Under the pieces are notes generated by a model, which had not been told where the DNA came from, ran no database searches, and saw only the letters and a program-made list of their open reading frames with translations. Shown piece after piece: positions 1 through 64,000 of a stretch of 64,000 bases of DNA (position 1 is its first letter; every line of letters starts with the position of its first letter). The stretch is from a bacterium (GTDB lineage: Bacteria > Patescibacteriota > Saccharimonadia > Saccharimonadales > Saccharimonadaceae): assembly GCA_030429445.1 (NCBI GenBank), contig JAUIFG010000002.1, positions 62,001 through 126,000 on the forward strand. The letters are read 5' to 3'. Position numbers and translations under genes: made by a program.

Positions 1-899
1 GCATCCAGAATCGCACAGCCTTTTTCTGTCACGTGCTTACAATCATTAAATCTACAGCTTTTACCAAGCTCGGTAATATGGCTAAACGTCGACTCTAGAC
101 CCTCTTCAGCATCGCCAACACCAACCTCTCTTAATCCTGGATTGTCGACTAGTATCCCACCACTACCCAATACGATTAGCTGACGGTTCGTCGTGGTATG
201 CCTTCCTTTGTTAGTTGTTGAGCCAATATCGTTAGTTTTCATACGCTCATATCCAATAAGCTTGTTGATAATTGTAGATTTACCGACGCCTGAGGAACCC
301 AAGAGGCAGTATGTTTTATATTTTTGAATTACATTCTCAAGCTCTCTAAATCCTAGCCGAGTCTCAGCACTCGTCGCAATAACTTGCACTTCATTCAGCC
401 GTTCCTTAGCATTTTGAACGGCACTCTCTAACTGGTCTTGGTATACAAGGTCAGCTTTACTAAGTACAACAATTGGATGTATGCTCGCATCATTACAAAT
501 AGTGACATAGCGTTCAAGTCGGTTGATATTGAAGTCTCTGTTCAGTGCTTGGACAATTAGTCCGTAGTCGATATTCGTTGCTATTATCTGAGAGCCTGTG
601 GGATTGCTTACTGCTTTTCGTTTGAGCACTGAGCTCCTAGGGAATATTTTTTCAATGTTATGCTGATCGCCCTCACCTCTAACTACAACCCAATCGCCAA
701 CGCCAGGAAAATCAGACCTATCGTCTGCCTCATATATAATTTTTCCGGTTACCTCGGCAATTATCACGCCCTTTTCAGTTCTGACATCATAGCGTTCCTT
801 GTGCTCGGCAATAACTCTACCAACATTATTTGGGTCTATAGAATTGTCCAAACAGTATTGCTGAAGTTTTTTTGTAAAACCTAGATTGATTAGCTTCAT
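1..899 (-). CDS. rsgA: Ribosome small-subunit-dependent GTPase RsgA (3' end cut by window edge)
   Basis: RsgA is a circularly permuted GTPase that helps mature the 30S ribosomal subunit. I translated it from the ATG at 899; it stays open to base 1, giving 299 codons, so only the C-terminal tip is missing. Seen in order: an N-terminal OB-fold region (VGDWVVV), the G4 motif SKAD placed before the G1 motif GSSGVGKST, then G3 DNPG, and a zinc site of the form C-x4-C-x-H-x5-C near the left edge. The permuted motif order is diagnostic of the family. It is transcribed away from the high-GC island that begins about 55 bases upstream of its start. Confidence 0.95.
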   Translation of the reverse strand, partial: MKLINLGFTKKLQQYCLDNSIDPNNVGRVIAEHKERYDVRTEKGVIIAEVTGKIIYEADDRSDFPGVGDWVVVRGEGDQHNIEKIFPRSSVLKRKAVSNPTGSQIIATNIDYGLIVQALNRDFNINRLERYVTICNDASIHPIVVLSKADLVYQDQLESAVQNAKERLNEVQVIATSAETRLGFRELENVIQKYKTYCLLGSSGVGKSTIINKLIGYERMKTNDIGSTTNKGRHTTTNRQLIVLGSGGILVDNPGLREVGVGDAEEGLESTFSHITELGKSCRFNDCKHVTEKGCAILD

Positions 900-964
900 G
901 TATTCACTATATCAAAAAACAGAGGTGAATTGCCTTTGTTTTAAGCTTAAGCGTATTGGAGGAG

Positions 965-1264
965 GTGACGGGACGCTACTCGAAACCTGTGCACCAGGGG
1001 TCGCGGATCCGCAAAACGGCCAAAATGGTCGAGAAACTGGCAAAAAACCAGGCCAGGGAGGCAATTTCGGTCCCCCAACAGCAACGGGTGGACCGTCGGT
1101 TGTCTGCCGAGACGATCGCCGAGTTGGTGCAGGCGTACCGGGATGGAGTCGGAACACCACAGTTGCGGCGGCGGCATGGGCTTAGCCAAGGCAGTGTCAT
1201 CAAAATCCTGCATGGTCACGGCGTCGTGATGCGGGCACGAGGTGGCAGTAGGCCGCGACGTTAA
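965..1264 (+). CDS. Recombinase-type helix-turn-helix protein, actinobacterial style
   Basis: A protein of about 99 residues. Residues 45-90 form a helix-turn-helix (RLSAETIAELVQAYRDGV, then LRRRHGLSQGSVIKILHGHG) that resembles the C-terminal DNA-binding end of actinobacterial serine recombinases and their stand-alone relatives. No catalytic resolvase domain is present, so it is a DNA-binding fragment or a solo HTH protein. The start is unclear: TTG at 956 or GTG at 965, with GGAGGAG lying directly before the GTG; the frame opens at 929. GC content and codon choice (GCG, CGG, CTG, GTC) are far higher than in neighbouring genes, pointing to transfer from a high-GC donor. Its stop overlaps the stop of the convergent gene in a shared GTTAAC. 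Confidence 0.6.
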   Translation: MTGRYSKPVHQGSRIRKTAKMVEKLAKNQAREAISVPQQQRVDRRLSAETIAELVQAYRDGVGTPQLRRRHGLSQGSVIKILHGHGVVMRARGGSRPRR

Positions 1265-1485
1265 CGATCCTCCTTGACGCTCCATCGCATACGGCGAACT
1301 TCGTCGACTGAAATACCGAGTTCTTCTGCCTCTCGCATGTCCTTCGCCAATTCCAGCACAGCGCGTGCCAAACGCTTATAGTCCGGCGGATCTTTGCGAA
1401 TACTACTAACAACAATGTGCCTGTTGTTCGAGCGGACAGGAACGCGGGTTTTCTTGGGACGGTTATTTTTTCGACGACGAGACAT
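1261..1485 (-). CDS. Small basic hypothetical protein, actinobacterial style
   Basis: A 74-residue protein. It has a very basic N-terminus (MSRRRKNNRPKKTRVPVR) followed by a helical acidic segment (RLARAVLELAKDMREAEELG). I recognise the general pattern of small unnamed actinobacterial proteins found beside recombinase-like HTH genes, but know no function. It is convergent with the HTH gene at 965-1264 and shares the TTAA at its stop. A weak AAAGG ribosome site lies before the ATG. Base composition is intermediate between the HTH gene and the local background. Likely part of the same imported cassette. Confidence 0.5.
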   Translation of the reverse strand: MSRRRKNNRPKKTRVPVRSNNRHIVVSSIRKDPPDYKRLARAVLELAKDMREAEELGISVDEVRRMRWSVKEDR

Positions 1486-1541
1486 TATCTGCCTTTAATT
1501 TACCCCCCCCCGAGGTCAAGGCAACTCTCTTTTCGATGGTA

Positions 1542-2132
1542 CTACCTTACTAAATGCACTATGTTGGAAAGATCCATAAGTTCATCCTGTAACTCCGCCA
1601 TTACTAGGCAAATTGAATGGAACGTTTCGTGATCAAAATAGTAGTAGCGAATCTGGAGATCTGCGGTCTCCTTGTCAGTCTTCATATCTAACCGAACAAA
1701 ACCGTCAGCGGTCATACTCGCCCACTTGGCATGCGCAATGATGTTACGAATCTTTCCACAGGTCTGAAGTCGCTTCACTAACTCTTTTATTGGTTCTCGC
1801 TTAAATGATGCCCTGCTATGAGCCAATTCGTTTAAGAGTGCAACTTTAGCGCTATAACTCATTAGCCTGGTAACAATGAAGCCTTTACTATTCGACTTCG
1901 TATCCAGAAACTTTGCAATAAGTCGTTCCAACTCGATTTCTAACTGCCCGAACGAAAGCAGGACGTCCCCAATCTCTTGCCGAACATTCAAATAACCAGG
2001 CTCATCCTCCCGGTATAAATTCGCGGAAGTTGTCGTCCGTTCATAGTCCTCAAACTTGCTAGCCGACACATACTTATAGCCCAATCCGCTTGAATCTAAT
2101 TTGAGATTATTCGTACCGATGCTGCTCTTCAT
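1542..2132 (-). CDS. HEPN-like domain protein
   Basis: A 196-residue, largely helical protein. Around residues 125-135 it carries RNIIAH, which matches the R-x4-H signature of HEPN domains; many HEPN proteins are RNases in toxin-antitoxin or defence systems, although some are inactive scaffolds. The preceding helices (SFGQLEIELERLIAKFL, then an RLMSYSAKVALLNELA segment) fit the antiparallel bundle expected of the fold. No nucleotidyltransferase (MNT) antitoxin is next to it; the neighbour downstream is the small basic protein of the high-GC cassette. Substrate and role are unknown. It is upstream of a run of C residues near 1501 that may mark a junction. Confidence 0.6.
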   Translation of the reverse strand: MKSSIGTNNLKLDSSGLGYKYVSASKFEDYERTTTSANLYREDEPGYLNVRQEIGDVLLSFGQLEIELERLIAKFLDTKSNSKGFIVTRLMSYSAKVALLNELAHSRASFKREPIKELVKRLQTCGKIRNIIAHAKWASMTADGFVRLDMKTDKETADLQIRYYYFDHETFHSICLVMAELQDELMDLSNIVHLVR

Positions 2133-2292
2133 TTTGGCTCAAAACTAACATATTCATGTGTCTAGTTATCCGTCTATCGGTAAACCGTGTCAAGTACAAG
2201 CCATCCGCACTTAGGCGACCTTGCCTGCAATTGTTGTAAAAAATAACAGATACCTTGACGCGCTTACTCGAAACCCAAACAGGGGTAGATAT

Positions 2293-2327
2293 GAAAAATA
2301 TCCAGAATCATGTCCTGGATATTTTTC
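2293..2327. terminator. 13-bp perfect hairpin, probable bidirectional terminator
   Basis: GAAAAATATCCAG (2293-2305) pairs perfectly with CTGGATATTTTTC (2315-2327) around a 9-base loop. The A-tract and U-tract in opposite arms suit termination in both directions. It lies in the gap between the HEPN-like gene, which starts at 2132 and runs leftward, and the tRNA operon. Confidence 0.5.
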
Positions 2328-2362
2328 GCATCACCTCTAAAACTATTTAGAGTAACTAACAT

Positions 2363-2384
2363 ATGGAGGGCCAGGAGGGACTTG
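2363..2384 (-). repeat. Second copy of the tRNA-Lys 3' end (att-like repeat)
   Basis: These 22 bases are identical to 2558-2579, which cover the CCA, discriminator, acceptor arm and part of the T arm of tRNA-Lys(CUU). The match stops sharply on both sides (2362 versus 2557 and 2385 versus 2580 differ). Duplicated tRNA 3' ends are the classic footprint of tyrosine-integrase elements, but no integrase is visible in the 173 bases between the copies. Confidence 0.75.
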
Positions 2385-2557
2385 GTCACGTCCCGCGACC
2401 CCACGAGTCAGTCAAATGAACATAGTTCATTTGTGACGTCGCTTTACGAACTGCCGCAGGCAGTTCTCACCCTCGACATCGCTTTGCGACCCGTCGAGAG
2501 TTCAAAGCTCATCTCAATCTCCATGAAAAACGCCAGACACTGAGTCTGACGATTTTC
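2385..2557. other. Hairpin-rich segment between the two tRNA-Lys 3' ends
   Basis: This 173-base segment has no credible gene. It contains a chain of stem-loops: AAATGAAC/GTTCATTT with GTC/GAC outside it (2411-2437, two-base bulge), GAACTGCC/GGCAGTTC (2448-2466, perfect), CTCGAC/GTCGAG with inner TCGC/GCGA (2472-2498), and the tRNA terminator hairpin (from 2519). The density of inverted repeats resembles a small non-autonomous element, a REP-like array or an integration remnant. A frame of 77 codons runs across part of it, but it is broken up by the hairpins and has no family resemblance. Confidence 0.55.
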
Positions 2558-2563
2558 ATGGAG
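2519..2563 (-). terminator. Terminator of tRNA-Arg/tRNA-Lys operon, pairing into the CCA
   Basis: CTCCATGAAAA (2519-2529) is the exact complement of TTTTCATGGAG (2553-2563), with CAGAC/GTCTG inside. On the minus strand the left-hand part of the stem is the tRNA's own CCA end plus adjoining bases, and the U-tract lies in the distal arm. The stem must therefore compete with, or follow, release of the mature tRNA end. Confidence 0.55.
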
Positions 2564-2635
2564 GGCCAGGAGGGACTTGAACCCTCGACACCCTGCTTAA
2601 GAGGCAGGTGCTCTAACCAGCTGAGCTACTGGCCC
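2559..2635 (-). tRNA. tRNA-Lys (anticodon CTT)
   Basis: A complete 77-base cloverleaf with encoded CCA. The acceptor GGGCCAG pairs with CTGGCCC, the anticodon loop is CTCTTAA between CCTGC and GCAGG, and the T loop is TTCAAGT. The base before CCA is U, as in the other lysine tRNA of this window. It lies 9 bases after tRNA-Arg(TCG), so the two are probably one transcript. Confidence 0.95.
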
Positions 2636-2644
2636 ATATTTACT

Positions 2645-2721
2645 TGGTACACCCGGAAGGATTCGAACCTACGACCCTCTGTTCCGAAGACAGATGCTCT
2701 AATCCACTGAGCTACGGGTGC
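2645..2721 (-). tRNA. tRNA-Arg (anticodon TCG)
   Basis: A 77-base cloverleaf with encoded CCA. The acceptor GCACCCG pairs with CGGGTGT (one G-U), the anticodon loop is CTTCGGA closed by TCTGT/ACAGA, and the T loop is TTCGAAT. It is first in a two-tRNA transcript with tRNA-Lys(CTT). Confidence 0.95.
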
Positions 2722-2734
2722 ATACTCGAATCAT

Positions 2735-2740
2735 ATTGTA
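2735..2740 (-). promoter_or_regulatory. -10 box for the tRNA-Arg/tRNA-Lys operon
   Basis: TACAAT on the minus strand, 13 bases before the tRNA-Arg 5' end, a spacing that fits a very short leader. No convincing -35 box was seen. Confidence 0.5.
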
Positions 2741-2761
2741 CCATTTATCTCTGTTTTACGC

Positions 2762-2767
2762 TATAAT
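2762..2767 (+). promoter_or_regulatory. -10 box of murB
   Basis: TATAAT lies 11 bases before the murB ATG, so the transcript would begin only a few bases before the start codon. No Shine-Dalgarno is present. Confidence 0.6.
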
Positions 2768-2778
2768 AACCACGAACA

Positions 2779-3807
2779 ATGAATGTCAAGACAAACATCC
2801 CTCTGTCAACCCTAACAACCATGAGGCTGGGTGGCAGCGCTAATTATGTCATCGAGGTGACATCTGATAAAGATCTGCGAGAAGTCTACAAAAAAAGCAA
2901 GCAGTCAGGGCAGCCTACCTACATTATCGGTGGTGGCAGTAATTTAATAGCCCACGACGAGGGATTTTCGGGAACCATCATTCACAACAAGATCATGGGC
3001 ATCGAAGTTACTAATGACAATGCTCAAGCCACGACTGTCACCGTAGGTGCAGGGGAGATATGGGACGACTTCGTCAAACAAATGGTTGAACGTAATCTAT
3101 CCGGAATAGAGGCAATGTCTGGCATTCCGGGCACAGTTGGCGCAGCACCTGTCCAAAATATCGGTGCATACGGACAAGAACTAGCTGATACATTCGTGTC
3201 CCTCGCGGCATACGACACTCAAAATGATAGTTTTGTCACCCTCGATAAATCAGCTTGTGGCTTTGCCTATCGTCATAGTATTTTTCGCGGTGAACAGATG
3301 GGTCGATATATTATTACACGAGTCACATTAACTCTTGGCAAAAAACCGCCCCAACCACCTTTTTATGACGCACTCCAAAAATACTTTGAACAAGATCAAA
3401 TCAATACAACAACCGTCACAGTCCAAATGATTCGCGATGCCGTGCTAAAAATCAGATCGAATAAACTACCGAACCCCCTCCAGCTACCAAACGCTGGTTC
3501 ATTTTTCAAAAACCCAATTGTCGAAAAACAACTAGGCGATACGCTAAAAGCTACCCACCCCGACATGCCTACATATCCAGTCGACGAAACGCACGTCAAA
3601 ATACCCGCTGGTTGGTTGATCCAATCCTGCATGCTCAAGGGTAAAATCCTCCATGGCATCAAGGTGCACGATGGCAACGCAGTTGTATTGGTCAATCAGT
3701 CTGCAAAAGGATATAGCGATCTGGTTTCCGCTCGCCAAGAAATCGTCGATGCGGTTTATCAAAAATTCCATATCTCCCTAGAACAAGAACCGCTCGAACT
3801 GCAGTAA
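2779..3807 (+). CDS. murB: UDP-N-acetylenolpyruvoylglucosamine reductase MurB
   Basis: MurB reduces UDP-GlcNAc-enolpyruvate to UDP-MurNAc with NADPH and FAD, the second committed step of peptidoglycan synthesis in the cytoplasm. At 342 residues it has the length and C-terminal extension of the type I (E. coli-like) enzyme. Visible: the FAD-binding loop IIGGGSNLI near residue 52, the SGIPGTVGAAPVQNIGAYG segment near 115, YRHSIFRG near 165, and NAGSFFKNP near 235 carrying the catalytic serine of the family. The start is fixed by the TATAAT 11 bases upstream and the family-typical N-terminus (NIPLSTLTTMRLGG). Confidence 0.96.
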   Translation: MNVKTNIPLSTLTTMRLGGSANYVIEVTSDKDLREVYKKSKQSGQPTYIIGGGSNLIAHDEGFSGTIIHNKIMGIEVTNDNAQATTVTVGAGEIWDDFVKQMVERNLSGIEAMSGIPGTVGAAPVQNIGAYGQELADTFVSLAAYDTQNDSFVTLDKSACGFAYRHSIFRGEQMGRYIITRVTLTLGKKPPQPPFYDALQKYFEQDQINTTTVTVQMIRDAVLKIRSNKLPNPLQLPNAGSFFKNPIVEKQLGDTLKATHPDMPTYPVDETHVKIPAGWLIQSCMLKGKILHGIKVHDGNAVVLVNQSAKGYSDLVSARQEIVDAVYQKFHISLEQEPLELQ

Positions 3808-3913
3808 TTTGCTATAAAAAATAAAAGAAAAAATAGTATATTTTTAATTGTTATGTTGTATACTACATATTAGCTAAGCATAAACATAATTTCATAAGGG
3901 GCATCAACAAGAA

Positions 3914-4375
3914 ATGAATACCTGGCAAACAAAAAATAAAGAGTACGGATTTACAATCGTCGAGCTCTTGATTGTCGTCGTCGTTATTGGTATTCTCGCC
4001 GCAATCGTGACTGTTGCCTATACTGGTATCACTCAGCGGGCGAATGCATCGGCAGCAAAGTCGAATGCAAATTCAGTTGTGAAAGTAGCAGAAGCTTACC
4101 TCGCAGATACCGGAAATGGCAGTAGCTATCCGACACTTGCACAACTAAATGCATACAACGGTGTATCCAAGGTTCCAGCTAGCATTACCGTCAACAGTGC
4201 AGCTTTGAGTGCGACCCAAGCAGATGGTAAAACTATCCAGTACGTGCCAAGAAGTGGAAATACTGGCGCTTGTATTAGATACTGGGATGCATCACTAGCG
4301 ACTCCAGCTATTGTCACTATCTACGTGGGAACTGCTACTGGTGGCGTAGGTACCGGTACACCTACTTGCACATAG
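3914..4375 (+). CDS. Type IV prepilin (153 aa)
   Basis: A prepilin-like protein: a short charged leader ends at YG, then the cleavage/methylation segment FTIVELLIVVVVIGI begins, with the conserved Glu at mature position 5. PilD-type peptidase should cut after the glycine. The N-terminal helix is nearly identical to those of four other prepilins in the window, while the exposed C-terminal part differs; it carries two Cys (TGACIRYW and the C-terminal PTCT) that may form a disulfide. A possible Shine-Dalgarno AAGGGG lies 12 bases before the ATG and a TATACT box about 50 bases upstream. A strong terminator follows, so it is monocistronic. Confidence 0.9.
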   Translation: MNTWQTKNKEYGFTIVELLIVVVVIGILAAIVTVAYTGITQRANASAAKSNANSVVKVAEAYLADTGNGSSYPTLAQLNAYNGVSKVPASITVNSAALSATQADGKTIQYVPRSGNTGACIRYWDASLATPAIVTIYVGTATGGVGTGTPTCT

Positions 4376-4395
4376 ATATAGTTTATAGTAAATCC

Positions 4396-4424
4396 AAAGA
4401 AGCTCGCCAACGGCGAGCTTCTTT
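4396..4424. terminator. Bidirectional terminator between prepilin and glyA
   Basis: A perfect 13-bp stem AAAGAAGCTCGCC/GGCGAGCTTCTTT with an AAC loop, sitting between two convergent genes. Confidence 0.85.
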
Positions 4425-4443
4425 ATTCGCATGATAGTAGCCG

Positions 4444-5721
4444 TCAAGAATCGCTTGGCAATGGAAACTGTTTGGCGAATTCTACAACTTCATTGTGCAG
4501 GGAGTCCAACACATCTTTATCTTCACGAGCATCAATCGCCCGTCTCATCCACTCGGCAATTTGCTCCATGTGCTGTTCGCGAAGACCCCTCGTCGTAATT
4601 GCTGGCGTACCCAAACGAATACCACTTGGTCGAAACGGTGGCAATGAATCATCAGCAACGGCATTTTTGTTCAATGTTAATCCGATTGCATCAAGCGCTT
4701 CTTCTGCCACCTTGCCATCAATACCAAACGACTTGTGAACATTAGCGAGGATTAAATGATTGCTCGTGCCGCCCGTAATAAGTTCAAAGCCTTGTTTTTT
4801 TAGTTCATTCGCCAACATGGATGCATTCTTGACCACTTGCTGGGCATATTCATGAAACTCTGGCTTTAGGGCCTCGCCAAAAGCAACTGCCTTTGCTGCA
4901 ATAACATGCATATGTGGCCCGCCCTGCATGCCAGGAAAAATTGAACGATCAATCAATGTTGGAATATTTTCAAGCGTTTTTTCGGGTGCCTTGAGGGGGT
5001 TGCCGACCGTTCCCCTCGACAAGATCAAACCACCCCGTGGACCACGAAGTGTCTTGTGCGTTGTCGTCGTAATAACGTGAAATCCGTAATCAAACGGATT
5101 CTTTGCAACGCCCCCAACAATCAAACCTGCAACATGCGCCATATCCGCCATTAACAATGCACCGACTTCATTTCCAATTTCGGCAAACTTAGCATAATCC
5201 AACTCACGAGGGTATGCACTAAATCCAGCCAGGATAATCTTTGGCTTGTGCTCTAGCGCTAGTTTGCGAAGTTCTTCGTAATCGATTTCACCAGTTGAAA
5301 TATCTTTCATCTTATAGCGAATAAAGTTATACAGATGGGCGCTACGTGTCACCGGTGCACCATGAGTCAAATGCCCGCCATGCGAGAGATCCATCGCCAG
5401 AACCGTATCACCAGGCTCTAACCACGCGCTATAAACTGCCTCGTTGGCAGGTGCGCCCGAATGGGGTTGTACGTTTGCATGGTCGGCACCAAATAACTCT
5501 TTGGCACGATCAATCGCTAGTTGCTCTATTTTGTCAGTGAATTCTTGACCCCCGTAGTAGCGCCTGCCCGGATAACCTTCCGAGTATTTATTTGTCAGTA
5601 CACTACCAAGCGCAGTCAAAACATCCCTTGATACATAATTTTCACTTGGAATGAGTTCGAGTCCCTCGCGCTGGCGCCGTTCCTCACCCGCAATAAAATC
5701 GGCAATTTGTGCATCTTTCAT
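4444..5721 (-). CDS. glyA: Serine hydroxymethyltransferase
   Basis: GlyA interconverts serine and glycine while charging tetrahydrofolate with a one-carbon unit; it is a cytoplasmic PLP enzyme. From the ATG at 5721 the protein has 425 residues, normal for the family. Seen: LIPSENYVS near the N-terminus, RYYGG near residue 50, the substrate/PLP region HSGAPAN, and the PLP lysine in [14 protein letters not shown] around residue 225. I chose 5721 rather than the upstream in-frame ATG because AGGAAGGTG lies at the right distance before it. It is divergent from the XRE-MurA gene. Confidence 0.97.
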
Positions 5722-5789
5722 GGCATCACCTTCCTCTTGACTATTCACTGTATTATAGCACTCTGCGTTTCTATTATACTACGTAGATA

Positions 5790-5816
5790 TTGACGGTATA
5801 TCATGTTTGATATAAT
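5790..5816 (+). promoter_or_regulatory. Promoter of the XRE-MurA gene
   Basis: TTGACG (5790-5795) and TATAAT (5811-5816) with a short 15-base spacer; the ATG follows 11 bases after the -10 box. Because the product has its own HTH domain, this site could be self-regulated, which is inference only. Confidence 0.55.
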
Positions 5817-5827
5817 ATTGTATCCGT

Positions 5828-7357
5828 ATGACATCAACTGATTACAAGAAAAAGATCGGAAAACTCATCCAAGAAAACCGGTCTCAACGAGGTCTTACAC
5901 AGGCCCAATTAGCAGAGGCAATCGGTACAAGCCAGAGTGCTATCAATCGCATCGAAAAGGGCGGCCAAAACATCAGCCTCGAAATGATTGCTCGTATCAG
6001 CGATGTACTGTCGCATGATATCATGACGCTCAACAAGACGGGCAAGACTAACTTCCGCGTTCATGGTGGCAAAGTGTTATCTGGTAGTATCTCCGTCAAG
6101 ACCAGCAAAAATGCTGCCGTCGCTCTCCTTTGCGCCAGTTTACTTAACCAAGGCAAGACAACCCTCCGCAACATCGCTCATATCGAAGAAGTGAATCGTA
6201 TTATTGAAGTCCTGCAAAGTATCGGCGTAAAGGTTCGATGGGTGAATAGTGATACTGATTTAGAAATCGACAGACCCAAAAAACTACATCTTGAAAATAT
6301 GGACGTTACTGCCGCCAAAAGAACCCGAACGGTGATTATGTTCCTTGGCCCCCTCCTTAATCAGCATCGGAAGTTTAGCTTACCCTTTGCAGGCGGATGC
6401 AACCTGGGAACGCGCACCGTTGAGCCACATCTTGTTGGTTTGCGTCGTTTTGGATTGGACGTTGTTGCAACAACTGATTCCTATCAGGCGACCGTCACCA
6501 AAAAAACCGTTACAGAACCTATCATCCTAACCGAACGAGGAGATACAGTAACCGAAAACATCATCATGGCGGCCTCACTACATCCAGGAACAATAACTAT
6601 CAGAAACGCCAGCGCAAATTATGCAGTCCAAGATCTCTGCATATTTTTGCAAAAACTCGGCGTCAAGATCGAGGGAGTAGGTACGTCGACACTGCAAATT
6701 ACAGGCGTGACCCATATCGACAAAAATGTTGAATATTTCCCAAGCGAAGACCCAATTGAAGCTATGAGCTTTATCGCTGCCGGTGTTGTCACAAAAAGTG
6801 AAATCACCATCAAGCGCGCGCCGATTGAATTCCTCGAAATCGAACTAGCGACCTTGGCCGAAATGGGACTACTGTTTGACATCGGTGACGAATACCTCGC
6901 AAACAACAAATATACTCGCCTCGCAGATATCACCATACATCCATCAAGACTCACCGCAGCCACAGACAAGCTACACGCCCTTCCTTTTCCAGGTATCAAC
7001 ATGGACAACCTGCCATTCATGGGGCTCATCGCCATGACTGCACATGGCCGCAGCCTCCTGCATGATTGGTCGTACGAGAATCGCGCGATATACTTTACGG
7101 AACTGTCAAAGCTCAATGCTCGTGTTGAATTACTTGATCCGCATCGCGTATATCTCGTTGGTCCCACCAAATGGAAAACTGCGGACTTAGTCGCGCCTCC
7201 GGCACTACGACCGTCAGTCGTGATATTACTCGCAATGTTGGCAGCACCAGGTCAATCGATTCTACGCGACGTGTATTCCATCAATCGAGGTTATGAAGAT
7301 TTTGCCAATCGCCTGAACAGCCTTGGTGCATCGATCGAAACTGTCCGCGAAATATAG
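5828..7357 (+). CDS. murA: XRE helix-turn-helix / MurA-type enolpyruvyl transferase fusion
   Basis: Residues 8-62 are a Cro/C1-type HTH (LIQENRSQRGLTQAQLAEAI, then TSQSAINRIEKGG). Residues 75-509 are a full UDP-GlcNAc 1-carboxyvinyltransferase fold, the enzyme that adds enolpyruvate to UDP-GlcNAc in the first step of peptidoglycan synthesis. Aligned by eye with E. coli MurA: the lysine loop is SVKTSKNAAVALL, the catalytic Cys115 region is FAGGCNLGTRTVEPH (Cys retained), and the Asp305 region is INMDNLPFM. So the enzyme could be active. The HTH fusion is unusual and suggests DNA binding linked to wall precursor supply. It is also possible that this is a MurA-derived regulator. Start follows a clear TATAAT. 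Confidence 0.88.
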   Translation: MTSTDYKKKIGKLIQENRSQRGLTQAQLAEAIGTSQSAINRIEKGGQNISLEMIARISDVLSHDIMTLNKTGKTNFRVHGGKVLSGSISVKTSKNAAVALLCASLLNQGKTTLRNIAHIEEVNRIIEVLQSIGVKVRWVNSDTDLEIDRPKKLHLENMDVTAAKRTRTVIMFLGPLLNQHRKFSLPFAGGCNLGTRTVEPHLVGLRRFGLDVVATTDSYQATVTKKTVTEPIILTERGDTVTENIIMAASLHPGTITIRNASANYAVQDLCIFLQKLGVKIEGVGTSTLQITGVTHIDKNVEYFPSEDPIEAMSFIAAGVVTKSEITIKRAPIEFLEIELATLAEMGLLFDIGDEYLANNKYTRLADITIHPSRLTAATDKLHALPFPGINMDNLPFMGLIAMTAHGRSLLHDWSYENRAIYFTELSKLNARVELLDPHRVYLVGPTKWKTADLVAPPALRPSVVILLAMLAAPGQSILRDVYSINRGYEDFANRLNSLGASIETVREI

Positions 7358-7389
7358 AATTACCTCAGTAAATATGCTATAGTGGGTCC

Positions 7390-7435
7390 GTAATCGCGCA
7401 CATGGATATAGTGCAGGATAGCGTTGCGAGGTTAC
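7390..7435 (+). promoter_or_regulatory. Structured leader before tRNA-His
   Basis: A TATAGT box at 7378-7383 would start a transcript near 7390, about 53 bases before the tRNA. The leader folds: GTAATCGC (7390-7397) pairs with GCGAGGTTAC (7426-7435) with a GG bulge, enclosing GCAC/GTGC (7398-7401, 7411-7414). Function unknown; it may only guide 5' processing. Confidence 0.35.
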
Positions 7436-7442
7436 CGAATAC

Positions 7443-7520
7443 GGCGGGATTAGCTCAGTTGGTTAGAGCGTCGGGTTGTGGTTCCGAAGGTCGTGGGTTC
7501 AATTCCCATATCTCGCCCCA
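7443..7520 (+). tRNA. tRNA-His (anticodon GTG)
   Basis: A 78-base cloverleaf with the extra G-1 opposite C73, the identity mark of histidine tRNA. The acceptor is GCGGGAT/ATCTCGC (one G-U), the anticodon loop TTGTGGT between TCGGG and TCCGA, the T loop TTCAATT, with CCA encoded. Confidence 0.96.
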
Positions 7521-7528
7521 AATAAAAG

Positions 7529-7545
7529 AAGTCCTCACGGACTTT
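7529..7545 (+). terminator. Terminator of tRNA-His
   Basis: AAGTCC/GGACTT hairpin (7529-7534, 7539-7544) followed by a T run, starting 9 bases after the CCA. Confidence 0.8.
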
Positions 7546-7558
7546 TTTTGTTAACATG

Positions 7559-7945
7559 TTAACTATACTTATCGTATTTTCGAGCTTGAGGTTCAACAAA
7601 ATGTTGACGTCGCTCAATCGATCGACTATCTATCTGTTTTTTGTCTCGGATACTCCCATTTTGACGATTACTCCCCCTTGCCTCATCGCCAAAACTGTCA
7701 TTACTAGCGTCGTACACTCTACTCTGGTTTTGGTCTGCAGTCCGCGATTTGACAGATGGACCCTGACTGCCAAGCCGCGAGTGATGGTAGGCGCCAACAA
7801 CTCGTGGTTGATTCAATAGTTTCTTTCTCTGATCCATAGATAAACCGCCCGCCCCTGCACCACCCACTATACTCGCGTAACTACTAGAATGAGCAATGTC
7901 GTTTGCCGTTAAATCTTTGTTGAGATATTGATTGAGACTAGCCAT
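7559..7945 (-). CDS. Hypothetical protein, basic and probably disordered
   Basis: A 128-residue protein I do not recognise. The N-terminal 45 residues are moderately ordered (MASLNQYLNKDLTANDIAHS, then a glycine-rich VGGAGAGGLSMDQRKKLLNQ), and the rest is rich in Ser, Arg, Gln and Asp, as in disordered, nucleic-acid-binding or surface tails. No signal peptide or membrane segment is visible. AAGGATAC before the ATG is a plausible ribosome site, which supports a real gene. It faces the tRNA-His terminator. Confidence 0.55.
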   Translation of the reverse strand: MASLNQYLNKDLTANDIAHSSSYASIVGGAGAGGLSMDQRKKLLNQPRVVGAYHHSRLGSQGPSVKSRTADQNQSRVYDASNDSFGDEARGSNRQNGSIRDKKQIDSRSIERRQHFVEPQARKYDKYS

Positions 7946-7982
7946 ATAGTATCCTTATGCTTATATTATTGCATAATAGTGT

Positions 7983-7988
7983 TATAAT
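7983..7988 (+). promoter_or_regulatory. -10 box of tRNA-Gly
   Basis: TATAAT ends 11 bases before the tRNA 5' end. No clear -35 box. Confidence 0.6.
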
Positions 7989-7999
7989 ATCGAGAGTTC

Positions 8000-8074
8000 G
8001 CGGGCGTCGTATAATGGCTAATATGCCTGCCTTCCAAGCAAGCGATGCGAGTTCGATTCTCGCCGCCCGCACCA
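8000..8074 (+). tRNA. tRNA-Gly (anticodon TCC)
   Basis: A 75-base cloverleaf with encoded CCA. The acceptor GCGGGCG pairs with CGCCCGC, the anticodon loop is CTTCCAA closed by CCTGC/GCAAG (one C-A mismatch), and the T loop is TCGATTC. Confidence 0.94.
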
Positions 8075-8114
8075 AAGAAAAAGAGTAATCCCCTTGATTG
8101 CTCTTTTTCTTTGG
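8072..8114. terminator. Terminator of tRNA-Gly, reaching into the CCA
   Basis: CCAAAGAAAAAGAG (from 8072) pairs with CTCTTTTTCTTTGG (to 8114), with TAAT/ATTG inside. The stem begins at the CCA of the tRNA. The A and U tracts make it usable in both directions, so it may also end the prepilin transcript from the other side. Confidence 0.65.
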
Positions 8115-8190
8115 TCTTGTGCTGTTGAGGATCGAACTCACATCAGCGCGTAAAGCGACCGCCGTCTCACCCCTCATCAAAATTTTAATC
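8113..8190 (-). pseudogene. Degenerate tRNA-like sequence
   Basis: On the minus strand, AGACGGCGGTCGCTTTACGC and the following ATGTGAGTTCGATCCTC resemble the anticodon arm and T arm of a tRNA-Val(TAC)-like gene, with the T loop TTCGATC intact. The anticodon stem is badly paired, the 5' acceptor strand is missing, and the end reads AAGACCA. It may be a decayed tRNA or an integration remnant; chance similarity is also possible. Confidence 0.3.
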
Positions 8191-8736
8191 GAGTTGATAT
8201 TGACAGTAGACATTGCTACCCTGTGCAGTTGTACTATAAAGAGATCCAGCACTACTAGATGGGCAGGTGTTCGTATCCAAGAAAAATGCACGGATCAGGT
8301 GAACTGTCGCACTGGGAATATAGTAAAACGCGCCTCTTCTTTGCGGGTAACTACTATTAACTGATGTAGTGTCAGGCTCGGGATACGTATTGCCTATATA
8401 TGGAGCCATCTGATTCAGGAAAGCAGTCTTTACATTCCAGTATGTACCATCCCAACAATAGCCAGTTCCATCATAGGTGGTAAGCGAGCCAAAGCAAGAT
8501 TGTTGAGTGGGGAAACTACCGTTCTCTGCACGATATAATTGGATGGCCGCAGCCCAACTGTTGACGGCAGCGAGGGTTTTGGCGTTTTTTGCTTGAGTTG
8601 TAATACCAGTGTACGCAACAGTAACAATCGCCGCCAAAATGCCAATGACAACAACGACGATTAATAGTTCGACGATGGTAAAGCCGGAATGTTTGTTTGG
8701 TTTATGATGTTGTTTTACCCACTCAATAATGCTCAT
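8185..8736 (-). CDS. Type IV prepilin (183 aa)
   Basis: Prepilin with leader MSIIEWVKQHHKPNKHSG, cleavage before FTIVELLIVVVVIGI, and Glu5 present. The C-terminal part has four Cys (QQSCFGS, GYCWDGT, TNTCPSS and VYCQYQLD at the end). It is a clear sister of the prepilin at 10913-11434: both share TYDG-G, YPEPDT, GAFYY and a C-terminal C-x-Y-x-L pattern. The ATG at 8736 was chosen because a longer in-frame start gives an implausible 55-residue leader. The gene ends inside the tRNA-like remnant. Confidence 0.88.
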   Translation of the reverse strand: MSIIEWVKQHHKPNKHSGFTIVELLIVVVVIGILAAIVTVAYTGITTQAKNAKTLAAVNSWAAAIQLYRAENGSFPTQQSCFGSLTTYDGTGYCWDGTYWNVKTAFLNQMAPYIGNTYPEPDTTSVNSSYPQRRGAFYYIPSATVHLIRAFFLDTNTCPSSSAGSLYSTTAQGSNVYCQYQLD

Positions 8737-8828
8737 GTAACGACTTTCTATGCTTAAGTTTATCGTACTGGAGGGGTGAATGCAAATTCTGAGATAATTC
8801 AAGATATCTTCACACAGATGCATCATGC

Positions 8829-8834
8829 TATAAT
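8829..8834 (+). promoter_or_regulatory. -10 box of the DUF4260 gene, leaderless
   Basis: TATAAT followed by 7 bases and then ATG at 8842, so the transcript should start at or next to the start codon. Confidence 0.6.
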
Positions 8835-8841
8835 ACTTCTT

Positions 8842-9222
8842 ATGCATTCCAGACTCATGAAGACAATTATTAGTGTCGAGTACTTATTTGCAGCGGTATT
8901 AACTGCCCTCTTTTTTGTTGTTATCGGTGGATTTGAATGGTATTGGTTATTACTACTCTTCCTCGCATTTGACATCTCGGCAGTTGGATATCTAATCAGT
9001 AATACCATTGGTGCATTTACCTACAATCTTGGACATAGCCTCATTGGGCCGGGAGTCGTCGCCACCTACTTTGTGATGACTAGCAACGAAACAGCCCTTT
9101 TTATTACACTACTGTGGTTATTCCATATATTTGTTGATCGTACGCTTGGTTTTGGATTAAAACATACAACAGGATTTCACCATACTCATCTGGGAAAAAT
9201 TAGCAAAGCTCGCAAAAAATAA
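8842..9222 (+). CDS. DUF4260 family membrane protein
   Basis: A 126-residue integral membrane protein with three or four hydrophobic helices. It fits DUF4260 by its ending FVDRTLGFGLKHTTGF followed by HHTHLGKI, and by LLFLAFDISAVGYL and YNLGHSLIGP in the middle; the conserved Asp and His residues lie near membrane edges. The family has no established function. The start at 8842 is set by the -10 box and leaves only four residues before the next Met. The upstream part of the longer frame overlaps the promoter and is not coding. Confidence 0.85.
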   Translation: MHSRLMKTIISVEYLFAAVLTALFFVVIGGFEWYWLLLLFLAFDISAVGYLISNTIGAFTYNLGHSLIGPGVVATYFVMTSNETALFITLLWLFHIFVDRTLGFGLKHTTGFHHTHLGKISKARKK

Positions 9223-9223
9223 G

Positions 9224-9229
9224 TATAAT
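9224..9229 (+). promoter_or_regulatory. -10 box for the structured leader and tRNA-Arg(TCT)
   Basis: TATAAT at 9224-9229, overlapping the end of the DUF4260 gene. A transcript from here would start near 9236 and run through about 125 bases before tRNA-Arg. Confidence 0.5.
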
Positions 9230-9235
9230 TGTCCT

Positions 9236-9359
9236 GGTAGCCTGACCAAATTATCAAACCAAGCTTTAGCTGTTTGATAATTTGAGAGGAGGCATAACGA
9301 AGGAGTGACAGCTTTTCGACCTATGGTCGGAAACGAGAACTCCGAGTGAATGCCGACGA
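9236..9359 (+). ncRNA. Structured RNA / leader upstream of tRNA-Arg(TCT)
   Basis: Between the TATAAT box and the tRNA there is no gene but strong folding potential. Hairpin A: CAAATTATCAAAC (9247-9259) is the perfect complement of GTTTGATAATTTG (9272-9284) around a 12-base loop. Domain B is nested: GGCAT/ATGCC (9291-9295, 9350-9354), inside it GGAGT/ACTCC (9302-9306, 9339-9343), and inside that TTTTCGACC/GGTCGGAAA (9313-9321, 9325-9333) with a TAT loop. The unpaired stretches AACGA, GACAGC, CGAGA and GAGTGA could be conserved cores. I do not recognise SRP RNA, 6S, tmRNA, RNase P or a known riboswitch. It ends 5 bases before the tRNA. Confidence 0.45.
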
Positions 9360-9436
9360 GCCCCGGTAGCTCAGCTGGATAGAGCAGAGGACTTCTAAGC
9401 CTAAGGTCGCAGGTTCGAATCCTGCCCGGGGTACCA
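9360..9436 (+). tRNA. tRNA-Arg (anticodon TCT)
   Basis: A 77-base tRNA with acceptor GCCCCGG/CCGGGGT (one G-U), T arm GCAGG-TTCGAAT-CCTGC and encoded CCA. The anticodon loop is CTTCTAA. The anticodon stem GAGGA/GCCTA has two mismatches (G27-A43 and A31-G39), which is odd for an otherwise perfect tRNA. Confidence 0.9.
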
Positions 9437-9451
9437 ATGCAGAATACTATG

Positions 9452-9484
9452 AAATCAGAACTGTTAATTGGTTCTGATTTTTAT
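9452..9484 (+). terminator. Terminator of tRNA-Arg(TCT)
   Basis: AAATCAGAAC (9452-9461) pairs with GTTCTGATTT (9471-9480), then a T run. Confidence 0.8.
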
Positions 9485-9614
9485 TAGGTATGTTAAGAGT
9501 TTAGAGCTGATACATTTCCTCTCGTGCTTGCCTGAGTTTGTATTTGATTGATACAGTACAACTATTCCGATGGAACGTTCTTTTGACAAGCCGATAGATA
9601 GAAAGAGGTGGCAT

Positions 9615-9896
9615 ATGGATGTCAAACGATGGTGGACCAGGAAAGGGCAAAAGCCCACTCCTACAGAGATACCCGAAAAGCCATGCCCCATCTGCGTGCA
9701 TCTGAACAATCTAAACAGATGGCGTGACTATACTCCGATCAAACCAGCAACACATGGCGCCGGAGGGTCAGATTGGTCTTGGCATGCCTGCTATGAACAT
9801 TATGAAGTCATATCCGCTTTTACATGGATCGGTTTAACACGTTCGGTTCGTAGCGATGAGACCGACACATCAGGGTGGCCACGCTTGTCACATTAG
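9615..9896 (+). CDS. Hypothetical protein with CPIC and HAC motifs
   Basis: A protein of about 93 residues, rich in Trp. It has KPCPICVHLNNL near residue 25 and SWHACYEHYEV near 55; the two Cys of CPIC with the later Cys/His could bind a metal, which is inference. AGAGGTGG lies just before the ATG at 9615; an earlier ATG at 9570 is also open. I know no family. The 9437-9614 gap holds only the tRNA terminator. Confidence 0.4.
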   Translation: MDVKRWWTRKGQKPTPTEIPEKPCPICVHLNNLNRWRDYTPIKPATHGAGGSDWSWHACYEHYEVISAFTWIGLTRSVRSDETDTSGWPRLSH

Positions 9897-9966
9897 CTCC
9901 ATGAATCCGCAAATAGCTTTGAGCTCTGCGTCGATTCGTGGAGCTCTTTGCTTTTATACAGCGTGA

Positions 9967-9972
9967 TATAGT
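9967..9972 (+). promoter_or_regulatory. -10 box of the HD-domain gene, leaderless
   Basis: TATAGT, then 6 bases, then ATG at 9979. Confidence 0.5.
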
Positions 9973-9978
9973 TGAAAT

Positions 9979-10518
9979 ATGGAAAGAACCATAGAGCAAA
10001 TGCTCGAAAATATAGAGGAGCATAATCGTCAACCAGCAAAATCATTATGGAGTGATTTGAAAAACTACCTGCCCAAAGCCTCTGGGTCGGGAAAATCACA
10101 TCAAGCTTGGGAGTATGGATATCGCGATCATATTCAAGAAGTTATGAATCTTGCATATATTCTTTACAAGCGATTAGACTCTGAAAGAAAACTGAATTTT
10201 AGTCTTGCCTCAGCGACACTCGTACTGTTTCTTCACGATTGTGAAAAACCCTTTAAACAGGCAAGCGACAAGGAATTGGAAAAATTTCCTTGGATTTCCG
10301 AGCGACCAAAAAAGAGCGACAAAATATTCCAACGAAAACTAATTGAGCAGTACGGTTTTGTGCTGAGTGACGAGGAATGGAATGGCCTCAAGTATGTCGA
10401 AGGTGAAAACGAAGATTATATAAATGGTGAACGCGTCCAAGGGCCTCTCGCAGCTTTTTGTCATACATGTGACACGATTTCAGCTCGTATTTGGTACGAC
10501 TATCCGAAGCACGGGTAA
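9979..10518 (+). CDS. HD-domain-like protein
   Basis: A 179-residue soluble protein. The arrangement GYRDHIQEVMNLAYILYKRL (near residue 47), LVLFLHDCEKPF (near 85) and FCHTCDTISARIW (near 165) gives the H...HD...D pattern of HD-superfamily metal-dependent phosphohydrolases. Substrate cannot be told from the sequence; such proteins act on nucleotides or phosphoesters. It is the first of two genes in the same direction, followed 39 bases later by a small hypothetical with its own TATACT box. Confidence 0.6.
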   Translation: MERTIEQMLENIEEHNRQPAKSLWSDLKNYLPKASGSGKSHQAWEYGYRDHIQEVMNLAYILYKRLDSERKLNFSLASATLVLFLHDCEKPFKQASDKELEKFPWISERPKKSDKIFQRKLIEQYGFVLSDEEWNGLKYVEGENEDYINGERVQGPLAAFCHTCDTISARIWYDYPKHG

Positions 10519-10557
10519 TACCTATTAATATTTATTAGGAAACTTTATACTACGCAC

Positions 10558-10827
10558 ATGGAGAATAAGAGTCCCGAATTAGTCCACGAAGGGTGGAGTG
10601 AAAAAATTTCCGATCTACGTCGCGTCTTTGGCGAAGATTTTACAAAACTCCTTGACCAGATTCATCATGATAATCCTGCGCTCGATAACGAGGAAATCAT
10701 CCTGCAAGCATGGTCTCTGATACCAGAAGCAACCGCGTACATGCAACCTGCGGATTATGAAGCTTTACTAGAAAATGCCATCTTGATTCACGAAAGCCAT
10801 GAGGCCTTTCGTCGCATTCGGGACTAA
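10558..10827 (+). CDS. Small acidic hypothetical protein
   Basis: An 89-residue, helical, acidic protein I do not recognise (EKISDLRRVFGEDFTKLLDQ, then two more predicted helices). TATACT lies 10 bases before the ATG, so it appears to be its own leaderless transcription unit behind the HD-domain gene. No membrane segment. Confidence 0.5.
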   Translation: MENKSPELVHEGWSEKISDLRRVFGEDFTKLLDQIHHDNPALDNEEIILQAWSLIPEATAYMQPADYEALLENAILIHESHEAFRRIRD

Positions 10828-10912
10828 AGCTTCACTCATCCTCTATTGAAAAGCATTTCTTCCCGGGTGGACAGTCTTTTGTCTGCATTAAAATACATGC
10901 TATCCTAAATAC

Positions 10913-11434
10913 ATGAGAAAAAGCATAAGAGGCTTTACTATCGTCGAACTCTTGATTGTCGTTGTTGTCATTGGTATTCTGGCAGCAATCGTGACGGTTG
11001 CGTATACCGGCATCACGCAGCAAGCCAACGATGCGAAAACAATTGCCGCTGTAAATAGCTGGGTAAAGGCGCTTCGTCTGTATGAAGTCGAAAATGGTAG
11101 TTTGCCTCACGCGAACTCATGCCTTGGTACAACCACAACATATGATGGGAATGGTCGGTGCTGGACTAATTCGGGATGGGTCGTACAATCATCATTTCTC
11201 ACCCTCCTGAGTCCATACCTCAGTAGCTATCCTGAACCTGACACAAGTCCTATTAACCATGCTAGCTATCCGGATGCGCGTGGTGCTTTTTATTATGGTA
11301 CATCCGGCTCAGGCATAGACTATATCTACATGATGTTGACAGGCACAAGCAATTGTCCGAGTATTAGCGATGGAACCTACGTCGGTGGTTCAGCAGGCAC
11401 TACGGGCAGATTTTGCTATTACAGTCTCAACTAG
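10913..11434 (+). CDS. Type IV prepilin (173 aa)
   Basis: A very short leader (MRKSIRG) precedes FTIVELLIVVVVIGI. The C-terminal part has four Cys (ANSCLGT, GRCWTNS, SNCPSIS, RFCYYSLN), matching the prepilin at 8185-8736 in spacing and in the YPEPDT and GAFYYG motifs; the two are paralogues. A TATCCT box lies 7 bases before the ATG, so it is probably leaderless. It stands alone between a hypothetical gene and pyrF. Confidence 0.9.
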   Translation: MRKSIRGFTIVELLIVVVVIGILAAIVTVAYTGITQQANDAKTIAAVNSWVKALRLYEVENGSLPHANSCLGTTTTYDGNGRCWTNSGWVVQSSFLTLLSPYLSSYPEPDTSPINHASYPDARGAFYYGTSGSGIDYIYMMLTGTSNCPSISDGTYVGGSAGTTGRFCYYSLN

Positions 11435-11504
11435 CTATCTTTTTGCTAAACATTAATCCTGATATACTTCATGACGAAATAATTTTGCTGTTATGATTGG
11501 ATTA

Positions 11505-12233
11505 ATGGTTAAGCTTCTGAGTCCCAATGAACGTATCGTTCTGGCAATTGATACTTCTGACCTTACAACGGCCGAAAAACTCGTTCGACTTGCGAGTAAA
11601 AATGGTGCGAAGTTTGTAAAGTTCGGCCTGGAGTTTTCGACAGCTACCAGTTGGAAACAGTGCGCACAACTGGCGCAAAAATATTCTGTCAGGTGGATTG
11701 CCGATGCAAAATTTGACGATATTCCGAACACAACCGCAAAAGCTATTCAGAATATTCTGACATGCAAGCCAAAACCATACGGCATAACGGTTCATGGTAA
11801 GTCAGGGATCGAAGCCATGCAACTGGCACAGAAAGTCGCGGGGCGATGTATTATTTTTGGCGTCACTGAACTCACGGCGATACCAGATACCGAGACGAGG
11901 AAAAGATATGGCATATCGCGAAAAAAATTAGTCACGACATTAGCATCTGAAATTGCAGCGTCTGGTGCAAAGGGTGTTGTGACATCTGGCAAAGAATTAC
12001 AATCCATCACATCGAGTGCAGCTGCAAAAAATCTCGTCACGTTGATACCTGGGATACGATCGAAAATGTCGAACGTAAACGATCAACGCAATACAGTTAC
12101 ACCTGCTGATGCTATACAAAATGGCGCAGACCTTATTGTTATTGGTCGAGAAATTACGCAGACTGATAATCCGCAAAGAGCGTATGAAAAAATTGTAAGA
12201 GAAATTGAATCTCAGCTATCACTTCGTTTATAG
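11505..12233 (+). CDS. pyrF: Orotidine 5'-phosphate decarboxylase
   Basis: PyrF makes UMP from OMP, the last step of de novo pyrimidine synthesis. Seen: the N-terminal VLAIDTSDL, the catalytic charged network DAKFDDIPNT near residue 75 (D-x-K-x2-D), the GITVHG strand, and a C-terminal phosphate loop region VIGREI. About 242 residues, normal for the family. A start at 11493 is possible, but that ATG lies within a TATGAT -10 box; the ATG at 11505 follows it by 7 bases. No other pyr gene is in the window, so UMP may rely on salvaged orotate or on genes elsewhere. Confidence 0.93.
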   Translation: MVKLLSPNERIVLAIDTSDLTTAEKLVRLASKNGAKFVKFGLEFSTATSWKQCAQLAQKYSVRWIADAKFDDIPNTTAKAIQNILTCKPKPYGITVHGKSGIEAMQLAQKVAGRCIIFGVTELTAIPDTETRKRYGISRKKLVTTLASEIAASGAKGVVTSGKELQSITSSAAAKNLVTLIPGIRSKMSNVNDQRNTVTPADAIQNGADLIVIGREITQTDNPQRAYEKIVREIESQLSLRL

Positions 12234-12242
12234 TGGTGTAAT

Positions 12243-12680
12243 TTATACATTATCTTCGTCATCGGTGAAGATAACAAAATTACGTGCAATCGGCCCAAGG
12301 AAGGGATTTTCGCCCGTAATTGCCGTGCCCCCTAGTGAACTGTCAGGTATCTGATCCTCGATCTCGTCCCATGCCGCACCAAAATCAACCGCCGCACGAA
12401 CAGCACTTTCAAATGTCTGATTATCAACCAACACTGACATGTCTTTGTCAATATCCTGCAACTCCAAACTCTCGAGCAAGACTTCCATTCCACCATATTC
12501 CAAGACGAGCGCAGCATCAAAACTACCCTCGTAGCCACCCGCACCCATGATAAACGCGTGCGTTATTGCATTCATTAATGACTCGGTTGTCTTTGATATA
12601 TCTCGAAATTTTTCGATAATATCCATTGCATATACATCATTTTGTCGAGTTATAGCTTCGTCATAGTGCGGTCGTTCCAT
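12243..12680 (-). CDS. Hypothetical acidic protein downstream of the Clp ATPase
   Basis: A 145-residue acidic protein of unknown family, starting 8 bases after the Clp ATPase stop, so probably translated with it. Residues 15-40 are helical (MDIIEKFRDISKTTESLMNA), and a glycine-rich stretch and an acidic end (FTDDEDNV) follow. No membrane segment. Its position suggests a partner or adaptor of the ATPase, which is inference only. Confidence 0.5.
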   Translation of the reverse strand: MERPHYDEAITRQNDVYAMDIIEKFRDISKTTESLMNAITHAFIMGAGGYEGSFDAALVLEYGGMEVLLESLELQDIDKDMSVLVDNQTFESAVRAAVDFGAAWDEIEDQIPDSSLGGTAITGENPFLGPIARNFVIFTDDEDNV

Positions 12681-12688
12681 ACTGACAA

Positions 12689-15109
12689 TTATGATACATC
12701 TTCGCCGTCATTTAAAATTGATTTTACTTGCTCGATTGTAATATCAATAACCGTACCTGGCTGCACTTCGCCACCAAGCATCTGCTTTGCCACCAAATTT
12801 TCGACCGCACGCTGAACAACACGTCGCATTGGACGCGCACCTAATCGCGGATCGTAGCCTTTTTCTACCAAAAATTCCTTAGCATCATCCGCCACATTGA
12901 TACTAATTTTTTGCAAAGCCATTTGCTTGTTGATGCCAGCCAAAATCAGATCAACGACTTGCAATAACTCGGGTTTATTCAACGGACGAAATATCACAAT
13001 TTCATCGAAACGATTCAAAAACTCTGGCTTGAACTGATTGCTGCTAATCAATTCATCGGTAAATTGTTTTTCAAAATCCTTCATCTTGTAACCACGCTGA
13101 ATGTACTCTCGAATACGATCAGCACCTGCGTTACTAGTCGCAATTACAATCGAATCACGAAAGCTAACTTCACGGTTTTTGATATCTCGCAAAATACCTT
13201 CATCGAGTAGTTGTAATAATGTAGTAAGCACTTGCGGATGAGCTTTTTCGATTTCATCCAGCAATACAACACTAAACGGCTGTTTCATAGCTCGTGCAGT
13301 TAAACTATTCGGATCATCAGCGCCATCAGCAATAAGGCGTGCCACGTCCTCGCTCCGCACATATTCGTTCATGTCTAGTCGTATCATTCTGTCCTCGCCA
13401 CCAAAATAAACTTCACCAAGTGCTTTTGACAGTTCCGTCTTGCCAACGCCAGTCGGGCCTAAGAATAAGAATGTGCCGATTGGTCGGTTTTCGTTCCTCA
13501 CTCCCGCCCTGGCACGGCGAAGTGCATCACTGACAACCTGAACAGCCCGTGTTTGATTGATCATACGCTCATGAATTAAATCTTCCAGATTTAGAAGTGT
13601 ATCGCGCTCCTCCTCGCCCTTTGCAACACCAATTTTGACACCAACCGTCTGCTCGATTGCTTGTTGCACAGAATTACCCGTAACAAAACCGTTTTCAGCA
13701 AATCCCGCAGCACTTTCCAGTAATTTAAAAGCTCGACCGGGCATTTCCAGGTCATGAATGTATCGCTCACTGAGACGATACGCCTCGGCCAAAGCCTGAT
13801 ACATGACAGTTACATGGCGTTTGAATTCAACGTATAGTAATTGATCCTGCATAACTACCAACGTTTCCTCGTGCGAAGCAGGTGCAATGTTGATACGATT
13901 GAGCGCGTTGATCAGTGCCGCATTGCGCTGTCCAATCTGCAAAAATCTCTGCTCATCCATCGTCAAAATGATGCGCAGACTATCACTCTCGAGAATCGGC
14001 AACAATACGTTGGATAAATCAACTGAACCAATATCTTCCTCGAAAAACATCTGTGCATTGTCAAGGCAAATGATGATGTTTTTTGCACGTTGCGCCTCAC
14101 CCAAGACCTGTAGTATCAACTTTTCTAACTCACCCCGACCTGGCGCTGCTGAAATGAGTGATGCGGAATCCAGCATAAACACCTGGCGAAACTTCAGGCT
14201 TGATGGTACTTTTGCTTCTGCGTCCATTAACCGCTGGGCAAACGCTTGAACAATCGTCGTCTTGCCGACACCAGCAGCTCCAATTAATGCAGCATTTTGA
14301 CTGCCGCCACCACCAAACGAATCGATCAGCTGATCGAGTGCTTTTTGATGCGCCTCCAGTTCAATCTGAGTTCCACGACCAACGTTTTCGGATAGGTTCT
14401 GTCCAAAACGTTTCAAGAGAGGAATGTAACCAAATGCAAAATCCCGTGCGATACCACCTGTCCTTAGCGGACGCTTTGACTTATTGATGAGCATACGAAC
14501 ATGCTCATACCAACCAATACCACTTAGCAAATCAGTGCGATCGAGTTTCATATGCGCCAATAACGAATCTCGATCCGAGAAACTATCAATAATGGCAACG
14601 ACTAACACGGCACCAGAAATAAATTCACTGCCAGATTCTTTGCGCACCACCAAGGCACTTTGCCAAATTGCCTCACTATCAGTCGGCTGATCAGTTGTGA
14701 TATTATCCAAAAAACCACGCGTAATACCGAACCGATTTGCAAAGAATATTCCACCCTGCGCTTTGACCGCAGCAACTGCGATATCTTTTGGTGTTGGATT
14801 TTTATCAAGACTACCTAAAATATCACCAGCTAATAGACCATCGACTGTGCCTTCAATAGATTTTGGGCTCTTTAGCTCACCCCGATGCCACTCGGAAATC
14901 ATGATAGGTATTGCACAGAGTCCAATAAGCAACCAACCAACTGGCATATTAGAAAGAACTAAAAGGCCAAGACCGCTAAAAAGAAGACCGATTGCTATCA
15001 CATTGAGTAGCAAGATGATCGGTCGAGAAAGCATAACGCCAAGACGCGACTTTGCCGTCCTCACGCTTTTTGGATTAAAGGCAACTATTCGATCCATCCA
15101 GGCGTCCAT
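12689..15109 (-). CDS. Membrane-anchored ClpC/ClpB-like AAA+ ATPase
   Basis: A protein of about 806 residues with two hydrophobic helices near residues 30-75, then a Clp-N-like region, then two AAA+ modules. D1 has Walker A GAAGVGKTT but its Walker B reads IIICLDNAQ, with Asn where the catalytic Glu is expected. D2 is canonical: GPTGVGKTE, VVLLDEIEKAHPQ, sensor region IATSNAGAD and a C-terminal ClpB-D2-small domain ending in GYDPRLGARPMRRVVQ. Clp ATPases unfold proteins for ClpP or for refolding; the membrane anchor suggests action at the envelope. No ClpP is nearby. Starts at 15109 or 15097 are both possible; both overlap the gene upstream. Confidence 0.88.
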   Translation of the reverse strand: MDAWMDRIVAFNPKSVRTAKSRLGVMLSRPIILLLNVIAIGLLFSGLGLLVLSNMPVGWLLIGLCAIPIMISEWHRGELKSPKSIEGTVDGLLAGDILGSLDKNPTPKDIAVAAVKAQGGIFFANRFGITRGFLDNITTDQPTDSEAIWQSALVVRKESGSEFISGAVLVVAIIDSFSDRDSLLAHMKLDRTDLLSGIGWYEHVRMLINKSKRPLRTGGIARDFAFGYIPLLKRFGQNLSENVGRGTQIELEAHQKALDQLIDSFGGGGSQNAALIGAAGVGKTTIVQAFAQRLMDAEAKVPSSLKFRQVFMLDSASLISAAPGRGELEKLILQVLGEAQRAKNIIICLDNAQMFFEEDIGSVDLSNVLLPILESDSLRIILTMDEQRFLQIGQRNAALINALNRINIAPASHEETLVVMQDQLLYVEFKRHVTVMYQALAEAYRLSERYIHDLEMPGRAFKLLESAAGFAENGFVTGNSVQQAIEQTVGVKIGVAKGEEERDTLLNLEDLIHERMINQTRAVQVVSDALRRARAGVRNENRPIGTFLFLGPTGVGKTELSKALGEVYFGGEDRMIRLDMNEYVRSEDVARLIADGADDPNSLTARAMKQPFSVVLLDEIEKAHPQVLTTLLQLLDEGILRDIKNREVSFRDSIVIATSNAGADRIREYIQRGYKMKDFEKQFTDELISSNQFKPEFLNRFDEIVIFRPLNKPELLQVVDLILAGINKQMALQKISINVADDAKEFLVEKGYDPRLGARPMRRVVQRAVENLVAKQMLGGEVQPGTVIDITIEQVKSILNDGEDVS

Positions 15110-15480
15110 CCCATCATCATTGCCGCTACACCGACTATAGGCAAAAACGGCAATAATCCCCAAACGATAATTCCCACAACACTGTACAAAACAAGCACTC
15201 CGGCAACGAATGCACCGACCGTCATAATGATGAGACGAATAACTGCACCAATCACGCGCGAGAATAACCTATCCAGTGATGCTCTCATTTTTACTTCAAG
15301 AGATCCATCAACATTTCCTGCAGAGATTTGCCTATAGGGTGAAAAAAGTGTCTTTAACAGCAAGCTAAATGAAAAATAATCAATCATGCTTTCGAGTCTC
15401 ACAGAGGTAATTTGCAAACGCTCAGAAAAGCCGTCGCTATACCACCAACGAAAGAGACTTGTTATCAAAAGCATAACCAT
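15085..15480 (-). CDS. Hypothetical membrane protein upstream of the Clp ATPase
   Basis: A 131-residue protein with a hydrophobic stretch at about 80-125 that can form two membrane helices, and an amphipathic N-terminal half. Its end overlaps the ATPase start, so they are translationally coupled; a membrane partner of the ATPase is a reasonable inference. TACAAT on the minus strand ends 6-12 bases before the candidate ATGs (15480 and 15474). Divergent from murT. Confidence 0.6.
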   Translation of the reverse strand: MVMLLITSLFRWWYSDGFSERLQITSVRLESMIDYFSFSLLLKTLFSPYRQISAGNVDGSLEVKMRASLDRLFSRVIGAVIRLIIMTVGAFVAGVLVLYSVVGIIVWGLLPFLPIVGVAAMMMGWTPGWIE

Positions 15481-15519
15481 ATTGTACCACTGACGCGTGA
15501 GGTATAATAGAGGTTACAC

Positions 15520-16803
15520 ATGACAAAAATACATAGCGTCCTCGTAGGCAAAGCTGTTCGGCACGTTGCACGTCTTCGTGGCGGAAGCGGCTCAGCCCTG
15601 CCTGGACTCGTCGTTGAAAAACTAGACAAGTCATTTGTGACAAAAGCATTGGCGAAATTGCCTCATGGCACTGTAATTATTAGCGGAACAAACGGCAAGA
15701 CAACAACGACAAAAATGGTGGTTGAATTACTAGAAAGCCAAGGGCTGCGAGTCTTTACAAACAAGACTGGTAGCAACTTTTCTAGAGGCGTTGCTGCTGC
15801 TTTACTTTCAGAGATGAATGCACGAGGAAAACTAAAAGCTGACATAGCAGTGCTAGAAATGGATGAGGCCCATGCCGTTCATTTGGCAGAAAAGGTAAAG
15901 CCTCGCTATACCTTACTACTCAATGTAATGCGAGACCAGCTAGATCGCTTTGGCGAGATCGATCATACTGCGAAATTACTCCACCGCGTTGCAACAGCAA
16001 CCACAAACGGGGTTATCGTTAATCGAGATGATTCACGACTCCTGAGTGAAAAATTTATCGGTGATCTAACGGCAGACGTGAGTAGCTTTGGTGTGAGCAA
16101 CAGACTCTTGCAACAGTTTCCTTCGGATGACGACATGCGTTCGCTCTCCATCAAAAAACGTGAGTCATTGCTAAATAATAATGACACCTGCCTAGAGTCA
16201 ATTGATGGAAATAGCATCAAACTTACATACGACGGCAAGACCAAGAAAGTCGACTTGAAAGTAAACGGTCTATACAACATGCTCAACGCCGTTGGAGCAT
16301 TTGCACTTTGTCGTGAAATAATGGGCGAAAAAATTAATGAGGCAAAAATGCTTGATGCGCTCAGCAAAGTAACGCCAGCATTTGGACGCGGTGAGGACAT
16401 TGTTGTTGACGGCCTACCCTGCCAACTCATTCTCGTCAAAAACCCTGGCGGCTTTAGGCTAGGGTTGCAATCGTTTGATCCAAAAGGCTACGCTGTCATG
16501 ATTGCAATCAATGACAACTACGCCGATGGCCGCGACATGAGTTGGCTGTGGGATGTAGAATTTGACACCCTACAACCAAGTGGCGTGTCAGAAATTAGTG
16601 GCAGTAGAGGATACGACATGGCCCTTCGCTTGCAGTACAATGACGTATCATTTTTGCATGTCGATACTGATTTGAAACGAGGTTTGAAAAACTTTTTACA
16701 ATCTGCAGAGGGCAAGCCAAAACGAATATACTGCACATATACTGCAATGATGGCACTCCGTCGCGAACTAGGCAAAATTGCCGATGTAAAGGAGGTAAAG
16801 TGA
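15520..16803 (+). CDS. murT: MurT, Mur-ligase subunit of lipid II isoglutaminyl synthase
   Basis: MurT with GatD amidates D-glutamate of lipid II to D-isoglutamine. The 427-residue protein has the Mur-ligase ATP loop SGTNGKTTTTKM near residue 50, the EMDEAH segment near 115, LLLNVMRDQLDRFGE near 135, and a C-terminal DUF1727 domain (LVKNPGGFRLGL near 310, INDNYADGRDMSWLWDVEF near 330). The family usually carries a four-Cys zinc ribbon inside the central domain; here that stretch (residues 205-250) has only one Cys. TATAAT lies 11 bases before the ATG. The next gene overlaps its stop as GTGA. Confidence 0.94.
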   Translation: MTKIHSVLVGKAVRHVARLRGGSGSALPGLVVEKLDKSFVTKALAKLPHGTVIISGTNGKTTTTKMVVELLESQGLRVFTNKTGSNFSRGVAAALLSEMNARGKLKADIAVLEMDEAHAVHLAEKVKPRYTLLLNVMRDQLDRFGEIDHTAKLLHRVATATTNGVIVNRDDSRLLSEKFIGDLTADVSSFGVSNRLLQQFPSDDDMRSLSIKKRESLLNNNDTCLESIDGNSIKLTYDGKTKKVDLKVNGLYNMLNAVGAFALCREIMGEKINEAKMLDALSKVTPAFGRGEDIVVDGLPCQLILVKNPGGFRLGLQSFDPKGYAVMIAINDNYADGRDMSWLWDVEFDTLQPSGVSEISGSRGYDMALRLQYNDVSFLHVDTDLKRGLKNFLQSAEGKPKRIYCTYTAMMALRRELGKIADVKEVK

Positions 16804-17528
16804 GTGATACTAAAAAAACACTGACGATTCTTCACCTTTACCCACGAGATATGAATATTTATGGCGACTACGGAAATATATTAGTATTAAAGCAACGAGC
16901 AAAGTGGCATGGCTACAAACCAGAAATCATTGAATACAACCCCGGCGATAATTTTCCTAAAAATGTAGACATCGTTGTTGGTGGTGGCGGACAGGATAGC
17001 GGTCAAGACAAAATACAGGCCGATCTGCACAAGATTGGCCCTACTCTGCAAAAACTAGCAAATAGCGATACTCCGATGCTCGTTATATGTGGCCTATATC
17101 AATTGTTCGGTCAGTTTTTCCAGACCCAAGATAAACATATTATTAAGGGTATTGGGATACTCGATATAGAAACAATTGCCAAGTCAGAGAGACTTATTGG
17201 CAATGTTACCATCAGAAGCAAGCAATTTGGTGACGTTATTGGATATGAGAATCACAGCGGTCAAACATTTTTAAATGAAGGTGCAAAACCGCTGGGAACA
17301 GTCATTCGTGGCACCGGCAACAATAGCAAAGATATGACGGAAGGAGCATGCACTAATAACGTCATTGGCAGTTATCTGCATGGGTCGCTTCTCCCGAAAA
17401 ACCCGAAGATCGCCGACTGGCTTATCGAACAAGCTGCTACAAAAAAATATGGGAGTTTTAAACCTGGAAATATTGACGATAGTCTCGTGCCACTTGCACG
17501 CGAACATGCAATGAAACGGCCGCGTTAG
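16800..17528 (+). CDS. gatD: GatD, glutamine amidotransferase subunit of lipid II isoglutaminyl synthase
   Basis: GatD supplies ammonia from glutamine to MurT. The 242-residue class I amidotransferase-like protein starts LTILHLYPRDMNIYGDYGN, has VVGGGGQDSGQD near residue 60, the nucleophile Cys in LVICGLYQLFG near 97, and the catalytic His in GSYLHGSLLPKNP near 195. GTG start at 16800 overlaps the murT stop and has GGAGG 5 bases before it, a good ribosome site. Its stop overlaps that of the convergent NUDIX gene. Confidence 0.94.
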   Translation: MSDTKKTLTILHLYPRDMNIYGDYGNILVLKQRAKWHGYKPEIIEYNPGDNFPKNVDIVVGGGGQDSGQDKIQADLHKIGPTLQKLANSDTPMLVICGLYQLFGQFFQTQDKHIIKGIGILDIETIAKSERLIGNVTIRSKQFGDVIGYENHSGQTFLNEGAKPLGTVIRGTGNNSKDMTEGACTNNVIGSYLHGSLLPKNPKIADWLIEQAATKKYGSFKPGNIDDSLVPLAREHAMKRPR

Positions 17529-17920
17529 TTTGGTCGATTTTTGCAAACCAAATCGCTATATGACGGAACGGATACTTTACCATTTTTGACATCATCAACG
17601 TCCACCCATATCGCTTGTTGCATTTCTTCAACCTGAGGCGTCAACTCGACCGTAGGATCAAGCGTACCCACATAGCCAAGTATGACCTTGCCATTTTGAT
17701 GCATCATAAAATCTGCATGTTGAAGTTTTTGATCTTTTAGTCCAAGTTCTTCGAACAGCTCTCGCGCCATAGCTTCATCTGGAGATTCGCCAGCATCAAT
17801 GTGACCACCAGGCAAGCCATAGCCCTCTTTGCCATAATCTACAACTAGTACCTGCGAACAATCAGGACTAAACAACGCGCACTTGCATGTCACCCGATGC
17901 GTATCGCGGGTGCGCATCAT
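17525..17920 (-). CDS. NUDIX hydrolase
   Basis: A 131-residue NUDIX protein. The box reads G-x5-E-x7-REL-x-EELGL starting at GHIDAGES near residue 38, fully intact, so it should cut a nucleoside diphosphate linked to another group, with Mg2+. The substrate cannot be told; sanitation of oxidised nucleotides (MutT-like) would suit its peroxiredoxin partner. Its ATG overlaps the bcp stop by one base (TAATG), so the pair is an operon. Confidence 0.88.
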   Translation of the reverse strand: MMRTRDTHRVTCKCALFSPDCSQVLVVDYGKEGYGLPGGHIDAGESPDEAMARELFEELGLKDQKLQHADFMMHQNGKVILGYVGTLDPTVELTPQVEEMQQAIWVDVDDVKNGKVSVPSYSDLVCKNRPN

Positions 17921-18381
17921 TATTTCTGCAACTCCCTCAAATCTTTGATCACTTGATCACCATGTCCGAGCGGTGTCACGCGACCATAGACTTTGCGTAC
18001 CATTCCCGTGGGATCAATAATGAATGTCTTGCGCAAAATTCCTTCCTTGCCAAACATTTTCTTACCCCAAGCCCCATAGTCATTCATCATGCCCACGTCA
18101 TTATCAGTCAGTAGTGTAAAGTTTAACGAATGTTTTGCTTTGAACTTTTCATGACTCAATGCATCATCTTTACTCACTCCAACGACTTCAGCGCCCATTT
18201 CGGCAAGCGTATCACGAGCGTCACGCAAACTACATGCCTCTACCGTACAGCCCGGCGTGTCATCACGAGGATAAAAATAAAGGACAACCCATGTACCTGC
18301 AAAATCTTTGAGCGATACTTTTTTACCATTCGTATCAAGCAACTCAAAATCAGGAGCGGGGTATGACGTCTCGTTCTTCAT
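17920..18381 (-). CDS. bcp: Thioredoxin-dependent peroxiredoxin (Bcp/PrxQ)
   Basis: A 153-residue PrxQ-type peroxidase that reduces peroxides using thioredoxin. The active site reads YFYPRDDTPGCTVEACSLRD near residue 40: the first Cys is the peroxidatic one, the second, five residues later, the resolving one. The start at 18381 was chosen because TATAAT sits 6 bases upstream and the family N-terminus (APDFELLDTNGKKVSLKDF) follows; the longer frame runs antisense through tRNA-Pro. trxB at 48 kb could be part of the same reducing chain. Confidence 0.95.
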   Translation of the reverse strand: MKNETSYPAPDFELLDTNGKKVSLKDFAGTWVVLYFYPRDDTPGCTVEACSLRDARDTLAEMGAEVVGVSKDDALSHEKFKAKHSLNFTLLTDNDVGMMNDYGAWGKKMFGKEGILRKTFIIDPTGMVRKVYGRVTPLGHGDQVIKDLRELQK

Positions 18382-18387
18382 ATCTTT

Positions 18388-18393
18388 ATTATA
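18388..18393 (-). promoter_or_regulatory. -10 box of the bcp-NUDIX operon, leaderless
   Basis: TATAAT on the minus strand, then AAAGAT, then ATG. Confidence 0.65.
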
Positions 18394-18444
18394 CGCAATA
18401 AGGCGATATATCACCCCATAGTTCCCAAGTGGCGTAAAATACTG

Positions 18445-18450
18445 TATAAT
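18445..18450 (+). promoter_or_regulatory. -10 box of tRNA-Pro
   Basis: TATAAT ending 13 bases before the tRNA 5' end; no clear -35. Confidence 0.6.
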
Positions 18451-18463
18451 TACCCTGGTAAAT

Positions 18464-18539
18464 CGGGGTGTGGCGCAGTTGATAGCGCGCTCGGTTTGGG
18501 ACCGAGAGGTCGAAGGTTTGAGTCCTTTCACCCCGACCA
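18464..18539 (+). tRNA. tRNA-Pro (anticodon TGG)
   Basis: A 76-base cloverleaf: acceptor CGGGGTG/CACCCCG (C1-G72 pair typical of proline tRNA), anticodon loop TTTGGGA between CTCGG and CCGAG, T loop TTTGAGT, CCA encoded. Confidence 0.96.
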
Positions 18540-18579
18540 TAGAAAAAAGACTGTCCGTAGGATGGTCTTTTTTCTATGG
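18537..18579 (+). terminator. Terminator of tRNA-Pro, reaching into the CCA
   Basis: CCATAGAAAAAAGAC pairs perfectly with GTCTTTTTTCTATGG. The 5' arm begins with the CCA of the tRNA. Confidence 0.7.
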
Positions 18580-18665
18580 ATGAGGCTAAGCAACTCAAAC
18601 CTTCGACTTTTTGTGAACGCAAAAATAGAACTTTTCAGTCTGTTAGAGTAAGACTCTCTTATCTC

Positions 18666-19853
18666 CTACTTACCGACTAATGCCCCTAGTCCCAATATAC
18701 CCATTAATGAATCTATCTCAGGGGCTACTTTACTGTATGAAGTCGACTCCTTGGGTAGGTCAATCTTTACGGATTTATCAAAACTAAATTTTATATCAAT
18801 ACTGAACTCGTTTTCTTCATCTTCAATATGTATTTTCTCTAACTGATGAGACCATTGATCAACCCATACCTGAACTGACATCTTTGATACAGCAATGTCA
18901 TCTTCAAATGCGCCAAACAATTCGTCAACATCCTTGGAACATGCCCGGATATCCTTGTACAACTTTGATGTCTTGAATGCCTCGCTAAACCGATTGAGGT
19001 CTTTTTTATTAACACCAACAAGATACCCCAGGTTACCATCGATAATACCAAGACTTTCTTTAACAACAACAAAGCGGTTATTCTGATAAAGTAACCCCAG
19101 TTCTATCAATTGACCGGTGTCATCGCCCACTCCCCAAACAACATCTTGCATACACTCAAACGCAATTGCCCGTGCCTCATTGATTTTTCGGATCTCGGAC
19201 ACTCCATATTTGATCCATTTATTGTCGATTCCGTTGATAATTGGCTGAAATTGCACCCTGTAGGTATCCAGCAACACTCCAATTATCTGATTTGATTTGC
19301 CAATGGCAGCATACGGTTCCAACAATACATCTAGCATTGTTCCGAGATTCTTTATGCGAAAATAAGTATCTTCGTTTGGCTCGCCCACTACTTCGGCAAC
19401 GACCTTTGTGCTCTCTTTACTGCCAGTATTACCAGCTGAAAATTCAGCAAAACCACTATACCCATCTGTGCGGCTAAACTGGGTATCAAATTTTGCCCGC
19501 ACCTGACTTCCATATGACATCGTACCTGTTGTTGAGAAAGATTTTGATGAGAATGTCTGTGCGATTGCGCTCGTTACGGCGTTATTCGGATCCTGATATA
19601 ACGCATAGGCCAACCAGCCACCGCCGAGCAAAACAACAAACGCGGCTACGATCGAACTCACTATAATTTGTTGCTTTCGTTTGATTTTAGGGTTTTCTGC
19701 AACTTCTGTTTGTACAATATCAGTCGATTTTTCTTTCGCAGAAACGAACTCCATGCTATCAGATTCCCGAAGAGCAGTCTCGATTTTGTTTAACTTTGGA
19801 GATTCAACTGGATTTTTTACTTGCAACTGTGTCTTTTTTTGTTCGTTGGGCAC
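18666..19853 (-). CDS. Single-pass membrane protein with a large extracytoplasmic domain
   Basis: A 395-residue protein: a charged cytoplasmic N-terminus of about 58 residues, one membrane helix (IIVSSIVAAFVVLLGGGWLA, near 63-83), then about 310 residues outside. The outer part has alternating strands and reads like the LolA/LppX-type lipid-binding fold found in membrane-tethered proteins of CPR and Actinobacteria, but I cannot confirm this. Two Cys (FECMQD and IRACSK) could form a disulfide. Monocistronic; no signal peptidase site. Function unknown. Confidence 0.65.
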   Translation of the reverse strand: MPNEQKKTQLQVKNPVESPKLNKIETALRESDSMEFVSAKEKSTDIVQTEVAENPKIKRKQQIIVSSIVAAFVVLLGGGWLAYALYQDPNNAVTSAIAQTFSSKSFSTTGTMSYGSQVRAKFDTQFSRTDGYSGFAEFSAGNTGSKESTKVVAEVVGEPNEDTYFRIKNLGTMLDVLLEPYAAIGKSNQIIGVLLDTYRVQFQPIINGIDNKWIKYGVSEIRKINEARAIAFECMQDVVWGVGDDTGQLIELGLLYQNNRFVVVKESLGIIDGNLGYLVGVNKKDLNRFSEAFKTSKLYKDIRACSKDVDELFGAFEDDIAVSKMSVQVWVDQWSHQLEKIHIEDEENEFSIDIKFSFDKSVKIDLPKESTSYSKVAPEIDSLMGILGLGALVGK

Positions 19854-19906
19854 GGATTTACCTTGTTCTTATATGCTTAGATGTACTGTATCACAAAGGT
19901 TACTCT

Positions 19907-21397
19907 TTATTTAGCAAACTCGATTGCACGTGTCTCACGTATGACATTGACCTTGATTGTACCCGGATATTGCATTGTTGATTCAATCTTGTTAGCAATA
20001 TCACGAGATAATTTGATTGCACTCAGATCATCAATACTTTCTGGCCTTACAACAACACGGACCTCACGACCAGCGCTAATAGCGTACGCTTTGTCGATGC
20101 CCTTAAAGCTCGTTGCGATGTTTTCGAGATCTCTCATGCGTTCGACAAAGTTTTCAGCGCTAATATTACGAGCGCCCGGACGAGCCGCAGATATAGCATC
20201 CACAACCCGAACAACAAGTGCTTCAGGCGTCGTTGCCTCAATATCATCATGGTGCGCTTTAATTGCATGGCATATTTCTTTGCTCATACCATACTTTTGA
20301 GCAAGTTCCGCACCAATGTGATGGTGCTTGCCTTCAACTTTATGGGTTACAGCCTTGCCAACATCATGCAAGAGCGTTGCAATCTTTGTCGTACGAACAT
20401 CTGCGCCGATTTCTTCGGCTATCACACCTGACATATGCGCCATTTCGGTAGAATGCATCAATACGTTTTGACCATACGAGGTTCGAAACTTCAACTCACC
20501 AAGCAATTGCAACATCTCGCGAGGAATACCAGTAACACCAACTTCACGCGCCGCGTCTTCACCAGCTTGCTTCACTTCCTTCTCGATCTGCTTCTCAGCT
20601 TTGGTGACAACTTCTTCGATACGACCCGGATGTATGCGGCCGTCCTTCATTAACATCTCTAATGTCAAACGAGCAACCTGACGACGTATCGGATCAAAGC
20701 TGGAAAGCACAATCATACCAGGAGTATCGTCAACCATGATATCAACACCTGTTGCTCTTTGAAGTGACTGAATGTTTCGACCCTCTTTGCCGATAATACG
20801 ACCCTTCATCTCATCATCGGTTAGCTTGATTGCAGTTACCGTTCTCTCGGCCGTAACCTCAGAACTCATTCGTTCCATTGCAGTCAAAATAATTGTCTGC
20901 GCGCGCTCTTCGGCATCATCCATTGCATCTTTTTGAAGTTTTGAAACCAAACCTTTTAGATCATTTTTGATGTCACGCTCGGTCATTTGCATTAATTTGT
21001 CAGCCGCATCAGCTTTTGAAAGCTTGGCAATCTTTTCCAATTTTTCCTGCTGCTTTTTGCGAATATCGCGAATTTCGTCTTTCAACTTTTCAACTTCATC
21101 TTCTTGTCCGCGAAGTTTATTGACACGCTTGTCCAAATCATCAAATTTTTTATCAATTGTCGACTCACGATCAAGCAGCCTTGACTCTGTCTTTTTTAGC
21201 TCCTTGCGACGCTCATTCTCCAGTTGAATCGCCTCATCCTTTGCTTTTAGGACAATTTGACTTGCTTTTTCCTGCGCTTTTACCAACGCCTGATCGGCCT
21301 TTTGCTTGCTATTTTCTACCTTATTCCTGCTATATGCCACTGTTCCACCAGCACCCAAGCCAATGCCAATAAGCGCGGCGATTATACCTTCTATCAT
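19907..21397 (-). CDS. rny: Ribonuclease Y
   Basis: RNase Y is a membrane-anchored endoribonuclease that begins mRNA decay. From ATG 21397 the protein has 496 residues: an N-terminal helix (IIAALIGIGLGAGGTVAYSR), a long coiled coil to about 190, a KH domain with GRIIGKEGRNIQ near 210, and an HD domain with TLLHDVGKA near 345 followed by H-x3-GAELA. AGGAAGG before the ATG decides the start; the longer frame has a nonsense-like N-terminus. Confidence 0.96.
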   Translation of the reverse strand: MIEGIIAALIGIGLGAGGTVAYSRNKVENSKQKADQALVKAQEKASQIVLKAKDEAIQLENERRKELKKTESRLLDRESTIDKKFDDLDKRVNKLRGQEDEVEKLKDEIRDIRKKQQEKLEKIAKLSKADAADKLMQMTERDIKNDLKGLVSKLQKDAMDDAEERAQTIILTAMERMSSEVTAERTVTAIKLTDDEMKGRIIGKEGRNIQSLQRATGVDIMVDDTPGMIVLSSFDPIRRQVARLTLEMLMKDGRIHPGRIEEVVTKAEKQIEKEVKQAGEDAAREVGVTGIPREMLQLLGELKFRTSYGQNVLMHSTEMAHMSGVIAEEIGADVRTTKIATLLHDVGKAVTHKVEGKHHHIGAELAQKYGMSKEICHAIKAHHDDIEATTPEALVVRVVDAISAARPGARNISAENFVERMRDLENIATSFKGIDKAYAISAGREVRVVVRPESIDDLSAIKLSRDIANKIESTMQYPGTIKVNVIRETRAIEFAK

Positions 21398-21552
21398 GTT
21401 TCTTTCCTTCCTGCGTCCGCTCCCGCGGGGGTATCCTGATTCAATGAGTCTGGTTATTGCGGGTGGACGGCAAATAAAATTCAGTAAATTTCCAAAGTCT
21501 GCATAGTTACAAACTAGTTCTATTGTAGCGCTAACCACACTTTGCTTGCAAG

Positions 21553-21939
21553 CTATTTTCGTGGCTTTGTAATATTCGCACTTGCACTGTATTCAGGCAA
21601 GACAATCATTTCATTTTCACCATCTTGAAGTCGTTTAATTGCCCGACTCTGCCAGTCATGTCCATCAACTCCAACAATTGGTATACCTAATCCATCGGCA
21701 AGCGTATTTACAACTACCAAGCCAATGCGTAATCCTGTAAAACTCCCCGGCCCTCGAAACGCACCGATCCCTTTGATATCTCGCCATGCCCAGTCGTGTT
21801 TAGCAAGCTTGTCATTGACAAATTCATGCAAACCTTTTGAAAGTTCACGATCCGCATGCCATTCGTAGTCAAATTTTTTATCACTATCAACGAGGGTTAA
21901 TCTGCACACGGGCGTTGACGTATCGAGTAATAGGATCAT
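21553..21939 (-). CDS. tsaB: TsaB, truncated tRNA t6A synthesis protein
   Basis: TsaB helps TsaD and TsaE make N6-threonylcarbamoyladenosine in tRNA. The N-terminal ASKHA half is clear (ILLLDTSTPVCRLTLVD; GPGSFTGLRIGLVVVN near residue 65, the family hallmark). The protein is only 128 residues against about 220-230 usually, so the C-terminal domain is missing and it ends SASANITKPRK. There is no frame-shifted remainder downstream, so the short form looks genuine. It overlaps tsaE by four bases (ATGA). Confidence 0.88.
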   Translation of the reverse strand: MILLLDTSTPVCRLTLVDSDKKFDYEWHADRELSKGLHEFVNDKLAKHDWAWRDIKGIGAFRGPGSFTGLRIGLVVVNTLADGLGIPIVGVDGHDWQSRAIKRLQDGENEMIVLPEYSASANITKPRK

Positions 21940-22388
21940 TGTATCTGCTCCTCTAAACTCTTGCTCGCAGCACCTCCAGAATGTAACCCTATACTTCTTG
22001 AATTGTCATCTAGCGAGGAGATCGTCATAGTCAGCCTGTCACGAGGCAAGATACTCTTTATCGTATCAGACCATTCGATCACCGTAACATTTGTAGCTCG
22101 AGTAACCGTTTCCACGAGCTCGTTCACCATAATCCCGGGATCGCTTAATCTATAAAAATCATAATGTACAAGTTGCAATTCATTCATCGCATCGTAAAGC
22201 CTACTGACCGTGAAACTAGGGCTTTGTACTGTTTCATTAACACCCATTCCCGCCGCCAAGCCTCGCACAAATGTTGTTTTACCCGCTCCAACATCACCAA
22301 CAAGTTCAATGATTTCGCCACCTCGAAGCAGACGTCCAACTCTCTCGCCGAATGATTGCATGTCTTTTTCGTTCTTAACCTCTATCAT
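21936..22388 (-). CDS. tsaE: TsaE, tRNA t6A synthesis ATPase
   Basis: A P-loop protein needed for t6A synthesis, 150 residues from ATG 22388. Seen: Walker A GDVGAGKTTFVRG near residue 32, SPSFTVSRLYDA near 58, and VHYDFYRLSDP near 75, all typical. I chose ATG 22388 because TATAAT (22396-22401, minus) overlaps the earlier ATG and lies 7 bases before this one. Divergent from pilB with about 80 bases between. Confidence 0.93.
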   Translation of the reverse strand: MIEVKNEKDMQSFGERVGRLLRGGEIIELVGDVGAGKTTFVRGLAAGMGVNETVQSPSFTVSRLYDAMNELQLVHYDFYRLSDPGIMVNELVETVTRATNVTVIEWSDTIKSILPRDRLTMTISSLDDNSRSIGLHSGGAASKSLEEQIQ

Positions 22389-22395
22389 CTTCCCC

Positions 22396-22401
22396 ATTAT
22401 A
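22396..22401 (-). promoter_or_regulatory. -10 box of tsaE-tsaB
   Basis: TATAAT on the minus strand followed by GGGGAAG and the ATG; the transcript would be leaderless. Confidence 0.55.
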
Positions 22402-22468
22402 ACTGTGTTTTCTCCGTTAAAAAGCTCTAGCGTTTTGATACACTCTCCTTTACAATGGATGAGAGAAT

Positions 22469-24253
22469 ATGCATATACCGGATGGGACATTAGAGAGGTT
22501 GCTCGTACAGAGTCGACATCTCACAAAGGAGGATGTTGATACTCTCAAACAAGAGAGTGTTAGCTCTCGTGTACCCCTACAGAAAATAGTACTTGATAAC
22601 AAAAAGATAGATGAAGCAACACTCACGAAATTATTTGCAGAATACACCGGCACGCCCTATACGGAAGTAAATCCCGAGCGAATCCCCCCCGAGGGCCTAG
22701 AGAGAATTCCCGAACGCATTGCTCGACAATACAACGCCATTCTATTCCAAATTGATCCGGACGGCTTGCAGCACCTTGCCATGGAAGATCCTGATGATGT
22801 CCAAGCCATTAACTTTATCCAAAAACAAATCGGAGGGAGGGTAAAGACATACATATCACCACACGGCAGTATTCAAGCAGCCCTCGAAAACTACCGTGGT
22901 AACGTTGATAAAGAGCTGTCTAAAGTCATTAACATTCAAAGCGAGAAAGAGACAGCCAAAGAAGAGAAAATCAGCGATGATGATATTGGCGAAGACTCAC
23001 CTATTGCTCAAACTATTAATCTGCTTCTCGAGTATGCCATCAAGTCTGGCGCTAGTGATATCCACATCGAACCCCGTGAAGACTACGTCCAAATTCGCTA
23101 TCGAATTGACGGCGTGCTCAATGAAGTGAACCGCCTACCGCGCAATGTCCATGCAGCCCTTATTAGTCGCCTTAAAATCTTGTCAAATCTCAAGATTGAC
23201 GAACGACGCATTCCGCAAGATGGGCGATTTAAAATAGAAGTTGCCGGCAAGAAATACTCTCTCCGTGTCAGCACCCTCCCCATTGCGGATGGTGAAAAGG
23301 TAGTTATTCGTATCTTAGACGAATCAAACCAGGCCGTCAGCTTGAAAGACCTAGGATTTTGGGGCTATTCAATGCAAACTATTACTTCTGCAATTACTGA
23401 ACCCCACGGAATGATACTCGTCACAGGACCAACTGGTAGTGGTAAATCTACTACTTTGTTCAGCATGTTGTCTGAACTTAACAAACCGAATGTAAACATT
23501 AGCACTATTGAAGACCCTGTTGAGTACAAAATTAAAGGAGTTAATCAGACGCAGACCAACGAAGGCGCAGGTATGACATTCGCCAATGGCCTAAGGGCTC
23601 TCGTGCGTCAGGATCCAAATATTATAATGATAGGCGAGATTCGAGACGGCGAAACCGCTTCCTTGGGTATACAGGCAGCACTAACCGGGCACCTCGTCTT
23701 TAGTACGCTCCACACCAATAACGCAGCGACGAGCTTCCCTCGGCTTCTCGACATGGATGTTGAACCATTCCTTATTGCAAGCGTTGTTCGAGTCGTTATT
23801 GGCCAACGACTCGTTCGCAAACTCGAAAGCGAAACACGCATTGCATACGCACCAACCGAAAATGAAAAAATGAACATCATGAAACTGTTCAACTTAGAAA
23901 ATCCACAAAATTTTCGCTATATACATGAACTAGAAAAGCAAGCAGCCTCGCAGGGTATTGGTGGCAATGTCCCTCTCAGCACCAATGAGAGTGGTATTTT
24001 GTCACTGTACAAACCCGGCGAACGTGAGGATGAATCGGGGAAACACAGTGGATTTAAAGGGCGAGTGGGTATTTATGAAGTTTTGAATAACACAAACCCT
24101 ATTCAACGCCTTATTACTGGTGACGGCACGAGTGATCAACTACAATTACAGGCTATCTCCGAAGGAATGATAACCATGCAGATAGACGGACTGATAAAGG
24201 CTCTTAGGGGCGTAACAACTATCGAAGAAGTATTAAGGGTCACAAGAGAGTAA
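22469..24253 (+). CDS. pilB: Type IV pilus assembly ATPase PilB
   Basis: PilB powers pilus extension from the cytoplasmic face. The 594-residue protein has an N-terminal T2SSE domain (residues 5-150), then the ATPase: Walker A GPTGSGKSTTLFSML near 320, the Asp box TIEDPVEYK near 348, Walker B LVRQDPNIIMIGEIRD near 380, and the His box FSTLHTNNAA near 410. The four-Cys metal site seen in many PilB/GspE proteins is absent; the segment 460-540 has no Cys. First gene of the pil operon; TACAAT about 13 bases before the ATG. Confidence 0.96.
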   Translation: MHIPDGTLERLLVQSRHLTKEDVDTLKQESVSSRVPLQKIVLDNKKIDEATLTKLFAEYTGTPYTEVNPERIPPEGLERIPERIARQYNAILFQIDPDGLQHLAMEDPDDVQAINFIQKQIGGRVKTYISPHGSIQAALENYRGNVDKELSKVINIQSEKETAKEEKISDDDIGEDSPIAQTINLLLEYAIKSGASDIHIEPREDYVQIRYRIDGVLNEVNRLPRNVHAALISRLKILSNLKIDERRIPQDGRFKIEVAGKKYSLRVSTLPIADGEKVVIRILDESNQAVSLKDLGFWGYSMQTITSAITEPHGMILVTGPTGSGKSTTLFSMLSELNKPNVNISTIEDPVEYKIKGVNQTQTNEGAGMTFANGLRALVRQDPNIIMIGEIRDGETASLGIQAALTGHLVFSTLHTNNAATSFPRLLDMDVEPFLIASVVRVVIGQRLVRKLESETRIAYAPTENEKMNIMKLFNLENPQNFRYIHELEKQAASQGIGGNVPLSTNESGILSLYKPGEREDESGKHSGFKGRVGIYEVLNNTNPIQRLITGDGTSDQLQLQAISEGMITMQIDGLIKALRGVTTIEEVLRVTRE

Positions 24254-24255
24254 CT

Positions 24256-25476
24256 ATGCCACTATTCAAATACATAGCAATGTCTGCTGCAACCAACGAA
24301 GCAACGAAAGGTACGATAAGTGCCGACGATGAATCGGGTGCTATCGAAGCGTTGAAAAAACAGAAACTCCGCGTAATCAGTGTTACTCCTCAGAAAAATA
24401 AATCTATGTCGTTCAGCTTTTTGAAATCGACTAAGATAAAATCTGACCACTTAGTAATTTTCACCAGACAGCTCAGCGCGATGATCAATGCTGGCGTTCC
24501 CTTGTTGCGCTCGCTAAACTCACTCGAGCAACATGCCGAAAGTCCCGCGTTAAAGGCGGTCCTGGCAGAATTAATAGAAGATATCCAAGGTGGAGATTCA
24601 TTCGGTGACGCGCTAGCAAAGCATCCAAAATCTTTCAATGAAATCTACGTTAACATGGTTCGAGCCGGAGAAGCTGCCGGTATCTTGGATGACATACTTA
24701 AACGTCTTGCTTTACAGCAAGAAAAAAGTGCCTCTATCCGCAAAAAAATTAAAAGCGCCATGACCTATCCAATCATCCTGCTTGTTATTACAGTTGGTGC
24801 TTTCTTTGGACTCATGTTGTTTGTTATACCGCAAATCGGTGATATTTTGACGGAACTGGGCGGTGAAGATGCCGAGTTACCCCTCATAACACAGATCATG
24901 CTTGGCATTAGTGACGTTATCATTAATTGGTGGTTCATTATCATACCTGCATCCATAGCCTTGTTCATAGGCATGTTACGTTATATCAAAACACCAACTG
25001 GTCGCAAACTGTATCATCGAATACTACTCCGTATACCTGGTATCAGCCCCATCGTTAGAAAGGTCGTCGTTTCACGCTTTGCCCGAACATTTTCCGCACT
25101 AATCGGAGCTGGTGTGTCGATTATTGAATCATTGAACATTACTGCACATGCAGTGGGTAACGTCATATACGAAGAATCCTTGACAGATGCAGTTGACAAG
25201 GTTAAAAATGGTGAACAACTATCTCACATCATGGATCATGACCCTCTCTATCCAGCAATCATCGCGCAAATGCTCTCAGTAGGCGAGGAAACCGGGCACA
25301 CGGAAGAAGTTCTCGTCAAAGTTGCAGAATTTTACGACGATGAGGTTGATGCTGCTATTAGCAGTGCCAGTTCGATTATCGAGCCTGTCATGATCGTGCT
25401 CATGGGTAGCATGGTTGGCCTTATCGCAATCAGTGTCATGGGCCCAATATCAAGTTTGGCCCAAAATGTGCAATAA
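24256..25476 (+). CDS. pilC: Type IV pilus inner-membrane platform protein PilC
   Basis: PilC is the polytopic platform that PilB acts on. The 406-residue protein has the usual two T2SSF repeats (FTRQLSAMINAGVPLLRSLN near 72 and SRFARTFSALIGAGVSIIES near 275), each followed by membrane helices, and a C-terminal helix IEPVMIVLMGSMVGLIAISV. It starts two bases after the pilB stop. Confidence 0.96.
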   Translation: MPLFKYIAMSAATNEATKGTISADDESGAIEALKKQKLRVISVTPQKNKSMSFSFLKSTKIKSDHLVIFTRQLSAMINAGVPLLRSLNSLEQHAESPALKAVLAELIEDIQGGDSFGDALAKHPKSFNEIYVNMVRAGEAAGILDDILKRLALQQEKSASIRKKIKSAMTYPIILLVITVGAFFGLMLFVIPQIGDILTELGGEDAELPLITQIMLGISDVIINWWFIIIPASIALFIGMLRYIKTPTGRKLYHRILLRIPGISPIVRKVVVSRFARTFSALIGAGVSIIESLNITAHAVGNVIYEESLTDAVDKVKNGEQLSHIMDHDPLYPAIIAQMLSVGEETGHTEEVLVKVAEFYDDEVDAAISSASSIIEPVMIVLMGSMVGLIAISVMGPISSLAQNVQ

Positions 25477-25544
25477 CAGCCAATAACGCCTATGCTAAAG
25501 GTTCACCCCGTGGTACAATAACACCATACACATTCGTGGGCATC

Positions 25545-26597
25545 ATGACAAATTTTTTCTATAAAGACAAACCAATAATTGGGCTCGATATCGGCAGCAC
25601 AGACATGAAAATCATGTCCATTGATTTAAATAAACATCACGTTACAGGTTACGGCGTCATCGATGTCGACCCGCTGCAAATTAGAAAATCATTTGATGAA
25701 GATGGCGAATATATTACTAAAAATTTAAAAACACTTCTTGAAAAAAAAATAGTTGGCACACTAGTAAGTAATCGTGTAGCCCTTGGAATTCCAACATCGA
25801 GAACATTTTCTCGAACTTTTACGATACCCCCATCTGCCGAAAAAACCTTAGAGGATGCGGTCGCCATTGAAGTTAGTCAATACATTCCCCTCCCCATAGC
25901 CCTGCTGTATGTTGACTATGAGATCATTGAACGTAATGACAAAGCATTAACGGTCATTATGAGTGCCGTTCCCCGAGAACTTATTGACAATGCCCTTTCC
26001 GCCTGCGCATCACTAGGTTTATCAGTAGCCATAGTTGAACCCTCTATAAGTGCAGTTGCGCGCGTGCTAAAAACTACCGAAGAAGGGTTCCTCCCTACGG
26101 TTATTGTCGACATTGGGGCTACTAACACTGATATCGCAGTCCTGGATGGATCTGTCCGTATCACAGGAGGCGTTTCAACAGGAGGCAATACCTTTACTCT
26201 TGATATCGCGAAGAAATTAAGCGTTACGCTAGAAAAGGCCCATCAATTAAAAGTACTCAATGGTCTTGCTTCGGGACCAAAGCAAGAAAAACTATCCGCA
26301 GCACTTCGTCCAGCACTTCGAGCTATTATTAACGAGACGAGAAAGGTTATCCGTTATTACAACGAGCGTCTGTCAAATGACCATCGCCTCGAACAAATAC
26401 TTGTTGTTGGTAGCGGTAGCAACATACCTGGTATCGGTGATTTCTTCACCAACGAACTTGTCATGCCAGCTAGGGTGGCTCACCCTTGGCAAAAACTTAA
26501 CTTTGGAGATTTACCACAACCAGCTAAGCAATTTCGATCCCGTTATATTGGTGTTGCCGGACTTGCCAGCATACCAAAAGGAGCTATCTGGAAATGA
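25545..26597 (+). CDS. pilM: Type IV pilus assembly protein PilM
   Basis: An FtsA-like actin-fold protein that lines the cytoplasmic side of the pilus machine and binds PilN. Seen: phosphate-1 loop IGLDIGSTDMKIM, TVIVDIGATNTDIAVLDG near 190, and the adenosine motif LVVGSGSNIPGIGDFF near 285. A GTG at 25536 is in frame; I prefer the ATG at 25545 because the protein aligns from there. It overlaps pilN by four bases. Confidence 0.93.
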   Translation: MTNFFYKDKPIIGLDIGSTDMKIMSIDLNKHHVTGYGVIDVDPLQIRKSFDEDGEYITKNLKTLLEKKIVGTLVSNRVALGIPTSRTFSRTFTIPPSAEKTLEDAVAIEVSQYIPLPIALLYVDYEIIERNDKALTVIMSAVPRELIDNALSACASLGLSVAIVEPSISAVARVLKTTEEGFLPTVIVDIGATNTDIAVLDGSVRITGGVSTGGNTFTLDIAKKLSVTLEKAHQLKVLNGLASGPKQEKLSAALRPALRAIINETRKVIRYYNERLSNDHRLEQILVVGSGSNIPGIGDFFTNELVMPARVAHPWQKLNFGDLPQPAKQFRSRYIGVAGLASIPKGAIWK

Positions 26598-27157
26598 TTA
26601 ACCTACTCCCCAGTAAAACAAAACAAGAGATACGTGCCGGGCGTATGAATGTACTCCTTCTGCAGTACAATATACTTAGCCTCCTTGCATTAGTAGCACT
26701 CGTTGGTCTCTACTTCGCATTCTTTTTGTTCCTCAATATCGCCCAAGATGCAGCGATAGCTACGAATAATAAAAATGAAGCGAAGGCACAAGATTTGATT
26801 AGCATTCAAAAAGAGGCGGATGAATACAAAGAAAACCTCTCGACTGCTAAAAAAATATTTGAGAAAAGCACAAACTACACAAATGTTGTCATTGCAATTA
26901 CAAAATTAGTACCGGCCGGTGTCCTACTTGATGCCATAACCGTCAAAGACTCTGACATTGGTACTCCAGTTCAATTTTCGGCACATGCAGCTTCAGCCGA
27001 AAAAGCTGCTCTGTTAAAGGAAAGCTTCCAAGAATCTGATCTATTCTCTAACGTATTTTTGCAAAATATTTCCAATGCCAATGAATCTTCGAGTACAGGA
27101 TACCCCGTTACTTTCACAATCAGTGCCCAAATGAATAAGGTGGCAGGAATATGGTAG
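26594..27157 (+). CDS. pilN: Type IV pilus assembly protein PilN
   Basis: A 187-residue bitopic protein: the PilM-binding N-terminus MINLLPSKTKQEIR, one membrane helix (residues 22-48), a coiled coil, and a ferredoxin-like outer domain. It joins PilM to PilO. Overlaps pilM and pilO at both ends. Confidence 0.92.
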   Translation: MINLLPSKTKQEIRAGRMNVLLLQYNILSLLALVALVGLYFAFFLFLNIAQDAAIATNNKNEAKAQDLISIQKEADEYKENLSTAKKIFEKSTNYTNVVIAITKLVPAGVLLDAITVKDSDIGTPVQFSAHAASAEKAALLKESFQESDLFSNVFLQNISNANESSSTGYPVTFTISAQMNKVAGIW

Positions 27158-27729
27158 CAAAACAAGCAAAAGGATTGACCGCCGTAAAACTTCGTTTGAT
27201 ATTGATATCCTCGATGGTAGCCATCTTTTGTCTCGGAGGAGTGTTATTCTGGTTCCTCCGTAGTCAGCTTGTTGAATTCGCTACAAAAATACAAGAGATA
27301 AGTGTTGAAGCAAGTACGAGCAACGCCAATGCTACCCGTCTACAGAGTATAGAAAAGATTCTCAAAGACAATGAAAGTACTATAGCAAAAGTTGCAAACA
27401 TTATCGGTGACAGTGAAGACTACCAATACCAAGAAAAAATACTGGATGATTTAGCAAGGTACGAGGAAAAAACTGGGGTCACCATTACTTCAATCGATTT
27501 TGGCGAAGCCAGCGATAGCAGTTTGGTACCAGGGCTTAAAGAAGTCGATATTACAATTGCTCTCGAAAATCCCATCGACTACGAAACAATCCTTCAATTT
27601 GTACGCCTCACTGAGTCAAACCTACCAAAAATGCAGATTTCTGATCTTTCCTTAGTCAACTCTTCTGCCGGTACTGGTAAGGTAACTATACAATTCCCAT
27701 CAATGGTAATAAAGGTGTTCTCACGATGA
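27151..27729 (+). CDS. pilO: Type IV pilus assembly protein PilO
   Basis: A 192-residue bitopic protein with a membrane helix at residues 10-32, a coiled coil to about 85 and a PilO-like alpha/beta domain. It is identified mainly by position after pilN and the shared architecture; direct sequence similarity in PilO is always weak. Overlaps the next gene by four bases. Confidence 0.8.
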   Translation: MVAKQAKGLTAVKLRLILISSMVAIFCLGGVLFWFLRSQLVEFATKIQEISVEASTSNANATRLQSIEKILKDNESTIAKVANIIGDSEDYQYQEKILDDLARYEEKTGVTITSIDFGEASDSSLVPGLKEVDITIALENPIDYETILQFVRLTESNLPKMQISDLSLVNSSAGTGKVTIQFPSMVIKVFSR

Positions 27730-28001
27730 AAAATTCCCTTAATCTCACTCAATTAAATAAATTCTTGGGCACTCATCATATCTCTATCTATGTTGTTACG
27801 ATAGCTCTCATCTTTGCAGGAGTCGTATTCTCGTACTATCAAATTATCGATCAAATACTAGGACAGCCTGCCTCTCCAAATGAAGAGACGATTACCTTTG
27901 ATAAAGAAACTATCGAAAAAGTTGAACAACTACACCCAAGTGAAGACAACCAAACAGAAATTGACTTGCCAGCATCACGACCAAGCCCATTTACTGAATA
28001 A
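27726..28001 (+). CDS. Small bitopic protein at the pilO position +1
   Basis: A 91-residue protein with one membrane helix (IYVVTIALIFAGVVFSYYQI, near 20-39) and a short Pro/Glu-rich outer tail. It occupies the pilP slot but lacks a lipobox and the PilP beta domain. It overlaps pilO by four bases, so it is surely made with the machine. Possibly a reduced PilP-like partner; not certain. Confidence 0.65.
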   Translation: MKNSLNLTQLNKFLGTHHISIYVVTIALIFAGVVFSYYQIIDQILGQPASPNEETITFDKETIEKVEQLHPSEDNQTEIDLPASRPSPFTE

Positions 28002-28021
28002 TTGATATACTAATAGCACAT

Positions 28022-28600
28022 ATGTTAGTCAGCGGAACCCAACTCATTGACATGCCCGTTATGAGCCTCCAGACAGGCAAGGAACTTGCTCGAACGCACA
28101 CTGTAATTATTAATCCTCATAATCTCACTGTCATCGCATACCTCGTTACCGGAAAAACCTTAGACTATGACCCTTCCTACTTGCGAATTGCCGACATCCG
28201 TGAGATCAGCAATATTGGCATAATCATCAATGACAGTGGCGAGTTTATTGGCGAAGACGACATAGTCTCTGATAAAAAAATTTATGAAATGGAGTTCGAA
28301 TTACACAATAAATACGTTGTTGATGAGCACAAAAAGAAGGTTGGCAAAGTTAGTGACTATATCATTGACATAGACAGTTTTGTTGTTCAACAACTCTTAG
28401 TTCAACGCCCTTTGCTCCAAAGCTTCAAAGACAATGAACTTCTTGTCCGTCGCAGCCAAATCATTGAAGTAACTGATGACCTAATTGTCATTCAGTCAGG
28501 CAAGCATAGAGATTCCGCAAAGCTAAAAAAAGATAAACGTTACACAAATCCATTCCGACAATCAACACCACAACCCGAAACTATCAAGATTAAAGATTAA
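28022..28600 (+). CDS. PRC-barrel domain protein
   Basis: A 192-residue soluble protein with two PRC-barrel-like halves: residues 1-75 (LVSGTQLIDMPVMSLQTGKE) and 95-160 (NKYVVDEHKKKVGKVSDYII). PRC barrels in other bacteria serve RNA maturation or act as structural modules. It has a TATACT box 10 bases before its ATG, so it can be made apart from the pilus operon it follows. Its end overlaps the convergent recX stop by four bases. Confidence 0.8.
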   Translation: MLVSGTQLIDMPVMSLQTGKELARTHTVIINPHNLTVIAYLVTGKTLDYDPSYLRIADIREISNIGIIINDSGEFIGEDDIVSDKKIYEMEFELHNKYVVDEHKKKVGKVSDYIIDIDSFVVQQLLVQRPLLQSFKDNELLVRRSQIIEVTDDLIVIQSGKHRDSAKLKKDKRYTNPFRQSTPQPETIKIKD

Positions 28601-29253
28601 ACATCCGCGGCCACTGCTAATGCTGATTTGATGTCATCATAGGAAAATCCTTGCCTAGCAAGATATTGGATCAACTTTTGTTCGTCAGTATGTTTCCCCT
28701 TTTTTTTGGCAATAATTTTTTGCAACTCTCCTGCATTTGTTCGACTGGATTCACCTAAGCATTTTTCGATAATACTTTTCTCGACACCCTTTGTCATCAA
28801 TTCTGCCTGTAATTTTCGAATACTGGTTCCTTTGCGTTGGTTGCGATTTTCTACCCAAAAACGTGCGAACTTTTCATCGTCAATATAGCCCTTGCTCTCT
28901 AGTCTATCAAATACTCGAGTGGCCACCTGTTCACTTACGCCTTTTTTCTCGTTAATTTCACCTGTTTTACGATTTCTTGTTTTTGTCGTTCGTGTTTTTC
29001 GATATAGATAATCACTTACCTCTCGCGATGAGTGAGGCCGCATTAAACAATATTCAAGTGTTCGTGTGTACAACTTTCCAAATTGGCTCTCCGTTTCAAA
29101 TTCCAATAGTTCTTTTTCGCTATATTCCTTATTAGCTTTGATTCCCAAATCGCCAACCTGAAAAATATCTAATGAAAAACGATACTTACCATCTACCATT
29201 ACATTGACCCTATTCGGGTCTCTTTTTTGAACATTAATCGCAGTAATCTTCAT
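28597..29253 (-). CDS. recX: RecX, regulator of RecA
   Basis: RecX binds RecA filaments and limits them. The 218-residue all-helical protein shows LEYCLMRPHSSREVSDYLYR near 70 and GYIDDEKFARFWVENRNQRK near 120, the family motifs of the tandem three-helix repeats. It lies 20 bases downstream of recA on the same strand, the usual order. Confidence 0.93.
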   Translation of the reverse strand: MKITAINVQKRDPNRVNVMVDGKYRFSLDIFQVGDLGIKANKEYSEKELLEFETESQFGKLYTRTLEYCLMRPHSSREVSDYLYRKTRTTKTRNRKTGEINEKKGVSEQVATRVFDRLESKGYIDDEKFARFWVENRNQRKGTSIRKLQAELMTKGVEKSIIEKCLGESSRTNAGELQKIIAKKKGKHTDEQKLIQYLARQGFSYDDIKSALAVAADV

Positions 29254-29273
29254 AAAGATTTACCTGCAAAAAA

Positions 29274-30311
29274 TTACACCTCTTCAGCAACTTTTGCTCG
29301 AACTTTTTTCTCGATTTCAGCAAGAACTTTTTGATTCTCCTTCAGATATGCTTTTGTGGCTTCTCTACCCTGGCCAATCTTTGCATCAGCATAATCAAAC
29401 CATGCGCCAGATTTTCCAACAATCTCGTGTTGAACGGCGAGGTCTAGAACATCACCAGTGTTACTGATACCTTCGTTATACATGATGTCAAATTCGGCAA
29501 GGCGAAAAGGTGGAGCAATTTTGTTCTTAACAACTTTTACTTTTGTTCTATTGCCTATGATATCCTCACCACTCTTGATCTGTCCAATACGCCGAATATC
29601 GAGACGTACTGATGCGTAGAATTTCAAAGCGTTACCACCAGTTGTTGTCTCGGGATTGCCGAACATCACGCCAATCTTCATGCGAATTTGATTGATGAAA
29701 ATAACTGTTGTCTTTGATTTATTGATGATGCCTGTTAACTTACGAAGTGCTTGACTCATTAATCGAGCTTGAAGCCCCATGTGGCTATCACCCATATCTC
29801 CGTCAATTTCAGCTTGTGGCACTAACGCTGCAACCGAGTCAACAACGACCAAATCAACCGCACTCGATCGAACAAGTGTCTCGGCTATTTCTAGTGCTTG
29901 TTCGCCATTGTCCGGCTGACTTACCAATAAATTATCAGTATCAACGCCAAGTCTCTTGGCGTACGATGGATCAAGTGCATGCTCTGCATCAATAAACGCC
30001 GCAGTGCCACCCTGTTTTTGGATTTGTGCAATTGCATGGAGTGTTAAAGTAGTTTTACCCGAGCTCTCAGGCCCATAAACCTCAATGATACGACCTTTTG
30101 GGTATCCACCACCAAGAGCTATGTCCAAACTGAGTGCCCCAGAAGGAATCAATTCAACGTCTACTTTCTGCGCTTCACCCAGCTTCATGATGGATCCATC
30201 ACCAAATTGCTTGGTAATTTGATCCATCGCCAAGCCCAAAGCCTTTAGCTTTCCTTCACTCTGCCCATTGCTCGCATCAGTCGTAGCTGATTTATCGGCT
30301 TTTTTCGCCAC
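29274..30311 (-). CDS. recA: RecA recombinase
   Basis: RecA forms filaments on single-stranded DNA for strand exchange and SOS signalling. 345 residues, normal length. Seen: Walker [11 protein letters not shown] near 75, the FIDAEHALD segment near 103, Walker [13 protein letters not shown] near 148, loop L1/L2 region [20 protein letters not shown] near 210. N-terminal 20 residues are disordered and Ser/Lys rich. In this window it can act on DNA brought in by the pilus/ComEC route. Confidence 0.98.
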
Positions 30312-30370
30312 GTCAGTAATCCTCCGTATTTAGGTAATTGTCCCATTATACCAAAGCTGTGTGTTTTTGA

Positions 30371-30376
30371 TATAAT
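30371..30376 (+). promoter_or_regulatory. -10 box of the prepilin-like gene
   Basis: TATAAT with the ATG 7 bases later; no ribosome site, so a leaderless start. Confidence 0.6.
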
Positions 30377-30383
30377 AGGCCTA

Positions 30384-30887
30384 ATGAGTTTACGAAAAAA
30401 ATCACGTCAATCTGGCTTTACCGTTATCGAGCTCTTTGTCGTTGGAATTGCTTTAGCCCTTGCAGGTGTACTCACCTATATACAAATGAACAATCTTGGT
30501 ATCGCTGCAGACGATTTGCAACGAAAAACTACCATCAATGCGATGTATTACGCGCTAGAAGAGGTGTACTATAAGGAGAATAAATTCTACCCAGCAACAC
30601 TCACAGCAAAGACCCTCCCATCAGTTGATCCTCAATTGTTCACCGACCCGGACGGCTTTACGCTCGGTGCAGAAGTCTTATCAGAAGACGAACTGACAAA
30701 ATTAATCGAGAATGGTGACGCCGATGAAGATTTGCAACAACGACTAGCCTCAATAAGCCTTGGAAAAAATCCAAACTACCACTACGACGCAACCGACTGT
30801 AACACAAAAAATGAATGCAAAGGCTACACCCTACGAGCCGACCTTGTAAACGAAGAGCAGTACCTCAAAAAGAGTCGCCGCAACTAA
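30384..30887 (+). CDS. Divergent prepilin-like protein
   Basis: A 167-residue protein with leader MSLRKKSRQSG and then FTVIELFVVGIALALAGVLT, which keeps the cleavage glycine and Glu5 but departs from the near-identical N-terminal helix of the other five prepilins. The outer part is acidic with two Cys (ATDCNTKNECKG). It is probably a minor pilin or pseudopilin. Confidence 0.8.
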   Translation: MSLRKKSRQSGFTVIELFVVGIALALAGVLTYIQMNNLGIAADDLQRKTTINAMYYALEEVYYKENKFYPATLTAKTLPSVDPQLFTDPDGFTLGAEVLSEDELTKLIENGDADEDLQQRLASISLGKNPNYHYDATDCNTKNECKGYTLRADLVNEEQYLKKSRRN

Positions 30888-30899
30888 AGACTAATCGTC

Positions 30900-31634
30900 C
30901 TAGCCAATGGGTCGACCGTTCTTGAATGCCTCTACGGCATTGTGCAATGTTGCGACTTGTTTTTTCGGATTCTCGACGTACTGAAAGCGATACGTCGTTT
31001 CTTCACCCTCGGTACTCAAACGAATAGAGCCATAGTTAAATAACATTTGAAGAATACCGTGCTGAGTATAGCTAACATCTTCAATGTTCACCAAGCTAAC
31101 CGTTTGTTCTCTATGTGCAAATAATGTTTGTTGGGTTTCCTGAATGACGCTCTCGTTTGTCAAGATAAACCGATTCTTGTAATACACGTATGCCACGACA
31201 TAAGCACCGAGTGATATAAGACCGGCAAGCGAAAGTGAGGGCATTACAAATGAAGCAAGCGACGGCCTGCCGCTTGGCACAAGAGTGGGATAGTTAACAA
31301 GACCTACAACAATGAGCAGGATGAGCAACGCCGCAAAACCAACAGGTATATAAACCCCGATAGGATGTCTTTTTACGACACTAATAACAAATTCACCATC
31401 AGTCAAATTTAATTTTGGAAAACGTTTAACAGATTCTTTATGGCGACGTATCGTTGAGTCACTCAGCTTTTGTTTTATTGGTTCAGCAGCGCGAGCAATG
31501 TGAACCGCTTGTTTCAATGCATCTTCATGGCTTTTTTGGTGCACTGAATCCTTTGGCGGATGTGCATATAATGGCCGACCATTCGTGTCATAAGCAACCG
31601 GCTGACTATAATCGATGTTCTCATCATGGTTCAT
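30900..31634 (-). CDS. PH-domain (bPH2/DUF304-like) membrane protein
   Basis: A 244-residue protein: a polar N-terminal 95 residues, two membrane helices (near 100-122 and 140-162), and a C-terminal bacterial PH-like domain (YYKNRFILTNESVIQETQQT, then ISLVN-type strands and YGSIRLSTEG). Such proteins are common in CPR genomes with unknown roles at the membrane. The ATG at 31634 lies just after the ruvB stop; an earlier start would overlap ruvB. Confidence 0.8.
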   Translation of the reverse strand: MNHDENIDYSQPVAYDTNGRPLYAHPPKDSVHQKSHEDALKQAVHIARAAEPIKQKLSDSTIRRHKESVKRFPKLNLTDGEFVISVVKRHPIGVYIPVGFAALLILLIVVGLVNYPTLVPSGRPSLASFVMPSLSLAGLISLGAYVVAYVYYKNRFILTNESVIQETQQTLFAHREQTVSLVNIEDVSYTQHGILQMLFNYGSIRLSTEGEETTYRFQYVENPKKQVATLHNAVEAFKNGRPIG

Positions 31635-31638
31635 ATGC

Positions 31639-32661
31639 TTATTTATCCAATTCTTGTTGTTTATCTTTACCAAGATGCTTTGCGCCCCTAACTGTAACTT
31701 GACGCCCGCGAGGCGTTCGCTCTAGCAGTCCAGTTTGCAAAAGATAAGGCTCTTGAAAATCTTCAATGGTAGTCGCCTCGTCACCCGTCAGCGCCGCAAT
31801 CGTACTAAGCCCAACTGGTCGATGTCCATAATGGTCAAGAATGCTACCGAGTAGTCGTCTGTCTGCAGGATCAAGCCCCAATTCGTCAACCTCCAACATC
31901 TTGAGAGCACCTACTGTAGTTCTGGTATCAATGATTCCATCACCGTTTACATCAGCATAATCTCGTACGCGTTTCAGCAAACGATTGGCAATTCGCGGAG
32001 TCAGACGTGAACGACTGGCCAGCATAGTTGCTGCTTTTGCGTCAATCTTACTCTCGAGTAATTTTGCCGCGCGTTCAATAATCTGTCTGATTTCTGGCTC
32101 GGAATAAAATTCCAACCGATGGGTCAAACCGAATCTATCGCGTAATGGTGCCGCCAGTGAGCCAGCGCGCGTCGTTGCGCCAATGACCGTAAACTTTGGC
32201 AGATCTAGCCGTACGCTTCGTGCTGCAGGGCCCTTACCAATAACAATGTCTAGTTTGAAATCTTCCATAGCGGCATATAAAACCTCTTCAACAGAACGAT
32301 GCAAACGATGAATTTCATCAATAAACAAAATATCACCGTCAGCCAAATTCGTTAAAATACTAGCGAGGTCACCTGCACGTTCAATTGCAGGACCGGATGT
32401 CACGCGAATGTTTGCGCCCATCTCGTTTGCAATCACTGTCGCCATTGTCGTCTTGCCAAGTCCTGGCGGACCATGTAGCAAGACATGGTCAACAGGTTCC
32501 CCCCGCTTCTTTGCAGCCGTAATCGCCAATTGCAAATTTTTTTTCAAGCGTTCTTGACCAACATACTCTGAAAAGCGCTGGGGACGTAGCGTTACTTCAA
32601 TCTGCTGTTCGTCAGTGTCATCGTCGTGCGATGACGTATCGACAATTCTCTCAATAGCCAT
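31639..32661 (-). CDS. ruvB: Holliday junction helicase motor RuvB
   Basis: RuvB drives branch migration with RuvA. 340 residues. Seen: [12 protein letters not shown] near 27, Walker [10 protein letters not shown] near 66, Walker [13 protein letters not shown] near 110, sensor GATTRAG near 160, the arginine finger region LRDRFG, and the C-terminal winged helix with TPRGR near 325. Confidence 0.97.
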
Positions 32662-32683
32662 ACTAAGCTCTAGTATACCTGAA

Positions 32684-33262
32684 TTACGCTTTGAGTGCCT
32701 GGGTCACACGATCAGCGGTCGATAAATCTGTCGGCACACCTTCAAGCGCCCTGGTTGCATCAGCCAGGTTATATCCAAGCGCCATCAATGCTTCAAGTGC
32801 TTCATCACTGTGATTAATTGATTGCGACATGCCAGTCAAGCTACTGTTATCGTATCGTAGCGGCATTCCTACTTTTTCCTTCAAATCAACAACGACTCGT
32901 TCGGCGATACGCTTCCCTATACCACCAGCACGTGCAATAAACGTTGCATCACCGCTCGCAATTGCATTGCGAACGGCTTCACTCTCATCAATCGATAAAA
33001 TCGAAATCGCAGCTTTGGGACCAACACCTTGGACAGTAATTAATAACTCAAATAGTTTCTTTGCAGCAAGTGCTGAAAATCCAAACAATTCCTGCGATTG
33101 CTCACGCACGTGATGATGTGTATATAATTTTACTTGTTCGTTTAATGTTGCTTTTTCATAGTCACTAAAAGCAACGACAACTTCATATCCAACACCATTT
33201 ACATCAATAATCAATGATCCGTTAAATTTTTCAGCAACCACTCCACTAACATGCGCAATCAT
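32684..33262 (-). CDS. ruvA: Holliday junction binding protein RuvA
   Basis: RuvA holds the four-way junction for RuvB and RuvC. 192 residues: OB domain ([20 protein letters not shown]), two helix-hairpin-helix motifs ([14 protein letters not shown] near 80 and [13 protein letters not shown] near 112), and the small RuvB-binding domain at the C-terminus (EALMALGYN). 22 bases upstream of ruvB. Confidence 0.97.
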
Positions 33263-33282
33263 AAAATTCAGTCCTCTCAGTT

Positions 33283-35673
33283 TTAAGCGTTTGTAATTAT
33301 ATAGGAAAGAGGTAACGACGTAGCCTCTTTGAATTCGGTACTATCCGGCGTATAGACTGCAGTGATCGTATGTTCACCCTCATCTAACAGTGGGGTGATC
33401 AGTGATGCGGCACCATTAAGTACTTGGCTGCTTCCCAGTTCATCCTCGCCATCGTAAAACGTTACCGTCCCAGTAGCATCCGTTTCAGAGAGAGAAGCCG
33501 TAAGTGTCACGCTCTCGCCCACCTGCGCGCCATCCTCGGGGTCCGCACTCAGCGTGACTGTCACGTCGACAGCAGGTATAGTAACAACTGGTTTCGGGGT
33601 TGGCTTTGGAGCACTGACGCTGCAACTCGTACTCGGCAAAGCATTTGATAAAAAGTACTCACTAAAAGTTTTGCCCGAAACGGCCTTGTCTGCAAGACCA
33701 TAATTACTACGACAAATATTACGCTGGACAATGCCGGATACGACCTCAAACTTTGTATCAACGCCAGCCATAATTGCACCCATCGCACGAGTAAATATCG
33801 GACCAGCCATAATCGATCCGCCATTGTACATAGGCGCGTTATTATTGTTCCCTACCCAAACACCTATTGCCATATCTGGCGTATAACCCATTGTCCAAGC
33901 ATCACGAGAATCATTGGTTGTACCTGTTTTTACTGCAACCTTTTTGCTAGCACCCGTTATTGAATCAAACACGCTCAATGTATTCCCAAAAACAGATGCG
34001 CGCGACGCATTGTCGGACAATATATCTGAAATTAAGAACGAACCTTGTGGACTCATTACTTCCTTTGATGACTTTTCTTTTGCCTCAAATACTCGATCAT
34101 TGTACTTACTATCGATACTCTTGATGATTGACGTTTCGTATTGCTGACCTTTGTTGGCGAATGCCGCATAGGCATTAGTCAAGTCAAGTAATCGAACCTC
34201 TGCCGCACCGAGTGCAAGCGATAATCCATAGTCATTTTTATCGCTAATCGATGAAAGCCCCATGCGATTTGCTGTTTGAATTGCCTCATCAAGGCCTAGT
34301 TTTTGCATTACCTTTACGGCGGGGATATTGAGCGACCAATTGAGCGCGTTACGGACAGTAACATCACCGCGGAATTTTCGATCTGCATTTTGTGGAGTAT
34401 AGCCCCCGCCAAAGTCAGTTAATTTATCATCGAGAACCGTTGCAGGTGTTATAACACCGTTAGCAAGAGCCTGAGCATAGTAAATTGGCTTAAAGCTCGA
34501 ACCCGGCTGACGATCTGAAAGTGCAACATTCACCTTGCCAAACTTTTCATCATTCCAGTCATAACTCCCTATTAAGCCGCGCACCTCACCAGACTTTGGA
34601 TCGATCGCAACCGCCGCGGCATTCGAACCTCCATTTGCCCTAATAGTTGGCATATTCGCAGCCGTTGCATCTTGCAATGCTTTTTGTACCTTTGCATCGA
34701 GCGTTGTCGTAACACGATAACCGGTACGAGTTACTGTTTCCTCTCCATATTTTTCATAGAGTTCTGCCAGCACCATCTCTGCGAAATGTGGCGCAACACT
34801 GTCATTAATTGGTGAGCTGACCTTTTGATATTTGAGCTTTTGAGCGAGAACCTTGTCCATTTCCTTTTGAGTAATATAGTCATTTTCGACCATCCGCGAC
34901 AACACAGTCTCTTGTCGTTCATTTGCATATTCAGCGTTACCGCTAATGGGTGAGTAGAGGCTTGGCGCCGGCAGTAAGCCAATGAGCATCGTTGCTTGCG
35001 CAAGATTTAATTGACTCGGTTTTACGCCAAAGTAAACTTGAGCTGCTTGTTCAATGCCGAAGGCATTTTCGCCAAAGTAAACCGAGTTGAGGTACATCTC
35101 TAAAATCTGGTCTTTGGTGTAGGTATTTTCAATCGCAACAGCTATCGAAAATGCTTGATACTGACGTAAAAAGCTGCGCTGACTAGATAAAACAGTGATC
35201 TTTGCTAATTGTTGAGTAATTGTTGATCCACCAAAGCTACCACCGCCATTGAGGAGGTAGCCGTACACCGCCCTCAACGTGCTAAGTACCGAAAAGCCAC
35301 TATGGTCATAAAAATCCTTGTCCTCTGCAGCGATGAGCGCCTCTTTGACTGGACTTGATATCTTCGAGAGTGGTACTAATTTGCGATGTTCGGCCCTGCC
35401 AGTAGAATAAACTTCTGTTTTGCCATCAGACGCATACAACACAATCCCCGTATTGTTTCGGTTCATCAGTCGGTCGATATCGGCAATATCTCGTGCAAAG
35501 TAGAAATATGTCAGAATCGGTATCAGGATGAGAAGCGCAAGAATCGGCGCAACAACGACAAAAATCCGCTTCTTCCAGCTCAACTTGCGCCACCAGCGAA
35601 AACGACTCTTTGCGTGCCTTTTAACCCGCTGAGCGGGGGTAACACGTCGAGTGTATTTTCCTTGACGTTTCAT
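33283..35673 (-). CDS. Class A penicillin-binding protein with C-terminal Ig-like domain
   Basis: A bifunctional peptidoglycan synthase of 796 residues: a basic cytoplasmic tail, one membrane helix (near 36-60), a GT51 glycosyltransferase (AAEDKDFYDHSGFS and GGSTITQQLAK near 130-165) and a transpeptidase with all three motifs: PGSSFKP near 395, SLN in NWSLNIPAV near 450, KTGTT near 582. After about 690 comes a Ser/Pro linker and a bacterial Ig-like domain (VTLTASLSETDATGTVTFYD), which may bind wall polymers. The gene sits between ruvC and ruvA, breaking the usual ruvCAB order. Confidence 0.95.
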   Translation of the reverse strand: MKRQGKYTRRVTPAQRVKRHAKSRFRWWRKLSWKKRIFVVVAPILALLILIPILTYFYFARDIADIDRLMNRNNTGIVLYASDGKTEVYSTGRAEHRKLVPLSKISSPVKEALIAAEDKDFYDHSGFSVLSTLRAVYGYLLNGGGSFGGSTITQQLAKITVLSSQRSFLRQYQAFSIAVAIENTYTKDQILEMYLNSVYFGENAFGIEQAAQVYFGVKPSQLNLAQATMLIGLLPAPSLYSPISGNAEYANERQETVLSRMVENDYITQKEMDKVLAQKLKYQKVSSPINDSVAPHFAEMVLAELYEKYGEETVTRTGYRVTTTLDAKVQKALQDATAANMPTIRANGGSNAAAVAIDPKSGEVRGLIGSYDWNDEKFGKVNVALSDRQPGSSFKPIYYAQALANGVITPATVLDDKLTDFGGGYTPQNADRKFRGDVTVRNALNWSLNIPAVKVMQKLGLDEAIQTANRMGLSSISDKNDYGLSLALGAAEVRLLDLTNAYAAFANKGQQYETSIIKSIDSKYNDRVFEAKEKSSKEVMSPQGSFLISDILSDNASRASVFGNTLSVFDSITGASKKVAVKTGTTNDSRDAWTMGYTPDMAIGVWVGNNNNAPMYNGGSIMAGPIFTRAMGAIMAGVDTKFEVVSGIVQRNICRSNYGLADKAVSGKTFSEYFLSNALPSTSCSVSAPKPTPKPVVTIPAVDVTVTLSADPEDGAQVGESVTLTASLSETDATGTVTFYDGEDELGSSQVLNGAASLITPLLDEGEHTITAVYTPDSTEFKEATSLPLSYIITNA

Positions 35674-35720
35674 TAGCTTAATTATACCAAATTTTACAAT
35701 GAAACTTATTTTTACCAGTG

Positions 35721-36191
35721 TTATCGATTCATGTACGCATGAGTGATTGCCGCTGCTAATGCATCAGCACAATCATCAGGTTTAGGCACTTCGCTCAATC
35801 CTAGTTGTAATTTAACCATCTCTTGAATCTGTTTTTTATCAGCCTTACCGTATCCGGTTAATGATTGTTTGATTTGCTGAGGAGTATACTCCGCTATGGG
35901 CAATTTTGCTCTACGGCCCGTCAGCATCGCTACTCCTCGAGCTTGCGCAACACTAATCGCAGTCGTAATGTTTTGCGAAAAGAATAGTTTTTCAATCGAC
36001 ATCGCATCGGGTTTTGTTTCGGCAATAATATCCGTCAAACCCTCAAATATTTCCTCTAGACGCTCATCGAGCGGTGTATGCGCCGGAGTTGTTATGACTC
36101 CAGCAGTAACCAATTTGGATTTGTTTTTTGCAAAATCAATCACTCCAAAACCAAGAATTCCAGTTCCAGGATCAATACCAATAATACGCAC
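35721..36191 (-). CDS. ruvC: Holliday junction resolvase RuvC
   Basis: RuvC cuts the junction symmetrically. 156 residues, normal. The acidic catalytic set is visible: Asp in IIGIDPGTGILG, Glu in SIEKLFF near 68, and Asp pair near the C-terminus (KPDDCADALAAAITH). Confidence 0.96.
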   Translation of the reverse strand: MRIIGIDPGTGILGFGVIDFAKNKSKLVTAGVITTPAHTPLDERLEEIFEGLTDIIAETKPDAMSIEKLFFSQNITTAISVAQARGVAMLTGRRAKLPIAEYTPQQIKQSLTGYGKADKKQIQEMVKLQLGLSEVPKPDDCADALAAAITHAYMNR

Positions 36192-36193
36192 GG

Positions 36194-37684
36194 TTAATAC
36201 CCGCTAAAATGGTCGGTGTGGACTTGAATAACATCCATACTATCAGCCATTTTCTTTACTGACGTTACCATTCCTGGAGGACCAGAGATATATACACTAT
36301 GTTTGGGAGTGGCGTACTTTTTTAACAGCTCGCTCGTAACCATTCCTTCTTCGCGCTTCCAGCCAGCAACTGGCAATTTCGCGGTATCAGAAGTCACGAT
36401 GATAACCTTGACGTTATAATGAGCTAGCCTTTTTGCAAATGCCACATCATCGGCAGAATTGACTGCGTACAATATCGTAATATCGCGTCCTGCTGAATTC
36501 ATGGCAAATGATACAAAAGGTGTAATGCCAATTCCACCAGCCACACAAAGCAATGGAATCGAGCGATCCTTTGGCATAATAAAATCACCTGCAACACGAA
36601 CACCTTGCACTGCTTGCCCCGTCCTCAGATCAAGAAGTGCATCCTTGTACGTACTGTGCTTGCTGGGAAAACGTGTTGCGATACTCAGCTGCTCATCGCC
36701 CGGCTGACCGATTATTGTAAATATTCGACGCGTACCGCGAAAGTCTGCTTTTGCATGAGGTAATGACAACTCGACGTATTGTCCTGGGTAATACGAAAAC
36801 TTTGGAACGTCAAACGTAAATTCATAACTATCCTTGCCCTCTTTCTTTTTTGACACAAATCGCATTTTAACAGCACGACGAATGCCAACATAAAATGCCA
36901 GCGCATTACCGATAATAAGTGCAACTGCCGGCGTTGTACTGACGCCAGCGTATTGAATCGGCAATGCTACCAATACCGCTACGACTGCTGCAAAAACAAA
37001 CTGCTGTCGACGAGTCGACGGCAAAGTAAGTGGTTCGCACAACATTACACCAGCGAAAAAAACAAGTGGCCATGAGGTTAGCGACAGCCAAATAAGTTGC
37101 GGCGAGAGGTTGCCTTCAAAAATCAATCTGCCAATAATAATAGCAATCGCTGTTGCCAAAAAAACAAATGCCATCGACATTTTTTGTGTTTTGTACAAAA
37201 TTAACAATGCGACAACTATCGTTACCGGAAGGAGTGCGGGCGATGCCACCCACCATCCTGCAAACGCAAAACCCGTAACACTTGCAATGACAATTGCGAT
37301 TGCAGCGGGATTAAAAACATGTTTGCCTCGAACATTTATTATGTACTTTGACGCCATGGCAATGATTGCCACAATCGCCAATTTTGCACCATCCAAAAAT
37401 GAATCGGGGGGAGAAAACAACAATGCCAAAATAAACCCTGTAATGATTGCCGAATCAGCGTGCGTTTTGACACCAAACAACCATCCCAAAAAACGATTGC
37501 TACTATACGCCGACAGAACCAATACAACCGTGCCCGCTACAAATCCAATAGGCGAGTAAGGTAAGTACCCCACAAGCATCAACCCTGCCGCCACAACGAT
37601 GATTGTCAGCAGCCCCATGCTGACGAGCTTGTACATTGTTAGATAGCCCAGTAATGCATCGAGTCGTTGGCGAAAATCATTCAT
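36194..37684 (-). CDS. RnfD/NqrB-like membrane domain fused to FAD/NAD(P) oxidoreductase domain
   Basis: A 496-residue fusion. Residues 1-280 form about nine membrane helices with RnfD/NqrB-like motifs (SAIITGFILALLFSPP near 77, HVFNPAAIAIVI near 120, CEPLTLPSTRRQ near 215). Residues 285-496 are a ferredoxin-NADP reductase-like domain: FAD region RRIFTIIGQPGDEQ, NAD(P) loop VAGGIGITPFVSFA near 385, end SGPPGMV. Together they could take electrons from NAD(P)H and pass them through the membrane. The SGAT flavinylation site of true RnfD/NqrB is not seen. Followed upstream by ApbE and an FMN-binding protein with overlapping ends, so it is one operon. Confidence 0.85.
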   Translation of the reverse strand: MNDFRQRLDALLGYLTMYKLVSMGLLTIIVVAAGLMLVGYLPYSPIGFVAGTVVLVLSAYSSNRFLGWLFGVKTHADSAIITGFILALLFSPPDSFLDGAKLAIVAIIAMASKYIINVRGKHVFNPAAIAIVIASVTGFAFAGWWVASPALLPVTIVVALLILYKTQKMSMAFVFLATAIAIIIGRLIFEGNLSPQLIWLSLTSWPLVFFAGVMLCEPLTLPSTRRQQFVFAAVVAVLVALPIQYAGVSTTPAVALIIGNALAFYVGIRRAVKMRFVSKKKEGKDSYEFTFDVPKFSYYPGQYVELSLPHAKADFRGTRRIFTIIGQPGDEQLSIATRFPSKHSTYKDALLDLRTGQAVQGVRVAGDFIMPKDRSIPLLCVAGGIGITPFVSFAMNSAGRDITILYAVNSADDVAFAKRLAHYNVKVIIVTSDTAKLPVAGWKREEGMVTSELLKKYATPKHSVYISGPPGMVTSVKKMADSMDVIQVHTDHFSGY

Positions 37685-38571
37685 ACATATAATTGTCCCA
37701 CAAAACTTTTCGAATGCTCAATTTTTCCACCCGCGAATAATCGCACAAACTGAAAGTCGGCCATATTCACCAGCTTGTCGGCACTAACAAAAAATAATGC
37801 AGTCGCCAGACCATCTGCAATCATTGTGTCACCAGCGACAACCCATGTTGCAACGACATCACTTGTTGGCTCCCCCGTTCGTCCATCAAGTATGTGATGC
37901 CAGCCATCACCCCAACGACGCCGATTACTAGCAGACGCACACAAACTTGCATTGTGCAGTGGGTAAGTGCCTACTACCTTTTTTGTGTCGAACGGATTTT
38001 CAAGCCCAATCGTTTGCGTGTCACTTCCCTTATGTTTTATGTCTCCGCTCGCATCAATAACATATTCCACGATACCAGTCGCTTCTAGAATGGTAGATAT
38101 TTTATCCACCAGATAGCCCTTGCCCGCAGCACCCACATCCAAAATAATCGGTTCTTTTATCACGATTTTTGAATCCACCCACGTCATAACTTTATCCCAA
38201 TCAGGCACAGAAGATGGGGCAGTAGGGGATAGGGAGTAGTCTTTGTCATAACCCGCTGCCACCAGCCCCCCACCAACCAACGGCGTCACTGCCCCGCTAG
38301 TTGCTTCATATAATTGTCGGTAAAAATGAGCAATCCTAGAACTATCATCACCCAGATGAAATGTGCCGTCCGTCTGACTAAGTTGCGTAATTGTTGAATC
38401 ATCACGAAATCGTGAATATGTCTGATCAAACGCTTCAATGCACTCGCCTACCTCATTTTTTGTTTTTGTAGACAAATCGTTGGCCGTTTCTATTGACCAA
38501 GAAGTTCCAATGGCCTGAAATCGCCAAACAGAACTAAGCTTTTGCTTCGTTTTTGATGTCTTCGAGGGCAC
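37681..38571 (-). CDS. apbE: ApbE-type FAD:protein FMN transferase
   Basis: ApbE attaches FMN covalently to Thr/Ser of a partner protein. 296 residues. Seen: FDQTYSRFRDDSTITQLSQ near 50, the DVGAAGKGYLVDK segment near 142 (family DxGxxxKGY), YVIDASGDIKHKG near 166, HHILDGRTGEP near 230. The partner is most likely the FMN-binding protein just upstream (gene overlap about 38 bases) . No signal peptide or lipobox is evident, so where in the cell it acts is unclear. Confidence 0.9.
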   Translation of the reverse strand: MPSKTSKTKQKLSSVWRFQAIGTSWSIETANDLSTKTKNEVGECIEAFDQTYSRFRDDSTITQLSQTDGTFHLGDDSSRIAHFYRQLYEATSGAVTPLVGGGLVAAGYDKDYSLSPTAPSSVPDWDKVMTWVDSKIVIKEPIILDVGAAGKGYLVDKISTILEATGIVEYVIDASGDIKHKGSDTQTIGLENPFDTKKVVGTYPLHNASLCASASNRRRWGDGWHHILDGRTGEPTSDVVATWVVAGDTMIADGLATALFFVSADKLVNMADFQFVRLFAGGKIEHSKSFVGQLYV

Positions 38572-39031
38572 TATTAAATCCGATTGGCGTCAATGATGAT
38601 CCCGCAACACGGCTGAGGTTGATTTCATCGATATTCTTGCCTTTGACCTCATCACCAAAGCCAGAAGCAAATCGTGACTGAAATTCCTTTGCCTCACCAG
38701 TAATTGCATTTTGTGTAATTGTCGCACTCGTCACAACGCCATCTACTAGTGTCACTGACAGGTCAATTGATTCTGAACCACCAGGTGTAATGTAGCTACC
38801 TTGTGCATCATAATTGCCGTCTTTGTAACTAGCAGGTTGACTGTCAGTCGATGGCTGCACAGATTCATCTGAGGTATTCGTTGTGGCGGTTGTTGTCTCT
38901 GGTAGCGCAATCGAGTTATCACGCTCGGTATTGTTAGATGCGACAAACACAGCAGTTGCTGCGATTCCCAATAGTGCAACAACGAGTATCCCAACTATTG
39001 CCTTATTTGTACCTGTACGTGATTCATTCAT
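38534..39031 (-). CDS. Membrane-anchored FMN-binding protein (RnfG/NqrC-like)
   Basis: A 165-residue protein from ATG 39031: one membrane helix (AIVGILVVALLGIAATAVFV, near 10-30), a Thr/Ser-rich linker of about 45 residues, then an FMN-binding domain (YDAQGSYITPGGSESIDLSV near 75). Near the C-terminus AGSSLTPIGF aligns with SGATLTSxG of RnfG/NqrC; here the FMN acceptor position would be Ser, not Thr. TATAAT lies 10 bases before the start. First gene of the flavin operon. Confidence 0.85.
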   Translation of the reverse strand: MNESRTGTNKAIVGILVVALLGIAATAVFVASNNTERDNSIALPETTTATTNTSDESVQPSTDSQPASYKDGNYDAQGSYITPGGSESIDLSVTLVDGVVTSATITQNAITGEAKEFQSRFASGFGDEVKGKNIDEINLSRVAGSSLTPIGFNSALEDIKNEAKA

Positions 39032-39076
39032 ATATAGTTCTATTATACTAAATAAAGTAGCCAAAAACGGAATAAG

Positions 39077-40579
39077 TTATTTTTTGAAAATACCTATTAA
39101 ACGACTCCAGGTGTTGGCCATCTCTCGTCGCCATTCCCAACCAGCATAACCACCTGCCAAGGCGCCGACACCACCCAGCGCCCACCATCCCGTAAACACC
39201 ATATCGCTATCACTAACAGCCTGAACCTTGTATGCAGCGTCCGGTATCGATCCTGTTTCTTTTTTGCGACATCGATTTGTTGCTGGATTACGCTCTTGAT
39301 TTGCAGCACATGGTTTGAATGATACATTCGCTGTCGCCACATTACGACAACGATTCGTTTCAGGGTTTCTATACTGACCAATATTGCACGGCTTTAAGGT
39401 TGACGGAACGATACTATTCCGACAACGATTCGTTTCAAGACTGCGATACTGGCCTATCGCACACGGAACCAATACATTGACGACTTCGATGTTACACCTT
39501 CCCGTTTCAAAGTTGCGATAATAACCACTGTCACACTCGGGATATTCTTGATCAATATTCTGAGTCCCCGGTGTCAACTCATACGTTTGTAGCCAGCCTG
39601 TGTCAAAACGAGACCATGATGTTTCTTTGTCTAAGTCACTATAGGTCTGAACGTCTGTCTCAACAAGTCCATCTGACGAAAGTAGGTATACAGTGCCCGT
39701 TGTGGTTTTTGTTAACGTTAGATTTGTATCTGCAATATTTACCTCAAAGTACTCGCCAGGACCTAAATTAACCTCATCAAACGCATATGTATTACTATTT
39801 CTGTTTGTTTGCAATAAACATCCCGCTATAGATAGCGTCTCGTTGGTTGAATTATAAAGTTCGATATACTGTTCATCCAAATTCGCACCGATTTCGTTTA
39901 TAACCACACCGCTACAATCGACTGCAACTTCAATCGACTCTAACGCAGGACATTCTATACCCAAAGACGGCGTAGGAAAATCGTTCACATAAACTGTAAA
40001 CTCATACTTTGTATTACGCTCTTCTGGATACCATAACTCGTTGTCTACAAAACATCTTTGTAGTGAATTACCTGCTGGCGGAATGTCTGCTGGCTCAACG
40101 TAATAATGATAGCCAGATTCAATCGACACATCACCCCACGCAACAACGTCAATTAACTGGCTCGTCTCTGCCGTATCGATAATCTGAACTTCGCCCTTGG
40201 AATTATTCAAAGCATTTGTAAATGCAACAGTGTACTCACGTGGCTGTGCAAAATGACCAAACACCATGAATTGTTTTGGACCCATTGTGATGGTATCTAA
40301 ATTCGCAAGTGTTACATAATTCGCACCACCTCCTCTGTATCGAAGAAGAAGGCCACTCAATTCTAGCTCCTCATCACTAGGATTATATATTTCTACAAAT
40401 TCATCAGCATCAGCAACTTGAAGTTCAGTAATAACCGGCCGTACTTTTGTGAATTCAGTCTCAGTCTCAACACCTGCCGAGGCATCTGTGGGCTCAACTT
40501 CTAGCGCACTAACGGCAGGAATAGCAAACAGTTGACTACACGCAAAAACAAGCGTAATAAATATCCTTATACCTCGCAT
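39077..40579 (-). CDS. Secreted lamin-tail-domain surface protein with cysteine repeats
   Basis: A 500-residue exported protein: signal peptide (IFITLVFACSQLFAIPAVSA, cut after residue about 26), two lamin-tail (LTD) domains (near 45-180, VITELQVADADEFVEIYNPS; near 225-335, VVINEIGANLDEQYIELYNS), then four tandem 30-35-residue cysteine motifs of the form C-x4-Y/E-R-x3-T-x-RC (near 350-460), and a C-terminal membrane helix with a short basic tail. LTD domains often link to DNA, nucleases or envelopes. It should sit on the outside of the cell, anchored at its C-terminus. Confidence 0.82.
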   Translation of the reverse strand: MRGIRIFITLVFACSQLFAIPAVSALEVEPTDASAGVETETEFTKVRPVITELQVADADEFVEIYNPSDEELELSGLLLRYRGGGANYVTLANLDTITMGPKQFMVFGHFAQPREYTVAFTNALNNSKGEVQIIDTAETSQLIDVVAWGDVSIESGYHYYVEPADIPPAGNSLQRCFVDNELWYPEERNTKYEFTVYVNDFPTPSLGIECPALESIEVAVDCSGVVINEIGANLDEQYIELYNSTNETLSIAGCLLQTNRNSNTYAFDEVNLGPGEYFEVNIADTNLTLTKTTTGTVYLLSSDGLVETDVQTYSDLDKETSWSRFDTGWLQTYELTPGTQNIDQEYPECDSGYYRNFETGRCNIEVVNVLVPCAIGQYRSLETNRCRNSIVPSTLKPCNIGQYRNPETNRCRNVATANVSFKPCAANQERNPATNRCRKKETGSIPDAAYKVQAVSDSDMVFTGWWALGGVGALAGGYAGWEWRREMANTWSRLIGIFKK

Positions 40580-40626
40580 AATTCTTAGAATATAGCGTGA
40601 CTAAATAATAACTGCAATCTTAAGCT

Positions 40627-41349
40627 CTATTCAATATCTGCAGTTATGTCTGCATTCGTATGGACATTCACAACATCATCCAAGTCATCCAGTACATCAA
40701 GAACTTTCAGAACTTTACCTGCAGTTTCTTCATCCGACACTTCAATTGTATTCTTTGCAACATATTGTAAATCAGCGTCTTTCACTTCTAGGCCAGCATC
40801 GGTGATTGCTGTGCGAACTTTCGCTAAATCTTTTAGTTCTGTGTAAACAACCAGTTCGCCATCTTCCTCGACAGCGTCCTCTGCTCCGGCATCCAGTACG
40901 GCCAATAGCGCACCTTCGCCAGTCGCTGCAACACGAATCACACCTTTACGATCAAACTGGAACATCACACTCCCAGCATCGGCTAGGCGTCCGCCATTTT
41001 TTTGCAATGCATTTTTCACTTCGGGCAATGTACGATTGCGATTGTCTGTTGCAGTCTCGATGATAATACCAACCCCAGCCGGACCCATGCCCTCGTATGC
41101 TACCTCTTCGAGTACTGCCGCATTCTTGTCATTTGCACGATCGATAGCGCGTTGAATGTTTGCATTTGGCATATTTGCCTGCTTTGCTTTTTCAATCGCC
41201 ATTGCTAGTGCGGAATTCATCTCGGGATCAGTTCCACTCCGTGCGGCAATAGCAATCATGTTGCCAATTTTAGTAAAGACAGCACCGCGCTTTGCGTCTT
41301 TTGCGCCTTTCTCTCGTTTGATTGTTGACCATTTACTATGTCCCGACAT
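40627..41349 (-). CDS. yebC: YebC/PmpR (TACO1) family protein
   Basis: A 240-residue family member, beginning MSGHSKWSTIKREKGAKDAK and carrying EVAYEGMGPAGVGIIIE near 82, both hallmarks. The family has been described as transcription regulators and more recently as helping ribosomes through difficult stretches such as polyproline. Alone in its unit. Confidence 0.96.
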   Translation of the reverse strand: MSGHSKWSTIKREKGAKDAKRGAVFTKIGNMIAIAARSGTDPEMNSALAMAIEKAKQANMPNANIQRAIDRANDKNAAVLEEVAYEGMGPAGVGIIIETATDNRNRTLPEVKNALQKNGGRLADAGSVMFQFDRKGVIRVAATGEGALLAVLDAGAEDAVEEDGELVVYTELKDLAKVRTAITDAGLEVKDADLQYVAKNTIEVSDEETAGKVLKVLDVLDDLDDVVNVHTNADITADIE

Positions 41350-41471
41350 ACTACCTCAAAACTTTTACTATCTGTTATAGTAACATATTTACCGCTCCGT
41401 TGCGTCAGCCAGTGGCCGTAGAGAGATCTCATCGTAGTAATCAAAACGGGGGCTATTTTGCTGGCTAAACT

Positions 41472-42041
41472 TTAATTTAGATCGATATGGCAGTGCTGTC
41501 GATGATCATAAGCGGCATCACCATACCAACCTGTCTGAGTACCACCTGGACAGCCATCTGTACTTTGTATAATTGTTTCAAGTCGATAATACGAACCAGA
41601 GATAAGGCGTACGTATGGACCAGTGGTGGAGTTAACTGTCCACTTCGACGAATTGCTTGGTGGCGTCCCGACTTTGGCAAGCTCTGTCATGATAGTCGCA
41701 CCGGTGCTTTCCGCCACGCTATATATTGATGCCGTATTTGTTGACAAGCAACTACTATTTGGAAAGCCAGTTCCCAAACACCAATCTTGATTACTGGGTC
41801 CGTCACCACCAACCACCGGATCTGGATAATCACCAAATTGCGCTTTATACAGTTCATAAAGCTTATGCCATGCCTTTAGCTCGCTAATGGTCGAGGCTGT
41901 TTTTGCCTGTGTTGTAATCCCCGTATACGCCACCGTAACAATTGCAGCCAATATACCAATAACCACAACAACTATTAGAAGTTCAACAATGGTGAAACCT
42001 CGTAACTTCATTACAAATTGATTATCATTAATAATGCTCAC
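41472..42041 (-). CDS. Type IV prepilin (189 aa)
   Basis: Prepilin with the shared FTIVELLIVVVVIGI helix after MKLRG. Start is GTG at 42041, 7 bases after TATAAT, or the ATG ten codons later. The outer part has four Cys (QDWCLGTGFPNSSCLS, DGCPGGTQTGWYG, QHCHIDLN at the end) and is closely related to the prepilin at 52944-53534 (shared LGTGFPN, VAESTG, VGTPP-NS-K). Confidence 0.88.
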   Translation of the reverse strand: MSIINDNQFVMKLRGFTIVELLIVVVVIGILAAIVTVAYTGITTQAKTASTISELKAWHKLYELYKAQFGDYPDPVVGGDGPSNQDWCLGTGFPNSSCLSTNTASIYSVAESTGATIMTELAKVGTPPSNSSKWTVNSTTGPYVRLISGSYYRLETIIQSTDGCPGGTQTGWYGDAAYDHRQHCHIDLN

Positions 42042-42094
42042 GCTTATTATTATACCCCCCCAGGATTTATAGCAAAATAGCGTACATCCTCTGC

Positions 42095-43552
42095 CTACTC
42101 AACGATATTGCTATTACGTAGATCGTATTTCGTGACGCGCCATAGATAGATGCAGGCAACTATCAATATGGCGTATGCAGACCATGCCATCCATGATTCA
42201 ATCTCGACAACTGTCAAGGCCCAGGGTAAGTTCGCAAAATATTGGGCAACGGTGGTCATGTACGATAAAAGTATTTGCGCAGGCAAACCTATCACGGTTG
42301 CAACTGCTGGTGCAAAAATTGCGCCAACGCCCGCAAGAAACGTCAACAACATAGCTAGTGGTACAAGTGGCAGAATCAAAAGATTGGCAATGACCGCAAC
42401 ATTACTAAACTGCCCAAATGACAATATCAAAATAGGCATGGTCATGATAGTTGCACTCACCGTTTCGCCCATAATCTGACGAATCGTTCCTGGTTTTTTT
42501 GTTCCAAAAAAATATCGTTGTAAAAGCGGAGCGAGAATCATAACGCCACCAAATGCAGCAAAGCTCAGTTGCCAACCAAGATCACTCCACGCATATGTTG
42601 GATCAATCAGCACGGTCACGGCGGCCGCAAATGGCAAAAGCACCAATGGATGAAATCGACGACCGTAATACCATGCGGCCAGACTGAGCCCCGCTACAAG
42701 TCCCGCCCGCGACATACTCGGACTTGCTCCTGTCACCGCAATAAATCCAACAATCATAATACTCGCGGATAGTGTTGCGAGGTACTTCGAAACTTTAACG
42801 AACAACCTGCGTGCCAAACGAACCAATATCGTCAAATTATATCCACTCGCCACGACAACATGAGTCAGTCCTGCGATTACCAATGCCTGGTCTAACTCTG
42901 GAGGCAAAGCGCGACGTTGACCAACTAAATAGCCCAATCCCAAACTTACTTCTGGCTCTTTAATAGCTAGCCGAACATTGTCGCCAAACCAATCACGTGC
43001 ACGTCCCGCAACATCACCAGGTTCTGGTCGAAAAACGGATACAATCTTGCCACTCGACATTGATGCCGAGAAATTTCCAAAACCTTCACTCAATCTGCCA
43101 CTAACGGTTACGACATCACTCCGCTTGACAGTGCTCCCGCCAGTAATACTTATCCATATTTTTCCTGCGAATGAATGGCCGTCAATCATTACATCATTCA
43201 TTCGCAATAGCATTTCGTCACGTTTGCCAATATCTGGATCATCATTCACTCTGCCCGTTATCGATACGGTCTGACCAATCAAATTTTCATAAACGACGAG
43301 TTGAGTTTGCAACCCTGATCCTCGCCACAATCCAATTACCATACCCGCAACGAATATCAGCGGCAACAACCATGCGAAACGTTTCCACAAAACAAACACT
43401 AACAATGCTACTCCAGCAAGCAGCCAAGATAATGAACTAAACATTCCTTGTCCCAAAGTAGGAACGACCGCGGTCCCTGAAACAACACCAACACAAGCTA
43501 GTGCAATCAACCAAGACGAGTGAACCTTCCGCTGCAACCGCCATATCCGCAT
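42095..43552 (-). CDS. comEC: ComEC-type DNA uptake channel, without beta-lactamase domain
   Basis: ComEC carries single-stranded DNA across the inner membrane in natural transformation. The 485-residue protein has an N-terminal membrane pair, the OB-like DUF4131 segment (TVSITGRVNDDPDIGKRDEM near 93), and the competence domain with LPPELDQALVIAGLTHVVVA near 215 and about ten membrane helices. The C-terminal metallo-beta-lactamase-like domain of full-length ComEC is absent. It is divergent from pgl, with a perfect inverted repeat over both promoters. Confidence 0.92.
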   Translation of the reverse strand: MRIWRLQRKVHSSWLIALACVGVVSGTAVVPTLGQGMFSSLSWLLAGVALLVFVLWKRFAWLLPLIFVAGMVIGLWRGSGLQTQLVVYENLIGQTVSITGRVNDDPDIGKRDEMLLRMNDVMIDGHSFAGKIWISITGGSTVKRSDVVTVSGRLSEGFGNFSASMSSGKIVSVFRPEPGDVAGRARDWFGDNVRLAIKEPEVSLGLGYLVGQRRALPPELDQALVIAGLTHVVVASGYNLTILVRLARRLFVKVSKYLATLSASIMIVGFIAVTGASPSMSRAGLVAGLSLAAWYYGRRFHPLVLLPFAAAVTVLIDPTYAWSDLGWQLSFAAFGGVMILAPLLQRYFFGTKKPGTIRQIMGETVSATIMTMPILILSFGQFSNVAVIANLLILPLVPLAMLLTFLAGVGAIFAPAVATVIGLPAQILLSYMTTVAQYFANLPWALTVVEIESWMAWSAYAILIVACIYLWRVTKYDLRNSNIVE

Positions 43553-43578
43553 GACACATATAATACATGATGTGTCAT
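43551..43578. promoter_or_regulatory. Inverted repeat over the comEC/pgl divergent promoters
   Basis: ATGACACAT (43551-43559) and ATGTGTCAT (43570-43578) form a perfect 9-bp inverted repeat with a 10-base spacer. It covers the comEC start codon, TATAAT for pgl (43559-43564) and TATTAT for comEC on the other strand. This is the layout of an operator for a dimeric regulator; a regulator is not identified. Confidence 0.45.
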
Positions 43579-43587
43579 ACTGAACCT

Positions 43588-44304
43588 ATGAAGAATCTGC
43601 ATGTTTATGGTGGCAAGACAGCTCTCGCCGAAGCGGTTGCTTTTCGTACTGTCACAGTTTTGCGACACGCTTTGCAAAAACATGGTGACGCAGTATGGGT
43701 GCTGGCTGGTGGGTCAACTCCACTTTTGGCATACGGTACGATCGTATCAAAATATGCAAAATCTATCGACTGGACCAAGGTCACTATCGCCATGGGCGAC
43801 GAACGCATGGTTCCAGCCAAAAGCCCGCACAATAACTGGCACACGATTAGCGAAATTCTACGTGATCTACCAACAAAAAAACTCAAACCAGACTCTACGC
43901 TATCGGCCAAGGAATCTGCCAGGGATTACGAAAAAAAACTACGCACTCTACCCGAACGTCACAACGGACTGCCTCGTCTTGATTTAGTGTGGCTCGGCGT
44001 GGGGCCAGATGGCCATACGCTGTCGCTATTTCCGGCCCATAGCAGCCTACTACCAACAAACAACTTGGTTATCCCCGTTCACGACTCACCCAAACCACCT
44101 TCTGACAGAATCAGCTTGTCGTTACGCGCACTACTAGGTGCTCGATCAGCAATGATTATCGCAACCGGCAAAGATAAACAGGCCGCCATGACCGATGCAC
44201 TTGCAAAGAAAAACCTGCCCATCGCGCTCGCCAATGACATTATCACAACTCACAATGGTTTGGTTGAATGGTTTGTAGACGAAGCATCTTCTCCGGAAAA
44301 CTAA
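43588..44304 (+). CDS. pgl: 6-phosphogluconolactonase
   Basis: Pgl hydrolyses 6-phosphogluconolactone in the oxidative pentose phosphate pathway. About 238 residues: WVLAGGSTPLLAYG near 40, KVTIAMGDERMVP near 68, and LVWLGVGPDGHTLSLFP near 138 are the family signatures. I chose ATG 43588 because the typical N-terminus starts there; two ATGs at 43567 and 43570 lie inside the promoter region. No zwf or gnd is in the window. Confidence 0.9.
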   Translation: MKNLHVYGGKTALAEAVAFRTVTVLRHALQKHGDAVWVLAGGSTPLLAYGTIVSKYAKSIDWTKVTIAMGDERMVPAKSPHNNWHTISEILRDLPTKKLKPDSTLSAKESARDYEKKLRTLPERHNGLPRLDLVWLGVGPDGHTLSLFPAHSSLLPTNNLVIPVHDSPKPPSDRISLSLRALLGARSAMIIATGKDKQAAMTDALAKKNLPIALANDIITTHNGLVEWFVDEASSPEN

Positions 44305-44328
44305 AAGTATAATCACCCGATGTGTTAA

Positions 44329-44357
44329 TTGACAACTCCCCTATAAATTGTTATATT
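44329..44357 (+). promoter_or_regulatory. Promoter of tRNA-Lys(TTT)
   Basis: TTGACA (44329-44334), 17-base spacer, TATATT (44352-44357): the best sigma-70-type promoter in the window. The tRNA begins 23 bases after the -10 box. Confidence 0.75.
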
Positions 44358-44380
44358 TACTAAAGTTTTTTAACACAAAC

Positions 44381-44457
44381 GGGTCCATAGCTCAGCTGGT
44401 TAGAGCACCTGCCTTTTAAGCAGGGTGTCGTGAGTTCAAGCCTCACTGGACCCTCCA
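44381..44457 (+). tRNA. tRNA-Lys (anticodon TTT)
   Basis: A 77-base cloverleaf: acceptor GGGTCCA/TGGACCC, anticodon loop CTTTTAA between CCTGC and GCAGG, T loop TTCAAGC, base 73 U, CCA encoded. Similar to tRNA-Lys(CTT) at 2559 in the D and anticodon arms. Confidence 0.97.
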
Positions 44458-44494
44458 CGAAAGAACCGTCCTTTTCGGACGGTTTTTTCGTGGA
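44455..44494 (+). terminator. Terminator of tRNA-Lys(TTT), reaching into the CCA
   Basis: AACCGTCC/GGACGGTT core with T run; the stem extends outward as CCACGAAA/TTTCGTGG so that the encoded CCA is in its 5' arm. Confidence 0.8.
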
Positions 44495-44527
44495 GTACTT
44501 TCCCGAGAATAGAAAAAATTATGTTAA

Positions 44528-47221
44528 CTACCACGTTGCAGCAACTGATCGTACCCATGTGTTCGCTGCGATACAGACATAGACGTAATTAGAATCAGCC
44601 GCCCATTGCCCAGGAATACCCGTGGCTGATGCACTGCCAGGTACAGATACCTTCACTCCAACCGGATTACTATTAACCTGCAACGCACCCGCACCTTGTA
44701 GTTCGAAGTTAAAGCCTACGTCAGTGTCTGCTCCATTGATGTCCCAGCCAGCATTGCCGGATTCTTGCCAGGATTGTATTGTGCCGGTGCCTTTTGTGCG
44801 CAGGTTAAGGTCTACGTTGGTATCGGCACCTTGTGCTTGGATGGTAGGTACGTTTCCGGCAGTTGTATAGATTTGGAACTTACCTGAACCTTTTGGTTCA
44901 ATGCTGATGTTTATGTTTGTATCGGTACCGGCAGCTGTTACTTTGGGAGTTCCTGATGTAGCGGCGTTTAGGAATCGGACATAATTGACTGCACTTGCAG
45001 TCGGGACAACATCAAATGCGGTGTTGCCATTGGTGTCTACGAATACAGCAGCTCTTAGGGTTTTGTTGGTGAGGGTTTGAGTACTTGAAACATCTACTAT
45101 TTGGATACCGTTGGCTTGGACGACTCCTGCGCCCTTAGGAAGCAGATTTATTGATATGTCTGTATCGGACCCGCCAACGCCTATGATGGGAGTACTTCCA
45201 GTTTTTCTGTTGTATAGGTTGAAGTAGGTAACAGGGTTTGCTTCTGGCGTGATACGAATCATGTCTGCACCGCTTGTGGAGTCTTTGATTGTATCTATGT
45301 TGGGTGTGGTGAGGGTTTTGTTGGTGAGGGTTTGAGTGCCGCTGATAGTGGCGACTTCGACATAATTAGCCCTGACCACACCCGTACCCTTTGGTACTAG
45401 ATCGAGGGAGATATTCGTATCACTACCCGATGCAAATAACTGAGGTCCATTCGTTGTTGTATTCGCATTTGCCTGTAGATAGTTCACTGCGCCCGGTGCA
45501 GATGAAAAGAGGAAAGATAGCAAACCATTCGCAGGATCATATACATTGCTTATTTTTGGATTGGTAAGATTGGGATCGGTAAGCGTTTTATTTGTGAGGG
45601 TTTGAGTAGACGAGATATCGGCTATTTGACGACCAAATGCCTTCATGCCATTTGATGATACGTTGTTTACCGTACCCGTAGGAACTGCGGACTGCCAGGC
45701 CGAATCTTGTTCATAGGTGAATGTGATGCCTGTGTTGGTTGATCGGCGAGACAACTCGTATACATCAAAACCGCCATACGTATTGGTCTTTTTTATCCAA
45801 AGCTCCATGTCGGTGGACCAACCACCTGATATAACTTTAAAGCTATCGGTAGAAATCCGCTCACTTTGTGAAGGTGCCGATGTAATCTCTACCCGAACCG
45901 TAGGGTCAGCACCGGAGCCATTTGAGCGAAACCACGCCGACACAATAGCGGTCTCGCCAGTACCCGTAGATGCATTAAAAGCCAGTAATACAGATACGTC
46001 CTCGTACTCAAGCGTGCTCATGGAAACCGTGCAGATTTTTGCCCAAGTATTTGCCCCGTCCTCAACTCCGGTACCACCATGTTGTGTGTAAGCCACTCGC
46101 CTAGAGACACCCGTCAAAGTATTGCTATCAGAACTAATCGTCTTATTCGTCAGCGCCTGCGCACCAGAAGTAGTCGCAACCTCAACGCCGTTAGTTCTCA
46201 CTATCCCGGCACCTTGAGTAGAAATGTTAAAATCAACGTCCACATCAATACCCGAGCTACTGAGCTTTGCGGGCTGTCCTGAGGTATTCTGATAAACGCG
46301 TACGCCTGAATTACCTTTTGGAGCAAGAGTCATCCAAATATCAACGTCATCCCCCTCCGTCTCTAGTGATGGCACTCCCCCAGCGGCTCGGTTTTTGATG
46401 ACAAAGTTATTTACTGCCGAAGCCTGACCGGAAAGGTTAAGAATCGTATTATTATTTGTATCCTTAATCGTACTGACAACTCTTGGATTGCTCAGCGTCT
46501 TATTTGTCAAAGTCTGTGTATCCGTTGTACCAACCACCGTTCCGGATGGTGCAGCAACCGAACCAAGAACACCTGAGGTGAGCGTAGCGAGTCCTGTGCC
46601 TGTTGCACGTTTGAGAGTTTTACCTCCAGTGCCAGAAAAGAGTACTACTTCGTTATCAACGGAAGAAGCAGTGTTAGTTGAAGCATCGCCACCAACAGGA
46701 GGAGTTGCCCATGTTCCGTCACCACGCCAATACGTTGATGATGATGCAGAAGTGCCAGAGTTGAGGTTTGTAACAGGGAGGTTGCCGGTTACGCTAGAAG
46801 CAAGGGATACATTGGTGATGGTATTGTTATCTGCATCAATGGTTTTGTTGGTGAGAGTAGCGGTTGCTGCGTTCTTTGTGGCATCGCTAGTGTTGTCTAC
46901 GTTGTCTAGGCCAACGTCGTCTTTGATGAGAGTAACAACGCCAGTTTTGGAGGCAACGCTGGTGACGGGGGCTATTGTATTGAGCTTTGTTTGAACGGCA
47001 CTAGTTAATTTTGTTTCAGCAATAGTTCCATCTGCCAAGAGAGTGTTCGTGATGCTGCCACTTGCGATAGAGGCATTAGTAATTGTATTTGGGGCGATAG
47101 CTGCACTTGTAACGACATTGTCTTTTAACGCTCCGTTTGCTTTGTGGGTTTGAGATAGGTAATCGTTAAGAATATCACCCCATGTACCATTGTCTTGACC
47201 GGGAATCGGAAGGCGAGCCAT
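44528..47221 (-). CDS. Giant phage tail-fibre-like repeat protein
   Basis: An 897-residue protein with the look of a phage tail fibre. The N-terminus (MARLPIPGQDNGTWGDILND) is of the type seen in tail-fibre-like proteins. The body has six copies of a TQTLTNKTL-type motif (near residues 125, 240, 360, 545, 635, 720), each spaced by a beta-rich unit with SDTNISLDLVPKGTG-like repeats. The C-terminus (GQWAADSNYVYVCIAANTWV) is typical of fibre tips. GGAGGCG before the ATG is a good ribosome site. No other phage gene is nearby, and there is no signal peptide, so export would need a special route. Confidence 0.8.
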   Translation of the reverse strand: MARLPIPGQDNGTWGDILNDYLSQTHKANGALKDNVVTSAAIAPNTITNASIASGSITNTLLADGTIAETKLTSAVQTKLNTIAPVTSVASKTGVVTLIKDDVGLDNVDNTSDATKNAATATLTNKTIDADNNTITNVSLASSVTGNLPVTNLNSGTSASSSTYWRGDGTWATPPVGGDASTNTASSVDNEVVLFSGTGGKTLKRATGTGLATLTSGVLGSVAAPSGTVVGTTDTQTLTNKTLSNPRVVSTIKDTNNNTILNLSGQASAVNNFVIKNRAAGGVPSLETEGDDVDIWMTLAPKGNSGVRVYQNTSGQPAKLSSSGIDVDVDFNISTQGAGIVRTNGVEVATTSGAQALTNKTISSDSNTLTGVSRRVAYTQHGGTGVEDGANTWAKICTVSMSTLEYEDVSVLLAFNASTGTGETAIVSAWFRSNGSGADPTVRVEITSAPSQSERISTDSFKVISGGWSTDMELWIKKTNTYGGFDVYELSRRSTNTGITFTYEQDSAWQSAVPTGTVNNVSSNGMKAFGRQIADISSTQTLTNKTLTDPNLTNPKISNVYDPANGLLSFLFSSAPGAVNYLQANANTTTNGPQLFASGSDTNISLDLVPKGTGVVRANYVEVATISGTQTLTNKTLTTPNIDTIKDSTSGADMIRITPEANPVTYFNLYNRKTGSTPIIGVGGSDTDISINLLPKGAGVVQANGIQIVDVSSTQTLTNKTLRAAVFVDTNGNTAFDVVPTASAVNYVRFLNAATSGTPKVTAAGTDTNINISIEPKGSGKFQIYTTAGNVPTIQAQGADTNVDLNLRTKGTGTIQSWQESGNAGWDINGADTDVGFNFELQGAGALQVNSNPVGVKVSVPGSASATGIPGQWAADSNYVYVCIAANTWVRSVAATW

Positions 47222-47455
47222 TAGCTAGACGCCTCCGAATAATCAAAGGGAAGGAAACGAGGCGAAAAAGAAAATTGAGGCACACTCAACTGGAACCGAG
47301 ATACATGCAGCCTCTCTTTTTGTCTATCTCTAATGCATGCCATGACTTGCACCCCGGAATAATTTCCTTACTTTTATGTGTCCATTATTAAGTTTATAGC
47401 ATGAGTGGTATAGGGGTCAAGAGAAAGAATGCATATAGGTTATAATGGACAAGTT
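47222..47455. other. Gene-free gap before the glycerophosphodiesterase gene
   Basis: I see no gene here. The only features are the ribosome site of the tail-fibre gene at the left and the TATAAT box at 47441-47446 at the right. Confidence 0.6.
47441..47446 (+). promoter_or_regulatory. -10 box of the glycerophosphodiesterase gene
   Basis: TATAAT with the ATG 9 bases later, giving a leader of only a few bases. It decides the start codon. Confidence 0.6.
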
Positions 47456-48130
47456 ATGTTAATTATTGGTCACCGAGGCGCAGCCGGACTTGCGAACGAG
47501 AATACTCTCGAAAGCTTGCAAGCAGGCATCGACGCAGATGTAGACATGCTGGAATTTGATGTCAGGCTTACGTCTGACAAAGTCCCCATTCTTGCACATG
47601 ACACTAAACTACATGGTCATCGAATCAGCCAGACAAGGTACTCAAAACTACGAAAAGCCGGTCGAGTCACAACATTGCGTGATGTTTTGGATAAATTATT
47701 TGGAAAAATATATCTAAACCTCGAGTTTAAACCCGTCAACGGAGTAGACATTATTTTTGAACTTATAAAAAATGAGTACGTAAAATCCCCCAATGATTGG
47801 AACAACCTACTCATTTCATCGTTCCATGCGTCAGTATTGATGCGGCTCAGGCAACGCAGCCGCCACATCAATTTGTCTTTTCTGCACAGCATTAATCCTT
47901 TTTCGTTCATGATTTATAATCGAAAACTACATCTGTCAGCAGCAGGATGGCATCGTTTACATTACAACAAGCTATCCATCCAACTCGCAAAAAAGATGGA
48001 TATATTTACTTATGTATACACAGTGAACCGCCCAGAAACAGCGCTGTTATTTAATCATCGCAAAATAGACGGTGTTGTCACCGATTATCCTGATCGGATC
48101 ATCAAGGCACTCAACAAAAAAAATAAATAA
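47456..48130 (+). CDS. Glycerophosphodiester phosphodiesterase
   Basis: A GDPD-family enzyme of 224 residues that splits glycerophosphodiesters to glycerol-3-phosphate and an alcohol. The active site begins IIGHRGAAGLANENTLES (His-Arg and Glu pair), then DMLEFDVRLTSDKVPILAHD near 35, with the catalytic His and acidic ligands. The ATG at 47456 was chosen over an in-frame start 27 bases upstream because the latter lies before the -10 box. No signal peptide, so cytoplasmic; it would suit recycling of host or own phospholipid. Confidence 0.92.
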   Translation: MLIIGHRGAAGLANENTLESLQAGIDADVDMLEFDVRLTSDKVPILAHDTKLHGHRISQTRYSKLRKAGRVTTLRDVLDKLFGKIYLNLEFKPVNGVDIIFELIKNEYVKSPNDWNNLLISSFHASVLMRLRQRSRHINLSFLHSINPFSFMIYNRKLHLSAAGWHRLHYNKLSIQLAKKMDIFTYVYTVNRPETALLFNHRKIDGVVTDYPDRIIKALNKKNK

Positions 48131-48137
48131 TCCGCTA

Positions 48138-49076
48138 CTAAGCGTGCTTTAGTTCGTCTAGATGCTCGCGGATTGATAGCGCCGCTGTTGCGCCCTCACC
48201 AACCGCACTCGCAATCTGCATCGTGGCGCCACTTCGCACATCACCACTCGCAAATACACCGGGCAAATTCGTTTCTAATTTCTGGTCTGTTTTTATCAAA
48301 CCAAGCTCGTCAAATTCAATTCCGCTACCTTCGAGAAACTGCGTGTTTGGTTTTAGCCCGACAAAGATAAATACTCCGTCAGTCTCAATCTTGACGTCTT
48401 CACTGCCTTTTTTTGCATTCACATGTGTTACCTTACCGTCAGTCGCAACGATTTCTTGCGGAGTAACACCTAAATGAATCGTTACTTTTCCTTCATCGAC
48501 AAACTTTTGCAAATCCTTCTGCAACACTTCACTTGCTTTTATAGTACTCCGGACGAGCAAATCAATATGAGTAGCGAACCTCGTTAAAAAAATTGCCTCC
48601 TGTACAGCCGAATTGCCACCGCCAACAACAACTAAACGTTTATCACGATAGAATGCCCCATCACACGTTGCACAATAATGAACACCTCGCCCATAGAGTT
48701 CTTTTTCGCCAGGAATACCTAATTTGTTATAATCACTACCCGTTGCTATCAAGACCGTTTTTGCCTGTACTGGTTGGCCATCGACAACAACTGTCTTTGT
48801 CTTGTCATCATTTACCTTCAACTCGCTGATTTCACCGAACTCAATCTTTGCACCGAATCGTTCAGCTTGCTGTTGCAGTTCACCGGCAAGCTTCATACCT
48901 TCAACACCCTTTGGAAAACCTGGATAGTTATCGATGACATCAGTTATCGCTGCCAAACCACCGATAACACCTTTTTCATAAACAACCGTCTGAATGTCTT
49001 CGCGAGTCGTATAAACCGCCGCTGCGAGAGAGCTGGGACCTGCGCCAATCATGAGTGTATCTAGTACTTCTGTCAT
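48138..49076 (-). CDS. trxB: Thioredoxin reductase
   Basis: TrxB passes electrons from NADPH to thioredoxin. 312 residues, with FAD loop IGAGPSSLAAAVYTTR, redox-active pair HYCATCDGAFY near 135, NADPH loop VVVGGGNSAVQEAIFL near 150, and GVFASGDVRSG near 270. Last of a run cyoE-ndh-FKBP-trxB. It could feed the Bcp peroxidase at 18 kb. Confidence 0.96.
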   Translation of the reverse strand: MTEVLDTLMIGAGPSSLAAAVYTTREDIQTVVYEKGVIGGLAAITDVIDNYPGFPKGVEGMKLAGELQQQAERFGAKIEFGEISELKVNDDKTKTVVVDGQPVQAKTVLIATGSDYNKLGIPGEKELYGRGVHYCATCDGAFYRDKRLVVVGGGNSAVQEAIFLTRFATHIDLLVRSTIKASEVLQKDLQKFVDEGKVTIHLGVTPQEIVATDGKVTHVNAKKGSEDVKIETDGVFIFVGLKPNTQFLEGSGIEFDELGLIKTDQKLETNLPGVFASGDVRSGATMQIASAVGEGATAALSIREHLDELKHA

Positions 49077-49104
49077 ATCTTTTTCCTATACATAATATAG
49101 CATC

Positions 49105-49668
49105 TTATTTCAATTCTTTTACTTCAACAATGAACATTAATGGGCCGAATGGACGTCCTGATCCATCGTCTTGATCGCCATATGCTTGTTCAGCCGGTAT
49201 AGTCAACTGTACCGTTGAGCCAACTTTGACGCCAGTTAGCCCTTTTGTCCAACCCTCAATAACACCATCCAACCCAAACTCAATCGGAGTTGTCACGCCA
49301 TCCTTGTTCGAACTATCAAAGATAGCCCCATCCGAAGTCCACCCAAAATAATTTGCCGAAATAGTTGAATCAGCTTTGAGGACTTTTCCGTCACCCTGCT
49401 TGAGTACTTCAACTTTTAGCTCCGTTACCTTGTCTGCATTGAATGAAGTTGCTTTGTGACCATCAAGAGGTCGATTTGCTTTTTTAGCTTCTTCTTGCGC
49501 TTTTTGAAATTCCTCCAACTGCTTTTGATAATTTTCCTGTGCGATCCGTTGATCTGTTTGTTGATTTTGATTCGCAACTACTATGATAAAGAATGAACCA
49601 ATCGTTCCAACCACCATAACTACTGCAATAACCCAAATACCTATACGCTGAGCGTTCGATGTCGCCAT
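49105..49668 (-). CDS. Membrane-anchored FKBP-type peptidyl-prolyl isomerase
   Basis: A 187-residue protein: one N-terminal membrane helix (IGIWVIAVVMVVGTIGSFFI), a Gln/Glu/Lys coiled coil (residues 35-65) and an FKBP domain (near 80-187) with DSTISANYFGW, GAIFDSS, VIEGWTKGLTGVKVGS and LTIPAEQAYG. It should fold proteins outside the membrane. Confidence 0.93.
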   Translation of the reverse strand: MATSNAQRIGIWVIAVVMVVGTIGSFFIIVVANQNQQTDQRIAQENYQKQLEEFQKAQEEAKKANRPLDGHKATSFNADKVTELKVEVLKQGDGKVLKADSTISANYFGWTSDGAIFDSSNKDGVTTPIEFGLDGVIEGWTKGLTGVKVGSTVQLTIPAEQAYGDQDDGSGRPFGPLMFIVEVKELK

Positions 49669-49708
49669 GAATAACCTCTCCTATTCGTTTATTCTTATTA
49701 TAGCAAAG

Positions 49709-50899
49709 TTATTTCGATTTTGGTGGTGTTGGTGTAAAGTAATCGTCTTCTACTACCGTCTGAGCGCGCCACTGACTAAATGCTTGTCCGAGGGGTAGAA
49801 TATCGTGATAACCAACAAAATCAGCAACCCGACGAATAAGTGCCGCAACCCAGCCGTACAGTCGCAAAAAGCGCCACTCGAAAGCCGCCCAATTCTCACC
49901 GACGGGAATAACCACGGGAGGTAACACAGGTTTGTATTTCTTTGCCCTTTTCCCGTTTTGCCGACGTTCCATATTTTTTGCAACAAAGAGTGCATCGTGT
50001 AGCGCAGTCTGAGCCAAACCACTAAATGGCGTAGCGGCATTATCGCCAATTACATAGATTCCATTTTTTGTTCTCATTTGTGAGTCAACGACAACTTTAC
50101 CGTTTTTTGCTAGTTCAAAATGATCAGCGTTTGCTGCAAAAAATGGGTTATTCGCAACGCCAGATGTCCATATAATCGTATGGCTCTTAAGTGGCTTGCC
50201 GTTTACAATCAGGCCATCTGCACTTGCTGATTCTACTTTTTTATTCAATCGAACTCTCACGCCTATTTTTTCAAGTCGCTGCTTTACCTTACTGCTTGTT
50301 TTTTCGCTCATCTTTGGCAATAATCTCGGCATTGCCTCCAAAAGCGTAATACCAACTTTGCCATGTGGTACGCCATAATGACTGCAGAGTCTCTTGATGA
50401 ATTGCCCCATAGATGCAGCCAACTCTATACCCGTCGGACCACCGCCTATAATGACATATTGCTTTTCAACCTCGTGATCCTCCGCAATTGCTTTGTATAA
50501 ATGATGCTTGAGGCGCATGATTTCTTGCTCAGACTTGATGCCATAGGCGAAATCATCAAGACCTTTAATTCCAAAATACGTCGTCACCGACCCAAGCGCC
50601 ATGACTAATCGATCATAATGATAGACGTTTCCTGTATCGCTTGTCAGCGATTTTGCATCGGGATCAACTTTACTAATGTTGTCAATCACGATCTTAACGT
50701 TTTGTTTATCAGCAAAGATTGTCCCCAGAGGCACCCATGATTGCAAATGGCTACGACCTGTCGCCGTCCCATAGAGTGCTGGAAAGTATTGAAAATCAGG
50801 CTTATCACTGATGAGTAAAATCTGGTTAGAAGTATCACGAGCCAACTCTAGTGCTGTTTTTACGCCACCAAAACCACCGCCTACTATTGTAATCTTCAT
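49709..50899 (-). CDS. ndh: Type II NADH dehydrogenase (NDH-2)
   Basis: A 396-residue single-subunit NADH:quinone oxidoreductase-like protein that does not pump protons. FAD loop ITIVGGGFGGVKTALELA at the N-terminus, NADH loop YVIIGGGPTGIELAASMG near 148, and GVYVIGDNAA-type motif (IYVIGDNAAT near 290). The C-terminal 50 residues are amphipathic and could bind the membrane. Its closeness to cyoE and the quinol oxidase suggests a minimal NADH-to-oxygen chain. Confidence 0.92.
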   Translation of the reverse strand: MKITIVGGGFGGVKTALELARDTSNQILLISDKPDFQYFPALYGTATGRSHLQSWVPLGTIFADKQNVKIVIDNISKVDPDAKSLTSDTGNVYHYDRLVMALGSVTTYFGIKGLDDFAYGIKSEQEIMRLKHHLYKAIAEDHEVEKQYVIIGGGPTGIELAASMGQFIKRLCSHYGVPHGKVGITLLEAMPRLLPKMSEKTSSKVKQRLEKIGVRVRLNKKVESASADGLIVNGKPLKSHTIIWTSGVANNPFFAANADHFELAKNGKVVVDSQMRTKNGIYVIGDNAATPFSGLAQTALHDALFVAKNMERRQNGKRAKKYKPVLPPVVIPVGENWAAFEWRFLRLYGWVAALIRRVADFVGYHDILPLGQAFSQWRAQTVVEDDYFTPTPPKSK

Positions 50900-50926
50900 T
50901 ACTTACATCATAAGCAACATTGTCTA

Positions 50927-51790
50927 TTACATCAAGTAGCCACCGGCTCCGATTGCAACCATCGTCACGATCAATACATAAATTGAACTTTTGAACATAC
51001 GTCGCGCCCATTCTTCGTCCGGTTCATCGACATGCGCAATGCCATTAACTGCCCAGTATAGTCCCCCAGCCACCATGGCAATGAGATATGGATTACAAGT
51101 CGCCCCGACAAAGGCCAGCGCAGGCGTCAACGCCAAAAAAACCAAAACCCAAAACAGCATCTGGTGACGCGTACTGTCATTGCCGTATTTAACTGACCAA
51201 ACCGGTAAATTAGCCTTTTTGTAATCATCCCTACGAAAAATTGAAATCGCGTAAAAATGCGGGAGCTGCCAGACCATCCACATTGCGAACAATACGACAG
51301 CGACGACATCTACATAACCCGTAACAGCAGTGTACCCTGCAACTGGAGGCAAAGCTCCGCAGACTCCGCCAACAATTGTACTGAGTGATGTTGTACGTTT
51401 TGCAATACCGTATATTACTACGTACCAAACATACGCCACTAATCCAAGAATTGCTGTTAACATATTCGTCAAAACTAATAATGACCAAAAGCCAACAATA
51501 CCGAGAGCAACCGCAAACATCACAGCGCTTCGCACACTGATATTGCCAGCCGCGACTTCGCGACCCTTGGTGCGCTTCATACGCGCATCGATATCACGAT
51601 CGATAACGTTGTTCGCAACACACGCCGATGCGATAACGAATGCAATGCCTATCACAATGCCAAGAAGCGTCTTTAGCTCAAAACCAAATGCGCTGGAAGC
51701 CAGGAAAAATCCTGCAACCGCAGCCAAGATATTACTTAACGTAATACCGGGCTTTATTAACTGTAAATAAGATTTTGTTCGTCGTTCCAT
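50927..51790 (-). CDS. cyoE: Haem O synthase (protohaem IX farnesyltransferase)
   Basis: CyoE/CtaB adds a farnesyl group to haem B to make haem O for the oxidase. The 287-residue protein has seven or more membrane helices, the prenyl-diphosphate-binding motif NNVIDRDIDARMKRTKGR near 62, and DDYKKANLPVWSVKYG near 185 on the second loop. It is separated from cyoABCD by a prepilin and two hypotheticals but lies on the same strand. Confidence 0.94.
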   Translation of the reverse strand: MERRTKSYLQLIKPGITLSNILAAVAGFFLASSAFGFELKTLLGIVIGIAFVIASACVANNVIDRDIDARMKRTKGREVAAGNISVRSAVMFAVALGIVGFWSLLVLTNMLTAILGLVAYVWYVVIYGIAKRTTSLSTIVGGVCGALPPVAGYTAVTGYVDVVAVVLFAMWMVWQLPHFYAISIFRRDDYKKANLPVWSVKYGNDSTRHQMLFWVLVFLALTPALAFVGATCNPYLIAMVAGGLYWAVNGIAHVDEPDEEWARRMFKSSIYVLIVTMVAIGAGGYLM

Positions 51791-51828
51791 GCGACTATTC
51801 TATCACTATAGACGATTGGACTTGTTCC

Positions 51829-52362
51829 TTATTCTGGTTTTCTGTGATGACCGCCACTATAACCATCAGCGTGTTTTAGTGCGCTCATCATTGCGAGCAA
51901 GCCACGTTGTTCGGTATCTTCGATTGGAACTTTCACGCATAGTTTTTCTCCCACGCCAATGTCAACGCTCTTATAGGCAACAATCTGCTGGTCTTCATCA
52001 GGATAATTAATTTTAACACCGTAATAGCACTCAACTTCTTTGTTGTCAAAACCAGTATATTCCATCCTTATTGCCAGCAATGCTTTTTCGGCATCTTCGA
52101 CATTAAATGGGTTACGACCGTCAACCCTTATCTCAACATACTCCGGTGCATCGAGCGCATAATATGATTCCAGCAACGGACCAATAAGCGACAAGTCATC
52201 ATCTGTGAGTTTTAAAAACATAGATCGCACATCAAGAGTTTTATATTCTTGTTCTACCTGACGAATTGTAAATAACTGATCCGCTTCGTCAAACAGTTGA
52301 AGTGCGAACTTTTCGTACTGTGATAGATAATTATAATTATCCGGCGCGTTCTCTAATGACAT
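51829..52362 (-). CDS. Hypothetical protein (177 aa)
   Basis: A soluble, acidic alpha/beta protein I do not recognise. It has a helical N-terminal half (NYLSQYEKFALQLFDEADQL) and strands after residue 85 (YVEIRVDGRNPF, ECYYGVKINYPDEDQQIVAY), ending in a basic His-rich tail. TATAGT boxes overlap the ATG at 52362, so it is leaderless. Next to a similarly sized hypothetical on the same strand, but the two do not look related. Confidence 0.55.
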   Translation of the reverse strand: MSLENAPDNYNYLSQYEKFALQLFDEADQLFTIRQVEQEYKTLDVRSMFLKLTDDDLSLIGPLLESYYALDAPEYVEIRVDGRNPFNVEDAEKALLAIRMEYTGFDNKEVECYYGVKINYPDEDQQIVAYKSVDIGVGEKLCVKVPIEDTEQRGLLAMMSALKHADGYSGGHHRKPE

Positions 52363-52413
52363 ACTATAACTATACAATTTTATGTTTATTTTACAAGTTA
52401 AACGGCCGCCTCG

Positions 52414-52881
52414 TCACATAATTATTCCAGACTGATTTACTGGCCACGATAGAGTTTGATCAAGAGATATTATTTTTTGATCCTGCAGTTCCTGCAAGCT
52501 TGCTAGCTGGCTGATTGCCAAATCCAAGTCATCATTCGTGAAGCATCGAGCTGGCATACGCAAATCATTCATTTCTTCTCCAACAACACGAGTATGCAAC
52601 GTAAAACCGTTATCTTTATTTTCCTTCAGAACAGCCAATATCGTTCTGATGCCATTACCCTCCCGAAATGTCTGTGCGACGTACAACTGCGCACTGGAAT
52701 CCACCAGGCATACAGAATTTAACGCATCAATAAAATGACGAGTAAAGTCTGATCTGTCGAGTTCATCGCGAAAATAGACACGAATGGCATCCAACAGTTC
52801 ACCAGACGCCTCCCTGTCACGCCGAGACTGGTCATATAGTTCGACTTGTTTGCCCACATTGTCACCGAGTGGCTCTGCCAT
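52414..52881 (-). CDS. Hypothetical protein (155 aa)
   Basis: A soluble mixed alpha/beta protein with no family I know. Helical N-terminal region (ELYDQSRRDREASGELLDAI), a strand-rich middle (LYVAQTFREGNGIRTILAVL) and a helical end. TATAGT lies 8 bases before the ATG. It stands between the prepilin and the previous hypothetical. Confidence 0.5.
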   Translation of the reverse strand: MAEPLGDNVGKQVELYDQSRRDREASGELLDAIRVYFRDELDRSDFTRHFIDALNSVCLVDSSAQLYVAQTFREGNGIRTILAVLKENKDNGFTLHTRVVGEEMNDLRMPARCFTNDDLDLAISQLASLQELQDQKIISLDQTLSWPVNQSGIIM

Positions 52882-52943
52882 AATGATATACTATAATACT
52901 TTTTATAAATTTAGCAAATAGTGCTACCGCGGCGTGATGACCG

Positions 52944-53534
52944 CTACTCCGTGTAATCTAATCTATAGAAACACTCTTGCCTGATCGTATTGGCGTATCC
53001 AGTGACCATTCCACCCGGACATGCAGTACCAGCCGGATACGTAGTGTACAAACGAGCGTCTGTATCTGATCTATACCAAAGAAACGGACCCACGGTCTCA
53101 TACGTATATTTTGCAGAGTTCTGAGGTGGCGTACCAACGGTTGATAATGCCGTTAACAGTGTCGTACCGGTAGATTCAGCAACGCCATAGGACGATGCAC
53201 TCGAGGACACATAGCAATAATTATTCGGGAATCCCGTTCCTAGACAATACCCACCCAAAACATTCGCACCCGGCCCACCGCCAGTTAATGGCGTTGCGGA
53301 CGGAGCGGGATAGTGACCGTTTACCGCCCTATATGCTTCAAACAGTTTTTGCCATTGCTTGAGTTCGCTGGTGATGGCAGACACTTGGGCTCTTTGTTGG
53401 ATGCCAGTGTAGGCAACAGTAACAATAGCTGCAAGAATACCAATGACGACAACGACAATGAGGAGTTCAACAATGGTGAAGCCCGAATACCTATGTTTTC
53501 GCTCAGCTTGTGTCTGTTGAGACTTTGATAACAT
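52944..53534 (-). CDS. Type IV prepilin (196 aa)
   Basis: Leader MLSKSQQTQAERKHRYSG, then FTIVELLIVVVVIGI. The outer part is related to the prepilin at 41472-42041 (GGYCLGTGFPNNYCYV, YGVAESTG, VGTPPQNS, ACPGGMVTGYA) and ends in ECFYRLDYTE. Four Cys in the same places suggest two disulfides. It sits directly after cyoD. Confidence 0.9.
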   Translation of the reverse strand: MLSKSQQTQAERKHRYSGFTIVELLIVVVVIGILAAIVTVAYTGIQQRAQVSAITSELKQWQKLFEAYRAVNGHYPAPSATPLTGGGPGANVLGGYCLGTGFPNNYCYVSSSASSYGVAESTGTTLLTALSTVGTPPQNSAKYTYETVGPFLWYRSDTDARLYTTYPAGTACPGGMVTGYANTIRQECFYRLDYTE

Positions 53535-53601
53535 TGATTTTATTTTAGCATAAGCATAAAGATATTAGTTCTTTCACCTGTTTTTTGCTACCACTAGATT
53601 C

Positions 53602-53943
53602 TCAGAAACCTTTGTCGTACTCCGTCAACATATATTGGTTTTTTTCAGTCGGCGAAAAATGCATCATACGTTCGTTTAGGTTATTCATTATCCAAATAGA
53701 TCCAACGACAATAATAAGTAAAATGAGTGCCATAAACCAAAATGATAACTGCTTGAGTCGAGGGCCAACCTCATCGTCCAGGTGTAAAAAGTACAGTAAT
53801 TGCACGGCCAACTGAGTTGCCGCCAATACACCCAGCACTACGAGCATCCAAGGATGAGTCTCGTTGTTTATGACCAAGAAATAGGCAACCAACGTCAATG
53901 CCAGTGATAGCGCAAAACCCGTGATGTATTTTTGCATCATCAT
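53602..53943 (-). CDS. cyoD: Quinol oxidase subunit IV
   Basis: A 113-residue protein with three membrane helices, matching CyoD (GFALSLALTLVAYFLVIN, LAATQLAVQLLYFLHL, then LLIIVVGSIWIMNNLNERMM). The start at 53943 forms an ATGA overlap with the cyoC stop; the longer frame overlaps cyoC heavily. Assists oxidase assembly. Confidence 0.93.
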   Translation of the reverse strand: MMMQKYITGFALSLALTLVAYFLVINNETHPWMLVVLGVLAATQLAVQLLYFLHLDDEVGPRLKQLSFWFMALILLIIVVGSIWIMNNLNERMMHFSPTEKNQYMLTEYDKGF

Positions 53944-54530
53944 TTTACAATCCCCATTAGATACACGACTGTAAATACAAATATCCATATCAAATCAAGG
54001 AAATGCCAAAACAAGCCAAACAATGTAAGTTGTCTGGTAAGTTTGTCCGTGATACCCCGACGCCAAATTGTTAGTGCAAGAACGCTTAGCCACAATAACC
54101 CGACGAAAACATGGAGTCCGTGCATGCCAACTAACGCAAAGAATGCTGACAAAAAGGCACTCGCTTGCGGACCGTGACCCTCACCGATCAACTTTACAAA
54201 CTCGCTCACTTCAATAAAAAGGAACGCTGCGCCCAGCACAAATGTTGCCAACAATCCATACAAAACCTGTCGTTTGTTTTTTGTTGCTAGGCCTATCAAA
54301 GCCAAACCGCAAGTAAAACTGCTCGTTAGTAGTATCAATGTCTCCGCTAAAACCAATGGCATTTCATATATGTCACGCCCCGCCGGACCGCCCGCCGTTG
54401 CATCACGAAGTACTGCAAACGTTGCAAACAACGTCGCAAACAATAGACAGTCCGTCATCAGGTATAGCCAAAAACCAACCGACGTTCTCGACAACAGACT
54501 CTTGTTTTCGGTTACAGATTCATTGTTCAT
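53940..54530 (-). CDS. cyoC: Quinol oxidase subunit III
   Basis: A 196-residue protein with five membrane helices: WLYLMTDCLLFATLFATFAV near 20, AETLILLTSSFTCGLALIG, VSEFVKLIGEGHGPQASAFL, GMHGLHVFVGLLWL and WHFLDLIWIFVFTVVYL, all family-typical. Start at 54530 gives an ATGA overlap with the cyoB stop. Confidence 0.95.
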   Translation of the reverse strand: MNNESVTENKSLLSRTSVGFWLYLMTDCLLFATLFATFAVLRDATAGGPAGRDIYEMPLVLAETLILLTSSFTCGLALIGLATKNKRQVLYGLLATFVLGAAFLFIEVSEFVKLIGEGHGPQASAFLSAFFALVGMHGLHVFVGLLWLSVLALTIWRRGITDKLTRQLTLFGLFWHFLDLIWIFVFTVVYLMGIVK

Positions 54531-56506
54531 GCCTCTGACCCCCAAAGTTTCTTTTCAGTTACAGCAATTTGTTTCTCAGTGATAGTTCGTTCAACGTTCT
54601 CACGCATGCCAACCAAAATAGCCAGTAGAATTGTGGCTATCAAACCAATAGCCGCCAACCACCACATATGCCAAATAACAGCAAAAGATCCAACAAACAC
54701 AACTATCGCAATAATTGGACCAAAACCACTGTTTTTAGGAACCAGAATATCCGTATAATTCGATAGCCGTTTGCGGCCTGATTGCTTGAAAGACCAAAAA
54801 GCATCACGTCCATGCACGACATCAAGGGTTGCATAATTATATTCTGCGATGGGCGTTGACGTAGACCATTCCAATGTGCGACCGTCCCATGGATCAGAAT
54901 CACAGGCGAGTTCCTTACGCTTCCAAACGCTGTACGCCAATTGTAAAATCTGAAAGAACACACCGAGCAATATGAACATTACACCAACACCCGCAACAAT
55001 AAACAGGCCCTGCCAACCCAAACTTGCGTCATAATGATCCAATCGTCGCACTGCACCCATGAGGCCTAGAATATAAAGTGGTGCGAATGCCAGAACAAAT
55101 CCAACCAACCAACTCCAAAAAGCAGCAATACCCAAGCCCTCGTGTAAGTGAAAACCAGTAAATTTTGGCCACCAATATGCCAATGCGGCAAATGCGCCGA
55201 ATAGCACGCCACCAATAATCATGTTGTGGAAATGTGCGACGAGAAACAGACTATTATGAACCTGAAAGTCTATACCGGGCACCGCAAGTAAAACACCGGT
55301 GACTCCACCAATGGTAAACGTAGTAATGAACCCCATAAACCACAGCATTGGCGTCTTAAAACTAATTCTGCCCCGAAACATTGTAAATAGCCAATTGAAA
55401 ACCTTGACGCCCGTTGGAATTGCAATCACCATCGTCATAATGCCAAAGAATGCATTTACATTTGCGCCCGCACCCATGGTAAAGAAATGATGAAGCCAAA
55501 CAGTAAACGACAAAACTGTAATTGCCATAATCGCCCACACCATACTGGTATAACCAAACAGTCGCTTGCGACTGAACACTGGAACAATTTCAGAAAAGAC
55601 GCCAAAAGCAGGTAGTACTAATATGTACACTTCCGGATGACCCCAAGCCCAAATTAAATTGACATACATCATCGGATTTCCGCCCAAGTCACTCGTAAAG
55701 AAATGAGTTCCAATTGTGCGATCAAGCGTCAGCATACCGAGCGTCGCCGTCAAAATCGGAAAGGCAAAAACAACGAGCAACATACTACCCAAAACTGTCC
55801 AGACAAAGATAGGCATTTTCATCATTGTCATACCTTTTCGACGCATCGTAAATATCGTCACGAGGAAATTGACGCCCGACAATAAACTGCCAATACCCGC
55901 CACTTGCAAACTCCATATCCAATAATCGACCCCTGTTCCAGGACTATATTCCAACGTACTGAGTGGCGGATATGCCAACCACCCCGCTGCCGAAAACTCA
56001 CCCAACGCCAGACTGACATTCATCAGTGCCATACCAGCAAAAAATAGCCAAAAACTAATCGAGTTAAGTAGCGGAAATGCTACATCACGTGCACCAATCT
56101 GTAACGGCAAAATTAAATTTATCAGACCAAATATCACGCCCATCGCGACAAAGAAAATCATTATCGTGCCATGTGCCGAGAAAACTTGCTGAAACAAATC
56201 TGCCGTAATTGGACCATCTGCCGTTGTCGCAAACAATGCCTGTTGTGCACGCATCATAATGACATCGGCCAAACCCCGAACTAACATTATTCCCGAAACG
56301 GCGATATACATTACACCGATTTTCTTTGGATCGAGCGATGTCATCCATGTGCGCCATAGCCACTTCCAACGCCTGGTGTATGTTAGCAGCCCTATGATAA
56401 ACAACACTCCCAGCACTCCGCCGACTGCTCCACCTATTGTCACTATATTGTCGGGTAACGCATCTAGACTTAGTCGCCCCAATAGCATGCTCCAATCAAT
56501 GTTCAT
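54527..56506 (-). CDS. cyoB: Quinol oxidase subunit I (bo3 type)
   Basis: The catalytic, proton-pumping subunit, 659 residues, about 15 membrane helices. Haem and copper ligands are all present: His in SAHGTIMIFFVAMG (low-spin haem), HPEVYIL with the His-Tyr pair (CuB), HH in VWLHHFFTMG, and both His of VAHFHNMIIGG. Of the four bo3 ubiquinone contacts, Arg and Asp are seen in LVRGLADVIMMR and Gln in LFQQVF; the usual His98 aligns with Leu. A start at 56515 is possible, but GGGGAG is spaced better for the ATG at 56506. Confidence 0.97.
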   Translation of the reverse strand: MNIDWSMLLGRLSLDALPDNIVTIGGAVGGVLGVLFIIGLLTYTRRWKWLWRTWMTSLDPKKIGVMYIAVSGIMLVRGLADVIMMRAQQALFATTADGPITADLFQQVFSAHGTIMIFFVAMGVIFGLINLILPLQIGARDVAFPLLNSISFWLFFAGMALMNVSLALGEFSAAGWLAYPPLSTLEYSPGTGVDYWIWSLQVAGIGSLLSGVNFLVTIFTMRRKGMTMMKMPIFVWTVLGSMLLVVFAFPILTATLGMLTLDRTIGTHFFTSDLGGNPMMYVNLIWAWGHPEVYILVLPAFGVFSEIVPVFSRKRLFGYTSMVWAIMAITVLSFTVWLHHFFTMGAGANVNAFFGIMTMVIAIPTGVKVFNWLFTMFRGRISFKTPMLWFMGFITTFTIGGVTGVLLAVPGIDFQVHNSLFLVAHFHNMIIGGVLFGAFAALAYWWPKFTGFHLHEGLGIAAFWSWLVGFVLAFAPLYILGLMGAVRRLDHYDASLGWQGLFIVAGVGVMFILLGVFFQILQLAYSVWKRKELACDSDPWDGRTLEWSTSTPIAEYNYATLDVVHGRDAFWSFKQSGRKRLSNYTDILVPKNSGFGPIIAIVVFVGSFAVIWHMWWLAAIGLIATILLAILVGMRENVERTITEKQIAVTEKKLWGSEA

Positions 56507-57425
56507 GATTGCCATACTCCCCAGTAAAACCTATTCCATGATGCATATACTTATTCAGTACTCTATCATACAAATTAACATCGTGCAGATGAAAGTACTG
56601 TGGCGAATCACCGGCACTTGGTATCGCCAATTGAGCATACGAACCTTGGTCAATATGAGCATGATTAATAGCATTTCTCACGCTCGCAGCCCATTTTTCA
56701 AATTCATAACGATCATCTACTGTTTTGGTCATGAAGTGCATATCCGCAAAGCCCTTGCCATTAATATTACTATTGCTACCTCGAAACTCACCTGGCTTAT
56801 CGGCAATCAAACTCAGTCTTGCTGTCATGCCATTCATCGCATAAATCTGTGAACCAAGACTCGGTATCCATAATGCGCTCATTGGACCATCGCTCGTAAC
56901 TTCAAAGTTAATAGGAACGCCTACTGGTATTTTGAGAACATTGACTGAAGCAACATCATAATCAGGATACAAAAACAGCCACTTCCATTGCATCGCGATG
57001 GCCTGAACACGAATCGCTTTTTCGTCGGATACAAGTGGTTTATAAGGATCGAGTTGGTGCGTACTTACCCATGTCACAACGCTCAGTATTCCTATGATGA
57101 CAATGGGAATCCCCCACCACAGACCTTCAATCCATCTGTTGCTGTCATGATCGGGTGTATATTTTGCCCGAGTATTACCTTCGCGGTAACGCCACGCAAA
57201 CCCACCAATCATGACAAAAACTGGCACTACAACAACAGCGCTCAAGGCAAGCGTAAATAACAACAAGTCTTTTTCGGCCATAGCAATTTCACCTTTTGGA
57301 TTGAGTACAGGGATGTCCAAACCTTGCAAAAGTATCGTCACCACGACAGTCGCCGTAATCGCAATAAACAACAACCCACCCGTTATGAGCCATGGCAAGA
57401 TAGATTTCTTCCTCCGCTTTGTCAT
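56496..57425 (-). CDS. cyoA: Quinol oxidase subunit II
   Basis: A 309-residue subunit: two membrane helices (near 12-35 and 55-80), and an extracytoplasmic cupredoxin domain (MQWKWLFLYPDYDVASVN near 140). The Cys-x3-Cys and other ligands of the CuA centre are absent, as expected for a quinol oxidase. No lipobox Cys is seen, unlike E. coli CyoA. First of cyoABCD. Start 57425 is preferred because TATTAT lies 12 bases before it; earlier in-frame ATGs at 57452 and 57494 exist. Divergent from the M16 peptidase gene. Confidence 0.94.
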   Translation of the reverse strand: MTKRRKKSILPWLITGGLLFIAITATVVVTILLQGLDIPVLNPKGEIAMAEKDLLLFTLALSAVVVVPVFVMIGGFAWRYREGNTRAKYTPDHDSNRWIEGLWWGIPIVIIGILSVVTWVSTHQLDPYKPLVSDEKAIRVQAIAMQWKWLFLYPDYDVASVNVLKIPVGVPINFEVTSDGPMSALWIPSLGSQIYAMNGMTARLSLIADKPGEFRGSNSNINGKGFADMHFMTKTVDDRYEFEKWAASVRNAINHAHIDQGSYAQLAIPSAGDSPQYFHLHDVNLYDRVLNKYMHHGIGFTGEYGNHEH

Positions 57426-57539
57426 GCTTGTGGTTCTATAATAAACCTTCATGAGATCTACGCCAACCCCGAGATATGATATGAAAAGTTTCATACACTA
57501 CTAGACTATATGCTATGATACCCCTATTAATTGCGAGGA

Positions 57540-58826
57540 GTGAATTCCATTTCATTAGAAAAAACAACGACACCAGAAGGTCTCCGTATTTATGTAGATA
57601 CGATACCTACGGCAGAAACAGCAAAAATTAATGGTTTTGTTGGCGTAGGAAGTGTGCACGAAGCGAATAAACTTGCCGGTATTTCACACGCCCTCGAACA
57701 CTGCGTACATCTCAGCACTGATGCATTTCCCGACGAACAATCACTAAATGAATTCACTGGCATCAACTCCTTAATTGCCAATGCCAGCACAGGCTACAAT
57801 TCTACCTCATACTATGCATCGGGCCCAGAAGTAGAGCCAAATATCAAGCGCCTGGGCGAAATGCTTTTTAGGGCTACCTTCAACCCTACCCTCATTCCAA
57901 ACGAAATGCTCACAGTCACTCGTGAAGGATACGAACTACGCGACACTGTAGACAGCCTCCATGATATTGCCTCTGACTATGCACTTTTTGGGAAACCGTA
58001 CGGACGCAATATAGGAGGTTACGCGGACAGAATACAGTTCACGCCTGAACAGTTACAAGAATTTTATAGGCGTCATTACGTCGCCTCGAACATGGCAATA
58101 GTTGCCGTTGGTAACGTTCGCCTAGAAGAAGTGTTGCGGCATGTCGAAAGATACTTCGACCAATCCCACGAGAAAAAAATCTCTATAGAATTACCCGAAC
58201 CAAAACATTCGGGTGTCAACAGTACTGGCCTACTAAGTGGAACTTCGAGCGCCATGATAAAAATTGCGTCACCGATGATGCCATCATTTGTCAAAAAATA
58301 TCTAGAAAACAAACCGGCATATGAAGCTGCGATTGCAGCAATCAGCGCACTATCCTTTACGCGTTTTCGTACAGATACCGGCATCTCGTATGATGTTCAT
58401 GCGTCTTTTCATGATTTCAATGAGCCCTCTGCTTGGTCGATAACAGGTAACGCTACGATTGACCCTAGCAAAATCAAAAAGGCTCGTTCAATATTCAAGG
58501 ATGTTTTGAGTCGTACAAACGATAGTTATAGCGAGATGACGATTGCATCAGCGATTGGTGGCACAAAAGCTTACATCCTCAGTCAAATGGATTCAATTGA
58601 AGATAGAACTGATTTGTACGTTCAAAACCTAGAACATAATACCGAACCCATTGATCTACAAAATGTCGTAAATACCGTTCGTAACCTTTCACACGAAAGC
58701 GTTAGAAATGCCATCGATGAAATCGTTGAATATATAGACGAACACCCCCCCATATCTCATGTCACAGGACCCAACAAGGCGATGCAATCTGTCGACAGAT
58801 TATTCCAAGTAAACGAATTGGCGTAA
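57540..58826 (+). CDS. M16 family zinc peptidase
   Basis: A 428-residue protein of the insulinase/processing-peptidase family, single-repeat form. The zinc site is HALEH in GISHALEHCVHLS near residue 48 (H-x-x-E-H), with the downstream Glu in TVTREGYELRD near 125. The VASNMAIVAVGNV segment near 182 is also typical. Starts: TTG 57531, GTG 57540 or even ATT 57549 are possible, since GAGGAG overlaps the GTG. No signal peptide, so cytoplasmic. Partner protein (the usual inactive second subunit) not seen here. Confidence 0.9.
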   Translation: MNSISLEKTTTPEGLRIYVDTIPTAETAKINGFVGVGSVHEANKLAGISHALEHCVHLSTDAFPDEQSLNEFTGINSLIANASTGYNSTSYYASGPEVEPNIKRLGEMLFRATFNPTLIPNEMLTVTREGYELRDTVDSLHDIASDYALFGKPYGRNIGGYADRIQFTPEQLQEFYRRHYVASNMAIVAVGNVRLEEVLRHVERYFDQSHEKKISIELPEPKHSGVNSTGLLSGTSSAMIKIASPMMPSFVKKYLENKPAYEAAIAAISALSFTRFRTDTGISYDVHASFHDFNEPSAWSITGNATIDPSKIKKARSIFKDVLSRTNDSYSEMTIASAIGGTKAYILSQMDSIEDRTDLYVQNLEHNTEPIDLQNVVNTVRNLSHESVRNAIDEIVEYIDEHPPISHVTGPNKAMQSVDRLFQVNELA

Positions 58827-58919
58827 CCTACCGGCTAAACACTCTCGGTGCTCTGTCCGGATCATTGTTTTCATCTTATGCTTGCACCCCTCTAGTTGCT
58901 TGCTCTAAACTTATTCCAA

Positions 58920-60005
58920 ATGGAACACTTTGACGAATCGCAACAATGCCCCATATCTCACATCAATACAACTAGCGACGATGTTGTTCTGTCGACGAAT
59001 TGGAACTACTTGCAAACAATGAAGATGAATCAGCTCGCCCCTTCTCCAAATATTTCAACCGTCACACCGCTCAATGCAGATAGAGCTAATCGTCGTTTCG
59101 TTCCCTGGTTTTGGCCCGATGACGAGCTGAGCAGTTCAGTTAAAATTCGCCAAAAAGCTTTTCTAAATAATCAAGATAGGGTTCTCGAAACTGCGAATGA
59201 TGATCCTGTTGTTCGTGCAGCGTCGCAACAACTTTTGTGGCTACAGGCACAATATCTTAGTGAGCGTTTTCCCGAAAAATACTCCATTGAACAAACTCGG
59301 AAATTCGGTAAGATTATCGTAAACAAAGCAAACGAAAACAAAATTGATAAGTTTAGTCTGCGCCCAGAAAAGGACGATTGGCATCCGTTAGCAATTAGTG
59401 GAATGCTCGGCCAGGAAGATATATGTATCGTCCGACGAAAAAAGAGTGGACGACAAATACTCGTCGCAGGATTTTTGGCATCACCAACTAACTGGAATTT
59501 ATCTGATTTTAAAGATGCAGATATGGACACGATCCATCAACAAGTAGATGGATATAGCCAACCCGTCGAAGGTAGAGACAAGTACCGGCTCAAAGACACT
59601 GTCGATAGAATGCTCGAATCTCTAGGTGAATATCCCAACGGAATCATTTGTCGAAACAACCAGTTCGTTGAATATATACCCACTCTTGCACGTGAACCGA
59701 GTGATGATCCAGAATTCAAAAAGAAAAAAATTACAAAAAATCCAGGCGATAATATATTCTTGCGAACCGAGCGCGAGACTCTCACTCGTCTACCAAAACC
59801 ATACGATGATTTCACTGTATTCACGATCAAGCCTCATGTATTTCGCATGTCCGATGTTCGTTCTTTCCGCGGTGTAGATTTTGCTCGTGCCGTGGTGACG
59901 AATAGCGTCTTGCGTTCGGCATTAAAACCCAACGAAGAAACAAATGAGAAGGATAGATTCGATTTTACTAAACTTCTCGAGAAATACTTGATGGCGGAGA
60001 ACTAG
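58920..60005 (+). CDS. DUF3445 / haem-dependent oxidative N-demethylase family protein
   Basis: A 361-residue cytoplasmic protein. The ending TERETLTRLPKPYDDFTVFT near 290 and the loop IHQQVDGYSQPVEG near 205 match the family signatures (R-x-ER-x-TL-x-RLP and IH-x-PV-x-GY). Characterised relatives bind haem b and demethylate secondary or dimethylated amines. Other haem-linked genes (cyoABCDE) are 2-9 kb away. Start at 58920: TAAACT lies 8-9 bases upstream; an in-frame TTG at 58896 is less likely. No catalytic residue is confirmed by me. The ROK kinase starts directly after its stop. Confidence 0.75.
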   Translation: MEHFDESQQCPISHINTTSDDVVLSTNWNYLQTMKMNQLAPSPNISTVTPLNADRANRRFVPWFWPDDELSSSVKIRQKAFLNNQDRVLETANDDPVVRAASQQLLWLQAQYLSERFPEKYSIEQTRKFGKIIVNKANENKIDKFSLRPEKDDWHPLAISGMLGQEDICIVRRKKSGRQILVAGFLASPTNWNLSDFKDADMDTIHQQVDGYSQPVEGRDKYRLKDTVDRMLESLGEYPNGIICRNNQFVEYIPTLAREPSDDPEFKKKKITKNPGDNIFLRTERETLTRLPKPYDDFTVFTIKPHVFRMSDVRSFRGVDFARAVVTNSVLRSALKPNEETNEKDRFDFTKLLEKYLMAEN

Positions 60006-60006
60006 A

Positions 60007-60813
60007 ATGTATATTTCTGTTGATATGGGAGGTACGAATACGCGTGTTGCAGGTGCGATTGACTTGATCGACTTTGATCTGGTAACCCCACCGATCAAAC
60101 ATAAAAATACAGGTGACTACGAACAAGATTTACAATTTATCATTGATTCGGCCAATCGATTGAGGGGCCGATATGCGATTAGCGCCGTTGGTATTGGTAC
60201 GCCAGGCACGCCAAACAGCGATAGAACACGTATCGCCTCGGCTATCAACCTTCCGCAGTGGAATGATCAACCACTATGCGAGCCAATTGAACAAGCGCTC
60301 AACTGCCCCGTCTATTACGGCAATGACGGCGAAGCGGGAGCACTGGGTCATGCCTACTATGATGCTCATGATGATACGGATTTTCATTATTTGATTTGGG
60401 GAACTGGTATTGGTGGCGCATCTATCACGCACGATGAAGCGGGTGGCGTCGAACATGTCAAAAAACTACACTGGGAATCACACTTCCGCGAATGGGAAAA
60501 AGCCTGTAGCGGCAGCTCTCTTGCCAAACGATATGGCCAAGCACCAGAATCATTCTCCGACAAAAGGTGGCGTCATATCCTGCGAGAATTTGGCGCGCAT
60601 ATGATTACATACGTTAACACATACAATCCGCCCATGATTGTCTTTGGCGGTGGATTAGCAGAAAAACACCAATATGCTATTTATGACGCTGGGATTACAG
60701 CCCGAATTGATACCGCTATAAATAAAAATAGTATCTACGGTGGCTTTGGCTTGATTCGTTTCGCGCAAGAACACGGCCTGCCCCTTGTGGATGCAGCAGA
60801 CGTTGAAGAGTAG
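60007..60813 (+). CDS. ROK-family sugar kinase
   Basis: A 268-residue glucokinase-like protein. ATP loop YISVDMGGTNTRVAG at the N-terminus, sugar site GNDGEAGALGHAYY near 110 (conserved Asp), and YLIWGTGIGGASI near 130. The C-x-CGxxGC zinc site of many ROK proteins is absent. It follows the DUF3445 gene after one base. Substrate (glucose, N-acetylglucosamine or another sugar) is not decided. Confidence 0.87.
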   Translation: MYISVDMGGTNTRVAGAIDLIDFDLVTPPIKHKNTGDYEQDLQFIIDSANRLRGRYAISAVGIGTPGTPNSDRTRIASAINLPQWNDQPLCEPIEQALNCPVYYGNDGEAGALGHAYYDAHDDTDFHYLIWGTGIGGASITHDEAGGVEHVKKLHWESHFREWEKACSGSSLAKRYGQAPESFSDKRWRHILREFGAHMITYVNTYNPPMIVFGGGLAEKHQYAIYDAGITARIDTAINKNSIYGGFGLIRFAQEHGLPLVDAADVEE

Positions 60814-60818
60814 TGAGT

Positions 60819-63260
60819 CTAAACGACCTGAGCACTAAGCTTTTCGCAAACTGCACTCGTTAATGCATCCATAACAGTCGATACTTCATCACCTGTTAAT
60901 GTTTTCTCATGCGACGTCAATCGAATACGAAGTGTCACGTTTTTTGTATTTCCATCATCAGGCTGATAAATGCCGAGAGGCGTGACTGTGTATTCCAAAT
61001 CAGTACTTGATAGGTTTTCTGTGATGGCTGCATAAACATCATCGTAGTTCATGTCACGTGACACACTGAGAGTAATGTCGCGATCAGCACTAGGAAACTT
61101 GCCTAGCGGACGATACGTCTCGATTGAATGACGCGAAGCATCCAGTAATTTTTTAAAATCAATTTCAAACCCAGCCGACTTCTCTGGTAATTTGAAGTTT
61201 CGTCGTATCTCAGCACGATATTCGCCAATCGCACCAATGACAGTATCGCCAACACGCATCAAAGCCCCTCTTTTTTGTTCAAATAATTTTCCTTGTTCGA
61301 GTGGTACATAATCAAATTGTGTGCCGAGTTCTTTTGCTAGAAATTCAGTTATGACTTTTGCTTGGTAAAAACCGCCTCCGGCAATAGCAAGGGAAACATA
61401 CTCCTGCTCAAGTGGCACGCCATCTTTGTCTAATCCGGCCGATTTTTGATGTCCTTTTCCAATCTCGAAAATCGCAAATTTATCATAGCCTGCTCGCACA
61501 TTTTGATGCATCTTATCCAACAGACTCGGCAAGACAGTGCGACGATAGTAATGCAAATCAGGACTCAGCGCATTTGATAGTTGGTATGCATCATCCGTGC
61601 TCTGACCGGCTCGCTCCAAAACATTTTTATGCACAAAGCTATATGTCAAAACTTCATTAGCACCAGCATTGCTGAGCACGTTACGTAACTGAGTCTTGAG
61701 TGCACGTCCTGGATCGACAACTGCAGGAGCTAACGTTCGACGAGGCAAATCTTGCGGAAGTTTATCAAACCCATACAAACGACCGACCTCCTCGACAACA
61801 TCCTCAGGAATCTCGATGTCAGTTCGCCAAAACGGAGCGATGTAATTGACATCAAACGTAAACTCAACATTGCCCAGCAAAGATTTTATCTCCTTTGACG
61901 ATAAACTCAGACCAAGCCGAGAATTGATAAAATCATCGTCTATCGAACGTGGAGCGTGAACAACCTGTTCACTGAATGTTTGTAGATGCTGATCATCAAT
62001 AACGCCGCTCGCTTGTGTACCACCAGTAGTATCAAATACCGACTTGAGAGCCAATTCCATCGCTGCTGGAATCTGAAGCGGTGACTGACCCTTTGTAAAA
62101 CGTGTGACTGCGTCCGTAAACAAACCATGGTTCATGCTCGTTCGGCGAATTGTATACATATCAAAGTTGGCACATTCTAAAATAATACTTTTTGTCTGAT
62201 GCGAGACTTCAGTGTCACTACCACCCATCACGCCACCTATGCCAATTGGCTTTTTGCCATCCGTAATGACAATGTCGGTCGCATTTAGCTCCTCGACTTT
62301 ACCGTTTAGCAAGGCGATTTGCTCGCCCTTTTGTGCCAAACGAACACCCAAACTATCACCTACCTTGTCGTAATCATAGGCATGCATTGGCTGACCAGTA
62401 ACAAGCATCACGTAATTCGTTACATCGACGACATTGTTTATTGGCTTGCTACCCAACCTGACAAGCTCAGCTTGCAGCCATATAGGACTTGGCTTAACAC
62501 TCACGCCCTCGATAGCAACTGCCATAAAACGAGAGACCTTTTCGGGAATATCGTTTTTTACTTCTAGCTTCAACCTGTCTCTGCTATCAAATTGTGGCGG
62601 CTCAATATACCAATCGGGACTCGTAAACTGCTTGCCAAAAATCCCTGCGATTTCGCGTGCAACGCCCAGCTGACCAAAACAATCAGGTCGATGTGTAAAC
62701 ATTTTGTTTTCAATGTCGATAACCGTATCATCCAACCCGTAGGCTGCAGCAAAGCTTGTCCCCGCTTTTATTTCCACGTCGTTTGGCTTCCACTCGTCCC
62801 CATCAATTTCCATAATGCCCTCATGCGCATCACCAAATCCTAATTCTCGAGGACTCGCCAACATACCATTGCTCATTGCACCACGAAGTTCACGTGCACC
62901 AAGCACAAAGGGCTCAGCCTCATCGAATGTTGAGGGGACCGTAGCACCGGGCGGCAACCACACAGCCAACATTTCAGCACGTACATTGGATGCACCGCAA
63001 ACAACTTGCACCAAACCCTTTTCGTCACGTTCAACATCCTTTACTGTGCCACCGTCGTCGACTTTGGTAAGATTTAAATGATCAGTACCTTCGAGCGGAG
63101 CACATTCAACAACACGAACAACAACAACATCTTTGTATTTTTCACCAACATCAATAGTTTCTTCGACACCGCCCAACTGTTCGTTGATGCGACGCACCAA
63201 CTCATCCAGTGGCACATCGACTGACACATATTGCTTAATTGTATTCAGACTAACTTTCAT
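60819..63260 (-). CDS. pheT: Phenylalanyl-tRNA synthetase beta subunit
   Basis: 813 residues, normal. An N-terminal tRNA-binding (EMAP-like) domain (near 40-160), then B3/B4 editing and B5 domains, the catalytic-like core (YGFDKLPQDLPRR near 490), and a C-terminal FDX anticodon domain (LGKFPSADRDITLSVSRDMN near 715). Its ATG directly follows the pheS stop (TAGATG). Confidence 0.97.
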   Translation of the reverse strand: MKVSLNTIKQYVSVDVPLDELVRRINEQLGGVEETIDVGEKYKDVVVVRVVECAPLEGTDHLNLTKVDDGGTVKDVERDEKGLVQVVCGASNVRAEMLAVWLPPGATVPSTFDEAEPFVLGARELRGAMSNGMLASPRELGFGDAHEGIMEIDGDEWKPNDVEIKAGTSFAAAYGLDDTVIDIENKMFTHRPDCFGQLGVAREIAGIFGKQFTSPDWYIEPPQFDSRDRLKLEVKNDIPEKVSRFMAVAIEGVSVKPSPIWLQAELVRLGSKPINNVVDVTNYVMLVTGQPMHAYDYDKVGDSLGVRLAQKGEQIALLNGKVEELNATDIVITDGKKPIGIGGVMGGSDTEVSHQTKSIILECANFDMYTIRRTSMNHGLFTDAVTRFTKGQSPLQIPAAMELALKSVFDTTGGTQASGVIDDQHLQTFSEQVVHAPRSIDDDFINSRLGLSLSSKEIKSLLGNVEFTFDVNYIAPFWRTDIEIPEDVVEEVGRLYGFDKLPQDLPRRTLAPAVVDPGRALKTQLRNVLSNAGANEVLTYSFVHKNVLERAGQSTDDAYQLSNALSPDLHYYRRTVLPSLLDKMHQNVRAGYDKFAIFEIGKGHQKSAGLDKDGVPLEQEYVSLAIAGGGFYQAKVITEFLAKELGTQFDYVPLEQGKLFEQKRGALMRVGDTVIGAIGEYRAEIRRNFKLPEKSAGFEIDFKKLLDASRHSIETYRPLGKFPSADRDITLSVSRDMNYDDVYAAITENLSSTDLEYTVTPLGIYQPDDGNTKNVTLRIRLTSHEKTLTGDEVSTVMDALTSAVCEKLSAQVV

Positions 63261-64000
63261 CTAAAACTGCCTCAAAAAATCTAACTTAGCAGACTGAAAA
63301 TGTCGGACGTCCTCGATGCCACGCTTCATCATAACCAAACGATCAACACCGCCACCCCAAGCAAACCCAGTGTAAACCCTTGGGTCAATACCTGCCATCT
63401 CGAGAACATTTGGATGAATCATTCCACAACCCAGCAGTTCAATCCAACCGGTCTGTGAACAAACAACGCAACCTTCGCTCTCGCAAAATGGACAACTAAG
63501 TGAAAACTCAAAAGATGGTTCGGTGAACGGAAAATAAAACGGATTAACACGAACATCTAGCGACTTCTCATAATAACTCTCCAGGAATGTCTTGAGCGTC
63601 GCGACTAACATACCAGCATGAACATCTTTGTCGATATAAATACCCTCATACTGGTAAAAGGTATGTTCGTGTCGAGGATCCAAATCTTCGTTTCGAAACA
63701 CCCGATCAATCGATGTAGCAGCAATCGGCTGACCGGCATCAAGTTGGGGTTTTAGCTGTTTTATAATTCGGTTTTGCATTGTACTGGTATGCGCCGGTGC
63801 AACAAATGGTTCGCTGCTTTTGTCAGCCTCGACCGTCATAAACGTATCGAAATCATCCCGTGCCGGATGACCTGCGGGAAAGTTTAACGATTCAAACATA
63901 TGATACTGATCATCAATCTCGCGTGATTCAAAAACCATGAAGCCCATGCGCTGCAAAATATCACTCATCTTAGCAATTTCTTGACTGACTGGATGGATTG
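63261..64000 (-). CDS. pheS: Phenylalanyl-tRNA synthetase alpha subunit (N-terminus cut by window edge)
   Basis: The C-terminal 246 residues of PheS. Upstream of the internal Met at 63968 the frame stays open to base 64000 and reads IHPVSQEIAKM, the normal PheS sequence, so the gene starts outside the window. Motif 2 (FYQYEGIYIDKD), motif 3 (GFAWGGGVDRLVMMKRGIED) and the phenylalanine pocket (FPFTEPSFEF) are present. Confidence 0.97.
   Translation of the reverse strand, partial: IHPVSQEIAKMSDILQRMGFMVFESREIDDQYHMFESLNFPAGHPARDDFDTFMTVEADKSSEPFVAPAHTSTMQNRIIKQLKPQLDAGQPIAATSIDRVFRNEDLDPRHEHTFYQYEGIYIDKDVHAGMLVATLKTFLESYYEKSLDVRVNPFYFPFTEPSFEFSLSCPFCESEGCVVCSQTGWIELLGCGMIHPNVLEMAGIDPRVYTGFAWGGGVDRLVMMKRGIEDVRHFQSAKLDFLRQF

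Follow-up and report, generated by a model that had tools for sequence, protein, structure and literature searches.

How a bacterium with a very small genome might pass electrons from cytosolic NAD(P)H to the outside of the cell, and how the flavoprotein at the end of such a path would acquire its flavin, are the questions raised by three overlapping ORFs at positions 36194-39031, on the minus strand, of the 64,000-nucleotide stretch of DNA analyzed here (the window). The host is a Saccharibacteria MAG (G000) of 825,529 bases (0.83 Mb) that is 97.5% complete, and its named relatives L002-L004 are Saccharibacteria MAGs as well. The first gene (38534..39031, minus strand, ATG start) encodes a predicted FMN_bind-type surface protein of 165 aa, which consists of a transmembrane anchor (residues ~10-31), a Ser/Thr-rich linker and a C-terminal FMN-binding domain. 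The second (37681..38571, minus strand, GTG start) encodes an ApbE FAD:protein FMN transferase of 296 aa that lacks a signal peptide. Finally, the third (36194..37684, minus strand) encodes a 496-aa fusion protein, in which an NqrB/RnfD-like membrane domain (residues ~1-268) is joined to a FAD/NAD(P)H oxidoreductase domain of the FNR type (residues ~272-496). An earlier note on this DNA had described these three overlapping genes and the fusion, and the ORF overlap, Pfam and family profiles confirm both. ApbE, FMN_bind and the fusion are each present in one copy in the genome.

The module is flanked upstream by a lamin-tail-domain protein gene and yebC and downstream by ruvC, a PBP gene and ruvAB. 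The surroundings are the same in the relatives L002-L004, except that a large membrane-protein gene is inserted after ruvC in L003. The window also holds pilin-like N_methyl genes at 41472-42041 and 52944-53534; in L003 (65-2006), the module is preceded by a tandem array of several pilin genes whose N-termini are nearly identical, which suggests variable pilin cassettes. Very small as the genome is, it also encodes, at 58896-60005 of the window, a HODM_asu-like (haem-dependent oxidative N-demethylase alpha-like) protein.

The fusion protein was examined in its two parts. PF00175 is matched in the window fusion (E=2.2e-10) and in all 35 aligned fusions. The residues expected to bind FAD and NAD(P)H vary little or not at all across these 35 proteins, in the motifs PGQYxE (G301-Q302-Y303-x-E305 in the window fusion), RGxRRxFT (R316-G317-x-R319-R320-x-F322-T323), AGGIGITPF (A382-G-G-I-G-I-T-P389) and YxSG (Y465-x-S467-G468). 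Because the window fusion contains only two cysteines, Cys216 and Cys380, it can have no [2Fe-2S] domain. For the membrane part, a direct Pfam search with the window fusion alone gave no match to PF03116, which is matched by 25 of the 35 aligned fusions (best 1.5e-13). The family profile of the membrane part matched the RnfD structure 8ahx_D (E=4.5e-5), with RnfD residues 116-142 and 223-331 aligned to profile positions 116-141 and 153-261. Between these aligned parts the fusion profile lacks approximately 70 residues of RnfD; in RnfD this segment carries the Thr with covalently bound FMN, at about T187 in Vibrio. Judged from this gap, the membrane subunit lacks the NqrB/RnfD flavinylation site. 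Structure prediction of the fusion, which the earlier note had proposed, gave a confident AF2 model (pLDDT 89.3, pTM 0.85), and the flavin-binding residues, whose absence the note held would speak against the module, are present and conserved at the sequence level. In a Foldseek search with the model the FNR domain dominates, and NqrB/RnfD is not among the best 50 matches. The window fusion is 77, 71 and 70% identical to those of its three relatives. Its differences from L002 are concentrated at the third codon position (21.6/9.5/57.3% at the first, second and third positions); the corresponding values are 24/17/52% for ApbE and 23/17/50% for the FMN protein. All three genes are, on the evidence of such comparisons, under purifying selection.

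This arrangement is not new in kind. Méheust 2021 (PMC8238504) defined an 'NQR/RNF-like system' from 127 clusters, mainly in Actinobacteria and CPR, and the window module belongs to this class. It shares with the published systems the NqrB/RnfD-like domain fused to PF00175, an extracytosolic FMN_bind subunit, a clustered ApbE, a membrane subunit without a flavinylation site, the lack of a return branch and the occurrence mainly in Actinobacteria and CPR. Huang 2024 presents a structural model of the two-subunit complex (PMC10979944/PMC11334425) and reports that the flavinylation site of the membrane subunit is not conserved in the NQR/RNF-like class (PMC11334425). An earlier Saccharibacterial case is that of Ca. 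Teamsevenus rhizospherense, for which Starr 2018 (PMC6031116) describes a membrane protein that likewise combines an NqrB-like with an NqrF-like domain and suggests a respiratory role; NDH-2 and cyo are encoded in that genome too. An FeS domain and the translocation of Na+ were deduced for that protein, whereas the window fusion has no [2Fe-2S] domain. The earlier note's view that the compact fused form is unusual is thus not borne out, given the published class, the previous Saccharibacterial example and the structural model. Its statement that Rnf/Nqr partners are absent did hold: PF02508 (RnfA/RnfE, NqrD/E) gave no match above cut-off in the whole genome. The module therefore resembles RNF and Na+-NQR in the homology of its subunits to RnfD/NqrB and RnfG/NqrC, but differs from them in having no RnfA/E or NqrD/E, in missing the RnfD covalent-FMN segment and in the fusion of its domains. 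The window module differs from the published description of the NQR/RNF-like class in its Ser site with a divergent motif, its long ApbE subtype and its ApbE without a signal peptide. The main text of the NQR/RNF-like literature, in the parts consulted, yielded no mention of signal-less ApbEs or of paired subtypes.

The FMN protein was assigned by its family. PF04205 is matched by 16 of the 29 aligned FMN proteins (best 7e-12); the window protein alone gave no match in a direct Pfam search. The family profile matched the crystal structure of an FMN-binding domain, 8p2a (E=2.9e-12). The AF2 model has pLDDT >90 over most of the domain, and its Foldseek matches are weak (best E 0.014), including 3o6u, 8p2a, RnfG and IscU/SufU folds. 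The FMN proteins have a single strong N-terminal hydrophobic stretch, followed in most by a Ser/Thr- or Pro-rich linker, and the charges flanking this stretch favor an N-in/C-out orientation in 23 of the 29, the window protein included, the exceptions being of the SGAT subtype. The earlier note had proposed Ser as the acceptor residue, and our data support this, with Ser146 (codon 38594..38596, minus strand) in the motif SRVAGSS146LT as the putative FMN acceptor. The window sequence SRVAGSS does not conform to the flavinylation consensus D-x-x-[ST]-G-A-[ST] (PMC12052999): the Gly and the acceptor Ser are kept, while the D, [ST] and A positions are changed. A change at D, G or A alone is reported to be tolerated in full or in part (PMC12052999).

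The window ApbE matches PF02424 (E=8.9e-40) and retains the catalytic residues; G176-D177, H226, A252-D253 and T257 are invariant in the aligned ApbEs. No signal peptide was found in the 32 aligned ApbEs, nor in the two relatives from outside CPR, Mesorhizobium and actinobacterium-like, which come from two plasmid-collection records. The best 15-residue hydropathy within the first 40 residues averages 0.72 for the ApbEs versus 2.86 for the FMN proteins. We considered a signal peptide hidden behind an upstream start and rejected it, as in every locus read the ApbE start coincides with the beginning of the catalytic domain or lies only slightly ahead of it. According to a review, most ApbEs are exported and cytosolic ones are exceptions. 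A signal-less enzyme is hard to square with the modification of a predicted surface protein: either flavinylation precedes export, or ApbE exits the cell by an unrecognized route. The genome encodes several FAD/FMN enzymes and yielded no match above cut-off, anywhere in its sequence, to a flavokinase or an FAD synthetase of the RibF type. The cell therefore presumably takes up FAD from its surroundings, which is compatible with ApbE acting on either side of the membrane.

Alignment of the loci revealed that the ApbEs fall into two groups that differ in the acceptor site with which they occur. Long ApbEs (~284-303 aa in the alignment) pair with a Ser acceptor in the motif [AS]-G-[SA]-S-L-T, and short ApbEs (~243-259 aa) pair with a Thr acceptor in the canonical SGAT. 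Counted as distinct motif/length combinations, the long enzymes occur with 16 Ser and 1 Thr sites and the short ones with 23 Thr and 1 Ser; the lone long/Thr case (L071) is an ApbE of the short type, lengthened by an insertion at its N-terminus. The two predicted enzyme/substrate subtypes thus co-segregate almost perfectly, and the window module is of the long-ApbE/Ser subtype. That a second fusion group lacks an FMN protein was considered and rejected, since a canonical SGAT FMN protein was found upstream in its loci.

A more novel reading, to which we give slightly less than even odds, is that the signal-less ApbE attaches the flavin in the cytosol, with export and anchoring of the FMN protein following afterward, and that the long ApbE and its Ser site, a poor substrate for ordinary ApbEs, evolved together. 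Flavinylation before export would reverse the order of events of known surface flavoproteins. The modified protein would then travel through Sec with its flavin tethered, or through Tat as a folded domain; we consider the Tat route because the genome encodes TatC and because twin arginines occur in the actinobacterium-like relative.

By hand tally from the tables, 62 of 198 genomes of the order and 60 of 380 genomes of the phylum encode a near-full-length fusion, 49 of the latter lying outside the class. Dozens of genomes share the order of the three genes, so that the operon conservation on which the earlier note had staked its proposal is borne out. In a tree of 52 fusions the window protein groups with its three close relatives, beside a record labeled as a Pseudomonas plasmid (99/91 support), and a Mesorhizobium plasmid fusion falls inside the other CPR clade. 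On account of these placements, transfer between CPR and other phyla is likely, although the branches are long. The plasmid of Mesorhizobium sp. B2-1-1, from another phylum, has the same three-gene order and a signal-less ApbE, of the short subtype with an SGAT site; its NQR/RNF-like cluster (L091, 3081-7512) is flanked by VIT-family and cytochrome b domain genes. The record labeled as a Pseudomonas sp. DR48 plasmid (L092, NZ_CP081947.1; 19 kb, 67% GC), likewise from another phylum, has the same gene order and a signal-less ApbE, in this case in a long-ApbE cluster with an AGSS site; its FMN protein differs in being a putative lipoprotein with twin arginines. This record carries what we take to be a putative argS and looks like actinobacterial chromosomal DNA, possibly a contamination. 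Two fusions stand without an adjoining ApbE: that of L042 (8259-9758, G141), which has no neighboring FMN protein either, and that of L038 (7880-9382), whose genome, G182, has a second, complete operon elsewhere.

The module is most likely a Saccharibacterial NQR/RNF-like flavinylated electron-transfer system. In the proposed mechanism, cytosolic NAD(P)H would reduce the FAD bound by the fusion's C-terminal domain, and electrons would traverse the membrane via a non-covalent flavin in the NqrB/RnfD-like domain to reach the FMN that ApbE has attached covalently to Ser146 of the anchored surface protein; the surface FMN would then reduce an extracytosolic acceptor. While the genes, their homology, the conservation of their residues and their co-distribution are directly observed, we infer the flavin occupancy, the direction of flow, the surface location and the acceptor. 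The outward direction, as the earlier note had it, is supported to the extent that the return branch of Rnf/Nqr is missing, and for the published class as well, electron flow from NAD(P)H to an acceptor beyond the cytosol is put forward as a hypothesis (Méheust 2021 and Huang 2024, in the parts consulted). The role is likely the re-oxidation of NADH under oxic conditions or the delivery of electrons to an acceptor such as Fe(III), and across lineages there is likely more than one acceptor.

Nearby genes bear on the first of these roles. The window contains bo3-type quinol oxidase genes cyoDCBA (COX4, COX3, COX1 and COX2 with COX_ARM; 53602..57494, minus strand), a heme o synthase gene CyoE/CtaB (50927..51790, minus strand; TIGR01473 above cut-off) and, outside the module, a gene for an NDH-2-like pyridine nucleotide oxidoreductase (49709..50899, minus strand; PF07992, NCBIfam). 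Such oxidase operons have already been published for Saccharibacteria (PMC6031116, PMC8407418). The module could serve an aerobic chain as an alternative NADH dehydrogenase, from which electrons would depart, at the fusion or at the FMN protein, to a scavenged quinone or directly to the bo3 oxidase 17 kb away. Within the order, COX1 is found in 51 of the 62 genomes with a full-length fusion and in 49 of the 136 without one (odds ratio 8.2, kinship ignored), and outside the class in 8 of 49 carriers versus 5 of ~298 non-carriers, again with kinship ignored; the operon adjoins cyo in three lineages (G147, G008 and G006), with distances of 2.6, 3.2 and 6.5 kb among them, and the respiratory role suggested by Starr 2018 (PMC6031116) points the same way. 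However, COX1 is absent from 41 of the 49 carriers outside the class and from 11 carrier genomes of the order, the NDH-2-like gene already sits with the oxidase, no NqrD/E-type partner was matched in the genome, and shared ancestry together with an oxic habitat could yield the association. We regard this alternative as possible but rather unlikely. An obligate partnership with the oxidase is rejected, as most carriers outside the class lack COX1; with 41 of those 49 lacking it, O2 respiration cannot be the only use of the module.

That the module is a surface ferric reductase feeding Fe(II) uptake through VIT1-type transporters we consider unlikely. Six NQR/RNF-like clusters with VIT1 are reported by Méheust 2021 (PMC8238504), VIT1 adjoins the fusion in G180 and G187 and lies near it in Mesorhizobium, and a FUR/PerR-like regulator adjoins the operon in G123, but VIT1 occurs in only 2 of the ~18 Saccharibacterial neighborhoods read and, for the window and its closest relatives, is not among the genes read beside the module.

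A degenerate or cytosolic system with no surface flavin, whose altered site stays unflavinylated or whose ApbE modifies an intracellular target, would fit the loss of the consensus D, [ST] and A and the missing signal peptide, but is improbable given that the site is strongly conserved within its subtype and co-segregates with one ApbE subtype, that single substitutions are reported to be tolerated wholly or partly (PMC12052999), that all three genes appear to be under purifying selection and that the genome encodes no other FMN_bind protein.

Returning to cytosolic attachment by a signal-less ApbE, flavinylation before export would, if true, remove the need for extracellular FAD. Together with the matched enzyme and site subtypes, the signal-less ApbE makes it possible to test at what place and stage surface flavoproteins acquire their flavin. 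If the module works as proposed, three genes would let sub-megabase bacteria without a complete respiratory chain re-oxidize NADH extracellularly, which would bear on the redox balance of CPR epibionts living on or near their hosts.
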